From positions 1 through 47,328 of the forward strand of contig JAFIEP010000006.1 of NCBI GenBank assembly GCA_020832495.1: a stretch of 47,328 bases of DNA, read 5' to 3'. Shown here piece by piece: positions 1-47,328 of the stretch (position 1 is the stretch's first letter; each line of letters begins with the position of its first letter). A program made the position numbers and the translations under genes. This stretch comes from Acidimicrobiia bacterium. Lineage in GTDB: Bacteria > Actinomycetota > Acidimicrobiia > Acidimicrobiales > Acidimicrobilacustridaceae. The notes beneath the pieces are model-generated. The model was not told the DNA's origin. It ran no database searches and saw only the letters and a program-made list of their open reading frames with translations.

Positions 1-240
1 CCGCGCGGGGTCGGTGATGGTGTAGCGGCGGTGGGTACGGCCGTCACCGGCGGCGCCGGCGGTGACGGGTTCGAGTTCGTCGACGAGACCGTCGCGGCGC
101 AGCCGGTCGAGGGTCGTGTAGACCTGTCCGACGTTCAAGGGCCACACGCCGCCGGTACGTCGTTCGAACTCGGACTTGAGCTGGTAGCCGTGGGCATCGC
201 TCTCGTCGAGGAGCTGCAGGAGCGCAGCGCGGATGCTCAT
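1..240 (-). CDS. PadR family transcriptional regulator (C-terminus cut by window edge)
   Basis: The first 80 codons of a PadR-type repressor are visible, reading leftwards off the window. The start is the ATG complementary to 238-240. The N-terminus has the winged-helix signature: AALLQLLDE, then HGYQLKSEFERRTGG, then a recognition helix with VGQVYTTLDRLRRDGLV, and a wing region with TAGAAGDGRTHRRYTITD. Such proteins usually repress their own gene and a neighbouring transporter or membrane gene. A near-leaderless promoter and a strong palindrome lie immediately upstream (241-276), which supports autorepression. The effector domain lies outside the window, so the ligand cannot be guessed. Confidence 0.85.
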   Translation of the reverse strand, partial: MSIRAALLQLLDESDAHGYQLKSEFERRTGGVWPLNVGQVYTTLDRLRRDGLVDELEPVTAGAAGDGRTHRRYTITDPAR

Positions 241-276
241 AGATACCCAGTATACATACCGAGTATCTATTGGCAA
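241..276 (-). promoter_or_regulatory. padR promoter with overlapping palindromic operator
   Basis: On the minus strand a -35 TTGCCA (271-276) and a -10 TATACT (249-254) are separated by 16 bp and end about 8 bp before the padR ATG, so the transcript would be nearly leaderless. The 28-bp segment 241-268 is an imperfect palindrome: 22 of 28 positions match their complement, with outer arms AGATAC/GTATCT. It covers the -10 and most of the spacer, as expected for an autorepressor site. Confidence 0.6.
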
Positions 277-517
277 GGGCTGCGAAGAGAAGGGGCGGGC
301 GAGCAGCGCAACAGGCGCGAGCAGAGGGGGCGGCCCGCCCGGGCGGGCCGCCGCGTGGGCCGGCCGTCGCCGAGTCGTACCCGTGCTCTATGCTCCGAGC
401 GTTCCGGGAACCGCCGAGTGCTTCGGCAGTGCCCGTTGCCAGCGGGGGCACGCACCAGCGGGGCCTTCATCCACATCCCGGGGCTGCAGCCTGCAGCCGT
501 TCTCGGCGAGAGGCTTC

Positions 518-2386
518 GTGACCGCACTCACCGTCCACACCGCCACCGGCTCGCACACCATCGAGACCGGCCCGGCAGTGCTCGGCCGCGAGCACGACTG
601 CGACGTCCGTTGCACGAACCCCGAGGTGTCGCGTCACCACGCCGAGGTCCGGCTGGTGGACGGCCACTGGATGCTGCGTGACCTGGGCTCGAGTCACGGC
701 ACCTACCTGAACGGTCAGCGCATCGACCACGCGCCGGTGACCCACGGCGCCCGCGTGGTGTTGGGCGGTCCCGACACCGGTGAGCAACTCACCTTCGAGG
801 TGGCCGGCGCCCTGGCGCCGCCGCCGTCATCAGGGTCCTCAGCGCCGGCGGATCCGTCCGCCGCGGTGCCGCCGGGTCCGCCGTCGGGTCCCCCACCCGG
901 CCCGCCAGCGGGTCCGCCGCCGGGTCCAGCAGCCGATCCGGCGGCAGCCATGGCGGCGGGTCGCACCGTGCAGGTCAGCGAGCACGACACTTCGCTGCGT
1001 GTCCACGCCGACCGACGTGACTACGCCTTCGACACGTCGGTCGAGGTGGTGGTGGGTCGCGACCCGGCGGCCACCATCGTGGTCGACAACCCGTTGGTCT
1101 CCCGCCGCCACGCTCGCGTCCGCCACGACGGTGCGCACTGGGTGCTCGAGGACCTCGACAGCGCCCAGGGCACCTACATCCACGGAACGCGCACCCCCCG
1201 CCAGCAGCTCAGCGGGGTCACCACGGCCTGGTTGGGCCCACCCGATGCCGGCGAGAAGGTGCTGTTGCTCACCTCCGGCCCGACCGTCGAGCCCAGTCCG
1301 CCTCGACGGCGACTCCCGGTGCTGCTCGGGCTGCTGGCCGTCCTGCTCGTCGCCGCTGTGGTCACCGGGGTGCTCGTGGTGGCCGGCGGCGACGACGAGG
1401 AGGTGGCAGACCTCGACCTGCTGAAGAACGCAACGGTCCGTCTCGACCTCGAGACGTCGCAGTTCCTGTCGTTCGGCAGCGGCACGATCATCAGTCCCGA
1501 AGGGCTCATCCTCACCAACGCCCACGTGGTGGAGGGACACAGTGAGCCGGGCAGCGAACTGGTGGTGTCGTTCTTCGAGGGCGACGACGTCCCGGTGCGG
1601 GCGGCGTACACCGCGGCTGTCGTGGCCGAGGACCCCTACCTCGACCTGGCACTCGTCGAACTCGGCGCACCACTCGGTGACGACCCGCGCCGTCCGACCG
1701 ACCTGCCGTTCGTGCCGCTGGGCGACTCGGACCTGCTGGCCGTGGGCGATCCGCTCACCGTGCTCGGCCACCCCGGCATCGCCGAGTCGGCTTCGCTCAC
1801 CCTCACCACCGGCACGGTCGGGAGCTTCATCAGCGACCCGCTGCTCGAGGAGAGCCGAGCCTGGATCAACACCGAGGCGGCCATCGCCCAGGGCAACTCC
1901 GGAGGGTTGGCCGCCAACCGCAGCGGCGAGCTGGTGGCCATCCCCACCGCCATCCGCTTCGAGCGGGGATCAGACGGGTTCGAGGAACGCGTCAACCGTT
2001 TGCGCCCGGTCAACCTGGCGTTGCCCATGATCGAGGCGGTCAACGCCGGCCGGCGGTATCAGCCCGTCGAGTTCAGCGAGATGGATGCCCTGCCGGTGGT
2101 CGAACGCGACGTCGACGGTGTGTGCGAGTCGTCGAGCGCCAGCGGGTACAGCGAGGAGTTCGTGCTGGACCGGATGACAGTGGGGTCCCCGCTGTTCTAC
2201 GGCGTGATTGCCGACGCCCCCGACGATTCCGAGGACGCCGTGGTGGTCGACGAGCAGATGATCGTGCGCGAGGACATGTTCTGTTTGTCGCTCGTCCTGC
2301 CCGGTGCGCTCGAGGGCGGCGGCTTCGTGGTGCTGTTCTCGCTCGATCCCGATTACAGCCAGCTCGTGGGCCAGTTCACCTTCTGA
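518..2386 (+). CDS. FHA-FHA-transmembrane-trypsin-like serine protease
   Basis: The product is 622 residues from a GTG start with a GAGAGG ribosome site just upstream; the open frame runs further 5' but loses conservation there. Two forkhead-associated domains (about 1-97 with GRE and SRHH, and about 165-245 with GRD and SRRH) flank a Pro/Gly-rich linker. A membrane segment follows near 266-291 (LLGLLAVLLVAAVVTGVLVV), then a chymotrypsin-fold HtrA-like protease domain. The apparent triad is complete: His336 (TNAHVVEG), Asp376 (DLALVELG) and Ser461 (QGNSGG). No PDZ domain is seen; the last ~140 residues are unassigned. FHA domains bind phosphothreonine, so the cytoplasmic half probably senses Ser/Thr-kinase signalling and the protease acts outside the membrane. 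The substrate is unknown. Confidence 0.85.
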   Translation: MTALTVHTATGSHTIETGPAVLGREHDCDVRCTNPEVSRHHAEVRLVDGHWMLRDLGSSHGTYLNGQRIDHAPVTHGARVVLGGPDTGEQLTFEVAGALAPPPSSGSSAPADPSAAVPPGPPSGPPPGPPAGPPPGPAADPAAAMAAGRTVQVSEHDTSLRVHADRRDYAFDTSVEVVVGRDPAATIVVDNPLVSRRHARVRHDGAHWVLEDLDSAQGTYIHGTRTPRQQLSGVTTAWLGPPDAGEKVLLLTSGPTVEPSPPRRRLPVLLGLLAVLLVAAVVTGVLVVAGGDDEEVADLDLLKNATVRLDLETSQFLSFGSGTIISPEGLILTNAHVVEGHSEPGSELVVSFFEGDDVPVRAAYTAAVVAEDPYLDLALVELGAPLGDDPRRPTDLPFVPLGDSDLLAVGDPLTVLGHPGIAESASLTLTTGTVGSFISDPLLEESRAWINTEAAIAQGNSGGLAANRSGELVAIPTAIRFERGSDGFEERVNRLRPVNLALPMIEAVNAGRRYQPVEFSEMDALPVVERDVDGVCESSSASGYSEEFVLDRMTVGSPLFYGVIADAPDDSEDAVVVDEQMIVREDMFCLSLVLPGALEGGGFVVLFSLDPDYSQLVGQFTF

Positions 2387-2442
2387 ATCGCTCGCCCGAG
2401 CCAGCTGCAGGTCGAATGCCACGCGGGCTGCGTCGTGCCAGC

Positions 2443-4092
2443 TCAGCCGGGTTCGCGGGGCGGGTCGGCCTCGTCGGGGACGTCGGGCCTCGTGGTCGAG
2501 GTGGTGGTCGACTCACCCGACGGGGTGGTGGTGGAGGTCGCACCGTCCCCGGGACGAACGGCGTCGGTCACGTCACCGGGCGCCGGGACCACTGCGGCGA
2601 CGTCAGCGGCGTCGGGGGTCTCGTCCTCGAGCGGTTGGGTCACCGGTGCGAGGGCCCGATACGTGGCAGCGTTGGCCAGCACCAGCCCGACGTAGTGCCA
2701 CGACCGGTTGTAACCGAGCACGGCTCGGCGGGTGGCCTCGGGGTCGGTGATCGGCCCGCCGGCCCTACTGCAGAGGTAGAGCGCGGCGGCGAAGGTGGCG
2801 TCGTAGATGTTGTGCGGATCGGCGATGCCGTCGCCGTTGCCGTCCACGGCCCAGCGCACCCACGTGCCGGGAATGAACTGCATGGGACCGACGGCCCGGT
2901 CGTAGACGGGATCGCCGTCGTACAGGCCGCCGTCGGTGTCGCGGATGAGGGCGGTGCCCCGGGTGCCGTCGAGCGGGATGCCGATCAGCGCTGGGAAGAC
3001 CGTGCCGTCGGGATTGGGCCAACCGCCGCGATAGGTCCCGTGGCGGGACTCGACCGCACCCACCCCGGCGATGAGCGCCCAATCGATGCCACATCCCGGC
3101 GCTCGGGCGGCGGCGAGGGCTGCAGCGCGCCAGTAGGCGTCGAGGGAGGTGGGCGGGATGATGCCGCCCAGCGCGGCCATCACCTCATCGGGCACCGTCC
3201 GGGGCGGCACCACGCCGGTGGCCACCGGCTGGGCCGGTGGGACGCCGGCTCGCAGTTCAGCTTCGCGGGCGATCAGCTCGGCCAACGCCCGGTCTTCTTC
3301 CTCCCGCGCCCGGTGAGCGGCCGCCACCAGCTCGGCCCGCTGGGCGGCCAGGGTGCTGCGATGCTGCTGCAGTTCGTCGACCTGCGCAGCCAGCGCATGT
3401 TCGGCGGCTGCGGTGGTGGCGACGTGTTGGCCGGCGGTGGCCACCGTTCGGTCGGCGTCGACCACGGCGCCGACCAACTGGTCGTGCACCGTGGCCAGCA
3501 GGTGGAGGGTGCCCTCGACGTCAGCGTCGTGGCGGGCCGCCCCGAGGAGCTGTTGGCGCACCGAGTCGGGGATGCGACCGCCAGCGACGTAGGCAGCGAC
3601 CGCGTAGGTGCGGAGGTCGTCGTGGCTGGCCTCGCGTGCCGCGTGGGCGTTGGCGGCGGTGAGCAGGGCGTCCGCTGCGGCAGCTCGAGCTCGACGGTGC
3701 TCCGCCTCCAGTTCGAGGAGCCGGCCATCGACGTCCTCGAGTTCTGCGGTCAGCGCCAGGGCACCGGCGGCCAGTTCGGCAGAGGGGGCGACACCCTCGG
3801 GGTGGTCACCCAGCAGCGCATCGGCCGCGTCCGAAGATGGTTGGCCGGCTTCACGCGCCCAGGCGTCCGGCGGCGAGCCCACCGACGTGACGCCCAGCAC
3901 CGGTGCGAGGAGGGCAACGGTCACTGACGCCACCACGAACCGGCGAGCGCCTGGTCCGCGTCGGTGAAGCGCCGGGCGTCGACGCCGGGCGATGTCGGGG
4001 TGCTGCGCCGCTCGGCGGCTGGCGCGCCGGTCCGGGCAGGCGTGAGGACGTCGGTCAGAGGACCGAGGGCGGGACCAGCGAGGATGGAGCAT
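2443..4092 (-). CDS. Secreted lytic transglycosylase-like protein with coiled-coil N-terminus
   Basis: The product is 549 residues if the ATG at 4092 is used. That gives a long basic N-terminus before the hydrophobic signal FVVASVTVALLAPVLG; a GTG at 3936 would give a shorter leader, and neither has a clear ribosome site. Residues about 90-310 are Ala/Glu/Arg-rich with heptad-like pattern, typical of an extracytoplasmic coiled coil. The C-terminal half has the lysozyme-like transglycosylase fold: IAGVGAVESRHG with probable catalytic Glu348, AVGPMQFIPGTW, and LGYNRSWHYVGLVLANA. A Thr/Ser/Pro-rich tail follows. It should cleave peptidoglycan glycan strands in cell wall remodelling. It ends 56 bp from the convergent FHA protease. 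Confidence 0.85.
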   Translation of the reverse strand: MLHPRWSRPRSSDRRPHACPDRRASRRAAQHPDIARRRRPALHRRGPGARRFVVASVTVALLAPVLGVTSVGSPPDAWAREAGQPSSDAADALLGDHPEGVAPSAELAAGALALTAELEDVDGRLLELEAEHRRARAAAADALLTAANAHAAREASHDDLRTYAVAAYVAGGRIPDSVRQQLLGAARHDADVEGTLHLLATVHDQLVGAVVDADRTVATAGQHVATTAAAEHALAAQVDELQQHRSTLAAQRAELVAAAHRAREEEDRALAELIAREAELRAGVPPAQPVATGVVPPRTVPDEVMAALGGIIPPTSLDAYWRAAALAAARAPGCGIDWALIAGVGAVESRHGTYRGGWPNPDGTVFPALIGIPLDGTRGTALIRDTDGGLYDGDPVYDRAVGPMQFIPGTWVRWAVDGNGDGIADPHNIYDATFAAALYLCSRAGGPITDPEATRRAVLGYNRSWHYVGLVLANAATYRALAPVTQPLEDETPDAADVAAVVPAPGDVTDAVRPGDGATSTTTPSGESTTTSTTRPDVPDEADPPREPG

Positions 4093-4223
4093 TGGTGCGG
4101 CGCGTGTGGACCGACGATGGGTCCGACAGCAGGGGGCGATGCTACTGCGGACGGCGTTGCCGTGCGCTGCGCGCCCGCACGGGAGGTGGGGTGGTGGGGG
4201 CCGTCGGGTGGTCCGCTGGTGGG

Positions 4224-4835
4224 TCAGCCGCTGGTGGGCACAGCGTCGCCGTTGCTCGTGTCCTTGGTGGGTGGTCGGAGTTCGCAGCCGTCGAGGTGCC
4301 GGTCGAGCATCTCCTCCACGTCCTCGTGGCTGAGCTGGCGGTGCGCGGCGATGACCTGCCAGAACAGGGTGGCCCGCAGGTCGTCGAGGATGGCCCGGCC
4401 GTCGACGTCGGGCGACACCTCGCCACGCTCCACCGCCCGCTCCCACACCTTGTGGGCGTGGTCCAGTTGGGGGTCGAACTGCTCGGCCCACACGGTGGCC
4501 GAGAAGTCGGCGTCGCTGATGATGGCGGCGATCCGGTCCGCCACTGCGTCGCGGGGGTTCGCCGCCATGGAGGTGGCGGCGTGGTTCAGTACGGCGAGCA
4601 GGTCGGAGCGAAGATCGCCGTGATCGGGCGTCGGGTCGAGGCGACCGTCGTTGGTGGCGGCAGCGAACACCAGGTGCGCCCGTGTGGGCCAACGACGATA
4701 AACGGTGGGTTTGCCGACCCCTGCCCGGGTGGCCACCGCTTCCATCGACAACCCGCTGTAGCCCTCCTCCGCCATGATGGATCGCACGGCACCCAGAATC
4801 TGGTCGTCGAGCTTGGGGTCGCGCGGCCGGGGCAC
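4224..4835 (-). CDS. TetR family transcriptional regulator
   Basis: The product is 203 residues from a GTG at 4835 (VPRPRDPKLDDQILGAV). The TetR helix-turn-helix is clear: SMEAVATRAGVGKPTVYRRW at about 30-50, with the typical preceding helix IMAEEGYSGL. The C-terminal helical domain is of the AcrR/TetR_C type and its ligand is unknown. The gene is divergent from the FrnE-like oxidoreductase 84 bp away, the usual arrangement when the regulator controls its neighbour. A weak inverted repeat (GGCCA and TGGCC, 14 bp apart) lies in that gap. Confidence 0.85.
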   Translation of the reverse strand: MPRPRDPKLDDQILGAVRSIMAEEGYSGLSMEAVATRAGVGKPTVYRRWPTRAHLVFAAATNDGRLDPTPDHGDLRSDLLAVLNHAATSMAANPRDAVADRIAAIISDADFSATVWAEQFDPQLDHAHKVWERAVERGEVSPDVDGRAILDDLRATLFWQVIAAHRQLSHEDVEEMLDRHLDGCELRPPTKDTSNGDAVPTSG

Positions 4836-4919
4836 GGCTCCAGTCTGCCTGCTGGCGGGAAGGCGGGTTGGCCACCTCGCTGCGGGAATGGCCCGAGGCC
4901 GCACCGGGTTGGTGTCAGG

Positions 4920-5558
4920 GTGCGACTCGACGTGTGGAGCGATGTGGTGTGCCCCTGGTGCTATCTGGGCAAACGCCGGCTGGAACAGGCCATCGAACTG
5001 CTCGGTGCCGACCCTGGCGACGTCGAGGTCCGCTGGCGAGCCTTTCAGCTCGACCCCAGGGCCACGGCCACGCCCGGTGATCTGCGCACGGCACTCGAGC
5101 GCAAGTACGGATCCGGTGCCTTCGACGTCATGACCCAGCGCCTCGGGGCTCTCGGGACGGTCGAGGGCATCGACTACCGCTTCGACCGGGCCCTGCGGGT
5201 GGGGACGGCCGACGCCCACCGGCTGATGGCATGGGCCTGGGCCGAGGGTGGCGCGGCCGCCCAGGGTCGGCTGGCCGAGGCGCTCTTCGCTGCCTACTTC
5301 ACCGACGGGGCCAACATCGCCGACCACGCCACCCTGGTGCGCCTGGCGGACGAGGCCGGCATCGTGGCCGAGGGCCCCGACGCTGCGACCGTGCTCGAGG
5401 GTGACGCCTACCGCGCCGAGGTCGACGCTGACCTGGCCGCTGCAGCGGAACGGGGCATCACCGGCGTCCCCGCCTTCGTGGTGGCCGACAGCTTCGTCAT
5501 CCCCGGCGCGCAGGAGCCCGAGACGCTCGCCCGGTTGCTGCGGCGGGTGGCTGCCTGA
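4920..5558 (+). CDS. DsbA family oxidoreductase, FrnE-like
   Basis: The product is 212 residues. The GTG start is chosen because VRLDVWSDVVCPWCYLGKRR matches the family start exactly. The thioredoxin-fold active site is Cys11-Pro-Trp-Cys14, followed by the family's helical insertion (ALERKYGSGAF, DAHRLMAWA, LFAAYFTDG) and the cis-Pro loop GVPAFVVADSFVIPGAQ. There is no signal peptide, so it is a cytoplasmic thiol-disulfide oxidoreductase or isomerase of the 2-hydroxychromene-2-carboxylate isomerase/FrnE group. In other bacteria these act in polyketide modification or oxidative stress; the specific substrate is not visible here. It is probably regulated by the divergent TetR. It ends 6 bp from argS, convergent. 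Confidence 0.88.
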   Translation: MRLDVWSDVVCPWCYLGKRRLEQAIELLGADPGDVEVRWRAFQLDPRATATPGDLRTALERKYGSGAFDVMTQRLGALGTVEGIDYRFDRALRVGTADAHRLMAWAWAEGGAAAQGRLAEALFAAYFTDGANIADHATLVRLADEAGIVAEGPDAATVLEGDAYRAEVDADLAAAAERGITGVPAFVVADSFVIPGAQEPETLARLLRRVAA

Positions 5559-5564
5559 GCGACG

Positions 5565-7253
5565 TCAGTCGACGGCGCGTTGGTCGTCGTCGAGGACGTC
5601 CATGGCGTCGGGGGCTGACACGCCCACGAGGTCGAGTCCACTGACCAGGCCGACGCGGGTGGCCTCCACCAGCCAGAGGCGGGCCTGGGTGAGCTCGGGG
5701 TCGACGCTGTCGGCCACCACGTAGCAGTCGTGGTAGAAGCCGTGGAAGCGGCCGGCCAGCTCGCGCAGCCAGGCGGTGATCTTGTGGGGGCCGCGGGTGC
5801 GGGCGGCGTCGGCCACCACTTCGGGGAACTGCTCGAGCGCTCGCAGCAGGGCCAGCTCGCGCTCGTGGGTGAGCTGCGCCAGGTCCACCTGCTCGAGGGG
5901 GAGGCGCTCGATGCCGGCGCCCTCGGCCTTGCGCACGATGGAGGCGATGCGGGCGTGGGCGTACTGCACGTAGTAGACGGGGTTGTCCATCGACTTCCGT
6001 TTGGCCAACTCCAGGTCGAAGGTCTGCGCCGTGTTCACCGACTGCAGCAGGAAGGTGAAGCGAGCGGCGTCGGTGCCCACTTCGTCGACCACGTCGCGCA
6101 ATTCGACGATCTCACCGGCCCGCTTGGAGAGTCGCACCGGCTCGCCGTCACGCTGGAGGTTGACCAGCTGGGTGATGACGGCTTCGAAGCTGTCGGGTTC
6201 GTGGCCGAGGGCAGCGAGGGCCGCAGCCATGCGGGGCACGTAGCCGTGGTGGTCGGCCCCCCACACGTCGACGAGCAGGGCGAAGCCCCGGCCGTACTTG
6301 TCGCGGTGGTAGGCGATGTCGGGGAGCAGGTAGGTGGGTTCGCCCCCCGAGCGCACGAGCACCCGGTCCTTGTCGTCACCGAAGTCCGACGAGCGAAGCC
6401 ACACGGCGCCGTCGCTGTCGTAGGCCACGCCGCGTTGGCGTAGGTCGGCCAGGGTGGCGTCGATGGCTCCGGAGCCGACCATCGAACGTTCGCTGAACCA
6501 GACGTCGAAGTGCACGCCGAGTAGGTCGAGCACGTCGCGGTGGTCGTCGAGAGCCCGGGTGAGGCCCCACTCGAGCAGTGGGTCGACGTCGTCGCCGTCG
6601 GCGGCCGGCGGCGGTCCGTCGGCGAGCTCCGAGGGGAGCTCGGTGGCCCACCGGGTGATGTACTCACCCCGGTAGCCGTCCTCGGGCACCGGTTGCCCGG
6701 CAGCGGCCGCCGCCAACGAGGCGGCGTAGTGGCGCATCTGGGTGCCGCGGTCGTTCACGTAGAACTCGCGGGTGACCTGCCAGCCCGTGCGTTCGAGGAG
6801 ACGGGCCAGGGCGTCGCCGTAGGTGGCGCCACGGCCGTGGCCGGCGTGGAGTGGACCGGTGGGGTTGGCGGAGACGAACTCGATGTTCACCGCCCGCCCG
6901 GCGCCGTCGTCGGAGGCGCCCAGCTCGGCCGGAATGCACCCCACCACCTCGGTGAGTACGTCGTGCAACCAGCTGGGGGCCAGGTGGACGTTCACGAAGC
7001 CGGGGCCGGCCACCTCGATCCGCTCGACGTGGGCCGGCCGATTGGCGGGTTCCTCCAACCAGGCGGCCAGCTCGGCGGCCAGTTCGCGAGGTGGTCGGCC
7101 GGCGGCCTTGGCCGCCACCATCGCCGCGTTGGCTGACCAGTCGCCGTGCTCCCGGCGGGCTGGTCGCTCGAGCGTGATCCGGCTGCGGTCCACCTCGATG
7201 CCCGCGGCGTCGAGGGCGGCGGCCAGGGCGTCGGTGAGCTGGTCGCGGATCAC
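5565..7253 (-). CDS. argS: Arginyl-tRNA synthetase
   Basis: The product is 562 residues, normal for bacterial ArgRS, from the ATG at 7253. It attaches arginine to tRNA-Arg in the cytoplasm. The N-terminal tRNA-recognition domain ends with GPGFVNVHLA. The class I signature HIGH appears as HAGH at 136-139 within NIEFVSANPTGPLHAGHGRG. The KMSKS-like loop is LSKRAGEIV, and the DALR anticodon-binding domain is at the C-terminus (DNPVYYVQYAHARIASIVRK). All the usual blocks are present and nothing appears damaged. It is probably transcribed alone or behind the upstream SDR gene, since a 153-bp gap with a strong hairpin separates them. Confidence 0.97.
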   Translation of the reverse strand: MIRDQLTDALAAALDAAGIEVDRSRITLERPARREHGDWSANAAMVAAKAAGRPPRELAAELAAWLEEPANRPAHVERIEVAGPGFVNVHLAPSWLHDVLTEVVGCIPAELGASDDGAGRAVNIEFVSANPTGPLHAGHGRGATYGDALARLLERTGWQVTREFYVNDRGTQMRHYAASLAAAAAGQPVPEDGYRGEYITRWATELPSELADGPPPAADGDDVDPLLEWGLTRALDDHRDVLDLLGVHFDVWFSERSMVGSGAIDATLADLRQRGVAYDSDGAVWLRSSDFGDDKDRVLVRSGGEPTYLLPDIAYHRDKYGRGFALLVDVWGADHHGYVPRMAAALAALGHEPDSFEAVITQLVNLQRDGEPVRLSKRAGEIVELRDVVDEVGTDAARFTFLLQSVNTAQTFDLELAKRKSMDNPVYYVQYAHARIASIVRKAEGAGIERLPLEQVDLAQLTHERELALLRALEQFPEVVADAARTRGPHKITAWLRELAGRFHGFYHDCYVVADSVDPELTQARLWLVEATRVGLVSGLDLVGVSAPDAMDVLDDDQRAVD

Positions 7254-7340
7254 GACCTCGAAGTATGGCCGTTGGCCGTCGGTCGGCAGAAACCCGTTCC
7301 GGGTAGGAGGTGGAGGCCACCGCGGTCGATGGCGGTGCGC

Positions 7341-7382
7341 GTGACGGTGGTGTGCCCGGTGTGTGCCGGGCGCGACCGTGAC
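7341..7382 (-). terminator. Hairpin downstream of SDR gene, probable terminator
   Basis: An inner stem GCCCGG/CCGGGC (7354-7359 and 7366-7371, loop TGTGTG) is enclosed by outer arms GTGACGGT and ACCGTGAC (7341-7348 and 7375-7382) with one mismatch. It lies 25 bp after the SDR stop and before argS. There is no T-tract, which is common for actinobacterial terminators. Confidence 0.5.
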
Positions 7383-7406
7383 CTCGGTTGTCCGGGCGGG
7401 CCAGTG

Positions 7407-8189
<783 letters not shown>

Positions 8190-8337
8190 GACCCTCCTCG
8201 GTTGGGTGCTCACTGTCGAGGGTAAGGGCTGCAGCGGCGAGGAGCCAGGGACCTTGGACCCGGAACCGACGTCGTTGGTTCCCATGTCGGGGTGTGCCCA
8301 CCCGTGGACGGGCGGTTGGGAGACCCGGAGCAACGTA

Positions 8338-8369
8338 TTGACAGAGGTCGATCTTACGGTAGGATCGAC
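8338..8369 (+). promoter_or_regulatory. arsI promoter and operator
   Basis: A good sigma-70-type promoter is present: TTGACA at 8338-8343 and TAGGAT at 8360-8365, spacing 16. A perfect 7-bp inverted repeat, GTCGATC (8347-8353) and GATCGAC (8363-8369), overlaps the spacer and -10. This is the expected place for an ArsR/SmtB-type metalloregulator. No arsR gene is in the window, so the regulator would act in trans. Confidence 0.6.
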
Positions 8370-8401
8370 ACATATCGATGAATGACCGGAAGGACTCCGC
8401 C

Positions 8402-8851
8402 ATGCGCCTGCAGCTCGCCCTCAACGTTGCCGACCTCGACGAGGCCGTCGACTTCTACTCTCGGCTCTTCGGCGTTGCGCCGGACAAGCGCAAGCCCGGC
8501 TACGCCAACTTCGCCATCGCCGAGCCACCGCTGAAGCTGGTCCTCTTCGAAGGCGCCGGTGAGCCGGGCAGCATCAACCACCTCGGCGTCGAGGTGGATG
8601 CGGCCGCCGAGGTGGTGGCGGCAGAGGCCCGGCTGTCCGACAGTGGGGTGGCCACCACTGGGGTGGACGAGACCCAGTGCTGCTACGCAGAGAAGACCGA
8701 GACCTGGGTTGACGGTCCCGACGGGCTGCGCTGGGAGTGGTACGTGAAGACCGGCGACAGCGAACAGTTCGCCAACGTGGTCCTCGGTTGTGGTCCCTCG
8801 TGCGAGCCGACCACCGCAGGGGCAGCGCCCGGAACCGCAGCCCGCAGCTGA
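8402..8851 (+). CDS. arsI: ArsI/CadI-type glyoxalase-fold C-As lyase homologue
   Basis: The product is 149 residues from the ATG at 8402, preceded by GGAAGGA at the right distance; an ATG 24 bp upstream lacks one. It is a single vicinal-oxygen-chelate domain very like mycobacterial CadI: LQLALNVADLDEAVDFYSRLFG, GYANFAIAEPPLKLVL, HLGVEV. ArsI enzymes cleave methyl- or aryl-arsenic bonds using Fe(II) and a Cys pair. Here Cys93-Cys94, His60 and Glu112 (WEWY) are present, but the family's first His ligand is Gln4, as in CadI proteins. It could therefore be a metal-inducible protein without full lyase activity. A CGPSC motif near the C-terminus could also bind metal. Confidence 0.85.
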   Translation: MRLQLALNVADLDEAVDFYSRLFGVAPDKRKPGYANFAIAEPPLKLVLFEGAGEPGSINHLGVEVDAAAEVVAAEARLSDSGVATTGVDETQCCYAEKTETWVDGPDGLRWEWYVKTGDSEQFANVVLGCGPSCEPTTAGAAPGTAARS

Positions 8852-9382
8852 TGACCGGCTCACCGCGTCGCGGTGCGGCACCATTGGTGACCCCCGATGG
8901 CGCCTCACTGGCCGCCATGGTCTCCGCACCGAGCAGACGGATTCGCTACGCCGCTCTCGACGCTGTCCCCGCGGTGTCGCTCGCATCGCACGGGCCGCTC
9001 ACCGCTCCAGCGACGACGTCATGGCGGTCCGCGACCGGTGTCTGGCCACGAACACGACGTTGTGCGCCGTCGACCGGGGCTGAGTCGGCTCGGGCGCCGG
9101 GCGCCGGGCGCCGGGCGCCGGTGGCGGTGTGGGTCGACTGCGCGCAGTGGGCCACCGCATTGGTGGTTGGTGGCGCGCAGTCGTGGTGGGCGCAGCGGTG
9201 TGAGTCGACTGCGCGCAGTGGGCCACCGCATTGGTGGTTGGTGGCGCGCAGTCGTGGCGGGCGCAGCGGTGTGGCGAGGCCGGAGACGGTCGGACGCCGG
9301 GGACCCTTCGCCGCCGTCCGCTGGCGTACGGTGAGCGGGGGGCGCGCCGATCCGCCCCGCACGACCGCCGGAAGGACCCACC
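8852..9382. other. 531-bp intergenic region with structured repeats
   Basis: I see no credible gene here on either strand; the open frames are mirror translations of GC-rich repeats. The region holds four copies of a 7-bp CGGGCGC unit (9091-9120), two 71-bp tandem units with stem-loops (9133-9274), and a GGAAGGA ribosome site for the acyl-CoA dehydrogenase at its end. Confidence 0.7.
9133..9274. repeat. Two tandem 71-bp units, each holding a stem-loop (repeat family A)
   Basis: Units 9133-9203 and 9204-9274 differ at only two bases. Each holds a perfect 11-bp stem, CGACTGCGCGC with GCGCGCAGTCG (9135-9145/9173-9183 and 9206-9216/9244-9254). Nested inside is a hairpin CCACC-GCATT-GGTGG (9152-9166 and 9223-9237). 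A diverged third copy with the same fold is at 33213-33255. Confidence 0.85.
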
Positions 9383-10708
9383 ATGCCCGCACCCGGAATG
9401 CACTCCGACGTCGCCACCGACGAGGCGCTGAACCTGGCCATGTCGCCCGGCGCGCTGCCGCTCTTCGAGCGGGTGATCGCCTTCATCGCGGACGAGATCG
9501 AGCCGGTGACCGAAGAGTTCTACCGCCTCGGTGACGGGCGCGCCGAGCGCTGGGGCTACGGCGACGGACAGCTCGAGCTGCTCGATTCGGTGAAGGCCAA
9601 GGCCAAGGAGGCCGGCCTGTGGAACTTCTTCCTGCCCGACGCCGAGACCGGCGAGGGCCTGTCCAACCTGGACTACGCCTACATCGCCGCCGAGTTGGGC
9701 AAGAACCCGCTGGCACCCGAGTGCCTGAACTGCAGCGCCCCCGACACCGGCAACATGGAGGTGCTCGAGCGAGTCGGCACCCCCGAGCAGAAGAAGCAGT
9801 GGCTGGAACCGCTGCTGGCCGGTGAGATCCGCTCGGCGTTCGCCATGACCGAGCCGGACGTCGCCTCCTCCGACGCCACCAACATCGCCACCACTGCGGT
9901 GCTCGACGGCGACGAGTGGGTCATCAACGGCGAGAAGTACTACATCTCCGGGGCCGGCGATCCTCGCTGCAAGGTGATGATCGCCATGGTGGTGACCAGC
10001 CCCAACGCCTCCTCACACCGGCGCCACTCGCAGATCCTGGTGCCCATGGACACCCCCGGCGTCGAGATCCTCGGTCCCATGCACGTCTTCGGCGAGGACG
10101 ACGCCCCCCACGGCCACATGCACCTGCGCTTCTCCGACGTGCGGGTGCCGGCGGACAACATGCTGCTCGGTGAGGGCCGGGGGTTCGAGATCTCCCAGCT
10201 GCGGCTGGGCCCGGGGCGCATCCACCACTGCATGCGCTCCATCGGCGCCGCCGAACGGGCGCTCGACCTGATGGTGCGGCGAGGGCTCACCCGCGAGGCG
10301 TTCGGCAAGCCGTTGGCTCGTCTCGGCAAGAACACCGAGGTCATCGCCCGGGCTCGCGTGGAGATCGAGGCCATGCGCCTCATGGTGCTGCGTGCCGCCA
10401 AGGCCATGGACACCATGGGCAACGCCGAGGCGCGGGTGTGGGTGAGTGCGGTGAAGGCCCTGGTGCCCGAGCGGGTGTGCCAGATCATCGACGAGGCCAT
10501 CCAGATGTACGGCGCAACCGGCGTGTCGCAGTGGACGCCGCTGGCCCGCCTGTACGCCGGTCAGCGCACCCTGCGGTTGGCCGACGGTCCCGACGAGGTG
10601 CACTGGTACGTGGTGGGGCGCGCCGAGCTGGCTCGCTATGCCGACGACGCCGTGCCCTCGGCCGAGGTCGGCCCGCAGCGGGGCACCCAGTTCTCCGGTC
10701 CGGCCTGA
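9383..10708 (+). CDS. Acyl-CoA dehydrogenase family protein (ACAD10/11-like)
   Basis: The product is 441 residues from an ATG with GGAAGGA upstream. It has the N-terminal helical domain, the FAD-contacting beta domain (FAMTEPDVASSDATNI, then DGDEWVINGEKYYISGAGDPRC) and the C-terminal helical domain (GPGRIHHCMRSIGAAERALD, REAFGKPLARLGKNTEVIA, QMYGATGVSQWTPLARLYAG). The GPGRIHHCMR segment and overall length resemble the ACAD11/CaiA-like group. It should oxidise an acyl-CoA at the alpha-beta position with FAD, passing electrons to ETF. Chain length is not predictable. It follows the repeat-rich gap and is convergent with the DUF2237 gene. Confidence 0.92.
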   Translation: MPAPGMHSDVATDEALNLAMSPGALPLFERVIAFIADEIEPVTEEFYRLGDGRAERWGYGDGQLELLDSVKAKAKEAGLWNFFLPDAETGEGLSNLDYAYIAAELGKNPLAPECLNCSAPDTGNMEVLERVGTPEQKKQWLEPLLAGEIRSAFAMTEPDVASSDATNIATTAVLDGDEWVINGEKYYISGAGDPRCKVMIAMVVTSPNASSHRRHSQILVPMDTPGVEILGPMHVFGEDDAPHGHMHLRFSDVRVPADNMLLGEGRGFEISQLRLGPGRIHHCMRSIGAAERALDLMVRRGLTREAFGKPLARLGKNTEVIARARVEIEAMRLMVLRAAKAMDTMGNAEARVWVSAVKALVPERVCQIIDEAIQMYGATGVSQWTPLARLYAGQRTLRLADGPDEVHWYVVGRAELARYADDAVPSAEVGPQRGTQFSGPA

Positions 10709-10831
10709 CCTGGTCGTCCTGAGCGGCCGAGGCCGGCGAGCGCTCGGGCAGCCGACCCGCCACACGGTGCGGAGGACCGCGTCGACCGCCTGACCGAGTG
10801 GTGGCGCGGGCTCGACGGGCGCGGGCTGGGG

Positions 10832-11224
10832 TCAGTCCTCGAGCGCGCTGAGGTCGGGCGGGACGTCCACAGCGTGTTCCCGCAGCACCTCGAGGGGCAC
10901 GATATCGAGCACGCGCTCGTTGGTGGCGGCCAGCACCACCGGGGCGGCCACACCGTCGCGGTGGGCGCGCAGCCAGTTGACGGCAGTCACGCACCAGCGG
11001 TCGCCCGGTCGCAGGCCGGGGAACCGGTACTCGGGCATCGGGGTGCTGAGGTCGTTGCCGATGCTGCGCTGGTGGTCGAGGAACTCGGCGCTCACCACGG
11101 CACAGATGGTGTGGCTGCCGAGGTCGGCCGGGCCGGTGCGGCAGCATCCGTCGCGGAAGAACCCGGTGAGCGGGTCGAGACTGCACTGCTCGAGATCGTC
11201 GCCGAGGACGTTGCGTTCGCTCAC
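10832..11224 (-). CDS. DUF2237 family protein
   Basis: The product is 130 residues, the full family length, from the ATG at 11224. It matches the conserved pattern of DUF2237: NVLGDDLEQCSLDPLTGFFR, DGCCRTGPADLGSHTICAVV, FLDHQRSIGNDLSTPMPEY, and PGDRWCVTAVNWLRAH. Cys residues in DGCC and RWC are the family hallmark and suggest a metal or redox site, but no function is established. It is monocistronic and convergent with the acyl-CoA dehydrogenase. Confidence 0.85.
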   Translation of the reverse strand: MSERNVLGDDLEQCSLDPLTGFFRDGCCRTGPADLGSHTICAVVSAEFLDHQRSIGNDLSTPMPEYRFPGLRPGDRWCVTAVNWLRAHRDGVAAPVVLAATNERVLDIVPLEVLREHAVDVPPDLSALED

Positions 11225-11347
11225 CTCGCCAGTATGGACCGCTCGACCGCCGATCCTCGACCCCGGTCACCCGATCGGGTGTCGAGGCGCTGAGGTCCGA
11301 CCGCCTCCGCCGCCCCGACCAGGGTGGCGGCCCTTGACCGGCCAACT

Positions 11348-11367
11348 TATATCGACTAGCCAATATA
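11348..11367. promoter_or_regulatory. Probable TetR operator
   Basis: A 20-bp AT-rich palindrome in a GC-rich region: TATATCGACTAGCCAATATA, with 16 of 20 positions matching their complement around a central CTAG. It ends 4 bp before the GTG of the TetR gene. A TTGACC at 11334-11339 may be the -35. The position fits autorepression and control of the downstream monooxygenase. Confidence 0.55.
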
Positions 11368-11371
11368 TCTT

Positions 11372-12058
11372 GTGGCGTTGACCCAGGAGGAGCGAAAGGC
11401 CGAGACGAGAGCCCGTCTGTTGGCCTCGGCGGCGGCACTGTTCGCCTCCCAAGGGGTGCACGCCACCTCGGCCGATGCCATTGCCGAAGGAGCGGGACGC
11501 ACTTCGGGGGCGCTGTACGCCCACTTCGGTGGGAAGGACGGAGTGCTGCGCGCCCTGCTCGACGAATGGGAGCGCGACGTCGCTCGTCGTACCGCCGATC
11601 GCCTCGACCGTGCGGACACCACCCGCGAGCGGGCTGGCGTGCTGTGGGAGCAGTACACGGCCGGCCCTGCCCCGGGTGGATCCGACGCCGCCACACCAGC
11701 GGGGCTCGAGCCGCCGGGGCCGCGCCACCGTGCGAGCGCCCAGGCGCCCGCCGACGAACCGGGCGCGGCGTGGGGCCTGCTCGAGCACGAGGTCCTCCTG
11801 CAAGCAGCGCGGGACGCGGAACTCGCCGAACGGGTGGCACGCCGCTACCAGATGGCTCGGCGGGAGATGGCGGCGGCATTCGAGTCGTGGGCCGGCCAGC
11901 CGTTGGAGCATCCCTCGGCGTCGCAGCGGGGCACGCTCGTGCTGGCCGTGCTGTTGGGCCTCGAGTTGCAGCGCCGTATCGACCCGGCTGCCGTTCCCGA
12001 CGACCTGGCCGTCGAAGGCCTGACCCTGCTGATCGAGGGCGCGACCGCGCCCACCTGA
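11372..12058 (+). CDS. TetR family transcriptional regulator
   Basis: The product is 228 residues from a GTG. The conserved first helix (LTQEERKAETRARLLASAAALF) begins almost at once, so the start must be near here, and the message may be leaderless. The helix-turn-helix is SADAIAEGAGRTSGALYAHFGGKD at about 33-56. The C-terminal domain has a Pro/Gly-rich stretch at about 100-135, then a helical ligand domain. It lies 76 bp upstream of, and co-directional with, the nitronate monooxygenase, which it probably regulates together with itself through the palindrome at 11348-11367. Confidence 0.85.
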   Translation: MALTQEERKAETRARLLASAAALFASQGVHATSADAIAEGAGRTSGALYAHFGGKDGVLRALLDEWERDVARRTADRLDRADTTRERAGVLWEQYTAGPAPGGSDAATPAGLEPPGPRHRASAQAPADEPGAAWGLLEHEVLLQAARDAELAERVARRYQMARREMAAAFESWAGQPLEHPSASQRGTLVLAVLLGLELQRRIDPAAVPDDLAVEGLTLLIEGATAPT

Positions 12059-12134
12059 CCACCCCACGATCCCCACCGATTTGGCGGCCGACCGGCCGTC
12101 ACCGCCATCGAGCATCACCAACCAAGGAGTTACC

Positions 12135-13271
12135 GTGCACACCGAGATCTGCGAGCGCCTGGGCATCGAGTTCCCCATCTTCGCCTTCACCCACTGCCGC
12201 GACGTGGTGGCGGCGGTGACCAACGCCGGCGGGTTGGGGGTGCTCGGCGCCGTGGGCTTCAGCCCCGAACAGTTGGCCGTGGAGCTCGACTGGATCGACG
12301 AGCACACCGACGGACGCCCCTACGGCGTCGACATCGTCATCCCCGGCAAGTACGAGGGCATGGGTGAGGACGACGCCGCCAAGCTCGAGGCCGACCTCGA
12401 GGCCATGATCCCCGAGGAGACCCGTGCGTTCGCCCGCCGGCTCTACGAAGAGCACGGGGTTCCCGACCTGCCCGACGACGTTGCTCCCCCGAGCCTGCTC
12501 GGGTGGACGCTGGCCACCGCCATGCCCCAGGTCGAGCTGGCCATGGAACACGAGAACGTGCGCCTCATCGCCAACGCGTTGGGCACGCCGCCGTCGGAGG
12601 TCATCGAGGACATCCACGGCCACGGTCGCCTGGTGGCCGCTCTGTGTGGATCGGCGCACCAGGCCCGCCGTCACGTGGACGCCGGCGTCGACGTGGTCAT
12701 CGCCCAGGGCACCGAAGGCGGCGGACACACTGGCGAGGTCGGGTCGCTGGTGTTGTGGCCCGAGGTGATCGCCGAGGTGTCGCCCACTCCCGTGCTGGCC
12801 GCCGGCGGCATCGGCACCGGCCGACAGATGGCCGCCGCCTTGGCACTGGGTGCCCAGGGCGTGTGGACCGGGTCGCTGTGGTTGACCGTCGAGGAAGCCG
12901 ACATCCCACCGGCGCAGATGCAGGCCTATCTCGACGCCTCCAGCCGCGACACCGTGCGGTCCCGCTCCTACACCGGCAAGCCCTGTCGCATGCTGCGCAA
13001 CGAGTGGACCGATGCCTGGGAGCGCGAGGACACCCCCGATCCGCTGGGTATGCCGCTGCAGTTCATGGTCACCGGCGAGATGGTGGCCCGCCACGCCCGC
13101 TACGCCGAGGCCGCCCAGCCGGTGGGGTTCAACCCGGTGGGCCAGATCGTCGGCCAGATGACCAAGGTGCGGCGCACCCGCGACGTCATCTACGACCTGG
13201 TCGAGGAGTGCATCGAGACCACCGACCGGGTGCACAGCCTGCTGCACGACGACGCCGCTGCGCCCGCCTGA
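12135..13271 (+). CDS. Nitronate monooxygenase / 2-nitropropane dioxygenase family protein
   Basis: The product is 378 residues from a GTG preceded by AAGGAG 5 bp upstream. It is a TIM-barrel FMN enzyme: the start EICERLGIEFPIFAF and AVTNAGGLGVLGA, the active-site stretch AQGTEGGGHTGEVGSL, and the phosphate-binding loop AAGGIGTGRQMAAALALGAQGVWTG. Family members oxidise alkyl nitronates to aldehydes; some act in fatty-acid or polyketide metabolism. The segment between about 65 and 130 is an insertion relative to the minimal enzyme, with KYEGMGEDDAAKL. The TetR gene just upstream and the acyl-CoA dehydrogenase nearby suggest an inducible catabolic role, which is inference. Confidence 0.87.
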   Translation: MHTEICERLGIEFPIFAFTHCRDVVAAVTNAGGLGVLGAVGFSPEQLAVELDWIDEHTDGRPYGVDIVIPGKYEGMGEDDAAKLEADLEAMIPEETRAFARRLYEEHGVPDLPDDVAPPSLLGWTLATAMPQVELAMEHENVRLIANALGTPPSEVIEDIHGHGRLVAALCGSAHQARRHVDAGVDVVIAQGTEGGGHTGEVGSLVLWPEVIAEVSPTPVLAAGGIGTGRQMAAALALGAQGVWTGSLWLTVEEADIPPAQMQAYLDASSRDTVRSRSYTGKPCRMLRNEWTDAWEREDTPDPLGMPLQFMVTGEMVARHARYAEAAQPVGFNPVGQIVGQMTKVRRTRDVIYDLVEECIETTDRVHSLLHDDAAAPA

Positions 13272-13277
13272 GCAGCG

Positions 13278-13415
13278 TCAGCCTCGGTGGCGCCGTCGGT
13301 GGACGTGGAGCACGGCCGAGGGCACCCGGGGCGGCGGATCGAACGCGCCTCGTGGCACGGTGCGACCGACGGCCACCTCGAACTCTCGCGCCCACCGCAT
13401 GATCGGAGCGGCCAT
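13278..13415 (-). pseudogene. C-terminal remnant of an Erm/KsgA-type rRNA adenine methyltransferase
   Basis: This 45-codon reading frame lies in the gap between the monooxygenase and the META lipoprotein. It reads WAREFEVAVGR followed by TVPRGAFDPPPRVPSAVLHV. The VPxxAFxPPPxVxSAV pattern is the signature of the C-terminal end of the Erm/KsgA (rRNA adenine-N6 dimethyltransferase) family, whose members continue with a few basic residues as here (HRRRHRG). No SAM-binding domain is found upstream: that DNA belongs to the next gene on the other strand. I read it as a decayed fragment of a lost gene, not a functional protein. Confidence 0.5.
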
Positions 13416-13554
13416 GGCCAGAGCAGACCAGACCACGACGCCGGTGTCGACGGAGTTTCCGTCGCCCGGCCTCGGGGTCTCCCGGCCATCCGCCGGGTCC
13501 GTTCGTGACGCAACGGTCTTGGAACCTTCCGGCGCCGCCGAGCGTCCCACCACC

Positions 13555-14514
13555 ATGACCGATCGCCGAGTCCCGACCGATGCCCCGGGTGACCGTGCAC
13601 CTCTGCCACGCGGTGGGCCGCCGCGACGAGGCTGGGTGATGCTGGTCGCCGCCGTCCCCGTTGCTTTCGGCCTGCTCCTTGCGGCCGCTGCCTGTGCCGG
13701 GGACGATGCCGGTGTGGCCACTGGACCGACCGACGAGCCCGGTGAGGAATCGACGCTGGCCGCGGACCTCGATGGGCGGACGTTCCTGTCGATCGAGGTG
13801 GAGGGCCACGATCTCGTGGAGGGGACGGAGATCATGCTGTCGTTCGAGGACGGCCAGCTCGGGGCGTCGGCGGGGTGCAACTCGATGGGTGGCGACGCCA
13901 CCTTCGATGGCGACACCCTGGTGGTCGAGGGGCTGTTCCAGACCGAGATGGGGTGTGATCCCGAACTCCACGCCCAGGACGAGTGGCTGGCCGGCGTGCT
14001 GACCGGCGCACCGACGCTCGCCCTCGACGGCGACGACCTGGTGGTCACCACCGACGACGCCCGTATCGTGCTCCTGGATCGTTCGGTGGCCGTGCCCGAC
14101 GAGCCGCTCGAGGGGACTCTCTGGCGGCTCGACACCATCATCGACGGTGACGTGGCTTCCACCCCGGGGCTGTTCGAGGATCCGGCGCCCGGCGAGGAGG
14201 GCTCGGATCCCGACACGCCGGTCGACGACGCTCCGCGGACGGGCGGGGCGCCCACCTTGCAGTTCGCGGCGGACGGCAGCGTGGCGGTGTTCGCCGGATG
14301 CAACCAGGGGTCCACCGGGTTCGAGGTGATCGACGACACGCTGCGCTTCGATCCGCTGCCGCTCACCCGCATGGCCTGTGAGCCAGGGCGCATGGAACTC
14401 GAGCGCACCGTTACCGACCTGCTCGACGACGGCGAGGTGACCTTCGAGATCGACGGACCCACCCTGACGCTGGCACGCGGTGATGCCGCGCTCGTCTACC
14501 GGGCGGTCGCGTGA
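13555..14514 (+). CDS. META-domain lipoprotein
   Basis: The product is 319 residues from the ATG at 13555, placed so that a basic N-terminus (MTDRRV...PPRRG) precedes a hydrophobic segment ending in the lipobox LAAAAC (Cys47). The open frame extends 65 codons upstream without signal character. Two META/HslJ-like repeats follow: the first includes GASAGCNSMGG and TEMGCDPEL, the second AVFAGCNQGSTGFEV and TRMACEPGRMELE. These paired Cys patterns are typical of META domains in secreted actinobacterial proteins. Its function is unknown; HslJ relatives affect heat or antibiotic tolerance. Two hairpins follow the stop codon. Confidence 0.85.
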   Translation: MTDRRVPTDAPGDRAPLPRGGPPRRGWVMLVAAVPVAFGLLLAAAACAGDDAGVATGPTDEPGEESTLAADLDGRTFLSIEVEGHDLVEGTEIMLSFEDGQLGASAGCNSMGGDATFDGDTLVVEGLFQTEMGCDPELHAQDEWLAGVLTGAPTLALDGDDLVVTTDDARIVLLDRSVAVPDEPLEGTLWRLDTIIDGDVASTPGLFEDPAPGEEGSDPDTPVDDAPRTGGAPTLQFAADGSVAVFAGCNQGSTGFEVIDDTLRFDPLPLTRMACEPGRMELERTVTDLLDDGEVTFEIDGPTLTLARGDAALVYRAVA

Positions 14515-14524
14515 CGATCGAAGG

Positions 14525-14586
14525 GGATGGTGCGAGCGGGCGGCGCCTGCCGCACCGTCCGGACATGAGCTGCTTGCTGAAGCAGC
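14525..14586 (+). terminator. Tandem hairpins after META lipoprotein
   Basis: The first hairpin pairs GGATGGTGCG (14525-14534) with CGCACCGTCC (14551-14560), one wobble, with further pairing inside. The second is a perfect 7-bp stem GCTGCTT (14569-14575) and AAGCAGC (14580-14586) with loop GCTG. They begin 11 bp after the stop. No T-tract follows. Together they probably form a double terminator. Confidence 0.6.
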
Positions 14587-14700
14587 GCGGTTGTAGTGAG
14601 ATGGAGGGGAATCAACGAGTTGGGCGAGCGCCGGTGAACGGGCGGGCGTCGGCAGCTCGCAGGTTGCATCGGTAGGCCGTCGGCTGGGAGGACGCGCAGG

Positions 14701-16557
14701 ATGGGACGAGTTCGGGGGGAACGACGGTCGCAGGGTGCGCCTGGTGGACAGGATGCTGCAGTGGTGCGTCGTCGACCGGTTGGCACGTGGCGACCCACCC
14801 GGGTGGTGGGCGTCCTGGTGGCCACCATCGCCTTGTTGGCGGCGTCGTGTGAGTCCGATCCCGACGCCACCATCGGGTGGCCCTTCGACGTGGTTTCCAC
14901 CGGTGAGGGTTGGGTGACCGTCACCTGGTTCACCAGCGCCGACCTCGACGGGCTGAACCTGGAGGTGGGCATCGCCGTCGACGGCCAGGTGGCCGCTGTG
15001 GCACCCGCCGAGCAGGGGACGGTCACGGTCGACGGCCTCACTCCGGGGGCAACCCATCACGTGCGCATGGTGGCTCGGGTGGCCGGTGAACCGTGGGTGT
15101 GGACCGAGAACGGACCCTGGCACGAGGTGGTGGTTCCCGACGGTGAGGTGGTGCTCGACCTGGGGGCCGGACGCAACTACCTGGGCACCGGCAACCTGCC
15201 GTTCGTGACCACCGACCAGCAGTTGCGGGGCATGCCGGGCGTCCCGACCTGGGCGGCGGAGCAGGCCTGGCTGTCGATCAACGGCCCATGCTCCAGCCGT
15301 GAGCAGGGCGACTGGTTGCTGCCGGTGAGCGTCGGGAACTTCACCACCGCCAATCCGCCGCCCTCGTGGGGCTCCCCGGGATGGACTTCTCCCGAGTGGC
15401 GAGGTTGCACCGATGCGACCGATCCCGAGATCACCATGGTGGACAGCCACGATGCGGATGGCTATCTGCTGTCGTTGCAAGTTCCTGAGACCTTCAGCGG
15501 GGACTCGTTCACCGTGCAGGTCTTCGACGCTGCTCGCTGCGGCAACGCCTCCTCTGATCCGGTCCCGCCCAACCAGGCCGGCATCGACATCGGGGCCTTG
15601 GGCGACCCCTTCTGGACGCGCTTTCGGGTTCGAGGTCCGGCGGGCAGCGGCGCGCCAGCGGCTTCGCCGGTGCTGGCCGGCCGCACCTTCGAGACAGCCC
15701 AGCACTGCGCCGATGTCGGCACCGGCAACGGCTTCCAGTGTGGCGACCACTCGTGGTCGATGCGCTGGTGCGATCTGCACACCGTCGTGGACCCCGAACC
15801 CGGGGCGACGTATCACCTCCAGGTGGACACCGGCCCGGTGCCCGACGGTGTCAGCTCGGCTCAGCACTTCGTCAACAGTTACGGCGTGCGGGTCCGCACC
15901 GGCGAGCAGTTCGAGCCGTGCAGCGGTGACCCGACCGATCCGGCCGTGCCTCATTCCCCCGACTGCGTGGTGGTGGCCGGCGCCGAGTGGCTGAGTGTCC
16001 ACGCCTACTTCACCGCTGCCCTGTCGTCGTTCGACCTGACCCAGGTGGACCGACAGTGGGGCGGGGCCACCCTCGAGGCCTGGCTCTACGACATTGCGGA
16101 AGGAACGGTGGGGCTGCAGTTGCTCGACCCGCTGGGTGACCCGGTTGGCTTCGAGTGGGAGGTGATCGACGAGACCGGTGGCGACGTGGCACCCACCGGT
16201 GGTTGGCAGGGGAGTGTGGCACCAGGCGACCTGCTCGACTCGCGAGGGTTGACCGTCGGCAACCCCTGCGGTGGTGGTAACCCGCAGCCCGGCCCGGGCC
16301 GCATCTCGTCGGCCAAGTTCAACGACCGCATGCTGGTGCTTCGCACCGAGCTGCCCGACGATCTGGTGGCCGCTTACGGCGGTGCCAGCACCTGGCGGGT
16401 GGCGTATCACACCTGTCCCGATTCTTGGTCGCTTCCGTCGGACCGCACCACGTGGGGAGCGGTACTCGTCCCGCCGTCACAACCGCCGGGTGGCTCACCG
16501 GTGATGCCGCTGGTTGACGTGCCGGGCGACCCGCTGGTCGTCGGCAACGCCAACTGA
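14701..16557 (+). CDS. Large secreted lipoprotein of unknown function
   Basis: The product is 618 residues from an ATG with GGGAGGA about 9 bp upstream. A basic N-terminus and hydrophobic segment end in lipobox LAASC (Cys50). Residues about 60-145 look like a fibronectin type III-like domain (GWVTVTWFTSADLDGLNLEVGI, then VDGLTPGATHHVRMVARVAG). The rest is beta-rich with scattered Cys (CSS, RGCTD, ARCGN, RWCD, EPCSGD, HTCPD) and Gly/Pro turns, and I cannot assign it to a family. The segment DADGYLLSLQVPETFSGDSFTVQVFDAA resembles beta-sandwich pieces of actinobacterial surface proteins, which is a weak resemblance. It is convergent with the membrane protein gene 14 bp downstream. Confidence 0.75.
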   Translation: MGRVRGERRSQGAPGGQDAAVVRRRPVGTWRPTRVVGVLVATIALLAASCESDPDATIGWPFDVVSTGEGWVTVTWFTSADLDGLNLEVGIAVDGQVAAVAPAEQGTVTVDGLTPGATHHVRMVARVAGEPWVWTENGPWHEVVVPDGEVVLDLGAGRNYLGTGNLPFVTTDQQLRGMPGVPTWAAEQAWLSINGPCSSREQGDWLLPVSVGNFTTANPPPSWGSPGWTSPEWRGCTDATDPEITMVDSHDADGYLLSLQVPETFSGDSFTVQVFDAARCGNASSDPVPPNQAGIDIGALGDPFWTRFRVRGPAGSGAPAASPVLAGRTFETAQHCADVGTGNGFQCGDHSWSMRWCDLHTVVDPEPGATYHLQVDTGPVPDGVSSAQHFVNSYGVRVRTGEQFEPCSGDPTDPAVPHSPDCVVVAGAEWLSVHAYFTAALSSFDLTQVDRQWGGATLEAWLYDIAEGTVGLQLLDPLGDPVGFEWEVIDETGGDVAPTGGWQGSVAPGDLLDSRGLTVGNPCGGGNPQPGPGRISSAKFNDRMLVLRTELPDDLVAAYGGASTWRVAYHTCPDSWSLPSDRTTWGAVLVPPSQPPGGSPVMPLVDVPGDPLVVGNAN

Positions 16558-16571
16558 CGCGCCGCGACGGC

Positions 16572-17420
16572 TCAGATCGGATCGCGTGGATGGTCGGACG
16601 CCGGCCAGTCCACGGCCACCCGGTGCTGGTCGGTCGGGTCGGCCCGCACGGCCAGCTGAGACCGTGGCGCCACCGCCGAGACCCATCGGCTGGGTACCTC
16701 CTGGCGGAGGCGCACCTCCCACGAGACGCCCTCGACGTGGACCCGTAGGTCGAGGACGCAGACGTCCATCGAGGCCAGACGACCCTCGTGCCACACGCCG
16801 ATGACCTCGGCGGTCCCGCGCTGTTGTGGCCAGGTGGTACCGGGTTCGGCGTGCCAGATGGCGCCCTCACGGCGCCCCACCACGATGGTGCTGGCCAGGA
16901 ACGACAACAGCAATGTGCCCACGCAGGCCGCGGTCACGCCGGCGAGGACCTGTTCGCCGCTCCACAGCCAGACGCCGCCACCGAGGAGGGCGGCGCCGAG
17001 CAGGCCGACCACGGCGATGCGTCCCCGGCGGAGCGGACGGTGGATGCCGTCGACGACGTGGGCGTGGCGTGGCGGAGCCTCCGAGAGTGCCGGTGGTGCG
17101 GGAGGCGGTAGCGGGCCAGGGGCGGCCGCCTCGACACCTGACGCGTCGACACCTGACGCCGCCCCGTCCGCCGGGGGCACGGCGCCAGCGAGGGGAGTGG
17201 CGGTGTCGGTGCGGCGCCCACGGGTGGCCGCCGCCAGCTCGCGCCGGCGGCGATCGTGCGCCAGGAGCGCGAGGCCGCTCGCCGTCCACGGCACCGCAGC
17301 GGCGACCAGCACGGCACCGGCCAGGACCGCCGGTTCATCGGTGTCGCTGGATCCCGGGCCGATGAGCCACGCCCCGGCACCAGCCACCACGAACGCCAGA
17401 GCGACGACGATCCCACCCAT
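16572..17420 (-). CDS. Four-TM membrane protein of unknown function
   Basis: The product is 282 residues from the ATG at 17420; a GTG at 17426 would overlap the stop codon of the SDR gene and is also possible. Two hydrophobic segments near the N-terminus (GGIVVALAFVVAGAGAWLIG and AVLAGAVLVAAAVPWTASGL) are followed by a Pro/Ala-rich loop. Two more follow (AVVGLLGAALLGGGVWLW and GVTAACVGTLLLSFLASTIVV). The C-terminal ~90 residues form a soluble beta-rich domain with GTTWPQQRGTAEVIGVWHEG. No family is recognised. It lies 2 bp behind the SDR gene, so it is the last gene of the ogt-SDR-membrane operon. Confidence 0.75.
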   Translation of the reverse strand: MGGIVVALAFVVAGAGAWLIGPGSSDTDEPAVLAGAVLVAAAVPWTASGLALLAHDRRRRELAAATRGRRTDTATPLAGAVPPADGAASGVDASGVEAAAPGPLPPPAPPALSEAPPRHAHVVDGIHRPLRRGRIAVVGLLGAALLGGGVWLWSGEQVLAGVTAACVGTLLLSFLASTIVVGRREGAIWHAEPGTTWPQQRGTAEVIGVWHEGRLASMDVCVLDLRVHVEGVSWEVRLRQEVPSRWVSAVAPRSQLAVRADPTDQHRVAVDWPASDHPRDPI

Positions 17421-17422
17421 GG

Positions 17423-18247
17423 TCACCCAGGTGAGCCGGCGCGGCGCAGCGCCGGATGGGTTCGGGCCAGCAGCGGCACCAGGAAGCGCTTGGGCACCAG
17501 ATGGCTCACGTTGGCCGACACCCGGTTGGCCAGGCCGGGGATGGCCACCTGGTCGCCACGGTCGAGACCGTCGACGCCGCAGCGGGCCACCGCCTCGGGG
17601 GATTCCCACATGAACGAGGGCAGCACGCCGGTCTCGTCGCTGCCGAAGCCGGCAGTCTCGGCGAACTCGGTCTCCACCGGCCCCGGGCACAGCGCCGTGG
17701 TGGTCACGCCGGTGCCGCGCAGTTCGCCGGCCAGACTGCGCGTGTAGGAGAGCACGAACGCCTTGGACGCGGCGTACCCGGCTTGCCCGGGGAGCGGCTG
17801 GAACGCAGCGGTGGAGGCCACGTTGAGGACGGCGCCGACGCCGGCCTCGACCATGACGGGAACGAAGCGGCTGCACAGGTCGGCCACGGCCAGCACGTCC
17901 AGTTCGATCATGGCCATCTCGGCTTCGGGATCGGAGGCTGCCACCGGACCCGTGGTGGAGATGCCGGCGTTGTTGACGAGGATCGCCGGCATCAGGTCGA
18001 GCGACCGCACCCGATCGAGGAGCTCCGCTCTGCTGGCACGGTCGGACAGGTCGGCGGCGAGCACCTCGGCGCGCGCGCCTCGTGTGGTCAGCTCCTCGGC
18101 CAAGGCGGCCAGACGTTCGGCGCGACGCGCCACCAGCGTCACCCCGTGACCTCGGCCGGCCAGCTCGCGGGCGATTGCGGCGCCGATACCCGAGGAGGCG
18201 CCGGTGATGACAGCGGTGCGGTGGGGTGCGGGGGTGGGGAGAGCCAT
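17423..18247 (-). CDS. Short-chain dehydrogenase/reductase (DltE/YqjQ-like)
   Basis: The product is 274 residues from the ATG at 18247 (MALPTPAPHRTAVITGASSG). Motifs are TGASSGIG for the cofactor, RRAERLAALAEEL suggesting NADP(H), NNAG, Ser in NVASTAAF and Tyr-x-x-x-Lys in QAGYAASKAFVLSYT. The long C-terminus (VPKRFLVPLLARTHPALRR) is typical of the group often annotated as DltE or YqjQ. The substrate is unknown. It begins 8 bp after the ogt stop and runs into the membrane gene, indicating one transcript. Confidence 0.9.
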   Translation of the reverse strand: MALPTPAPHRTAVITGASSGIGAAIARELAGRGHGVTLVARRAERLAALAEELTTRGARAEVLAADLSDRASRAELLDRVRSLDLMPAILVNNAGISTTGPVAASDPEAEMAMIELDVLAVADLCSRFVPVMVEAGVGAVLNVASTAAFQPLPGQAGYAASKAFVLSYTRSLAGELRGTGVTTTALCPGPVETEFAETAGFGSDETGVLPSFMWESPEAVARCGVDGLDRGDQVAIPGLANRVSANVSHLVPKRFLVPLLARTHPALRRAGSPG

Positions 18248-18255
18248 ACCCGACG

Positions 18256-18927
18256 CTACCGCTGTGCGGCCTGAACTGCCGGGGTGTCGCCTCCGTCGGT
18301 GGCTGGGACGTCGGCGCGCACCGACGATTCGAGATCGAGCAGGAAACGCTTCACGTCGAGGCCGCCGCCGAACCCCCCGAGACTGCCGTCGCTGCGCAGC
18401 ACCCGATGGCACGGGACCAGCAGCGGGACGGGGTTGCGGCCGCACGCCCCGCCCACGGCGCGCACTGCCGCGGGGTTGTCGATGTTGTTCGCCACCTCGC
18501 CGTAGGACCGGACTTCCCCATAGGGAATGGTGAGGAGCTCGTCGAGCACCGCAGCGCTGAAGCCCTGCACGGCACCGAGGTCGACCGGTACGTCGAAGTC
18601 GGTGCGTGATCCGGCGAAGTAGGCAGCGAGCTGCTCGACGGCGTCATCGATGTGGCGGACGGCCTCGTCGAGGCCGGTGCGGTCCTCGACGGGATCTGCC
18701 GAGCGGTCGTCGGGCCGGTCACCCAGCCACTGCGTGAGGGCGAACGAGTGGTCCTCGGTGGCGAAGCACACGCGGGCCACGCCGGCCGGGGTGGTGATCA
18801 CGAGCAACGGCCCGATGGGGCTGGGGGTCGTCGTCCATGCAAAGGGGGTGCCATCGGTCCGTCGGCTGGTGCCGGTGGTGGTCTCGGCGGTCGTCGGTGG
18901 CTCGGAGAGCGCAGTGCGGGCGGTCAT
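18256..18927 (-). CDS. ogt: Methylated-DNA--protein-cysteine methyltransferase
   Basis: The product is 223 residues from the ATG at 18927. It removes methyl groups from O6-methylguanine in DNA by transfer to its own cysteine. The N-terminal ferredoxin-like domain contains SPIGPLLVITTPAG. The C-terminal domain has PYGEVRSYGEVANNIDNPAAVRAVGGACGRN, the arginine finger region and the active site PCHRV with acceptor Cys173, followed by GSLGGFGGGLDVKRFLLDLE. The N-terminus carries ~28 extra Thr-rich residues. It heads an operon with an SDR and a membrane protein, an unusual partnership for a repair gene. Confidence 0.95.
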   Translation of the reverse strand: MTARTALSEPPTTAETTTGTSRRTDGTPFAWTTTPSPIGPLLVITTPAGVARVCFATEDHSFALTQWLGDRPDDRSADPVEDRTGLDEAVRHIDDAVEQLAAYFAGSRTDFDVPVDLGAVQGFSAAVLDELLTIPYGEVRSYGEVANNIDNPAAVRAVGGACGRNPVPLLVPCHRVLRSDGSLGGFGGGLDVKRFLLDLESSVRADVPATDGGDTPAVQAAQR

Positions 18928-19240
18928 GGCGTCCTCGTCCGTCGCGGGTGGTCGGCTGAAGGCCGGGTGGTGGGTGCAGGTGGCGGTGGGGTCGGGCGGC
19001 GACGCGTGGCCGGCGGCCTCGCGGTCGTCGTCGACCCACTATGGCGCGCCCCTGTGACGTTGAACAGGGCGACCTTGTGGTTGTCGTTGCACTGGTCGGC
19101 GCTGCCCGGCACGGCGGGGGTGTCGACACGCGGCACGGCGTGACCTGGCCCCCACCTGGCCTCGACGGGGGTCGCCTGGCCAGCACGGAGCGTGTGTAGC
19201 GCTGGCGAGCAGCGCTCGCCGCTGCCACACTTCGGCCGTC
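18928..19240. other. 313-bp divergent intergenic region
   Basis: No gene is visible between the divergent ogt and GMC oxidoreductase starts. The region must hold both promoters. Its one clear structure is the hairpin at 19194-19230, ending 10 bp before the oxidoreductase ATG. I could not place convincing -35/-10 pairs. Confidence 0.6.
19194..19230 (+). promoter_or_regulatory. Hairpin/palindrome in front of the GMC oxidoreductase
   Basis: A perfect 7-bp stem GGCGAGC/GCTCGCC (19204-19210 and 19214-19220, loop AGC) is enclosed by GTGTAGC/GCCACAC (19194-19200 and 19224-19230, one mismatch). It occupies the leader where a ribosome site would be expected. It could be an operator or an RNA structure that hides the start. 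Confidence 0.45.
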
Positions 19241-21412
19241 ATGGTCTCCGCTCCCCTCGCGTCAGCGCCCACGGGTGGTCCTTCGTCGCCGCCTGCTGGC
19301 GGCGCCTCCGGCTTCGACACCGACGTCATCGTGGTGGGTAGCGGCTTCGGTGGGGCCACCGCGGCGTTGCGGCTGGCCGAGAAGGGCCATCGGGTGGTGG
19401 TCCTCGAGAAGGGTCGTCGTCATTCCCGCGACGACCTCCTGGCCGCCCGACGCGACCCACGCCACTTCCTCTACCAACCCGAAGTGGGCCTGCGGAAGGG
19501 CTTCTTCTGGCAGCGGGTGTTCCGCGACGTGGCCATCATCGGGGCGTCCGGCGTGGGCGGCGGCAGCATCGTGTGGGCGGCGGTGTTGCTCGAACCGAAG
19601 GACTCGTTCTTCACCGATCCGGCGTGGGCGCACCTCGACCCCGACTGGAAGGCCACCCTGGCGCCGCACTACGCCGAGGCAGCGCGGATGCTGGGACGCA
19701 CCACGTGCCCCGTGTCGGGTCCGATGGACGACCACCTCGCTGCGGCATCTGAGGCCCAGGGCGGGGGCGACACCTTCGGGCCGGTGCCGGTGGCCATCTA
19801 CTTCGGTGAACGAGGCCGCACGGTGGCCGACCCGTTCTTCGACGGCGACGGTCCCGACCGTACCGGCTGTCACCTCTGTGGAGGCTGCCTGGTCGGCTGC
19901 CCTCATGGTTCGAAGAACACCCTCGACCTCAACTACCTGTACCTGGCCGAGCGGCGGGGCGCCGAAATCCGACCCGAGCACCGGGTGGATGCCCTCAAGC
20001 CCTTGCCCGGCGGTGGCTACGAGGTGGGGATCGCCGGCCGGCCGCCGCTGCGCGCTCGGAACGTGGTGCTCGCCGGTGGCGTGCTGGGCACGCTCGAGTT
20101 GCTCTACCGCTGTCGTGACGAACTGGGCACGCTGCCCGACGTCTCATCGACGCTCGGTGAGGTGGTCCGCACCAACAGTGAAGCGGTCACCGCCATCCTC
20201 GACGCCGACGCCGACGCCGACCTCTCGGTCGGGCCGACCATCTCCAGCCACTACTACCCCGACGCGCACACCCACATCACCCAGAACCGCTACATGGGTG
20301 GTTGGCACATGCGCTTCCAGCTCGGCCCCCTCGTCGACGGCGTCCGGCCCGGCCGTCGTGCGCTGGACACGCTGGTGGCCATCGCCCGCCGACCGGCAGC
20401 CCATGCCAAGGTGGTGGCTGCCCGCAATTTCGAGCGCCGGCTCACGGCTTTGACCGTCATGCAGGATCACGACAACCAGGTCGGCTTCCGCTTCGCTCGG
20501 TCACCGATGCGTCCGTGGCGTCGGGTGCTGCGGTCCGGAGAGGTCCGGGGTGGCAAGGCACCGAGCTACCTGCCGGTGGCCAACGACGCCGCCCGGGCGT
20601 TTGCTGCGTCGTCGGGTGGTACCCCGCTGAACCTGCTGGTCGAGAGTGTGGGGGGTGTGTCCATGACGGCGCACATCCTGGGCGGGGCGAGCATGGGGGC
20701 GGATCCCACCGAGGGGGTCATCGACATCGACCACCAGGTGTTCGGTCATCCCGGGCTGTACGTGGTCGACGCGGCGGCCATCCCGGCGAACCTGGGGGTG
20801 AACCCGTCCCTCACCATCTGCGCTCTGGCCGAACGCTTCGCGGCGCGGTTCCCGGCGCCAGTCGCCGAGGCGACCGACCCCTCTGCGGTCCGTGCACCCG
20901 GCGCTGGCGCCAGCGACGAGGCGACGGTCGGGAACGCGACACGGATGCCCACCTCCTCGGCGCCGCTCGCCGCCTGGTTGCGCTGCTTCCGCACCTTGCC
21001 CGCACCGGCGTTGCCCACGCTCGAGGGGACGTTCGCCGCGGAACTGCTCGGGCCGAGGGCGATGCGGAAGGTGGCCACCGTCGCGCTGGCGCGAACGGGC
21101 CTCCCGGGTTGGGAGGGCAAACGCTTCTTCGCGGTCGACGGTGCCGTGGCGGGCACCAACCGTTGTCGCCCGGCCGGTGGCGACGAGGTCGGCGAGGTGC
21201 TCCCCATGCGCGTGACGACCGACCGGTCACGGTGGGACGGCTTCACCGTGGCGGCCATCACCTACCGGCGCGACGCGCCGCGCCCGTGGCGATGGGTGCG
21301 CGACGAGGTGCGCGCTGTCGACCAGGACACCTTGGTCGGCATCACCATGGTCGACGTGCCGGGTGGACGTCGATGCCCGACGCCGTTCCTCCTGCGGCGA
21401 GTGCCCGGCTAG
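19241..21412 (+). CDS. GMC oxidoreductase, cholesterol oxidase-like, with C-terminal extension
   Basis: The product is 723 residues from the ATG at 19241. The N-terminal FAD motif is VVGSGFGGATAALRLAEKGH, with a long Pro/Gly leader before it. A cysteine cluster Cys210-x2-Cys213-x2-Cys216-x3-Cys220 (GCHLCGGCLVGC) and GSKNTLDLNYLYLAE mark the ChoD-like branch of the family, and AHILGGASMGADP plus DAAAIPANLGVNPSLTI complete the GMC C-terminus near residue 540. A further ~150 residues (from about 570, including GLPGWEGKRFFAVDGAVAG and DRSRWDGFTVAAITYRRD) form an extra domain I cannot assign. It should oxidise a sterol or other hydrophobic alcohol. Its stop codon overlaps that of the convergent lipoprotein. 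Confidence 0.87.
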   Translation: MVSAPLASAPTGGPSSPPAGGASGFDTDVIVVGSGFGGATAALRLAEKGHRVVVLEKGRRHSRDDLLAARRDPRHFLYQPEVGLRKGFFWQRVFRDVAIIGASGVGGGSIVWAAVLLEPKDSFFTDPAWAHLDPDWKATLAPHYAEAARMLGRTTCPVSGPMDDHLAAASEAQGGGDTFGPVPVAIYFGERGRTVADPFFDGDGPDRTGCHLCGGCLVGCPHGSKNTLDLNYLYLAERRGAEIRPEHRVDALKPLPGGGYEVGIAGRPPLRARNVVLAGGVLGTLELLYRCRDELGTLPDVSSTLGEVVRTNSEAVTAILDADADADLSVGPTISSHYYPDAHTHITQNRYMGGWHMRFQLGPLVDGVRPGRRALDTLVAIARRPAAHAKVVAARNFERRLTALTVMQDHDNQVGFRFARSPMRPWRRVLRSGEVRGGKAPSYLPVANDAARAFAASSGGTPLNLLVESVGGVSMTAHILGGASMGADPTEGVIDIDHQVFGHPGLYVVDAAAIPANLGVNPSLTICALAERFAARFPAPVAEATDPSAVRAPGAGASDEATVGNATRMPTSSAPLAAWLRCFRTLPAPALPTLEGTFAAELLGPRAMRKVATVALARTGLPGWEGKRFFAVDGAVAGTNRCRPAGGDEVGEVLPMRVTTDRSRWDGFTVAAITYRRDAPRPWRWVRDEVRAVDQDTLVGITMVDVPGGRRCPTPFLLRRVPG

Positions 21413-21654
21413 AGCGCGCCGGCGTCGGGGTCGCCGGGAACGAATTCGTCGCCGTCGTCGAGCACGGGCCCGTCACCCGGTTCGTCCATCGGTCCGGGCT
21501 GATCGAAGCCGGCATCGGGGGGCATGGTCGTCGTCGGGCCGTCGGTAGGTTCGGTGGTGTCGAACACGTCACCGTCGTCGTCGGTGGCGCAGGCCCCCAA
21601 GGCCAGCACCGACGCCGAGGCCAGCGCAGCGAGTGTTCTCGTTGTTCGTGACAT
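21409..21654 (-). CDS. Small acidic lipoprotein
   Basis: The product is 81 residues from the ATG at 21654. The signal peptide TRTLAALASASVLALGAC ends in a lipobox with Cys22. The mature part is disordered and acidic, rich in Asp, Pro and Thr (DDDGDVFDTTEPTDG, FDQPGPMDEPGDGP). No fold or function is visible. It is divergent from the Anbu gene, and its TAG overlaps the TAG of the GMC gene on the other strand. Confidence 0.7.
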   Translation of the reverse strand: MSRTTRTLAALASASVLALGACATDDDGDVFDTTEPTDGPTTTMPPDAGFDQPGPMDEPGDGPVLDDGDEFVPGDPDAGAL

Positions 21655-21778
21655 GCAGCCGCCCTACCCGACGAGCGCTGGGCCATGCACGGGGTGGTAC
21701 GAGCAACGTGACCGCACCTGTCGGGATGCGCGAGGGATCGTTGTTCCCCTCCGACATACTGAGGCGCCTGACGCCCTC

Positions 21779-21799
21779 ACGGGACGAACGACGTCCCGT
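21779..21799 (+). promoter_or_regulatory. Hairpin upstream of the Anbu gene
   Basis: A perfect 7-bp inverted repeat, ACGGGAC (21779-21785) and GTCCCGT (21793-21799) with loop GAACGAC, lies 45 bp before the Anbu start in the divergent gap. It may be an operator for either gene or part of the leader. Confidence 0.35.
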
Positions 21800-21844
21800 T
21801 GGTGAGCGCTGGGACCGTCACGACACCACCGAGAGGTACTGCTC

Positions 21845-22642
21845 ATGACCTACTGCCTGGCCATGCGACTGGACGAGGGCCTGCTGTTCCTGGCCGACAC
21901 CCGCACGAACGCCGGCGTGGACAACGTCAGCAACTACCCGAAGCTCCATGTGCTGCAGCCCACGCCCGACCGGCTGTTCGTGCTCGAGTCGGCCGGCAGC
22001 CTGGCCACCACCCAGGAGGTGCTCGACCGCATTCGTCGTGACCTCGCGACGTCGGGCGACCACGAGAGCCTGGCCACCGTCTCCCACCTCTTCGAAGCGG
22101 CCTTGTACATCGGGCGCTTGAACCGTGAGGTGGCCGAGGTCCACCGCCCGGCGCTGTCCGCCGTCGGGGCGGATCCCACCGCCACCTTCATCCTCGGTGG
22201 GCAGGTGCAACAGGAGCCACCCGACCTGCTGCTCGTGCACGGCGAGGGCAACTACATCCGAGCGTCGGACGACCGGCCGTTCCTGCAGATCGGCGAGACC
22301 AAGTACGGGAAGTTCATGCTCGAGTTCGCCGTGAAGTCGAACGCCGACATGTCCTCGGCCACCAAGATTGCTCTCGGCTCCATGATGAGCACGGCACGGG
22401 CCAACCTGTCGGTCGGTCCTCCCTATGACATGGGCATCTACCTCGACGGATCGTTCGTCCTCGACCGGTTCCGGTTCAACGCCGGGTCACCGCTGCTGGT
22501 GCAGCTCGAGCAACTCTGGCAACGTCACCTGCTCGCTGCGGTGGCCGAGCTGCCGGGGTTGTCACTCGAGGAACTCGTCGCCCTCGAGGCCGAGTCTGAC
22601 GAAGCTGCGCTCGGGGTAGAACACACCACGACCCGTCGGTGA
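21845..22642 (+). CDS. Anbu-type proteasome-like protease (Ntn hydrolase)
   Basis: The product is 265 residues from an ATG with GAGAGGT upstream. It matches the ancestral beta-subunit (Anbu/HslV-related) family from its first residues: MTYCLAMRLDEGLLFLADTRTNAGVDNVSNYPKLH. Thr2, exposed after Met removal, would be the catalytic nucleophile. Other marks are AGSLATTQEVLDRIRRDL, FILGGQV, FLQIGETKYGKFML and KIALGSMMSTARANLSVG. Anbu subunits assemble into open helical rings in other bacteria, and the substrate is not settled. It usually lies beside transglutaminase, alpha-E and ATP-grasp genes, none of which is present here. Here it sits between lipoprotein genes. Confidence 0.92.
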   Translation: MTYCLAMRLDEGLLFLADTRTNAGVDNVSNYPKLHVLQPTPDRLFVLESAGSLATTQEVLDRIRRDLATSGDHESLATVSHLFEAALYIGRLNREVAEVHRPALSAVGADPTATFILGGQVQQEPPDLLLVHGEGNYIRASDDRPFLQIGETKYGKFMLEFAVKSNADMSSATKIALGSMMSTARANLSVGPPYDMGIYLDGSFVLDRFRFNAGSPLLVQLEQLWQRHLLAAVAELPGLSLEELVALEAESDEAALGVEHTTTRR

Positions 22643-22671
22643 GTCGCGGGTCACGACGACAAGGGGGAGCA

Positions 22672-23631
22672 ATGACCGCACACGGAGCGTCAACGCCAGC
22701 ACGTCGGCAACCCGGCCGGGCGCGCACCGTCCGGATGATCGCCGCGCTGTTGGCACTTGCCGTGGTGGCTGCGGCGTGCGGCACCGACGACGACACCGAT
22801 CCGGACGACGAACCCACCACGACCACCGAACCGACGACCACCACCACTGCCGACGATACGACGACCACTACCGAAGCGACAGACGACAACGACGACGAGG
22901 CGGCGCTGACCGAGGTCCGGGCCTACCTGGTCCGTGACGAGGCGGTGGCGCCGGTGGCACGGGTGGCCGAGGGTCAGGAGACGGGCGCCGCAGCCATGGA
23001 AGGGCTCCTCGACGGCCCGACCGCAGAGGAACAAGCACTCGGGTTCGGCACGGCCGTGCCGGAGGGCACCACGTTGCTCGATCTCGACATCGCCGACGGC
23101 ATCGCCACCGTCGACCTCTCGGCGGACTTCGCCGACACCGCCGGCTCGGCCACGGTGCAGGCCCAGGTGGCGCAGGTGGTGTTCACCCTCACCCAGTTCC
23201 CCACCGTCGATGCCGTGGTCTTCTGGGTGGACGGTGCGCCGCTCGAGGTGCTCGGTGGCGAGGGGCTGCTGCTCGACGAGCCGCAGACCCGCTACGACTG
23301 GGAGGACCTGGCACCGGCCATCCTGGTCGAGTCACCGCTGCCCTTCGCCGAGGAGTCGCTGCCGCTGCGCATTGTCGGTTCGGCATCGACGTTCGAGGCC
23401 ACGTTCCAGATCCGGGTCGTGGTGGACGACGACGTGGTCCATGACGACTTCGCCACGGCCACCGGTCGCCCCGATGACCGTCCCGACGAGATCTTCCGCA
23501 ACGACTTCGACGTGACGATCGACGTCGAGATTCCCGGGCCCGGTCCAGCCACGCTGGTGCTCTACGAGTTGTCGGCTCGAGACGGCAGCGAGATCAACAC
23601 GGTCGAGTTGCCCATCACCATCGATGACTGA
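22672..23631 (+). CDS. Lipoprotein with GerMN and Gmad2 domains
   Basis: The product is 319 residues from the ATG at 22672, which has AAGGGGGAG just upstream. The signal peptide ends in AAAC (lipobox Cys36), followed by a long Thr/Asp/Glu spacer (residues 37-75). The GerMN (sporulation/germination) domain spans about 80-205, with AYLVRDEAVAPVAR, AMEGLLDGPTAEE and ATVDLSADFADTAGSATVQAQVAQVVFTL. A Gmad2 immunoglobulin-like domain (about 225-315: ILVESPLPFAEESLPLRIVG and EATFQIRVV) follows. Similar proteins in non-sporulating Actinobacteria (LpqB-like) act at the cell envelope. It is 29 bp behind the Anbu gene, so the two may be co-transcribed. Confidence 0.85.
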   Translation: MTAHGASTPARRQPGRARTVRMIAALLALAVVAAACGTDDDTDPDDEPTTTTEPTTTTTADDTTTTTEATDDNDDEAALTEVRAYLVRDEAVAPVARVAEGQETGAAAMEGLLDGPTAEEQALGFGTAVPEGTTLLDLDIADGIATVDLSADFADTAGSATVQAQVAQVVFTLTQFPTVDAVVFWVDGAPLEVLGGEGLLLDEPQTRYDWEDLAPAILVESPLPFAEESLPLRIVGSASTFEATFQIRVVVDDDVVHDDFATATGRPDDRPDEIFRNDFDVTIDVEIPGPGPATLVLYELSARDGSEINTVELPITIDD

Positions 23632-23708
23632 GCGATCGACAGCCGCTGCGCCTCGGGCCCGTTCTTCTACCTGCTGTCGCCGCGAACCCTGTGATCGTCG
23701 CCGACACC

Positions 23709-23805
23709 GGTGAGTTCGCAAGGGGACCCACCGAGCGTCCGCAAGCGCTGCAGGACGTAGCCAGATACAGGTAAGTTCTGGCTGGTCCACCCGCTCCCGT
23801 GCGGG
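23709..23805 (+). ncRNA. Hairpin-rich 5' leader of radical SAM gene (candidate RNA element)
   Basis: Four consecutive stem-loops fill the leader. They are GGTG-A-GTTC with GGAC-C-CACC (23709-23732); CGTCC with GGACG (23736-23757); AGCCAGA with TCTGGCT (23759-23783, loop of 11); and CCCGC with GCGGG (23790-23805). The ribosome site GGGGGAGG follows about 16 bp later. I tested it by eye against GEMM, ydaO and SRP RNA patterns and found no match. GC-rich DNA produces hairpins by chance, so this is only a candidate. Confidence 0.3.
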
Positions 23806-23835
23806 GGTGTCGCGAATCCCGGGGGAGGTCGGCCG

Positions 23836-24645
23836 ATGTCAGCACGTCCACTGCTCGAACGTCTCGGGCCGCTCGAGGGCTGGGCGCTCTCCACCTACGA
23901 GCGCTGTGACATTCGCTGCGACTACTGCATCACCGGGGTGCAGGGTCGGTCGACCCCACGAGTGTCTGCGGAACAAGCGCCAGCACAGTTGCGCAGCGAG
24001 TTGCCGGCGCTCGCCCCGAGGGCGCGGTTGGGCGTGGGGGCACTGTGCGACGCCTATCCGAACGCTGAAGCGGTCCACGGTGTCACCCGCCAGGTGGTGG
24101 CCACACTGGTGGAGGAACAGCGTCGCTTCACCATCATCACCAAGGGCACCCTGGTGCGACGTGACCTCGATCTCCTTCGCGCCGCCGACCGACGGTGCCA
24201 GGTGGTGATGTCCATTCCCGGCATCGACCCGGACCTCGTCCGCACAGTCGACCGGGAAGCGGACTCGCCACAGGCGCGGCTCGTCGCAGTGCACGAGATC
24301 GCCGACGCCGGTGTGCGCGTCGAGGTGGCCGCCTCGCCGTGGATCCCCGGGATCAGCGACGTGGCCCGGTTGCGAGCCCTCGTCGACCCGGCGATCACGA
24401 TCAGGGTGACCCCGTTGCGGTTGCAGGCGGCGCGCGTTCCGTGGGTGGGCAAGACGGCGTTCGCCCGTCGACACGACCAGCAGAGCGTCAACGAGGACTA
24501 CATCGCCGAGGGCGAACGTCTCGGCGAGTTGGCCAAGGTGACGTGGGCCCCGCCACCCGAACTGGACGGCACGCCACCACACGTGTCGGTACTCATGGGC
24601 GCTCCCCGTGTGACGCCCCGCAAGGACCCCGTCGCCTACTGCTGA
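23836..24645 (+). CDS. Radical SAM protein (Rv2578c/SPL-like family)
   Basis: The product is 269 residues from an ATG with GGGGGAGG upstream. The iron-sulfur motif is Cys24-x3-Cys28-x2-Cys31 (CDIRCDYC), and the core barrel follows with GVGALCDAYPNAE, FTIITKGTLVRRDLDLL, CQVVMSIPGIDPDLVRTV and AGVRVEVAASPWIPGISD. This organisation (ITKG and SIPG motifs) is that of the small radical SAM group near spore photoproduct lyase, called Rv2578c-like in Actinobacteria. It uses S-adenosylmethionine and a 4Fe-4S cluster; the substrate is unknown. No accessory cluster domain is visible. It is convergent with the GH31 gene. Confidence 0.88.
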   Translation: MSARPLLERLGPLEGWALSTYERCDIRCDYCITGVQGRSTPRVSAEQAPAQLRSELPALAPRARLGVGALCDAYPNAEAVHGVTRQVVATLVEEQRRFTIITKGTLVRRDLDLLRAADRRCQVVMSIPGIDPDLVRTVDREADSPQARLVAVHEIADAGVRVEVAASPWIPGISDVARLRALVDPAITIRVTPLRLQAARVPWVGKTAFARRHDQQSVNEDYIAEGERLGELAKVTWAPPPELDGTPPHVSVLMGAPRVTPRKDPVAYC

Positions 24646-24654
24646 AGACTTCGG

Positions 24655-24687
24655 CCGAGGCGTTCCCCTCGGACCCGACCGGGTCGG
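24655..24687. terminator. Bidirectional terminator between convergent genes
   Basis: Two hairpins fill the 43-bp gap: CCGAGG/CCTCGG (24655-24660 and 24667-24672, loop CGTTCC) and CCGAC/GTCGG (24675-24679 and 24683-24687, loop CGG). They lie between the stops of the radical SAM gene and the GH31 gene and would serve both. Confidence 0.6.
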
Positions 24688-24688
24688 T

Positions 24689-27073
24689 TCACCAGCGCAA
24701 CGTGCCCTGCACCTCGAGCGGGTCGCTCCAGCCCGAGGGGCTGGCCACTCGGGCGGTGACCTGACCGACCGGGCCGTCACCGGTGTCGACGACGGCACTG
24801 CTCGGCGTCCCGTCCTCGGGGGTCACCCGCACGTCGTGGGACCGTTCGTCGTCCACCTCGAACGACGTGGCCTCGAGCGCTTGGCCGGCACGCGGTGGCA
24901 CGAGGCGCACCTCGAGTTCGTCGATGGGACGTTCGTCGACGAACTGCATCGTGGGGCCGAGCGCCACCACGGTGCCGGCCCGTTGGTAGAGAGGGATCCG
25001 CTCGAGCGGTGCCTCGACGGTGATCCACCGACCCCCGTCGTCGGTGTCGATGAGCTCACCGGTCCACCAGTCGGCCCAGGTGCCGGCCGGGAGGTAGACG
25101 CGTCGTCGCCCGCTCGGGTCGAGAACGGGCGCCACCAGCAGCGCGTCGGCGAAGGTCCACTGGTCGGCGATGCGCCACGTGGAGGGGTCGTCCTGGTGGT
25201 CGACCACGAGCGGTCGGAGCATGGGAAGTGACCGGTCGACGGCGCGGCGAGCGGCCGCCCAGATGGTGGGCAGCAGCCGGTAGCGCAGGTCGAGCAGATC
25301 CCGGGCGATGTCGGCGATGTCGGGCCCCCAGGTGTCGAGCTCACGGTCGCTCTCGCCGTGGATGCGGGCGTGCGACCCGAACAGGCCGACCTGCAGCCAG
25401 CGGATGAGCATCTCGCCGTCGGGTCGCCCGAGGAACCCACCGATGTCCTGGCTCCAGAAGGGGAAGCCGGACAACCCGAACGACAGGCCACCACACAGCT
25501 GGGGCCCCAGGTTCGACCAGTCGGCGGTGGAGTCGCCGCCCCAGTGCAGCGGGTAGCGCTGCGACCCGGCCCACGCCGAACGAGCCCAGATGACGGGCTC
25601 ACCGGTGGCCGCCTCGGTGGCTTCCCACACGGCGCGGTTGTAGAGCAGCGGGTAGAGGTTGTGCATGCGATGGCCGGGCGTGCCGTCGTGATAGACGCCG
25701 TCGAGGGGGGCCTGCTCACCGAAGTCGGCCTTGATGGCGGCGGCGCCGAGGTCGAACAGCCGGCGGAGGTGGCGCTGGTAGACGGCGACTGCGTCGGGGT
25801 TGGTGAAGTCGATGCAGCCGACTCGCCCGCCCTCCCAGCCGGGCGAGTAGCAGAGGCCGACGTCGTAGATGCTGCCGTCGGGTTGCTGTACGAAGCCGTT
25901 GACAGCGGCCAGGTCGTCGAACAGCGCGGAGGGTTCGGGGATGTAGGGCAGCTGCCACAGGCACACGTGGACGCCGAGGTCGGCCATCTCGGCCAGGTAG
26001 CCGGCGGGGTCGGGGAAGCGCTCGGTGGAGAACTCGAGGTTGCAGAACCAGTCGCGGTCGTACCAGTGGGTGTCGAGGTGCAGGACGTCGAGCGGCAGTC
26101 GCTCCGCGCGTAGCCGGCGCACGAGTGACCGGGTCTCCTCGGCGGAACGATAGGAGATCTTGGATTGCCAGAAGCCGAACGACCACCGTGGTGGCAGGCC
26201 GGGCCGGCCGGTGAGTTCGGTGAGGCGGTCGAGGACGGTGGCGATGTCGCCGACCAGCACGAACAGGTCGTAGTGCGCATCCTCGAGGGCGACCTGGACA
26301 TCGGCGGCCACCCGACTGCCCACCCAGGCGGTCATGCGACACGAGTGGTTGGCCAACACGCCGTAGCCGTGGGTCGACACGAAGACCGGAACGTTCTTGT
26401 AGCTGCGCGGCGTGGTCGTGCCGGTGGCCTCCTCCATGTTCACGTCGATGGTCTGTCCCACCTTGTCGAGGCCGAGGAACTGCTCGCCGAAGCCGTAGAT
26501 GCACTCGCCGGGGCGCAGGCCGAACGTCTCGGTGGCCACCGGTCGACCGCTGTCGGTCACGCGGTGCACCCCGGTGGGAGAGGTGTCCCACAGCCCCCAC
26601 CGGTTCTTCTCCGGCCCACCGACGAGCACGATCTCCTCACCAGTGGCGTCGGCGATCAGCACCGAGAACGGGGCCAGGGTGACCACGACGGTCACCTGCT
26701 CGCCGACGAGGCGCACAATGCCGTCGACCTCCTCGGCGTCGCCGGCCACCGTGGCAGGGGGCACGTCGACAAGCATCGGCGTGTCGCCGTCAGGCACGGC
26801 GTCACCCTCGCAGTAGCGGAGCCGCACGCCGCCGGAGCCGACCAGGTCGATGCGGTACCGGCCGACGAGTTCTTGGCCCTCGTCGGGCAGGTCTGCTGCG
26901 GTGACCTCACCGGACTGGATGCGCGTTGCCGGCGCCACGGTGCGCAGCTCCACCCAGCCCGGACCGAGGTCGGCCACCTCTGCTCGGGCCACGCAGGCGC
27001 GCACCACCTGCCGAGACTCGAGGCGTCGGGTGTCCAGGCGGTCCTCCTGTGGGTGGGTGTCGTAGAGGCTCAT
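24689..27073 (-). CDS. Glycoside hydrolase family 31 alpha-glycosidase (YicI-like)
   Basis: The product is 794 residues from the ATG at 27073. The N-terminal beta domain contains GECIYGFGEQFLGLDKVGQ. The catalytic barrel has FGFWQSKISYRSAEE and VLHLDTHWYDRDWF. The nucleophile is Asp450 in KADFGEQAP, matching YicI KTDFGE, and the acid/base is Asp514 in HWGGDSTADW; GLSGFPFWSQDIGGF follows. The C-terminal beta domains are intact (VYLPAGTWADWWTGE, ERIPLYQRAGTVVALGP). There is no signal peptide, so it acts in the cytoplasm, most likely as an alpha-xylosidase or alpha-glucosidase on imported oligosaccharides. Its ATG overlaps the gntR stop (ATGA), so the two are translationally coupled. Confidence 0.93.
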   Translation of the reverse strand: MSLYDTHPQEDRLDTRRLESRQVVRACVARAEVADLGPGWVELRTVAPATRIQSGEVTAADLPDEGQELVGRYRIDLVGSGGVRLRYCEGDAVPDGDTPMLVDVPPATVAGDAEEVDGIVRLVGEQVTVVVTLAPFSVLIADATGEEIVLVGGPEKNRWGLWDTSPTGVHRVTDSGRPVATETFGLRPGECIYGFGEQFLGLDKVGQTIDVNMEEATGTTTPRSYKNVPVFVSTHGYGVLANHSCRMTAWVGSRVAADVQVALEDAHYDLFVLVGDIATVLDRLTELTGRPGLPPRWSFGFWQSKISYRSAEETRSLVRRLRAERLPLDVLHLDTHWYDRDWFCNLEFSTERFPDPAGYLAEMADLGVHVCLWQLPYIPEPSALFDDLAAVNGFVQQPDGSIYDVGLCYSPGWEGGRVGCIDFTNPDAVAVYQRHLRRLFDLGAAAIKADFGEQAPLDGVYHDGTPGHRMHNLYPLLYNRAVWEATEAATGEPVIWARSAWAGSQRYPLHWGGDSTADWSNLGPQLCGGLSFGLSGFPFWSQDIGGFLGRPDGEMLIRWLQVGLFGSHARIHGESDRELDTWGPDIADIARDLLDLRYRLLPTIWAAARRAVDRSLPMLRPLVVDHQDDPSTWRIADQWTFADALLVAPVLDPSGRRRVYLPAGTWADWWTGELIDTDDGGRWITVEAPLERIPLYQRAGTVVALGPTMQFVDERPIDELEVRLVPPRAGQALEATSFEVDDERSHDVRVTPEDGTPSSAVVDTGDGPVGQVTARVASPSGWSDPLEVQGTLRW

Positions 27074-27822
27074 TGGTCGGCTCCGGGCTCGGGCGTGGGC
27101 GGATGGGTGCTGGCGGTGGCATCGGCCGCCTCGGTTGGTGTGCTGCGCGCCAGGTAGTCGCAGAGGAGGTCGGCGGCGTCGTCGAACCGGTTGGCCTCGA
27201 GGGCGGTGAACTGTGCCTCGTGGGCAGCCACGTAGTCGTCGGGAGGGTGGGCTCGACCGGCGGCAGCAAGCAGTGAGCGGTAGGTTTCGCCCGTGTCGTT
27301 CACCACGAACAGGGTGGCCCACAAACCGCACGCCTCGAGGGTGAGGGCGAACTGTTCGGTATCGGCGACCAACCAGGCGTCGGAGTCGTGGCGAACACGC
27401 CAGGCCCCCTCGACCGCGGCCCGAGCGTCGTCGAGGTCGCCGGGGCGCATCGTCCGCTGGCAACGTCGGAAAGCGTCACCCACGAAGGCCGCCAACAGGT
27501 CGGCCAACTCGCCGGCCAGGTCGTGGCGGAGCTGACGGTCGGCGTGGGCCAGCAGCAGCGGCATGGCCCGCAGCGACCATTCCCGTCGTGGGCGGACCTC
27601 GACGCCCGAACCATGACGGACGGTGACCAGGCGCCAGTCCTCGAGTCGGGCATAGGCCTTCGACACCGAGGCCCGACTGGTACCGAAGCGCAGGGCGGCC
27701 TCCCGTTCGGTGGGTAGCCGGCCGCCGGCCGGTAGGCGGCCGGAGACGATGTCGTTGGCCAGGACCTCGACCACGGCATCGGGGCCGGGATGCGGAGTGG
27801 CGTGTGCGGCGCCGGGGACCAT
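27070..27822 (-). CDS. GntR family transcriptional regulator (FadR-like)
   Basis: The product is 250 residues from the ATG at 27822. The promoter places the likely transcript start at this codon, so the mRNA would be leaderless. The winged helix is DAVVEVLANDIVSGRLPAGGRLPTEREAALRFGTSRASVSKAYARLEDWRLVTVRHGSG (in pieces, about 14-72). The C-terminal all-helical domain (about 85-235) resembles FadR/FCD effector domains. It is coupled to the GH31 gene by an ATGA overlap and is probably a local repressor responding to a sugar or sugar derivative, bound at the palindrome 27830-27859. It could also control the divergent gene pair at 27939. Confidence 0.88.
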   Translation of the reverse strand: MVPGAAHATPHPGPDAVVEVLANDIVSGRLPAGGRLPTEREAALRFGTSRASVSKAYARLEDWRLVTVRHGSGVEVRPRREWSLRAMPLLLAHADRQLRHDLAGELADLLAAFVGDAFRRCQRTMRPGDLDDARAAVEGAWRVRHDSDAWLVADTEQFALTLEACGLWATLFVVNDTGETYRSLLAAAGRAHPPDDYVAAHEAQFTALEANRFDDAADLLCDYLARSTPTEAADATASTHPPTPEPGADQ

Positions 27823-27828
27823 GTCGAC

Positions 27829-27859
27829 ATATTGGCATAGCCAATTGGCTTTGCCAATA
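27829..27859 (-). promoter_or_regulatory. gntR-GH31 promoter with 30-bp nested palindrome
   Basis: On the minus strand TTGGCA (27852-27857) and CAATAT (27829-27834) form -35 and -10 elements 17 bp apart, and the start codon lies 6 bp beyond. Segment 27830-27859 is a 30-bp palindrome with 28 matching positions. Its order is TATTGGC, ATA, GCCAATTGGC, TTT, GCCAATA, so four TTGGC/GCCAA half-sites alternate. A bound GntR dimer or pair of dimers would cover the whole promoter. Confidence 0.75.
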
Positions 27860-27938
27860 GGCTCTGGCGGCGCACGTCGATCCACGGATCTGCGAGTGCA
27901 TGGCTCATGTGGTCACAGTGGTCTGCGAACATCGGTCC

Positions 27939-28427
27939 ATGACCTTCGGTCGATCTCCCGGTCCGCCGGCCACCGCGCGCCAGCTCACCCAGCTCAGCGA
28001 GCTGATCCAGGAGGCCGGTCACGTGGACTTCGCCGACGCACGAGGGCCGTTGGGACTCAACCAACGCCAGGCCGGTGGACGCTTCACCCGCGACGAGGCC
28101 GACGAACTGATTGCACGCCTCGAACACGAGGCCGATGTGGCCGCCGGGCGAGTGGCGTCGACCGGCGAGTCCCCGCACGACAACGTGAGTGGGCAGGGCC
28201 GGTCGCCGGCCCGGGAGCGTGGGACGCCGCCGAAGCGGTCGACTTCGTCGCCGAAGGCCGCCTCGACGACGTCGGGGCGCGACGCCGACCGGTCCCGGGC
28301 TGGGGGAGACCGCCCACCACCGGCCGGCGCGGGCGCTGGTCGCCAGGCGCGGAACCTGCGCACGGTCCCGACCGAACTGCTGGCGGCTGAGTTGCAGCGC
28401 CGAGGCTGGATCGTTGTCGAACCCTGA
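27939..28427 (+). CDS. Small conserved-looking protein of unknown function
   Basis: The product is 162 residues from the ATG at 27939 (MTFGRSPGPPATARQLTQL). The N-terminal ~75 residues look structured and helical: LSELIQEAGHVDFADARG, then LNQRQAGGRFTRDEADELIARLE. I believe similar segments occur in other actinobacterial small proteins, but I know no function. A low-complexity Ser/Arg/Pro/Gly linker (about 85-140) leads to a short helix NLRTVPTELLAAELQRRGWIV. The last 14 bp overlap the MFS start, so both are on one transcript. It is divergent from gntR. Confidence 0.6.
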   Translation: MTFGRSPGPPATARQLTQLSELIQEAGHVDFADARGPLGLNQRQAGGRFTRDEADELIARLEHEADVAAGRVASTGESPHDNVSGQGRSPARERGTPPKRSTSSPKAASTTSGRDADRSRAGGDRPPPAGAGAGRQARNLRTVPTELLAAELQRRGWIVVEP

Positions 28428-29766
28428 GCCGCCCCTGCACCTCTACCGTTGGCGGAGCCGACCGGTGCTCGGCGTGGCACTGTTGATGGTGGCGGTGGGC
28501 TTCTGCCAGTTCAGTCCCGCGGCGGTCCTCGCCGACGTGGCCGAGTACTTCGGCGAGCCGGGTGGTGCCGGTGACACCATTGCCGAGCAGGCTGGCTTGT
28601 CCGGTACGGCGCTCGGCATCGGCCTGGCCACCATCCGAGTGGCGTCGCTGGGTGCGTTGGCCCTTGCCGCCCTGGCCGACCGCCGCGGACGGCGCCGCAC
28701 CGCCTTGTGGTGGGTGAGCGCTGGCATCGCCATGACGGTGGTGGCGGCCGGTGCACCGTCGTACTGGTGGTTCGTGGTGGCACTGGCTCTCGCCCGACCG
28801 CTCCTCACCGCCACCAACACGATCGGGCAGGTGCTGGCCGCCGAGTACACCAGCGCCTCCCAACGCACCTGGGCGTTGGCCCTGGTGGCCGCCTCGTACG
28901 GCATCGGCGCCGGCTTGGTGGTGGTCCTGCGTGCGGTGCTCGAGACGCAGGTGTCGTTCCGGGGTGTGTTCGCCGCCGCCGCTGTGGCGTGGGTGTTGGT
29001 GGCGGTGGCTGCCCGGCTTCTCGTCGAGCCGGAACGCTTCACCCGCGCCGCGGGGGTGCGGCTCCGGCTCGACCGTTCGTGGTTCCGCCGTCCACCAGCC
29101 GCGGCGGTGGTCGATGACCCGGTGTCCGATGGTGCGACGGACGCCGCTCGAACCCCCGTGCCGGGGTCGTTCCGTCGACGCTTCGTGGTGGTGGCGGCGC
29201 TCGTCATGGCGGCCTCGGCGGTCACGGCGCCGGCCAACACGTTCCTGTTCGTGTTCGCCGAAGGTGTGCTCGACGCGTCGGCGAGCCTGACCGCAGCGCT
29301 CGTGGTGTCCTCGGCGCCGTTGGGTCTCGGCGGCCTGCTCGTGGGTCGAGCTCTGGCTGACCGCCTGGGTCGACGCCCCACCGTGGCCATCGGCCTGGCT
29401 GGCCTCGGTGTCGGCGCCGCAGTGGCCTACTCGGGGAGCACGACGGCGCTGGCGGTGGGGTTCCTGGGTGCGGTCTTCATCGGATCGGTGTTCGCCACCC
29501 CGATGTCGGCCATGGCCTCGGAGTTGTTCCCCACGTCGATCCGGGCCTCGGTGGCCGGGTGGATGGTGGTGCTCGGTGTCACCGCCGCCACCGCAGGGCT
29601 GTTCGGTGTTGGATGGCTGGCCGACCGGGCGGACAGCTTCGGTGTGGCCATGATGGCGGTGGCCGTCCCTGCGGTGTGCCTCTCGTTGGTGGTGGCCGCC
29701 GTTCCCGAGACCCGAGGTCTCGAGCTGGAGGACTCGGCGCCCGAATCTCTGCGCCACGCCCACTGA
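28414..29766 (+). CDS. MFS transporter
   Basis: The product is 450 residues if the TTG at 28414 is used (LSNPEPPLHLYRWRSRP); a GTG at 28465 is an alternative. The frame has about 12 hydrophobic segments. Motif A appears in the first half as ALADRRGRRRTALWW and is repeated in the second as RALADRLGRRPTVAIG, with FPTSIRASVAGW near the end, as in sugar-porter/MFS_1 proteins. It is a proton-coupled or facilitative transporter in the inner membrane. Divergent transcription from gntR-GH31 suggests it could import the glycoside hydrolysed by GH31, which is inference. An Asp/Arg-rich loop (about 195-250) separates the halves. Confidence 0.88.
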   Translation: MSNPEPPLHLYRWRSRPVLGVALLMVAVGFCQFSPAAVLADVAEYFGEPGGAGDTIAEQAGLSGTALGIGLATIRVASLGALALAALADRRGRRRTALWWVSAGIAMTVVAAGAPSYWWFVVALALARPLLTATNTIGQVLAAEYTSASQRTWALALVAASYGIGAGLVVVLRAVLETQVSFRGVFAAAAVAWVLVAVAARLLVEPERFTRAAGVRLRLDRSWFRRPPAAAVVDDPVSDGATDAARTPVPGSFRRRFVVVAALVMAASAVTAPANTFLFVFAEGVLDASASLTAALVVSSAPLGLGGLLVGRALADRLGRRPTVAIGLAGLGVGAAVAYSGSTTALAVGFLGAVFIGSVFATPMSAMASELFPTSIRASVAGWMVVLGVTAATAGLFGVGWLADRADSFGVAMMAVAVPAVCLSLVVAAVPETRGLELEDSAPESLRHAH

Positions 29767-29842
29767 CCGGGCTGTCTGACCGCGCTCCCTGCCTGGGCTG
29801 TCTGACCGGGCTGTCTGGCCGCGCTCTCTGGCTGGGCACGTT
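29765..29842. repeat. 39-bp tandem repeat at the MFS stop codon
   Basis: Two 39-bp units (29765-29803 and 29804-29842) begin within the MFS stop codon and differ at several positions. Each contains smaller TGACCG-type blocks (29764, 29777, 29803, and again at 29847). No gene is encoded. Confidence 0.7.
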
Positions 29843-29892
29843 CCCTTGACCGCGCTCCGTCGTCGGCGCCCACGGTGGGTGTCGACACCCCC

Positions 29893-29938
29893 AACTGCCG
29901 GCGATGTGCGCTCGATATGCCCCAGATCGCCGGCAGTA
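29893..29938. repeat. 46-bp palindromic repeat (family B, copy 1)
   Basis: Arms ACTGCCGGCGAT (29894-29905) and ATCGCCGGCAGT (29926-29937) are perfect 12-bp complements around a 20-nt loop. Its reverse complement matches the copy at 34843-34888 at 38 of 46 positions, loop included. It sits between the convergent MFS and TetR genes and may also terminate both. Confidence 0.8.
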
Positions 29939-30016
29939 TGCGAGAGGGGTGCGGGATTGGGGCGCAGGGGACGCGGGAGAGGCGCGCGAGCGTGCGGCGG
30001 CCCGCTGTCCGTCGAC

Positions 30017-30706
30017 TCAGCCGATCTCGTCGTGGAGGAGGCCGCGGAGGCTCTGCTCACACAGCAGGTCGACCAGGAACTCCTGCTCGGGCCACTCGAA
30101 CGATGGCTTGGCGATGAGCAGCGAGGCGAGGCCGTGCATGCCCATCCACAGCGCCAGCGAGGTCAGTTCCGGGCCGGGGCCATGGAATCGGCCGGCGTCG
30201 TAGGCATCGACCACGTTGCGGTAGAGGCTCTGGAAGGCCACCGAGTCGTGGAGCCCCTCCATGGTGGACTCGTGTCCCGTCCAGTCGTTGCGGTCCATGA
30301 ACAGCACGCGGTACGCAGCGGGGTGCTCGGTGGCGAAGGCGACATAGGCATGGCCAGCAGCGCGCACCCGCTCGACCGGGTCGTCGATGTCGGCGAGTGC
30401 CGTGTCCATCCGATCGGCCAGCCGATCGAAGAGCCGTTCGCACACGGCGTGGACCAGGCTGTCCTTGTCGTCGAAGTGGAGGTAGATGGCAGGCGAGGTC
30501 CGGCCCACCTTCTCGGCCACCGCCCGGATCGACACGGCCTGTTCGTCGCCGGCGGCCACCAACAACTCCTCGGTGGCATCGAGGATGTCCTCACGAAGTT
30601 GCTGGCCCTCTCCCCGACGGGCGCGGTGCCCACGACGCGCCGGACGGGCGCCCCCTGAGGTGCGCCCGTCGGCGGGATCGTCGCTTGGATCGGAGGTCGG
30701 GGTCAT
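30017..30706 (-). CDS. TetR family transcriptional regulator
   Basis: The product is 229 residues from the ATG at 30706. A disordered basic leader (about 1-35) precedes the DNA-binding domain: LREDILDATEELLVAAGDE and SIRAVAEKVGRTSPAIYLHFDDKDSL at about 55-80. The C-terminus has AAYRVLFMDRND and LALWMGMHGLASLLIAKPSF, the TetR_C_33-like pattern of AcrR relatives. It lies 40 bp behind the MMPL gene on the same strand and probably represses that operon, including itself, through the operator at 33113-33139. Confidence 0.87.
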   Translation of the reverse strand: MTPTSDPSDDPADGRTSGGARPARRGHRARRGEGQQLREDILDATEELLVAAGDEQAVSIRAVAEKVGRTSPAIYLHFDDKDSLVHAVCERLFDRLADRMDTALADIDDPVERVRAAGHAYVAFATEHPAAYRVLFMDRNDWTGHESTMEGLHDSVAFQSLYRNVVDAYDAGRFHGPGPELTSLALWMGMHGLASLLIAKPSFEWPEQEFLVDLLCEQSLRGLLHDEIG

Positions 30707-30746
30707 CGCCGAGACGACCGCCGGTCCCCGCCCTGGTGGTGGTGGC

Positions 30747-33089
30747 TCACGGCGTGCCGGCACCGACCGGTGGCGAGGCCGACTGGTCGGACGGGTCGGA
30801 TGGGGCGGCCTGCCCGACAGCGTCCGAGAGGTCGACGACCATCGAGTCAGCAGCGGCTTCGGCTGCAGCGTCACTCATGCCCACCGCATGGTAGATGCGC
30901 CGCATCCACCGCGGGGCCCACCAGTTGGCATCGCCGGCCATGACCATGAACGACGGCACCAGCAGGCCCCGGACCACGGTGGCGTCCATGAGCACCGCCA
31001 GGGCCAGACCGAGCCCGAACAGGGTCATGAAGGCCACGCTCGAGGTGGCGAAGGCCAGGAACACCACCGAGATGATGAGCGCCGCTGCGGTGATGACTCG
31101 ACCGGTGCGGGCCATGCCGGCCACCACCGATGCCGAGTTGTCCCCGGTGCGGTCGTACTCCTCCTTGATCCGGCTGAGCAGGAACACCTCGTAGTCCATC
31201 GACAGCCCGAAGGCGATGCAGAACATGAGGATGGGAGTGGTGGCGTCGAGCATGCCGGTGGGGGTGAAGCCGAGGATGCCCGACAGGTTGCCGTCCTGGA
31301 ACACCCACACCATGGCGCCGAGCGTGGCGGTCAGGCTCAGGGCGTTGAGCACCAGGGCCTTGAGGGGCACGAGGAGGCTCCCGAAGGTGAGGAACAGCAG
31401 CACGAAGATGACCGAGGCGATGATGGCCAGGGCCAGCGGCACCCGGGCCTGCAGGGCAGCCTTGGTGTCCACCAGCTCGGCGGAGGGTCCGCCCACCAGG
31501 ACCGTCGCTCCCGCCGCGGTGGTGGCGACCTCACGGATGTCGGCCACCAGTTGCTCGCCGTCGGCGGAGATGGGTTCCACTGCGGGCACAACTGACAGCC
31601 ACTCCACGTCGTCAGCGGCGAACCGTCGATCGCCGGGGGCGGCTGGGAGCACCTGCGTGCCGTCGAGCCACACGCCGCTGTCGCTGTCGACCCGTGAGAC
31701 CGATGCCAGCGTCGAGAGGACGGCGGCAGTGTCGGCGGCCGACGTGGCCAGGTCGGTATCGAGCGCGCTCTCGGCGGTGAACACGACCGTGGTGGCCTGG
31801 GCCTCGTTGGAGCTGTAGTCGCTGCGGAGGGCGTCGGACACCTGGCGGCTGGCGGCATCGACCGACAGCACCCGATCGTCGGGGGTGCCGAGGTTGATGT
31901 TCAGGAACGGGGTGCCCAGCGCCAAGAGCACCAGCACCACGACGGTGGCGATGGGGAGCGGACGGCGCATCACCGCAGTGGCCAGTCGGGCCCAGGTGCG
32001 CCCGGCGCGGGCGGCAGCCTCGGCGGGATCCCGGCGACGTCCGATCCGCCCGGCATCGATGCGGTGGCCCAACACCATGAGGATGGCGGGGAGCACCACG
32101 ACGGCGCCGGTCACGGCCAGCAGCACCACAGGGATGCCGGCATAGGCGAAGGACCGGAGGAAGCTGAGGGGGAAGATCAGCAGGGCGGCCAGCGACGCGG
32201 CGACGGTGATGCCGCTGATGGCCACCGCCCGCCCGGCGGTCATCACCGTGCGCAACAGGGCGGGTCGGGTCTCGAGGCCGCCGCTGCGTTCCTCCCGGTA
32301 GCGGGTGACCACGAACAACGAGTAATCGATGGCCAGGCCGAGCCCGAGCGCGGTGGTCAGGTTGAGGGCGAAGATCGACACCTCGGTGACCGAGGCCAGC
32401 AGCTCGAGTACGACGAAGGTGCCGACGATGGCGAACCCGCCGATGAGCACGGGCAGCAGGGCGGCGACCACGCTGCGGAACACCCACAGCAACAGCAGCA
32501 GGGTGAGGGGGAGGGCGATGAGTTCGGCGGTGCGCAGGTCGCTCTCGATGGTCTCGCCCACCTCGTGGAACACTGCGGCCTGGCCACCGACGGCCACCTC
32601 GAGGCCGTCGCCGGTCGTGCCCGTATAGCGCTCGATCAGCTCGCCCACCCGGTCGTTCACTGCGGTGTCGCTGCCGTTGATGCTGGCCAGCACCAGCGCC
32701 GAGCGGCGGTCGTCGGCGGCGAGTGGTGGCGCACCACCGAGCGACCAGTAGCTGATGACGTCGGCTACGCCCTCCTCGGCGGCCAGCCGGTCGGTGAGGG
32801 CCAGGCCGGCGTCGCGGATGGTGGTCACGTCGACGGTGGTGGCGGCGTCCGTGGTCCCCGGGTCAGGGCGGGCGAGCAGGACGAGGTTCGGAGCGTCCGC
32901 GCCGAAGCGATCCTCGATCACCTCCCGGGCGACGGTGGACTCTGCGCCCGGAGCGGAGAAACCGCCCGAGCTGAGCGAGTTGGCCACGTCGGCACCGATG
33001 GCGCCGGCGCCGGCGAAGGCGATGGCGGCGAGGATGACGACCAACCACGCCCGCCGTGCAACTGCGGATCCGAGTCGTGCGAAGAGCAT
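30747..33089 (-). CDS. MMPL family membrane transporter
   Basis: The product is 780 residues from the ATG at 33089 with AGGAGG upstream. It has the RND/MMPL layout: one TM segment, a large extracytoplasmic loop (about 40-185), five or six TM segments, a second loop and a second TM set. Family motifs are LGLGLAIDYSLFVVTRYREE in the first half and FGLSMDYEVFLLSRIKEEYDRTG in the second, each with the proton-relay Asp-Tyr. The C-terminal ~50 residues are soluble and Ser/Asp-rich. It is likely a proton-driven exporter of lipids, siderophores or drugs; the substrate is not predictable. It is the first gene of an operon with a TetR regulator. Confidence 0.93.
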   Translation of the reverse strand: MLFARLGSAVARRAWLVVILAAIAFAGAGAIGADVANSLSSGGFSAPGAESTVAREVIEDRFGADAPNLVLLARPDPGTTDAATTVDVTTIRDAGLALTDRLAAEEGVADVISYWSLGGAPPLAADDRRSALVLASINGSDTAVNDRVGELIERYTGTTGDGLEVAVGGQAAVFHEVGETIESDLRTAELIALPLTLLLLLWVFRSVVAALLPVLIGGFAIVGTFVVLELLASVTEVSIFALNLTTALGLGLAIDYSLFVVTRYREERSGGLETRPALLRTVMTAGRAVAISGITVAASLAALLIFPLSFLRSFAYAGIPVVLLAVTGAVVVLPAILMVLGHRIDAGRIGRRRDPAEAAARAGRTWARLATAVMRRPLPIATVVVLVLLALGTPFLNINLGTPDDRVLSVDAASRQVSDALRSDYSSNEAQATTVVFTAESALDTDLATSAADTAAVLSTLASVSRVDSDSGVWLDGTQVLPAAPGDRRFAADDVEWLSVVPAVEPISADGEQLVADIREVATTAAGATVLVGGPSAELVDTKAALQARVPLALAIIASVIFVLLFLTFGSLLVPLKALVLNALSLTATLGAMVWVFQDGNLSGILGFTPTGMLDATTPILMFCIAFGLSMDYEVFLLSRIKEEYDRTGDNSASVVAGMARTGRVITAAALIISVVFLAFATSSVAFMTLFGLGLALAVLMDATVVRGLLVPSFMVMAGDANWWAPRWMRRIYHAVGMSDAAAEAAADSMVVDLSDAVGQAAPSDPSDQSASPPVGAGTP

Positions 33090-33112
33090 GGCGGGCCTCC
33101 TGGCCGTACTAG

Positions 33113-33139
33113 CGCTAAGTTAGCGTTGATAAGTTAGCG
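33113..33139 (-). promoter_or_regulatory. Probable TetR operator upstream of MMPL gene
   Basis: CGCTAA-G-TTAGCG (33113-33125) is a perfect 13-bp palindrome. A second TTAGCG half-site follows at 33134-33139, so AAGTTAGCG occurs twice 14 bp apart (33117 and 33131). The site is 24 bp upstream of the MMPL start, AT-richer than its surroundings, and is placed to block the promoter. Confidence 0.65.
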
Positions 33140-33212
33140 CCGATAATGCTCGTGGATCTGCTGGCTGGCAACGTGTTGTGTGTCACAGGGGCGCGCCGAT
33201 GCCCGCCCGGGA

Positions 33213-33255
33213 CTGTGTGCGCTGGGGTACCGCATCGGTACCTGGCTGCACGCAG
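33213..33255. repeat. Stem-loop repeat (family A, diverged copy 3)
   Basis: Outer arms CTGTGTGCG and TGCACGCAG pair with two wobbles. The inner hairpin is GGTACC-GCATC-GGTACC (33226-33242). It aligns without gaps to 9138-9180 at 30 of 43 positions, and several of the differences are paired changes that keep the stem. It lies between the MMPL start and the acidic protein gene. Confidence 0.7.
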
Positions 33256-33335
33256 AACCCGATAGCGGGGCGGGCGGGTCAGTGATGTGGGCTCGCTGGG
33301 CGGCGGCGGCTCGAGTCCACGACCGTCAGACGCGG

Positions 33336-33866
33336 TCAGCTCTCAGCGTCGTGCTCGTAGCCCAAGCGGTCGTCGATGGCGACCAGCAATCGCTCGGCAC
33401 CTCGCCCGGCGATCACCAGCGGGCCGAGGGCCATGTGGGCGCCGATGTGCGCCAGGGCGACACCTGCGGTCGCCGCGGCGTGACCGACCCGACGAACACT
33501 GCCATCGGGATCGTTGCCCGCCGACCCGTCATGAGCCAGATGCTCGTCAGGCATGTCGTCGATCTCCACGTCATCGGGGCCATCGACGTCCGGTTCATCG
33601 ACCTCATCGACCTCATCGACCTCATCGACAGCATCGACATCGTCGGCCGGAGGGACACCGAACTTGGCGGCAAAGTCGTCGAGGTCTGGCTTGTCCTGGT
33701 CGTGATCCGGGTGCACCCCTGGCTGATTGTCGACCGGTACCGGACCCAGCGGCGCGTCGTCGGCGGGCGGCGGTCCCGAGGCTGCCCGTCGGCCGGCGGT
33801 GGCATCGGGGGACAGAGCCTCCACGTGTTCGCTGCGGCGGAGCTCGGACTGCTGCGGTGTGGCCAT
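33336..33866 (-). CDS. Acidic low-complexity protein of unknown function
   Basis: The product is 176 residues from the ATG at 33866. It is strongly acidic and mostly disordered. Residues about 78-92 repeat the tripeptide Val-Asp-Glu (VDEVDEVDEVDE), encoded by a 9-bp DNA repeat around 33595-33640. A possible helical segment with Ala/His/Gly (AAATAGVALAHIGAHMALGPLVIAG) is near 130-155 and might associate with a membrane. No family is recognised. Codon use matches the neighbours and the frame is clean, which is why I keep it as a gene. It is divergent from the methyltransferase. Confidence 0.55.
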   Translation of the reverse strand: MATPQQSELRRSEHVEALSPDATAGRRAASGPPPADDAPLGPVPVDNQPGVHPDHDQDKPDLDDFAAKFGVPPADDVDAVDEVDEVDEVDEPDVDGPDDVEIDDMPDEHLAHDGSAGNDPDGSVRRVGHAAATAGVALAHIGAHMALGPLVIAGRGAERLLVAIDDRLGYEHDAES

Positions 33867-33918
33867 GTCAGAGAACTACCCAGCTGTCCCGTGTCGTAGA
33901 CCGGTGCGCCACCGAGCA

Positions 33919-33969
33919 CCGATATCGGAAATCCCCTCGAATGACGATGAGACTTGTATTACACATGTC
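33919..33969 (+). promoter_or_regulatory. Palindromes upstream of methyltransferase gene
   Basis: CCGATATCGG (33919-33928) is a perfect 10-bp palindrome. A second site, 33951-33969, pairs GAC-x-TGT with ACA-x-GTC around ATTAC and comes close to the FadR/GntR pattern TNGT-N3-ACNA. It ends 3 bp before the ATG, so a bound regulator would block expression. Confidence 0.4.
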
Positions 33970-33972
33970 TGC

Positions 33973-34779
33973 ATGGCGCGTGAGCTGACCGACCAACCGC
34001 GACCTCCGTCGCCCGACACCTGGGATCCGGACCTCTACGCCCGGTTCTGGGAGGAGCGCCGCCAGCCCTTCGTGGATCTCCTGGCGCTGGTGGATCCCGT
34101 GCCGGGTGGTCGGACCGCTGACCTCGGCTGCGGCAACGGCAGGCTGACCCTGGAACTGCACGGCCACGTCGGTGCGGCCACGACCATCGGTGTCGACTCC
34201 TCAGCGGCCATGCTGGCCGAGGCCGACACCGAGGCGGTCGACGGCCTGCAGTTCGTCGAAGGCGACCTGGCCACCTGGGAACCCGACGCTCCGCTGGACG
34301 TGGTGCTGGCCAACGCCAGCCTCCAGTGGGTGCCGAATCACCCGGCGCTGTTCGCTCGACTGCATGCCATGTTGGTGCCGGGAGGACAGTTGGCCGTGCA
34401 GGTGCCGGCCAACTTCAGCCATCCCAGCCACATCGTGGCCGACGAGGTGGGCCAGCAGTTCGGACTGCCGCCGGTGGCGCGCTTCGAGTCGGTCCTCACT
34501 GCGGAGGGGTACGCCGCCCTCCTCGACGACCTCGCCTTCACCGACCTCACCGTCCGCCTGCAGGTGTACGTGCACCACCTTCCGTCGACCAGATCGGTCA
34601 TCGAGTGGGTGAAGGGCACGCTGCTCACCGAGCACCGGCGTCAGCTCGGCTCGGAGCGCTTCGAGCAGTTCCTGGCGACCTACACCGAGGCGTTGCTCGA
34701 CACGCTCGGGGATCCCGCCGGGGATCGTCCCTACACGCACCTGTTCAACCGCATCCTGCTCCACGGCCGACGGGCGTAG
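33973..34779 (+). CDS. tam: SAM-dependent methyltransferase, trans-aconitate 2-methyltransferase-like
   Basis: The product is 268 residues from the ATG at 33973; no ribosome site is seen, so a leaderless mRNA is possible. The Rossmann methyltransferase motifs are ADLGCGNGRLTLEL (motif I), GVDSSAAMLAEA (motif II), DVVLANASLQWVPNHPALFARL (motif IV) and VPGGQLAVQVPANFSHPSH. The DxxLYxRFWEERRQPFVDLL start and the QVPAN segment are characteristic of Tam, which methylates trans-aconitate to protect the citric acid cycle. The later part (TRSVIEWVKGTLLTEHRRQL and ERFEQFLATY) also fits Tam. Exact substrate identity is inferred from family resemblance. Confidence 0.75.
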   Translation: MARELTDQPRPPSPDTWDPDLYARFWEERRQPFVDLLALVDPVPGGRTADLGCGNGRLTLELHGHVGAATTIGVDSSAAMLAEADTEAVDGLQFVEGDLATWEPDAPLDVVLANASLQWVPNHPALFARLHAMLVPGGQLAVQVPANFSHPSHIVADEVGQQFGLPPVARFESVLTAEGYAALLDDLAFTDLTVRLQVYVHHLPSTRSVIEWVKGTLLTEHRRQLGSERFEQFLATYTEALLDTLGDPAGDRPYTHLFNRILLHGRRA

Positions 34780-34839
34780 CCGTCCACCTCGGCGGGCGGC
34801 CACTTACCGTGGCCGAGGAGCCCGCTGAGTGGCGAGCCT

Positions 34840-34891
34840 CCGAACTGCCGGCAATCTGGTGCACATCGAGCGTGAAACGCCGGCAGTTCGG
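34840..34891. repeat. Palindromic repeat (family B, copy 2)
   Basis: Arms CCGAACTGCCGGC (34840-34852) and GCCGGCAGTTCGG (34879-34891) are perfect 13-bp complements with a 26-nt loop. The core 34843-34888 matches the reverse complement of 29893-29938 at 38 of 46 positions. It ends 3 bp from the stop of the MDMPI-like gene, between convergent genes, so it may double as a terminator. Confidence 0.8.
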
Positions 34892-34894
34892 GGG

Positions 34895-35569
34895 TCAGGG
34901 CGTGCGGCCGGCCCAGGCCACCAACCGGTCGATGGCCGGGGCATCGTCGGGCACCTCGATCGCTGAGGCGAACGGGTCCTCCCACGGCACCTCCGGCGGC
35001 AACTCGGCCTGGATCTGCGCCCAGAACTCGACGCGGTCGGCCACCGGGAGCTGCGAGTGGAGCGCGGCTTCGGCGACGGCGACGACCTCGTCGTCCCACG
35101 TCACCTCGATGCCGGTGGCCCGGGCCAGGTCCCATGTGTGCACCACCACCTCGTTCAGGTAGATGGCCACCGCCTCCCGGCCCGACATCGTGTCCCACGG
35201 CAGCACGAGTTGCCGGTCGAGGACCGCCTCGTCGGTCCACTCGGCGAGGGATCCCGCAGCAGCGTCGGCCATGGTGGCCGCCCACTGGTCGTGGGCGACG
35301 TCGGTGTCCTCGACGGGCCAGTTCTCGATGGCGTCGCCCCGTGCGGCGCAGCCCAGGCGTCGAGCCACCATGACGAGGTGGGCCAGCAGGTCGCGCACCG
35401 ACATCGCGTCGCACGGTGTCGGGCCATCCAGCTGATCGGGGCGGACCTGGGACATGACGTCGGCGGCCTGCGCGGCAGATCGCTCGAAGTGGGGACGGGG
35501 ATCGACGCCGGCGAGGCCGTCGGGAGGCAAGGTGTCGGGATTCGAGGTGCTGGTCGTGGTGTCGTTCAT
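34895..35569 (-). CDS. TIGR03086/maleylpyruvate isomerase-N family metal-binding protein
   Basis: The product is 224 residues from the ATG at 35569. It is a DinB-like four-helix bundle: HFERSAAQAADVMSQVRPDQLDGPTPCDAMSVRDLLAHLV in pieces near 27-66, LPWDTMSGREAVAIYLNEVVVHTWDLARATG near 120-150. The conserved His residues in AHLV and VVHTWD, with His27, would form the metal site. Relatives include mycothiol-dependent maleylpyruvate isomerase, consistent with an actinobacterial thiol cofactor. The specific reaction is unknown. It is divergent from a WYL regulator, a common pairing for DinB-like genes. Confidence 0.85.
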   Translation of the reverse strand: MNDTTTSTSNPDTLPPDGLAGVDPRPHFERSAAQAADVMSQVRPDQLDGPTPCDAMSVRDLLAHLVMVARRLGCAARGDAIENWPVEDTDVAHDQWAATMADAAAGSLAEWTDEAVLDRQLVLPWDTMSGREAVAIYLNEVVVHTWDLARATGIEVTWDDEVVAVAEAALHSQLPVADRVEFWAQIQAELPPEVPWEDPFASAIEVPDDAPAIDRLVAWAGRTP

Positions 35570-35593
35570 GCGCTCACCATCGCATCAGAAAGT

Positions 35594-35629
35594 GGCCACC
35601 CTCTGGCCTGTTTGTCGAGAAATCCGACA
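35594..35629. promoter_or_regulatory. Inverted repeats in the MDMPI/WYL divergent promoter region
   Basis: Two inverted repeats lie in the 70-bp gap: GGCCA and TGGCC (35594-35598 and 35604-35608), and TGTCG-AGAAATC-CGACA (35613-35629). The second is placed 10 bp before the WYL start and is the better candidate for the regulator's own site. Confidence 0.45.
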
Positions 35630-35639
35630 TGATGGAGCC

Positions 35640-36695
35640 ATGCGCGCTGATCGGCTGGTGGGGATCCTCCTGCTGCTCCAGCAGCGCGGCCAGGTCACTG
35701 CGGCCGAGGTGGCCGAGGAGCTGGAGGTCTCCGAGCGCACGGCGCGACGCGACCTCGAGGCGCTGGGCATGGCCGGCCTTCCCGTCTACTCGGTGCGGGG
35801 ACGAGGCGGGGGGTGGCGACTGGCCGGGCAGGGTCGGACCGACCTCTCGGGTCTCACCGCCGAGGAGGCCGCCGCCCTGGTCTTCCTCACGGGTCAGCGG
35901 GGTACCACGCCGACGGTGGCGGCTGCCCTGCGCAAGCTCACCGAGGCCCTGCCCGAGCCGTTGCGGTCCCGGGCGGCCGACGCCGCATCGTCGGTGGTGT
36001 TCGACCCCGCCGGCTGGGACTTCGCCGGGGGTCGCGCCGAGCCCGAGTTCCTGGCACCTGTGCAGCGCGCGCTCGTGGCCGGTGAGCAGGTCGACCTGGG
36101 CTATCGCCGCCGAGATGGTCGAGCCAGCATCCGTCGGGTGCACCCCTTGGGTGTGGTGACAAAGGGACCCCATTGGTATCTCCTCACTGGCACCGACACC
36201 GGCCAGCGAACCTTCCGCGTCGACCGAATCACCTCCGTCGAGATGACGGGCCAGCCAGCCGAGCGGCCCGAGGACTTCGATCTGGCCGAGACCTGGAGCG
36301 AGGTGGTCGCTACCGTCGACGAGCTGCGCACGCCGGTGCGGGCGCGTGCGGTGGCTGATCCCTCGGCGCTCGACATGCTGCGCATGGTCTTCGGTCGTCG
36401 GGTCGCATTCGGAGCCGCACATGGCGACTGCCGGTGCGACGGCCGGCCCGACGGCTGGGTGGAGGTGGAGCTGCGGGGCCACCACGTGTGGTCGCTGGCG
36501 GTGGAGGCGGCCGGGTTCGTCGACGTCCTCGACGTGCTCGAACCCGAGGAGGTGCGGGTCGCCCTGGCCGGCATCGGTCACGCCCTGGCGCGACGCTACG
36601 GCGACGACGTCGATGCGCCGCCACGTCACGCGCTGGCTCAGGAACCGCCCCGAACGCCCGACCAGCCGGCCGCAGCGCCTACGACGTCCCGATAG
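35640..36695 (+). CDS. HTH-WYL family transcriptional regulator
   Basis: The product is 351 residues from the ATG at 35640 with GGAG 5 bp upstream. The N-terminal HTH_11 domain is RADRLVGILLLLQQRGQVTAAEVAEELEVSERTARRDLEAL (in pieces, 2-43), followed by the wing GLPVYSVRGRGGGWRL. The WYL sensor domain is at about 140-215, with QVDLGYRRRDG, RRVHPLGVVTKGPHWYLLTG and RTFRVDRITSVEMT. The C-terminal extension (about 240-330, GWVEVELRGHH) is the WCX-type dimerisation region. Such YafY-like proteins sense small ligands or nucleic acids and usually control the divergent gene, here the MDMPI-like protein. Confidence 0.92.
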   Translation: MRADRLVGILLLLQQRGQVTAAEVAEELEVSERTARRDLEALGMAGLPVYSVRGRGGGWRLAGQGRTDLSGLTAEEAAALVFLTGQRGTTPTVAAALRKLTEALPEPLRSRAADAASSVVFDPAGWDFAGGRAEPEFLAPVQRALVAGEQVDLGYRRRDGRASIRRVHPLGVVTKGPHWYLLTGTDTGQRTFRVDRITSVEMTGQPAERPEDFDLAETWSEVVATVDELRTPVRARAVADPSALDMLRMVFGRRVAFGAAHGDCRCDGRPDGWVEVELRGHHVWSLAVEAAGFVDVLDVLEPEEVRVALAGIGHALARRYGDDVDAPPRHALAQEPPRTPDQPAAAPTTSR

Positions 36696-36776
36696 GCTCG
36701 TCGTCGACGTCGGCCCCTGGGGGACGGCGTCGGTGGGGGTGACGAACGAGCGGGGGACACGACCTGAGGGGGTCCC

Positions 36777-38483
36777 ATGTACGACCTGGTCATCCGAGGG
36801 GGCACGGTCATCGACGGCAGCGGTCGACCCGGCGTCACCGCTGACGTGGCCGTCGACGGCGACCGGGTGGTTGCGGTCGGCGACGTCGACGGGAACGGTC
36901 GCCGGGAGCTCGACGCCGACGGTGCCGCCGTCACGCCCGGTTGGGTGGACATCCACACCCATTACGACGGGCAGGCCACCTGGGATCCCGAGGTGTCACC
37001 ATCGGGCTGGCACGGCGTCACCACTGTGGTGATGGGCAACTGCGGCGTGGGGTTCGCTCCGGTGCGGCCCGACGAACGGGAGTTTCTGATCCAGCTCATG
37101 GAAGGGGTCGAGGACATCCCCGGCGCTGCGCTCGACGAGGGCATGTCGTGGGCCTGGGAGTCGTTCCCCGAGTACCTCGACGAGCTGGAGCGGCTGCCAC
37201 GGGTGCTGGACGTGGCCGCGCTGGTGCCTCACGGTGCCCTGCGCGCCTACGTGCTGGGCGCCGATCGGCCCAACGACGAGGCCACCACCGAAGAGATCGA
37301 CGCCATGGCGGCGCTGGCCCGCCAGGCGTCGCTGGCCGGCGCGGTGGGCGTGTCCACCACCCGCACGCTGCTGCACCGGGCCAAGGACGGCGAGTTGGCC
37401 GCAGGCACCACTGCGGCAGCCGCCGAGCTGGTCGGCATCGGCTCGGCCCTGGCCGACACCGGGCACCGGGTGTTCTCGGTGGCCAGCGACATGGCCGACC
37501 CCGCCGCGGAGTTCGCCTGGATGGAACAGATCTCCCGAGCGGCGGGCATCCCGGTGACCTTCCAGGTGCTCGCTGTCGACTTCGCTCCCCACTGGTGGCG
37601 GGACTGGATCGACCGGGCGTTGGCCGCCAACCGCCGCGGCGCCTGGTTGGTGCCACAGGTTGCCGGCAAACCAGCGTCCGTGTTGGTCGGCTTCGAGTCG
37701 TCGTTCCACCCGTTCGTTCGCAATCCCGCCTACCGGCCGTATGCCGATCTGCCCCACGGAGAGCGCATCGCCCAGTTGCGCCGACCCGAGGTGCGCGAGG
37801 CCATCCTGGCCGCACCGCCCGGGCAGTCGACGGGTTTCGAGGCCTTCATGCTGGCCAGCCTGAGCAAGCTGTTCCCCCTCGGTGACCCGCCGGACTACGA
37901 ACCCCACCCGTCATCCAGCGTGGCAGCCATGGCCGAGCGAGAGGGTCGCCAACCCCTCGAGGTGGCCTATGACCTCATGTTGGAGCGCGATGGCCGCGCG
38001 CTGCTCTACCTGCCGCTGCTCGGCTACGTCGACGGTTCACTCGATGACATCGGCGAGATGCTCCGCCATCCCGGCACCGTGCTCGGCCTCGGCGACGGCG
38101 GCGCCCACTGTGGCGTGCTGTGCGACGCCAGCCTGCCGACGTTCATGCTCACCCACTGGGCCCGGGACCGCTCGCGCGGCGACACGCTCCCGGTCGAGGC
38201 GGTGGTGCACCACCAGACCCGACGCACCGCGCTGCTCTACGGGTTCGAGGACCGCGGCCTGGTGGCGCCCGGGTATGTGGCCGATCTCAACGTGGTCGAT
38301 CTCGACGGGCTGGCCTTGGCGGCTCCGACCATGGCTTACGACCTCCCCGCCGGGGGGAAGCGCTTGGTGCAACGCGCCGAGGGCTACGTGGCCACGGTGA
38401 AGTCGGGCCAGGTGGTGCGCCAGTTCGACGAACCCACCGGCGTCCGGCCCGGAGGCCTGCTGCGCGGCGCCGGAGCCCCGTAG
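36777..38483 (+). CDS. N-acyl-D-amino-acid deacylase family amidohydrolase
   Basis: The product is 568 residues from an ATG with GAGGGGG upstream. It belongs to the amidohydrolase_3/D-aminoacylase branch: [23 protein letters not shown] at the N-terminal beta domain, metal ligands in [20 protein letters not shown], the Cys ligand in [12 protein letters not shown], and the catalytic Asp in [15 protein letters not shown]. The end [12 protein letters not shown] returns to the beta domain. These enzymes hydrolyse N-acyl-D-amino acids or related amides with zinc. The substrate here is not certain. It follows the WYL gene by 81 bp and may be monocistronic. Confidence 0.88.
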
Positions 38484-38551
38484 CCGAGCGCCTTTGGCGG
38501 TGCCCCGCCGGTCGACCGTGCGGCGGCGGGGGCCGGAGGCCCACTGGCGGT

Positions 38552-38567
38552 GGGTACAAACGTTCGA
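38552..38567 (+). promoter_or_regulatory. Possible LexA (SOS) box upstream of alkB-like gene
   Basis: Segment 38552-38567 has GTTCGA as a perfect right half of the Gram-positive LexA site TCGAAC-N4-GTTCGA, with the left half matching 3 of 6 (9 of 12 overall). It lies 12 bp before the GTG. One conserved half-site could arise by chance, so this is tentative. Confidence 0.3.
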
Positions 38568-38579
38568 TAGCCTGACGGT

Positions 38580-39179
38580 GTGGCGCCGTTGCAACTGACC
38601 CTGAGCGCGAGCGACGACCCGGTGCTCGCCGACGGCCCGACCGTCGAGCGTCGCTGGCTCGACGCGACGTCGTGGGTGGACGTGGTCCGTGGCTACCTCG
38701 TTGGCGCCGACACGTTGTTCGCCGAGCTGCGGGACGCTGTGGCGTGGACGCAGGGACGGCGGATCATGTTCGACGCCATGGTCGACGATCCGCGCCTGTC
38801 GAGGTGGTTCCGACGCGACGACGACCCACACCCGACACTCACCGTGGTTCGTGCCGACCTCGAGCGCCGCTACCGTCGCCGGCTCGGCGGTGTCGGACTC
38901 AACTACTACCGCGACGGGCACGACAGCGTGGCGCCGCACCGCGACCGCGAGTTACGTCGTCTGGACGACACGCTGGTGGCCATTCTCACCCTGGGAGCGA
39001 AGCGCCCGTTCCTGGTGCGGCCCCACGGTGGGGGCCCTTCGGTCGACGTGCACCCCGCATCGGGCGACCTGCTGGTCATGGGTGGCGCGTGTCAGCGCGA
39101 CTGGGAGCACGGCGTGCCCAAGCGACGAAGCTCCGGGCCGCGCATCTCTGCGTCGTGGCGCTGGTCGGCGGGAACGTGA
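38580..39179 (+). CDS. AlkB-like 2-oxoglutarate/Fe(II) dioxygenase
   Basis: The product is 199 residues from the GTG at 38580. The AlkB repair-family core is clear: iron ligands His120 and Asp122 in VAPHRDRELR, His177 in WEHGVPK, and the 2-oxoglutarate Arg188 with Arg194 in GPRISASWRW. GLNYYRDGHDSVAPH and the strand VAILTLGAKRPFLVRPHGG match bacterial AlkB-like proteins of ~200 residues. It should oxidatively remove alkyl groups from DNA or RNA bases, complementing the Ogt encoded elsewhere in the window. SASWRW replaces the usual SLTFR. A 17-bp tandem repeat follows its stop. Confidence 0.88.
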   Translation: MAPLQLTLSASDDPVLADGPTVERRWLDATSWVDVVRGYLVGADTLFAELRDAVAWTQGRRIMFDAMVDDPRLSRWFRRDDDPHPTLTVVRADLERRYRRRLGGVGLNYYRDGHDSVAPHRDRELRRLDDTLVAILTLGAKRPFLVRPHGGGPSVDVHPASGDLLVMGGACQRDWEHGVPKRRSSGPRISASWRWSAGT

Positions 39180-39188
39180 GGCCGGCGG

Positions 39189-39222
39189 CCGATTGAGCCC
39201 AGCAGCCGATTGAGCCCAGCAG
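39189..39222. repeat. 17-bp tandem repeat downstream of alkB-like gene
   Basis: Two exact copies of CCGATTGAGCCCAGCAG (39189-39205 and 39206-39222) lie in the 60-bp gap between convergent stops. They start 9 bp after the alkB stop. Each unit contains TGA. Confidence 0.75.
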
Positions 39223-39239
39223 CCAGGCGAGGCCGGCGA

Positions 39240-40955
39240 TCAGATGAGTTGGCCCGGATCCCCGACGGCACGGAACAGGAAGGCGGCCATCGCCTGGCGG
39301 GACAGTGGGCTGGCTGGGAGGAACAGCGTGGACCCGTCCGCCTGCGCGAAGCCCGTGGACACGCCCCACAGGCCCAGGCACTGGATGGGCACGTAGAACG
39401 GGTGGGTGGGGTTCACGTCGGCGAACAGCGGTGCGGGCGCCCCACGGTCCGACTCGCCGACGGCTCGTGCTGAGCACTCGTCGAAGGTGGGCTGGTCCGT
39501 CACCCGCCACAGGAACGCGGCCAACGCCTGGCGGGACAACGGGTCGGTCGGTTTGAACAGTGGCGCGCCACCGGGTTGCAGGGTGCCGGTGGTGATCCCC
39601 CACAAGCCGAAGCACTGGATGGGAGCGAAGAACGGATGGTCCGTCGGGACGTCAGCGAACAGCGGCTCGGCCAGCCTCGGTGACCAGCTCAGCCCTCCGT
39701 TGGCCGCGCACCGCTGCAGGGTCGGCTGCTTCTCGATACGCCACAGGAACGCCACCATGGCCTGGCGGGACAGCGGGTCGCCGGGCTTGAAGAGGGGAAG
39801 TCCCTCGGGCTGGGGGATGCCGGTGGTGATGCCGAAGGCGGCGAGGAAGTGGATGTCGTTGCAGAACGGGTTGGCTACGGTGACGTCGGCGAAGGCATAC
39901 ACCGGTGTGGCGGCGGCACAGTCCGACACGCCGCCAAGGACTCGGAGCACGGTGTCACCGGTGGCGCCGTCGATGCCGTCGAGCGCCAAGCGGTACCGGG
40001 TACCGGAGGTGGCGAAGAGGTAGCTGCGGTTGCCTTGGCGAAAGATGGCCCCGTCGATGGGCAGGTCGTCGACGCGGGGGACCCCGCTGGTGAGGTCGAC
40101 GTCCTCTTCGGTCAACGGCGTCACCGGGGTCAGGTCGTCGAGGCTGTTGCCCACGTGGGCCGACAGCGCGAGGGGTGTGGGGCTGTCGGCCGTCGACAGC
40201 AGATAGAGCACGTCGGCCGGCGACGTGAGCTCGTACCAGATGGAGGCGCTCAACCCCTCCGAGTCGGGTGCGTCGTGTCGGGGTTCACCTGCTTGCGCGC
40301 TGGCGCCGACGTTCGAACCGAACGCGAGGCCCACCCCGTCGAGCACGTCGGCGTCGTCGAGGTCGTCGTTGGGCGGCGGGGTGACGCCGTCGGGTCGGAC
40401 GGTGAGTAGGACGGCGCCGGTGACGCCGTCGGCGCCGTCGACGGCCAGGTGATAGGTGGTGCCGGCGATGGCGTCGAGGGCGACGCGGCTCTGCGGCGCC
40501 AGATCAGAGCCGGCGTCGGCGGTGACCTGCGCCAACTCGCCGAGCCTCTCACCCGTGTAGACGGCCAGGATCGTGGGGCTGTCGCTGCCGGTGGTGTCGA
40601 TGGTGAACCCACCGGTGGTGGGTGCCGTCCAGCGGTACCAGATCGAGGCGCTGGGCGGCGTGGTGCCGTCGGGGTGATGGGACGGTTCGCCTGCCTCGGC
40701 GGTGGCGCCCACGGTCGAGCCAGTCACCGAGCCGGAGGCACCCACCACCGTGCGGGCCGATGCGAAGGCGTCGTTGGGCGGACTGCTGCGGTCCTGTGCT
40801 GCCCGCTCGCCGAGCGGAAGCGACGGGTCGGCGGCCGCCCCCGTGCTACCGGCGACCAGTACGAGCACGGCCATGATGCTGAGAAGCGCAGCCGTCGTGC
40901 GGCGTCGGGAGCAATGGGGCCGGGAGGGGTGGCGCCGGGGGGCGTGTGGCTGCAT
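39240..40955 (-). CDS. Secreted protein with two PPC-like domains and three SLH repeats
   Basis: The product is 571 residues from the ATG at 40955, chosen for its ribosome site GGAGGG and the signal peptide it exposes (RRRTTAALLSIMAVLVLVAGSTGAAA). Two beta-sandwich repeats follow (about 60-175 and 180-330), each starting PPND and containing GSTVGATAEAGEPSHH-like and ASIWY segments, as in pre-peptidase C-terminal domains. Three S-layer homology repeats end the protein (about 352, 430 and 510 onward). Each has an F-A-D-V start, a GITTG or GVSTG core and the SRQAM/SRQAL box in place of the usual TRAE. It is probably anchored in the cell wall or S-layer. Confidence 0.87.
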   Translation of the reverse strand: MQPHAPRRHPSRPHCSRRRTTAALLSIMAVLVLVAGSTGAAADPSLPLGERAAQDRSSPPNDAFASARTVVGASGSVTGSTVGATAEAGEPSHHPDGTTPPSASIWYRWTAPTTGGFTIDTTGSDSPTILAVYTGERLGELAQVTADAGSDLAPQSRVALDAIAGTTYHLAVDGADGVTGAVLLTVRPDGVTPPPNDDLDDADVLDGVGLAFGSNVGASAQAGEPRHDAPDSEGLSASIWYELTSPADVLYLLSTADSPTPLALSAHVGNSLDDLTPVTPLTEEDVDLTSGVPRVDDLPIDGAIFRQGNRSYLFATSGTRYRLALDGIDGATGDTVLRVLGGVSDCAAATPVYAFADVTVANPFCNDIHFLAAFGITTGIPQPEGLPLFKPGDPLSRQAMVAFLWRIEKQPTLQRCAANGGLSWSPRLAEPLFADVPTDHPFFAPIQCFGLWGITTGTLQPGGAPLFKPTDPLSRQALAAFLWRVTDQPTFDECSARAVGESDRGAPAPLFADVNPTHPFYVPIQCLGLWGVSTGFAQADGSTLFLPASPLSRQAMAAFLFRAVGDPGQLI

Positions 40956-41007
40956 CGGTGACCCTCCGGATCCGCCGAGTGGATGCTGGCCTGCTGAGAG
41001 CGACACC

Positions 41008-41037
41008 GCCGCGTCGGGCGGCGCCGCGTCGGGCGGC
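41008..41037. repeat. 15-bp tandem repeat upstream of the SLH gene
   Basis: GCCGCGTCGGGCGGC occurs twice in tandem (41008-41022 and 41023-41037), in the 101-bp gap between the SLH gene start and the stop of the SRPBCC gene. It is GC-only apart from one T per unit. No function is evident. Confidence 0.6.
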
Positions 41038-41056
41038 GCCGACACGCTAGGTCAGG

Positions 41057-42061
41057 TCACCGGTCACCGTTCGGTCGGAGCGCCTCGTCCCGCCACCCGC
41101 GCAGGATGCGGCGCAGCACCGGTGGGAACACCAGCTGCATGGCCGCCGCCAGGGCCGCGCCGGCGGGGCCCGGTCGCGGCCGGTAACGGAAGTCCATGCC
41201 CACCACCGAGCTGGGCTGCGGACCATCGTCGCCGCTCGCCGGCTCGACCCACCACGAACCCTGCATCTCGGCCAAGGGATAGGGATAGTCGCTGGTGTCG
41301 ACCGTGACGTCGAAGCGGTGGCCTTCGTCCCACAGGGTGCAGGACTCGTGCCAGGTCTCGCCCTTGCGGTTCGCACACGTTCGCTCGAGTCCGGCCCCGT
41401 TCGGCGTCGTCGCCCGCACGGCGGAGAGCGTCGGTGCGAGCCGTCCGTAGAGCTCGTGGTCCACCATCTGTGCCCACACGTCGGCGGTGGGAGCCTCGAT
41501 CGTGCGCCTGACACGGAGCACCTCCACCGGAGGCCGGTCGGCGACGCTGTTGTGGGGATCGAGGCGGCGGAGGTGACGAAGCGCCCACCACTGGCGTCCG
41601 GCGAAGGCGGCCACGGCGGTGGCAACCGTCCCGACCACCAGGTCCCCGCTGGTGGCGTACCAACCGGCCGCCATGGTGGCCGCAGACGCCACCACCCACC
41701 CGACATCGCTGCTCACCAGCGCCGGCGTCCAACGCCGGAGCCGGTCGACCGGTCGGGTGGAGAGCACGCCGAGGCCGGTGGCGAACAGGGCCAACCCGAC
41801 ACCCAGCGCTCGGACGGCACCGGGGTGGTCGACCCCGAGTACGTCGGCGACCACGGTGGGCGCAGCCATCGCAGAGGTGGCGCCGACCATCGAGAACAGG
41901 GCGTTGAGGCGCACCACGTTGCGTAGACGCTGGGCCGCAGCCAGCGTGCCGCCGGGATCGGCGATCGGGGCCGGGATGGGGTGGGGTCGTGGGCGGGGTG
42001 AGGTGTGCATGGCGACATCGTGCGCAGCTGGGTTCGGCTGATCCATGACCTGTGAGGTCAT
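41057..42061 (-). CDS. Membrane protein with C-terminal SRPBCC (START-like) domain
   Basis: The product is up to 334 residues. Three in-frame ATGs (42061, 42046, 42010) are possible, and a palindrome covers the first two, so the true start may be further in. Four hydrophobic segments occupy about 45-165 (LNALFSMVGATSAMAAPTVV, LGVGLALFATGLGVL, WVVASAATMAAGWYA, VVGTVATAVAAFAG). The C-terminal half is a polyketide-cyclase/SRPBCC fold: VRRTIEAPTADVWAQMVDHELYG, ERTCANRKGETWHESCTLWDEG and SWWVEPASG. That fold binds hydrophobic ligands. The fusion with four TM helices is not one I can name. It is divergent from the MmyB regulator and probably its target. Confidence 0.75.
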   Translation of the reverse strand: MTSQVMDQPNPAAHDVAMHTSPRPRPHPIPAPIADPGGTLAAAQRLRNVVRLNALFSMVGATSAMAAPTVVADVLGVDHPGAVRALGVGLALFATGLGVLSTRPVDRLRRWTPALVSSDVGWVVASAATMAAGWYATSGDLVVGTVATAVAAFAGRQWWALRHLRRLDPHNSVADRPPVEVLRVRRTIEAPTADVWAQMVDHELYGRLAPTLSAVRATTPNGAGLERTCANRKGETWHESCTLWDEGHRFDVTVDTSDYPYPLAEMQGSWWVEPASGDDGPQPSSVVGMDFRYRPRPGPAGAALAAAMQLVFPPVLRRILRGWRDEALRPNGDR

Positions 42062-42062
42062 G
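42044..42062. promoter_or_regulatory. Palindromic operator between SRPBCC and MmyB genes
   Basis: CATGACC-TGTGA-GGTCATG is a perfect 7-bp inverted repeat with a 5-bp spacer. It overlaps the first two possible start codons of the minus-strand gene and lies 33 bp before the MmyB-type gene. A divergent XRE regulator with one clear palindrome is the expected arrangement. Confidence 0.6.
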
Positions 42063-42095
42063 GTGTGACGGGCGAGGGCTCTCTACGCTGCGGTC

Positions 42096-42959
42096 ATGGA
42101 CAGCGTTCCGCGGACACGACCTCGGCTCGCACCCCCCACGGATCGTGACCTGCCAACCGGCGGTGAACGCCGACAGCCGCCCGCGGAACTCGGCCAGCTG
42201 CTCCGCCAGTGGCGTGCCCGACGCCACCTCAGCCAACTCGAGGTGTCCAGCCAGACCGGCGTGTCCACCCGGCACCTGTCGTGCGTGGAGACCGGCCGTG
42301 CTCGATCCAGCCGCGAGCTGGTGCTGCACCTGGCCCGGGCGCTGGAGGTTCCCTTGCGTGAACAGAACCGGCTGCTCCTCGCTGCGGGATACGCCCCGGT
42401 GTACGACGAGCGGCCGCTCGACGACGCTGCCATGACGGCCGTGGCCGATGTCCTCGACGACGTCCTTCGGTGCAGTGACCCCAACCCGGCGGTGGTGATG
42501 GATCGGCACTGGAACCTGCAGCTGGCCAACGAGGCGGCACTGTGGCTGTGCACCGGCGTGGCCGGCTGGTTGCTGGAACCACCGGTGAACGTGGCCAGGT
42601 TGTCGCTGCACCCCGACGGCCTGGCTCCCCGGGTGCGCAACTTCGATCGCTATGCCGCCCACCTCGTCGATCGGCTGCAACGCACGGCCGAGCTGACCGG
42701 TGACAGCGCGTTGGTGGCGCTGCTCGACGAGGTCAGCCATTTGGTGCCGTCGGAGAGCCCGCCCCTGCCAGACGGGGACGGACCGGTGTTCGCCCTGGCA
42801 CTCGAGATCACCGTCGAGGGCCGCGACCTGTCGCTGTTCTCCACGGTGGCCACCTTCGGGACAGCGGTGGACATCACCCTCGACGAGTTGGCCATCGAGA
42901 CCTTCTACCCGGCCGATCCGGCCACCGCCGAGGTGCTGGCCAGCCGACCGTGGCGCTGA
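42096..42959 (+). CDS. XRE family regulator with MmyB-like ligand-binding domain
   Basis: The product is 287 residues from the ATG at 42096. The helix-turn-helix at about 32-90 is LGQLLRQWRARRHLSQLEVSSQTGVSTRHLSCVETGRARSSRELVLHLARAL (in pieces). The MmyB-type PAS-like domain (about 105-270) has PNPAVVMDRHWNLQLANEAA and LSLHPDGLAPRVRNFDRYAAHLV. In Streptomyces these proteins often control a divergent oxidoreductase and may bind fatty acids. Here the divergent gene is an SRPBCC membrane protein, another possible lipid binder. The palindrome 42044-42062 is the likely site. Confidence 0.9.
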   Translation: MDSVPRTRPRLAPPTDRDLPTGGERRQPPAELGQLLRQWRARRHLSQLEVSSQTGVSTRHLSCVETGRARSSRELVLHLARALEVPLREQNRLLLAAGYAPVYDERPLDDAAMTAVADVLDDVLRCSDPNPAVVMDRHWNLQLANEAALWLCTGVAGWLLEPPVNVARLSLHPDGLAPRVRNFDRYAAHLVDRLQRTAELTGDSALVALLDEVSHLVPSESPPLPDGDGPVFALALEITVEGRDLSLFSTVATFGTAVDITLDELAIETFYPADPATAEVLASRPWR

Positions 42960-43117
42960 CGATCTGAACGCGAGGATCTCACCCTGCGCGGTGGCCCGAC
43001 CACGGAGCGTCATAGGCTGGGACGGCGGTGGGCGCGGACTGGCCCTTTGGTCCGGTGCGTCGGCCACCGTGCGGCGGGCATCGCCCCGACCGTCGACCAC
43101 TGCCCCGGGACGACGAC

Positions 43118-44170
43118 GTGTATCACCTGCGGACCAGCAGCGAGCACCGGCGGCGCCGATCTCACCGCGCCCGTGCGCGGTCGGCGGCGCTGGCAACCGC
43201 GGCGCTGATGGTGATGTGGTCGGCAGCCTGTGGGAGCGACGACACCGGGATGCCGTTGCGCGCCGACGGTGGGAGCGGCACTGCCTCCACCGAGCGTCCG
43301 GCGCCGAGCAGCACGACGACCAGCGCGGCGGTCGAGGACGATCAGGGGCCCGATGGTGTCGCCGACGATCCACCGGCGCCGGGCGATGACGCAGCCCTGC
43401 TGGAGGGCGAGCTGACCGTGTACTTCCTCGACGTCGGACAGGGTGACGCCACGCTGCTGCGTGCACCGGACGCCACCGTGCTCATCGACGCCGGACGCCA
43501 CGACCGTTCCGACGTGGTCGACCACCTCGAGGATCTCGGCGTGACCCACATCGACGTGGTGGTCGGCACCCACCCCCACGCCGACCACATCGGTCAGGTG
43601 GCTGACGTGCTCTCCACCTTCGAGGTGAACGAGGTGTGGATGTCGGGCACCCCCCACACCACCCAGACCTTCGAGCGCACTCTCGACGCCATCGAGGACA
43701 CCGGCGTGGCCTACGAGGAGCCACGCGCCGGCGACCGCACCGACGTCGGTTCGCTGTCGGTCACCGTGCTGCACCCGACCGTGTTGACCGGGAACCTGCA
43801 CGCCGACTCGCTCGTGCTGCGCATCGACTACGGCGACGTGTCGTTCTTGTTCACCGGCGACGCCGAAGGGCCGACCGAAGCCGACCTGGTGGTGTCCTCG
43901 GCGGCGGACCTCGACGTCGACGTCTACCAGGTGGGCCACCACGGCTCGGCCACCTCCACCACGTCTGCCTTCCTGCGGGCCATGTCACCGTCGGTGGCGG
44001 TGTATTCCGCCGGGGCGGGCAACTCCTACGGCCATCCCCACGACGTCGTGGTCGAGCGGCTGCTCGATGCCGACGTGGCCCTCTACGGCACCGACGTGCA
44101 CGGAACGGTCACCGTCCGCACCGACGGGGTGACGTGGTCGGTCACCACCGAGCGCGACCGCACCGACTGA
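43118..44170 (+). CDS. ComEC/Rec2-like metallo-beta-lactamase-fold lipoprotein
   Basis: The product is 350 residues from the GTG at 43118, giving a basic n-region and a lipobox SAAC (Cys38). A GTG at 43028 would add 30 residues. After a Ser/Thr/Pro linker the catalytic domain starts at about 105: VYFLDVGQGDATLLRAPDATVLIDAG. The metal motif THPHADHIGQV supplies His152, His154, Asp156 and His157. Later ligands lie in FTGDAEGPTEADLV and VYQVGHHGSATST. This is the domain found alone or at the C-terminus of ComEC, and it may act as an extracellular phosphodiesterase or nuclease. The C-terminal RDRTD residues are part of an 18-bp DNA repeat that continues past the stop. Confidence 0.87.
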   Translation: MYHLRTSSEHRRRRSHRARARSAALATAALMVMWSAACGSDDTGMPLRADGGSGTASTERPAPSSTTTSAAVEDDQGPDGVADDPPAPGDDAALLEGELTVYFLDVGQGDATLLRAPDATVLIDAGRHDRSDVVDHLEDLGVTHIDVVVGTHPHADHIGQVADVLSTFEVNEVWMSGTPHTTQTFERTLDAIEDTGVAYEEPRAGDRTDVGSLSVTVLHPTVLTGNLHADSLVLRIDYGDVSFLFTGDAEGPTEADLVVSSAADLDVDVYQVGHHGSATSTTSAFLRAMSPSVAVYSAGAGNSYGHPHDVVVERLLDADVALYGTDVHGTVTVRTDGVTWSVTTERDRTD

Positions 44171-44260
44171 CGCGACCGCACGGATCGACGCGACCGCACC
44201 GACTGACGCGACCGCACGGGGTGACGCGACCGCACGGAGTGACGCGACCGTACGGTCACT
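44153..44260. repeat. Six 18-bp tandem repeats spanning two convergent stop codons
   Basis: Units start at 44153, 44171, 44189, 44207, 44225 and 44243 with consensus CGCGACCGCACSGRSTGA. The first encodes the last five codons and stop of the MBL gene (RDRTD-stop). The last overlaps the stop of the SLH gene on the other strand. Four of the six end in TGA in the same frame. Confidence 0.9.
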
Positions 44261-45992
44261 CCCAGTCGAAGAGGTCTCGATACAGCTGCCAGAGCTCCGC
44301 GGCGTAGCGGTCGGCTTCGTACCGGTACAGCACGGCTGCAGCGGCTTGGCGGCTCACCGGCTCGAGCGGCCGGAAGGTGCCGTCGTGGTAGCCCTCGACG
44401 AGGCCCCCGTCGGCGGCCCAGGTGATGGCGTCGGCGAAGGGGTGGTCGGCCGGCACGTCGGAGAACCCGCCGTGGTCGTGGCCGTTGTGGTCGCCGTGAC
44501 GGCTGCTGTGCCCGTGGTGTCCGTCGTGGTCGTCATGCCCGCTGTGGTCATGGTCGTCGTGGGGCTCGGGGCTGCCGGCCAGTCGGTGGAGGAAGGCCAC
44601 CAGTGCCTGGCGGCTGACCGGGATATCGGGTCGGAAGGTGCCGTCGGGGTAGCCCTTGACGAGGCCCCCGTCGGCGGCCCAGGTGATGGCGTCGGCGAAG
44701 GGGTGGTCGGCCGGCACGTCGGAGAACCCGCCGTGGTCGTGGCCGTTGTGGTCGCCGTGACGACTGCTGTGCCCGTGGTGGTCGTGCTCGTCGTGCTCGT
44801 CGTGCCCGTCGTCACCGGCAAACGCCCGGTACAGGAACGCCACCAGCGCCTGGCGGCTCACCTGTGTGGTGGGTCGGAACGTGCCGTCGTCGTAGCCCGT
44901 GGTGACCCCGGTGCTGGCGGCCCAGCCGATGTGTCGGGCGAACTCGTGCGTCTCGGGCACGTCGGGGAAGACCTCGGCGTCGTCGTGCTGGTCACCCCAC
45001 CAGATGAAAGTGACGTTGATGCCCATCGCCCCGGGCTCGGGTTGGTGGTTGTGGTAGATCGAGTCGAGGGTCAGTTCCTCCCCGGCCTCGAACTGCCAGT
45101 GGACCGCACACGGGTTGATGCGCTCGATGGTGGTGCCGTGGTGATGGCCACCGGAGCGGGCGCTGTGGCCATCGTGGTCGTGGTGGTCGTCGGCGTAGAC
45201 CACCTCGGACCGGCAGATGAGATCGTCGTCGGCCGTGCGCAGCTCGGTGGCGATCCCGCCGTCGTGGAGGTGGCCACCCGTGCCCACGATGATCCCGGCC
45301 TCGGGCATGGTCCACGTCTTCGACTGCACGTGCACGCTGTCAGGACCGCCGTCGCCGGGCACGTCGTACTCGGCATTGCCGCAGTGACCGCTGACGTCGA
45401 GGAACCAGGGCTCCACCCAGCGGGTGGTGTCATCGGTGCGGCCCGGCTGGTGGACGACCTCGTACTCGATGTAGATGTCGCGGGCTTCGTCGGCCAGGTT
45501 CATGACGTGCCAGTTGCCCAGCCAACTCTGGGCGTTCGGCTTGCGCATGGCATAGGGGTCGGGCAGCGCGACGGGTGTGCGCTCTGCGCCCGAGGCCAGG
45601 TGCAGGTGCCCGAACCCGCGGCTGGGACATGCCGGATCGGTAGCGCCCGGGGTGAAGAAGGCGATGTGGTGGAAGTGGACGTCGTCGTTACCGAGCGACG
45701 TGCCCTGGTCGTCGACGAGATCGAACTCGATGCCGCGGATGGCGATCCAATCCTCGCCGCCGGTGCCGGTGGGCATGGGCACCGCGCCCACCATGTTGCG
45801 ATCCCACCCCGAGTGTCCCTGCGCAGCGAGTGAGATCGGCCCGATCCGCATGGTCTCGCTCACCAGTTCGCCGTCGCCCGGCGCCGGAGCGTTGTACATC
45901 GGGGCGGGCCCGACCGCAGCCGCCGTCCCGGCGAGGGATGCAACGAGCAGCAGACTGGTGAGGACGGCGAGCGTGGGACGTACGAACGGCAT
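44256..45992 (-). CDS. Secreted SURNod19-like protein with three SLH repeats and His-rich linkers
   Basis: The product is 578 residues from the ATG at 45992, which exposes a signal peptide (VRPTLAVLTSLLLVASLAGTAAA). Residues about 30-330 resemble the stress-up-regulated Nod19 (SURNod19) or copper-monooxygenase-like fold: GNDDVHFHHIAFFTPG, NWHVMNLADEARDIYIEYEV, and GIIVGTGGHLHDGG, with many His that could bind copper or another metal. Three SLH repeats follow (DVPETHEF..., then two with GFSDVPADHPFADAITWAAD and SRQA boxes). The linkers between SLH repeats are rich in His and Asp (GHDEHDEHDHHGHSS and similar), likely metal-binding. It is probably anchored at the cell surface. The domain name is by motif resemblance. 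Confidence 0.8.
   Translation of the reverse strand: MPFVRPTLAVLTSLLLVASLAGTAAAVGPAPMYNAPAPGDGELVSETMRIGPISLAAQGHSGWDRNMVGAVPMPTGTGGEDWIAIRGIEFDLVDDQGTSLGNDDVHFHHIAFFTPGATDPACPSRGFGHLHLASGAERTPVALPDPYAMRKPNAQSWLGNWHVMNLADEARDIYIEYEVVHQPGRTDDTTRWVEPWFLDVSGHCGNAEYDVPGDGGPDSVHVQSKTWTMPEAGIIVGTGGHLHDGGIATELRTADDDLICRSEVVYADDHHDHDGHSARSGGHHHGTTIERINPCAVHWQFEAGEELTLDSIYHNHQPEPGAMGINVTFIWWGDQHDDAEVFPDVPETHEFARHIGWAASTGVTTGYDDGTFRPTTQVSRQALVAFLYRAFAGDDGHDEHDEHDHHGHSSRHGDHNGHDHGGFSDVPADHPFADAITWAADGGLVKGYPDGTFRPDIPVSRQALVAFLHRLAGSPEPHDDHDHSGHDDHDGHHGHSSRHGDHNGHDHGGFSDVPADHPFADAITWAADGGLVEGYHDGTFRPLEPVSRQAAAAVLYRYEADRYAAELWQLYRDLFDWE
44397..44780 (-). repeat. 261-bp direct repeat inside the His-rich SLH gene
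   Basis: Segment 44397-44519 matches 44658-44780 with one mismatch in 123 bp, an offset of 261 bp or 87 codons. It covers one His/Asp-rich linker and the start of an SLH repeat. The first SLH unit, further upstream in the gene, is more diverged. This points to recent duplication or gene conversion. Confidence 0.9.
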
Positions 45993-46185
45993 GGGGATCC
46001 TCGTGGGAAGTCGACGATGGTCGACGCGCGGACGCAGCGTCGACGCGGAGGAGCGCACGGTGACCGCACCCCCCGGTTGCGGACCCCTCCAGTGTGGCAC
46101 AGGGGTTGTGGCCGTCGTGCCGGGGCGAAGGGCTGTCCACCTGCACCGAGCAGGAACATGCGCAGGACGCCGTAGCCTCGGAGGG

Positions 46186-46824
46186 GTGCGATTGGTCCTC
46201 GTCCGACACGGTGATGCCCATGCGGGCCTCACCGGCACCATCGCCGGCGAGCGTGGGTGCCGCGGGCTCACCGATCGGGGGCGTCAGCAGGCGGCGCTGC
46301 TGCGAGACCACCTGGCGGCGACCGGGCGGCTGCGGCCCGATGTCCTGGTGTCGAGCACACTGCCCCGGGCGATCGAGACGGCGCAGATCATCGCGCCAGG
46401 GCTGGGGTTCGACGAGGTGGCCCAGGACTGCGACCTGTGCGAGGTCCACACCGGCGACGCCGACGGCCTGGACTGGGTCGACTACACCGAGCGGTTCGGC
46501 CCGCTCGACATGGAAGCCGAGCCCGATCGCCGATTCGCCCCCGGCGGCGACAGTTGGAACAGCTTCCACGAGCGGGTGCAGCACCTGCTCGAACGCCTGG
46601 CCACCGATCACTCCGAGGAGACCGTGGTGGCCGTGTGCCATGCGGGGGTGATCATGGCGTCGATCCGCACCCTCTTCGCCGTGCCGCATCCGGGAACCGG
46701 GACGCAACTGCGACCCACCAACACCGGCCTCACCGAATGGCACCACGATCCGGCGCTCGGCCGGTGGACTCTGCACAGCTTCAACGAGGCCAGCCACCTG
46801 CGTCGCGCACCGTCGATCGACTGA
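46186..46824 (+). CDS. Histidine phosphatase (phosphoglycerate mutase-like) family protein
   Basis: The product is 212 residues from the GTG at 46186, just behind GGAGG. The catalytic motif VRLVLVRHGDAHA starts at the N-terminus with phospho-accepting His8. GLTDRGRQQAALLRDHL and SSTLPRAIETAQIIAPGLG supply the family's second block. The proton donor region is DCDLCEVHTGDADGLDW, and the second His is in VVAVCHAGVIMASIRTLF. It could be a mutase or a phosphatase; the conserved RxxQT-type block is altered (RAIETAQ). It is divergent from the SLH gene across 193 bp. Confidence 0.9.
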   Translation: MRLVLVRHGDAHAGLTGTIAGERGCRGLTDRGRQQAALLRDHLAATGRLRPDVLVSSTLPRAIETAQIIAPGLGFDEVAQDCDLCEVHTGDADGLDWVDYTERFGPLDMEAEPDRRFAPGGDSWNSFHERVQHLLERLATDHSEETVVAVCHAGVIMASIRTLFAVPHPGTGTQLRPTNTGLTEWHHDPALGRWTLHSFNEASHLRRAPSID

Positions 46825-46896
46825 GGTCGCGCCGCGCCGATCCCATGGTGGGGCGGCCGCTGGTCTGTCCCCGGCGGGGGCGGGTAGGACCGCACC

Positions 46897-47328
46897 ATGT
46901 CCGACGAGCAGCACTACACGGTTGACGCCGCCCGCGAGGCGGCAGACGACGGCGCGACCGCCGAGTGGGTGCGGGCCTTCCTCACCAGCCCGGGCAGCGA
47001 CAACGCCGTCCTGGGCAACGCCTTGGCCGAGCAGTGTGGCGCCTGGCTCGGTCCGCTGGAGGTGCCGTTGCGACTCCTCCACCGACTGGCCGGTCCGGAG
47101 GGGGAGCGCGTGATGTGCCCCATCGACGAGGACGACTGGGGTGACGACGTCGACGACATGGAAGACCGGGTCGAGGAGGGTTGGGAGCCCCCGCCGCTCA
47201 TCGTGACCTTCAACGAGGATCGTCAACTGGTGCTCGAGGACGGCAACCACCGGGTGGAGGCCATGCGTCGGGCAGGGCGGGACGAGGGCTGGGCGCTGAT
47301 CGGCTTCGCCGACGAAGCGGCGCGCGAC
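46897..47328 (+). CDS. ParB-like domain protein (truncated at window end)
   Basis: 144 codons are visible from the ATG at 46897 to the end of the window without a stop. The N-terminus is helical (DAAREAADDGATAEWVRAFL, then NALAEQCGAWLGPLEVPLRLL). A very acidic stretch EDDWGDDVDDMEDRVEEG follows. Then PPLIVTFNEDRQLVLEDGNHRVEAMRRAG is the phosphate-binding GNHR motif of ParB/sulfiredoxin-like domains (usual form G-x-HR). Function cannot be set from the fragment; such stand-alone domains can be nucleases, CTPases or kinases. Confidence 0.65.
   Translation, partial: MSDEQHYTVDAAREAADDGATAEWVRAFLTSPGSDNAVLGNALAEQCGAWLGPLEVPLRLLHRLAGPEGERVMCPIDEDDWGDDVDDMEDRVEEGWEPPPLIVTFNEDRQLVLEDGNHRVEAMRRAGRDEGWALIGFADEAARD

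Follow-up and report, generated by a model that had tools for sequence, protein, structure and literature searches.

Among the described systems, those closest to the locus considered here are the operators of GntR-family regulators, in particular those of the FadR subfamily, which are palindromic, with arms of the form TKGT/ACMA and, in most cases, a 3-nt centre (PMC4494728). The regulators of this subfamily have a C-terminal domain of 150-170 aa and their ligands are usually carboxylic acids; double sites at a near-constant distance were described for 29 of the 100 divergons that hold double sites and a transcription factor gene, and auxiliary, weaker boxes whose distance to the main site's centre is 7-12 nt were described in 13 groups (PMC4494728). 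In E. coli the box of PdhR, AATTGGTnnnACCAATT, has the form TTGGT-N3-ACCAA and is placed upstream of the regulator's own operon (PMC7660256). A further point of reference is NanR, several dimers of which stand side by side on the close repeats of the (GGTATA)3 operator (PMC8012715).

We note a comparable arrangement in a window of 47,328 nucleotides (the whole stretch of DNA that was analysed, from contig JAFIEP010000006.1 of an Acidimicrobiia bacterium), where a near-perfect, strandless palindrome of 30 bp, TATTGGCATAGCCAATTGGCTTTGCCAATA, occupies positions 27830-27859 with 14 of 15 symmetric pairs matching, or 28 of 30 bases. An earlier note on this DNA had pointed to the palindrome, with its start set one base early at 27829, and to four alternating TTGGC/GCCAA/TTGGC/GCCAA half-sites within it; both descriptions were borne out, the half-sites starting at 27832, 27840, 27845 and 27853. 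They make up two operator-like sites, likewise without strand, namely O1 (TTGGCATAGCCAA, 27832-27844), which is TTGGC-ATA-GCCAA, and, directly abutting it with a centre-to-centre distance of 13 bp, O2 (TTGGCTTTGCCAA, 27845-27857), which is TTGGC-TTT-GCCAA. Their arms and 3-nt centre fit TKGT-N3-ACMA, with C replacing the core T in all four half-sites. In our judgement a pair of abutting TTGGC-N3-GCCAA sites of 13 bp describes the palindrome better, the putative operator being two sites of usual length and not one overlong site. We would drop the suggestion that the element is much longer than a usual GntR site, since either half, at 13 bp and with a 3-nt centre, has the length usual in the FadR subfamily, and two such halves are present; the companion suggestion, of space for two dimers on a symmetric operator-like element, is supported.

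With regard to PdhR, the likeness lies in the odd, 3-nt centre, in the TTGG/CCAA arms and in the position upstream of the regulator's own operon, whereas the core is GGC-N3-GCC here as compared to GGT-N3-ACC, and two copies abut without spacing (PMC7660256). NanR likewise places several GntR dimers on close repeats, but there the repeats are direct and bound by three dimers, whose cooperativity relies on an N-terminal extension of 32 residues (PMC8012715); the protein encoded here, unlike NanR, has 15 residues before its matched winged helix. The FadR-subfamily divergons share the fixed-distance pair of sites, placed there too between the gene of a regulator and an operon that diverges from it, but their core is GT/AC and the sections consulted describe no directly abutting pair (PMC4494728). 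A survey of the literature, largely without subscription papers, returned neither a TTGGC-N3-GCCAA GntR site nor a GntR-controlled GH31 alpha-xylosidase, which does not prove their absence.

We consider it probable that the gntR-GH31 operon is autorepressed by two GntR dimers on adjacent operators, the palindrome being the operator of the adjoining GntR with two abutting 13-bp sites in the FadR layout. From the letters of the DNA we infer GntR binding, occupancy by two dimers and repression: the dimers would stand side by side with centres 13 bp, or about 1.2 helical turns, apart, and would cover the -35, the spacer and the -10 of the gntR-GH31 promoter, such that RNA polymerase would be blocked. 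A ligand linked to the substrate of the GH31 enzyme, or to its breakdown, might then release the dimers, and release would give a leaderless gntR message, with the GH31 hydrolase made via ATGA coupling. In favour of this we count the pair of exact 13-mers set edge to edge between gntR and the divergent gene, the single occurrence of the doubled form in the genome, the FadR-like layout and base-contact residues, the double sites described for FadR-subfamily divergons, the tandem pairs in four other genomes of the phylum (below) and the promoter match that falls on the site; against it we count the GC core, the Ser at the FadR Arg49 position, the failure to find an orthologous gntR, or TTGGYNNNRCCAA at other GH31 loci, and the weakness of the promoter match. 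The two-dimer reading is the simplest, and its main variant is one dimer with an auxiliary box: a single dimer would bind at one 13-mer or at the centre of the 30-mer, with the rest serving as an auxiliary half-site or for the divergent gene. Measured from the centre of one 13-mer, the nearer half-site of the other is at about 9 nt, within the 7-12 nt given for auxiliary boxes (PMC4494728), and the outer symmetry would permit a single complex centred between 27844 and 27845; the two 13-mers are, however, alike in being perfect, so that neither is the weaker one, and we regard the variant as quite improbable.

The regulator proposed to bind as two dimers is encoded by gntR (27070-27822, minus strand), a protein of 250 aa with a GntR winged helix (Pfam PF00392, E 4e-16; residues 16-76, 58.9 bits against a cut-off of 27), and the start of the gene at 27822 is 7 bp from the edge of the palindrome. 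When residues were matched by spacing and by alignment to the Rv0494-FadR chain, using the contact table of PMC4494728, Glu39, Arg40, Arg50, His70 and Gly71 fell at the positions of FadR Glu34, Arg35, Arg45, His65 and Gly66, and Ala51, Ser54 and Lys55 at those of Thr46, Arg49 and Glu50; FadR Arg49 is a backbone contact in the same table (PMC4494728). On this correspondence the GntR winged helix of the protein has arginines where FadR contacts bases. With phmmer, residues 17-127 align to the Rv0494/FadR chain. The C-terminal part of about 170 aa agrees in length with the subfamily's 150-170 aa; a Pfam search of it with a limit of E 10 gave no match, so neither FCD nor FadR_C, and its one PDB match when taken alone was an unrelated esterase (E 0.96). 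Because the C-terminal part is without a Pfam family, the protein cannot be filed in the FadR subfamily. For this reason, and as carboxylic acids are the usual ligands of that subfamily, the oligosaccharide that the earlier note proposed as effector is no more than a candidate.

Two features count against the GntR as the binder of the two sites, namely the Ser that its residue 54 presents at the FadR Arg49 position, and the GC core of the sites, which departs from the GT/AC consensus of the GntR family (PMC4494728). Both would suit another regulator, of LacI, TetR or MarR type, that binds the palindrome and controls gntR-GH31, the divergent genes or both. We hold this to be unlikely: a regulator gene is already present at a distance of 7 bp, the genome has no second copy of the doubled site, and the 13-mer with its 3-nt centre is FadR-like as opposed to LacI-type sites, in which the centre is usually even.

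The doubling can be set against chance at the level of both the window and the genome. None of 100 first-order Markov copies of the window had a 30-bp palindrome with at least 14 of 15 pairs, and none had the doubled site; palindromes with at least 13 of 15 pairs number three in the window (the two others are at 40 and 326) as compared to a mean of 0.39 in the Markov copies. In the assembly of 4.46 Mb there are three occurrences of TTGGCNNNGCCAA, two of them O1 and O2 and the third within a 497-aa reading frame, and a control pattern occurs at six; the single 13-mer is thus not above chance, and significance rests on the exact doubling, which is found once in the assembly. A chance palindrome was ruled out by the Markov copies of the window and the genome counts, and a repeated element by that single occurrence of the doubled site. 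A regulon of scattered single sites is unsupported, as places within one mismatch of the single 13-mer number 125 in the assembly versus 149 for the control pattern.

With regard to the promoter, it had been claimed that the palindrome contains both the -35 and the -10, and that the message must be leaderless. At the standard threshold, a promoter scan of 27700-28100 gave no match. A relaxed scan gave a weak promoter-like match below that threshold on the minus strand at 27829-27857 (TTGGCA at 27857-27852, 17 nt, CAATAT at 27834-27829; 5/6 plus 3/6, that is 8/12), the sole match in 27820-27960. This weak match does lie on the palindrome, except that the last base of CAATAT falls 1 nt outside it. 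First-order Markov copies of 27820-27960, a gap that is A+T-richer, held a mean of 0.64 matches of 8/12, with 45% of the copies holding at least one, so the promoter match alone is not significant; nine matches of this quality occur on both strands of the whole window. A leaderless start was taken to call for a TA-like -10 some 10 bp upstream of the start codon, together with no Shine-Dalgarno. CAATAT ends 6 nt from the gntR ATG, a spacing that fits, and no Shine-Dalgarno was seen by eye in the last 20 nt before this ATG; TANNNT does not occur in the 100 nt before it. Given the weak -10, we would reduce "must" to plausible for a leaderless gntR message.

Alternatively, the inverted repeat might act in RNA, as a hairpin (an attenuator or mRNA stabiliser) within a longer transcript. 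The single strand has a folding energy of -17.7 kcal/mol (z -4.28, with 0 of 200 shuffles as good), but such folding is expected of any DNA palindrome; there is no terminator-like match in 27700-28100 and no Rfam match at gathering scores in 27500-28500, and a leaderless start would leave the repeat outside the gntR message. A role in RNA seems to us very improbable.

The coupling that the autorepression reading employs would be provided by an ATGA overlap between the gntR stop and the GH31 start at 27073-27070, exactly as the earlier note had it. The second gene (24689-27073, minus strand) encodes a GH31 glycoside hydrolase of 794 aa, identified by Pfam, with PF01055, PF21365 and PF13802 each above cut-off; the query (P0002) with which the searches were run is longer by one codon at its start. 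Among solved structures, those nearest to the enzyme are the alpha-glucosidase 5f7c (E 4.2e-131) and YicI of E. coli. The NCBIfam equivalog for YicI-type alpha-xylosidases (PRK10658) gave 497.2 bits, below the cut-off of 606, and xylosidase or glucosidase are therefore both possible.

An orthologue of gntR was found in none of the genus, family, class, phylum or plasmid searches. For the genus there is no other genome to compare. At E<=1e-12 two of the 37 family genomes gave a match, one of them its own and the other 29% identical (E 6.4e-14), and at E<=1e-14 its own genome was the only one among 395 class and 396 phylum genomes, these sets being samples of larger groups in which up to six candidates were scored per genome. 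A contig search gave four loci, matching only residues within 3-87, and none of ten plasmid records covered 80% of the query. For GH31, matches in other genomes numbered three at E<=1e-100 and 30 at E<=1e-110 (one without a locus). TTGGYNNNRCCAA was present in none of the 32 GH31 loci from other genomes, which were taken with flanks of 1.5 kb and in some cases stop at contig ends. One of these 32 has a gntR-like frame beside GH31 (L035, E 0.0025 with a rough home-made HTH profile), for which Pfam GntR gave 24.7 bits, below the cut-off of 27, and with this locus in mind the gntR-GH31 pairing may reach beyond the window. Beside the 58%-identical GH31 of another genus of the family (L013, 5,154 bases) there is no gntR frame, and nothing there comes closer to the site than two mismatches.

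Two of the GH31 loci can be described further. At L035, positions 470-1268, the gntR-like gene is split over frames and directly precedes GH31 in another family of the phylum; by our own, piecewise reading, an FCD-like tail would be in another frame. At L014, positions 3-4730, from the same order, a GH31 relative that is 35% identical appears, as the locus reads, to stand between likely genes for a sugar ABC transporter binding protein and permease.

A looser doubled pattern, TTGGYNNNRCCAATTGGYNNNRCCAA, searched with at most one mismatch, matched in five of the 396 phylum genomes, its own and four that belong to a different family of the phylum (G502, G512, G522 and G531), as compared to one for the control pattern. 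The four loci concerned (L018, L019, L020 and L021) each have a tandem pair of FadR/PdhR type at 1501-1526, in the 13-bp register and with one mismatch to the pattern. Like O1 and O2, these are two 13-bp sites in the same register with variable spacers, but they differ in their mostly GT/AC core and in preceding a reading frame that is not gntR. In L019, the sole frame tested, this has Fer4 domains, and by our reading it may be part of a 2-oxoacid:ferredoxin oxidoreductase. The four represent two genera, between which arms and 13-bp register are conserved and the spacers and flanks vary; as three of the four genomes are of one genus and near-identical, the pairs represent about two independent observations. 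The recurrence of the register is counted in favour of autorepression by two GntR dimers, and the mostly GT/AC core and the different kind of gene downstream against it.

A bolder proposal, which we find doubtful and offer tentatively, is that this GntR stands outside the Pfam-described subfamilies (no FCD, and a changed recognition helix with Ser at FadR Arg49), that its operator core has shifted from GT/AC to GC/GC, that the two seamless 13-bp sites are read as a cooperative unit over a leaderless promoter, and that the 13-bp register arose separately before an oxidoreductase-like gene in another family. If this were true, including the separate origin, it would represent a recurrent operator architecture. 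The locus in itself would offer a compact test case for the packing of GntR dimers on adjacent sites and for a change of the family's GT core. In other respects it looks like an ordinary, self-controlled promoter switch of one sugar-hydrolase operon, with a slightly unusual layout of sites.

On the other side of the palindrome, the first divergent gene encodes a small protein (27939-28427, plus strand) whose reading frame is open from the ATG at 27900; the matches of several relatives begin near residue 13 of this frame, which suggests a start at 27939. It has no Pfam match. Sequences that resemble it, for the most part in the N-terminal half, are present in 20 of 36 other genomes of the family (21 of 37 if its own is counted), and TTGGYNNNRCCAA is absent from all seven inspected loci with such relatives. 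An MFS transporter frame is listed at 28189-29766 (plus strand); translation of the transporter probably begins close to where the small frame ahead of it ends, which would make it the second divergent gene, and a search for it in the family's 36 other genomes at E<=1e-60 gave no match. The transporter proposed in the earlier note is thus divergent, but the small frame (27900 or 27939 to 28427) stands between, and its direct control is unsupported, the first gene being that of the small protein and the MFS gene the second. Control of both sides by the palindrome is possible. Elsewhere in the window, at 30017-33089, a TetR-family regulator adjoins an MMPL transporter on the same strand.
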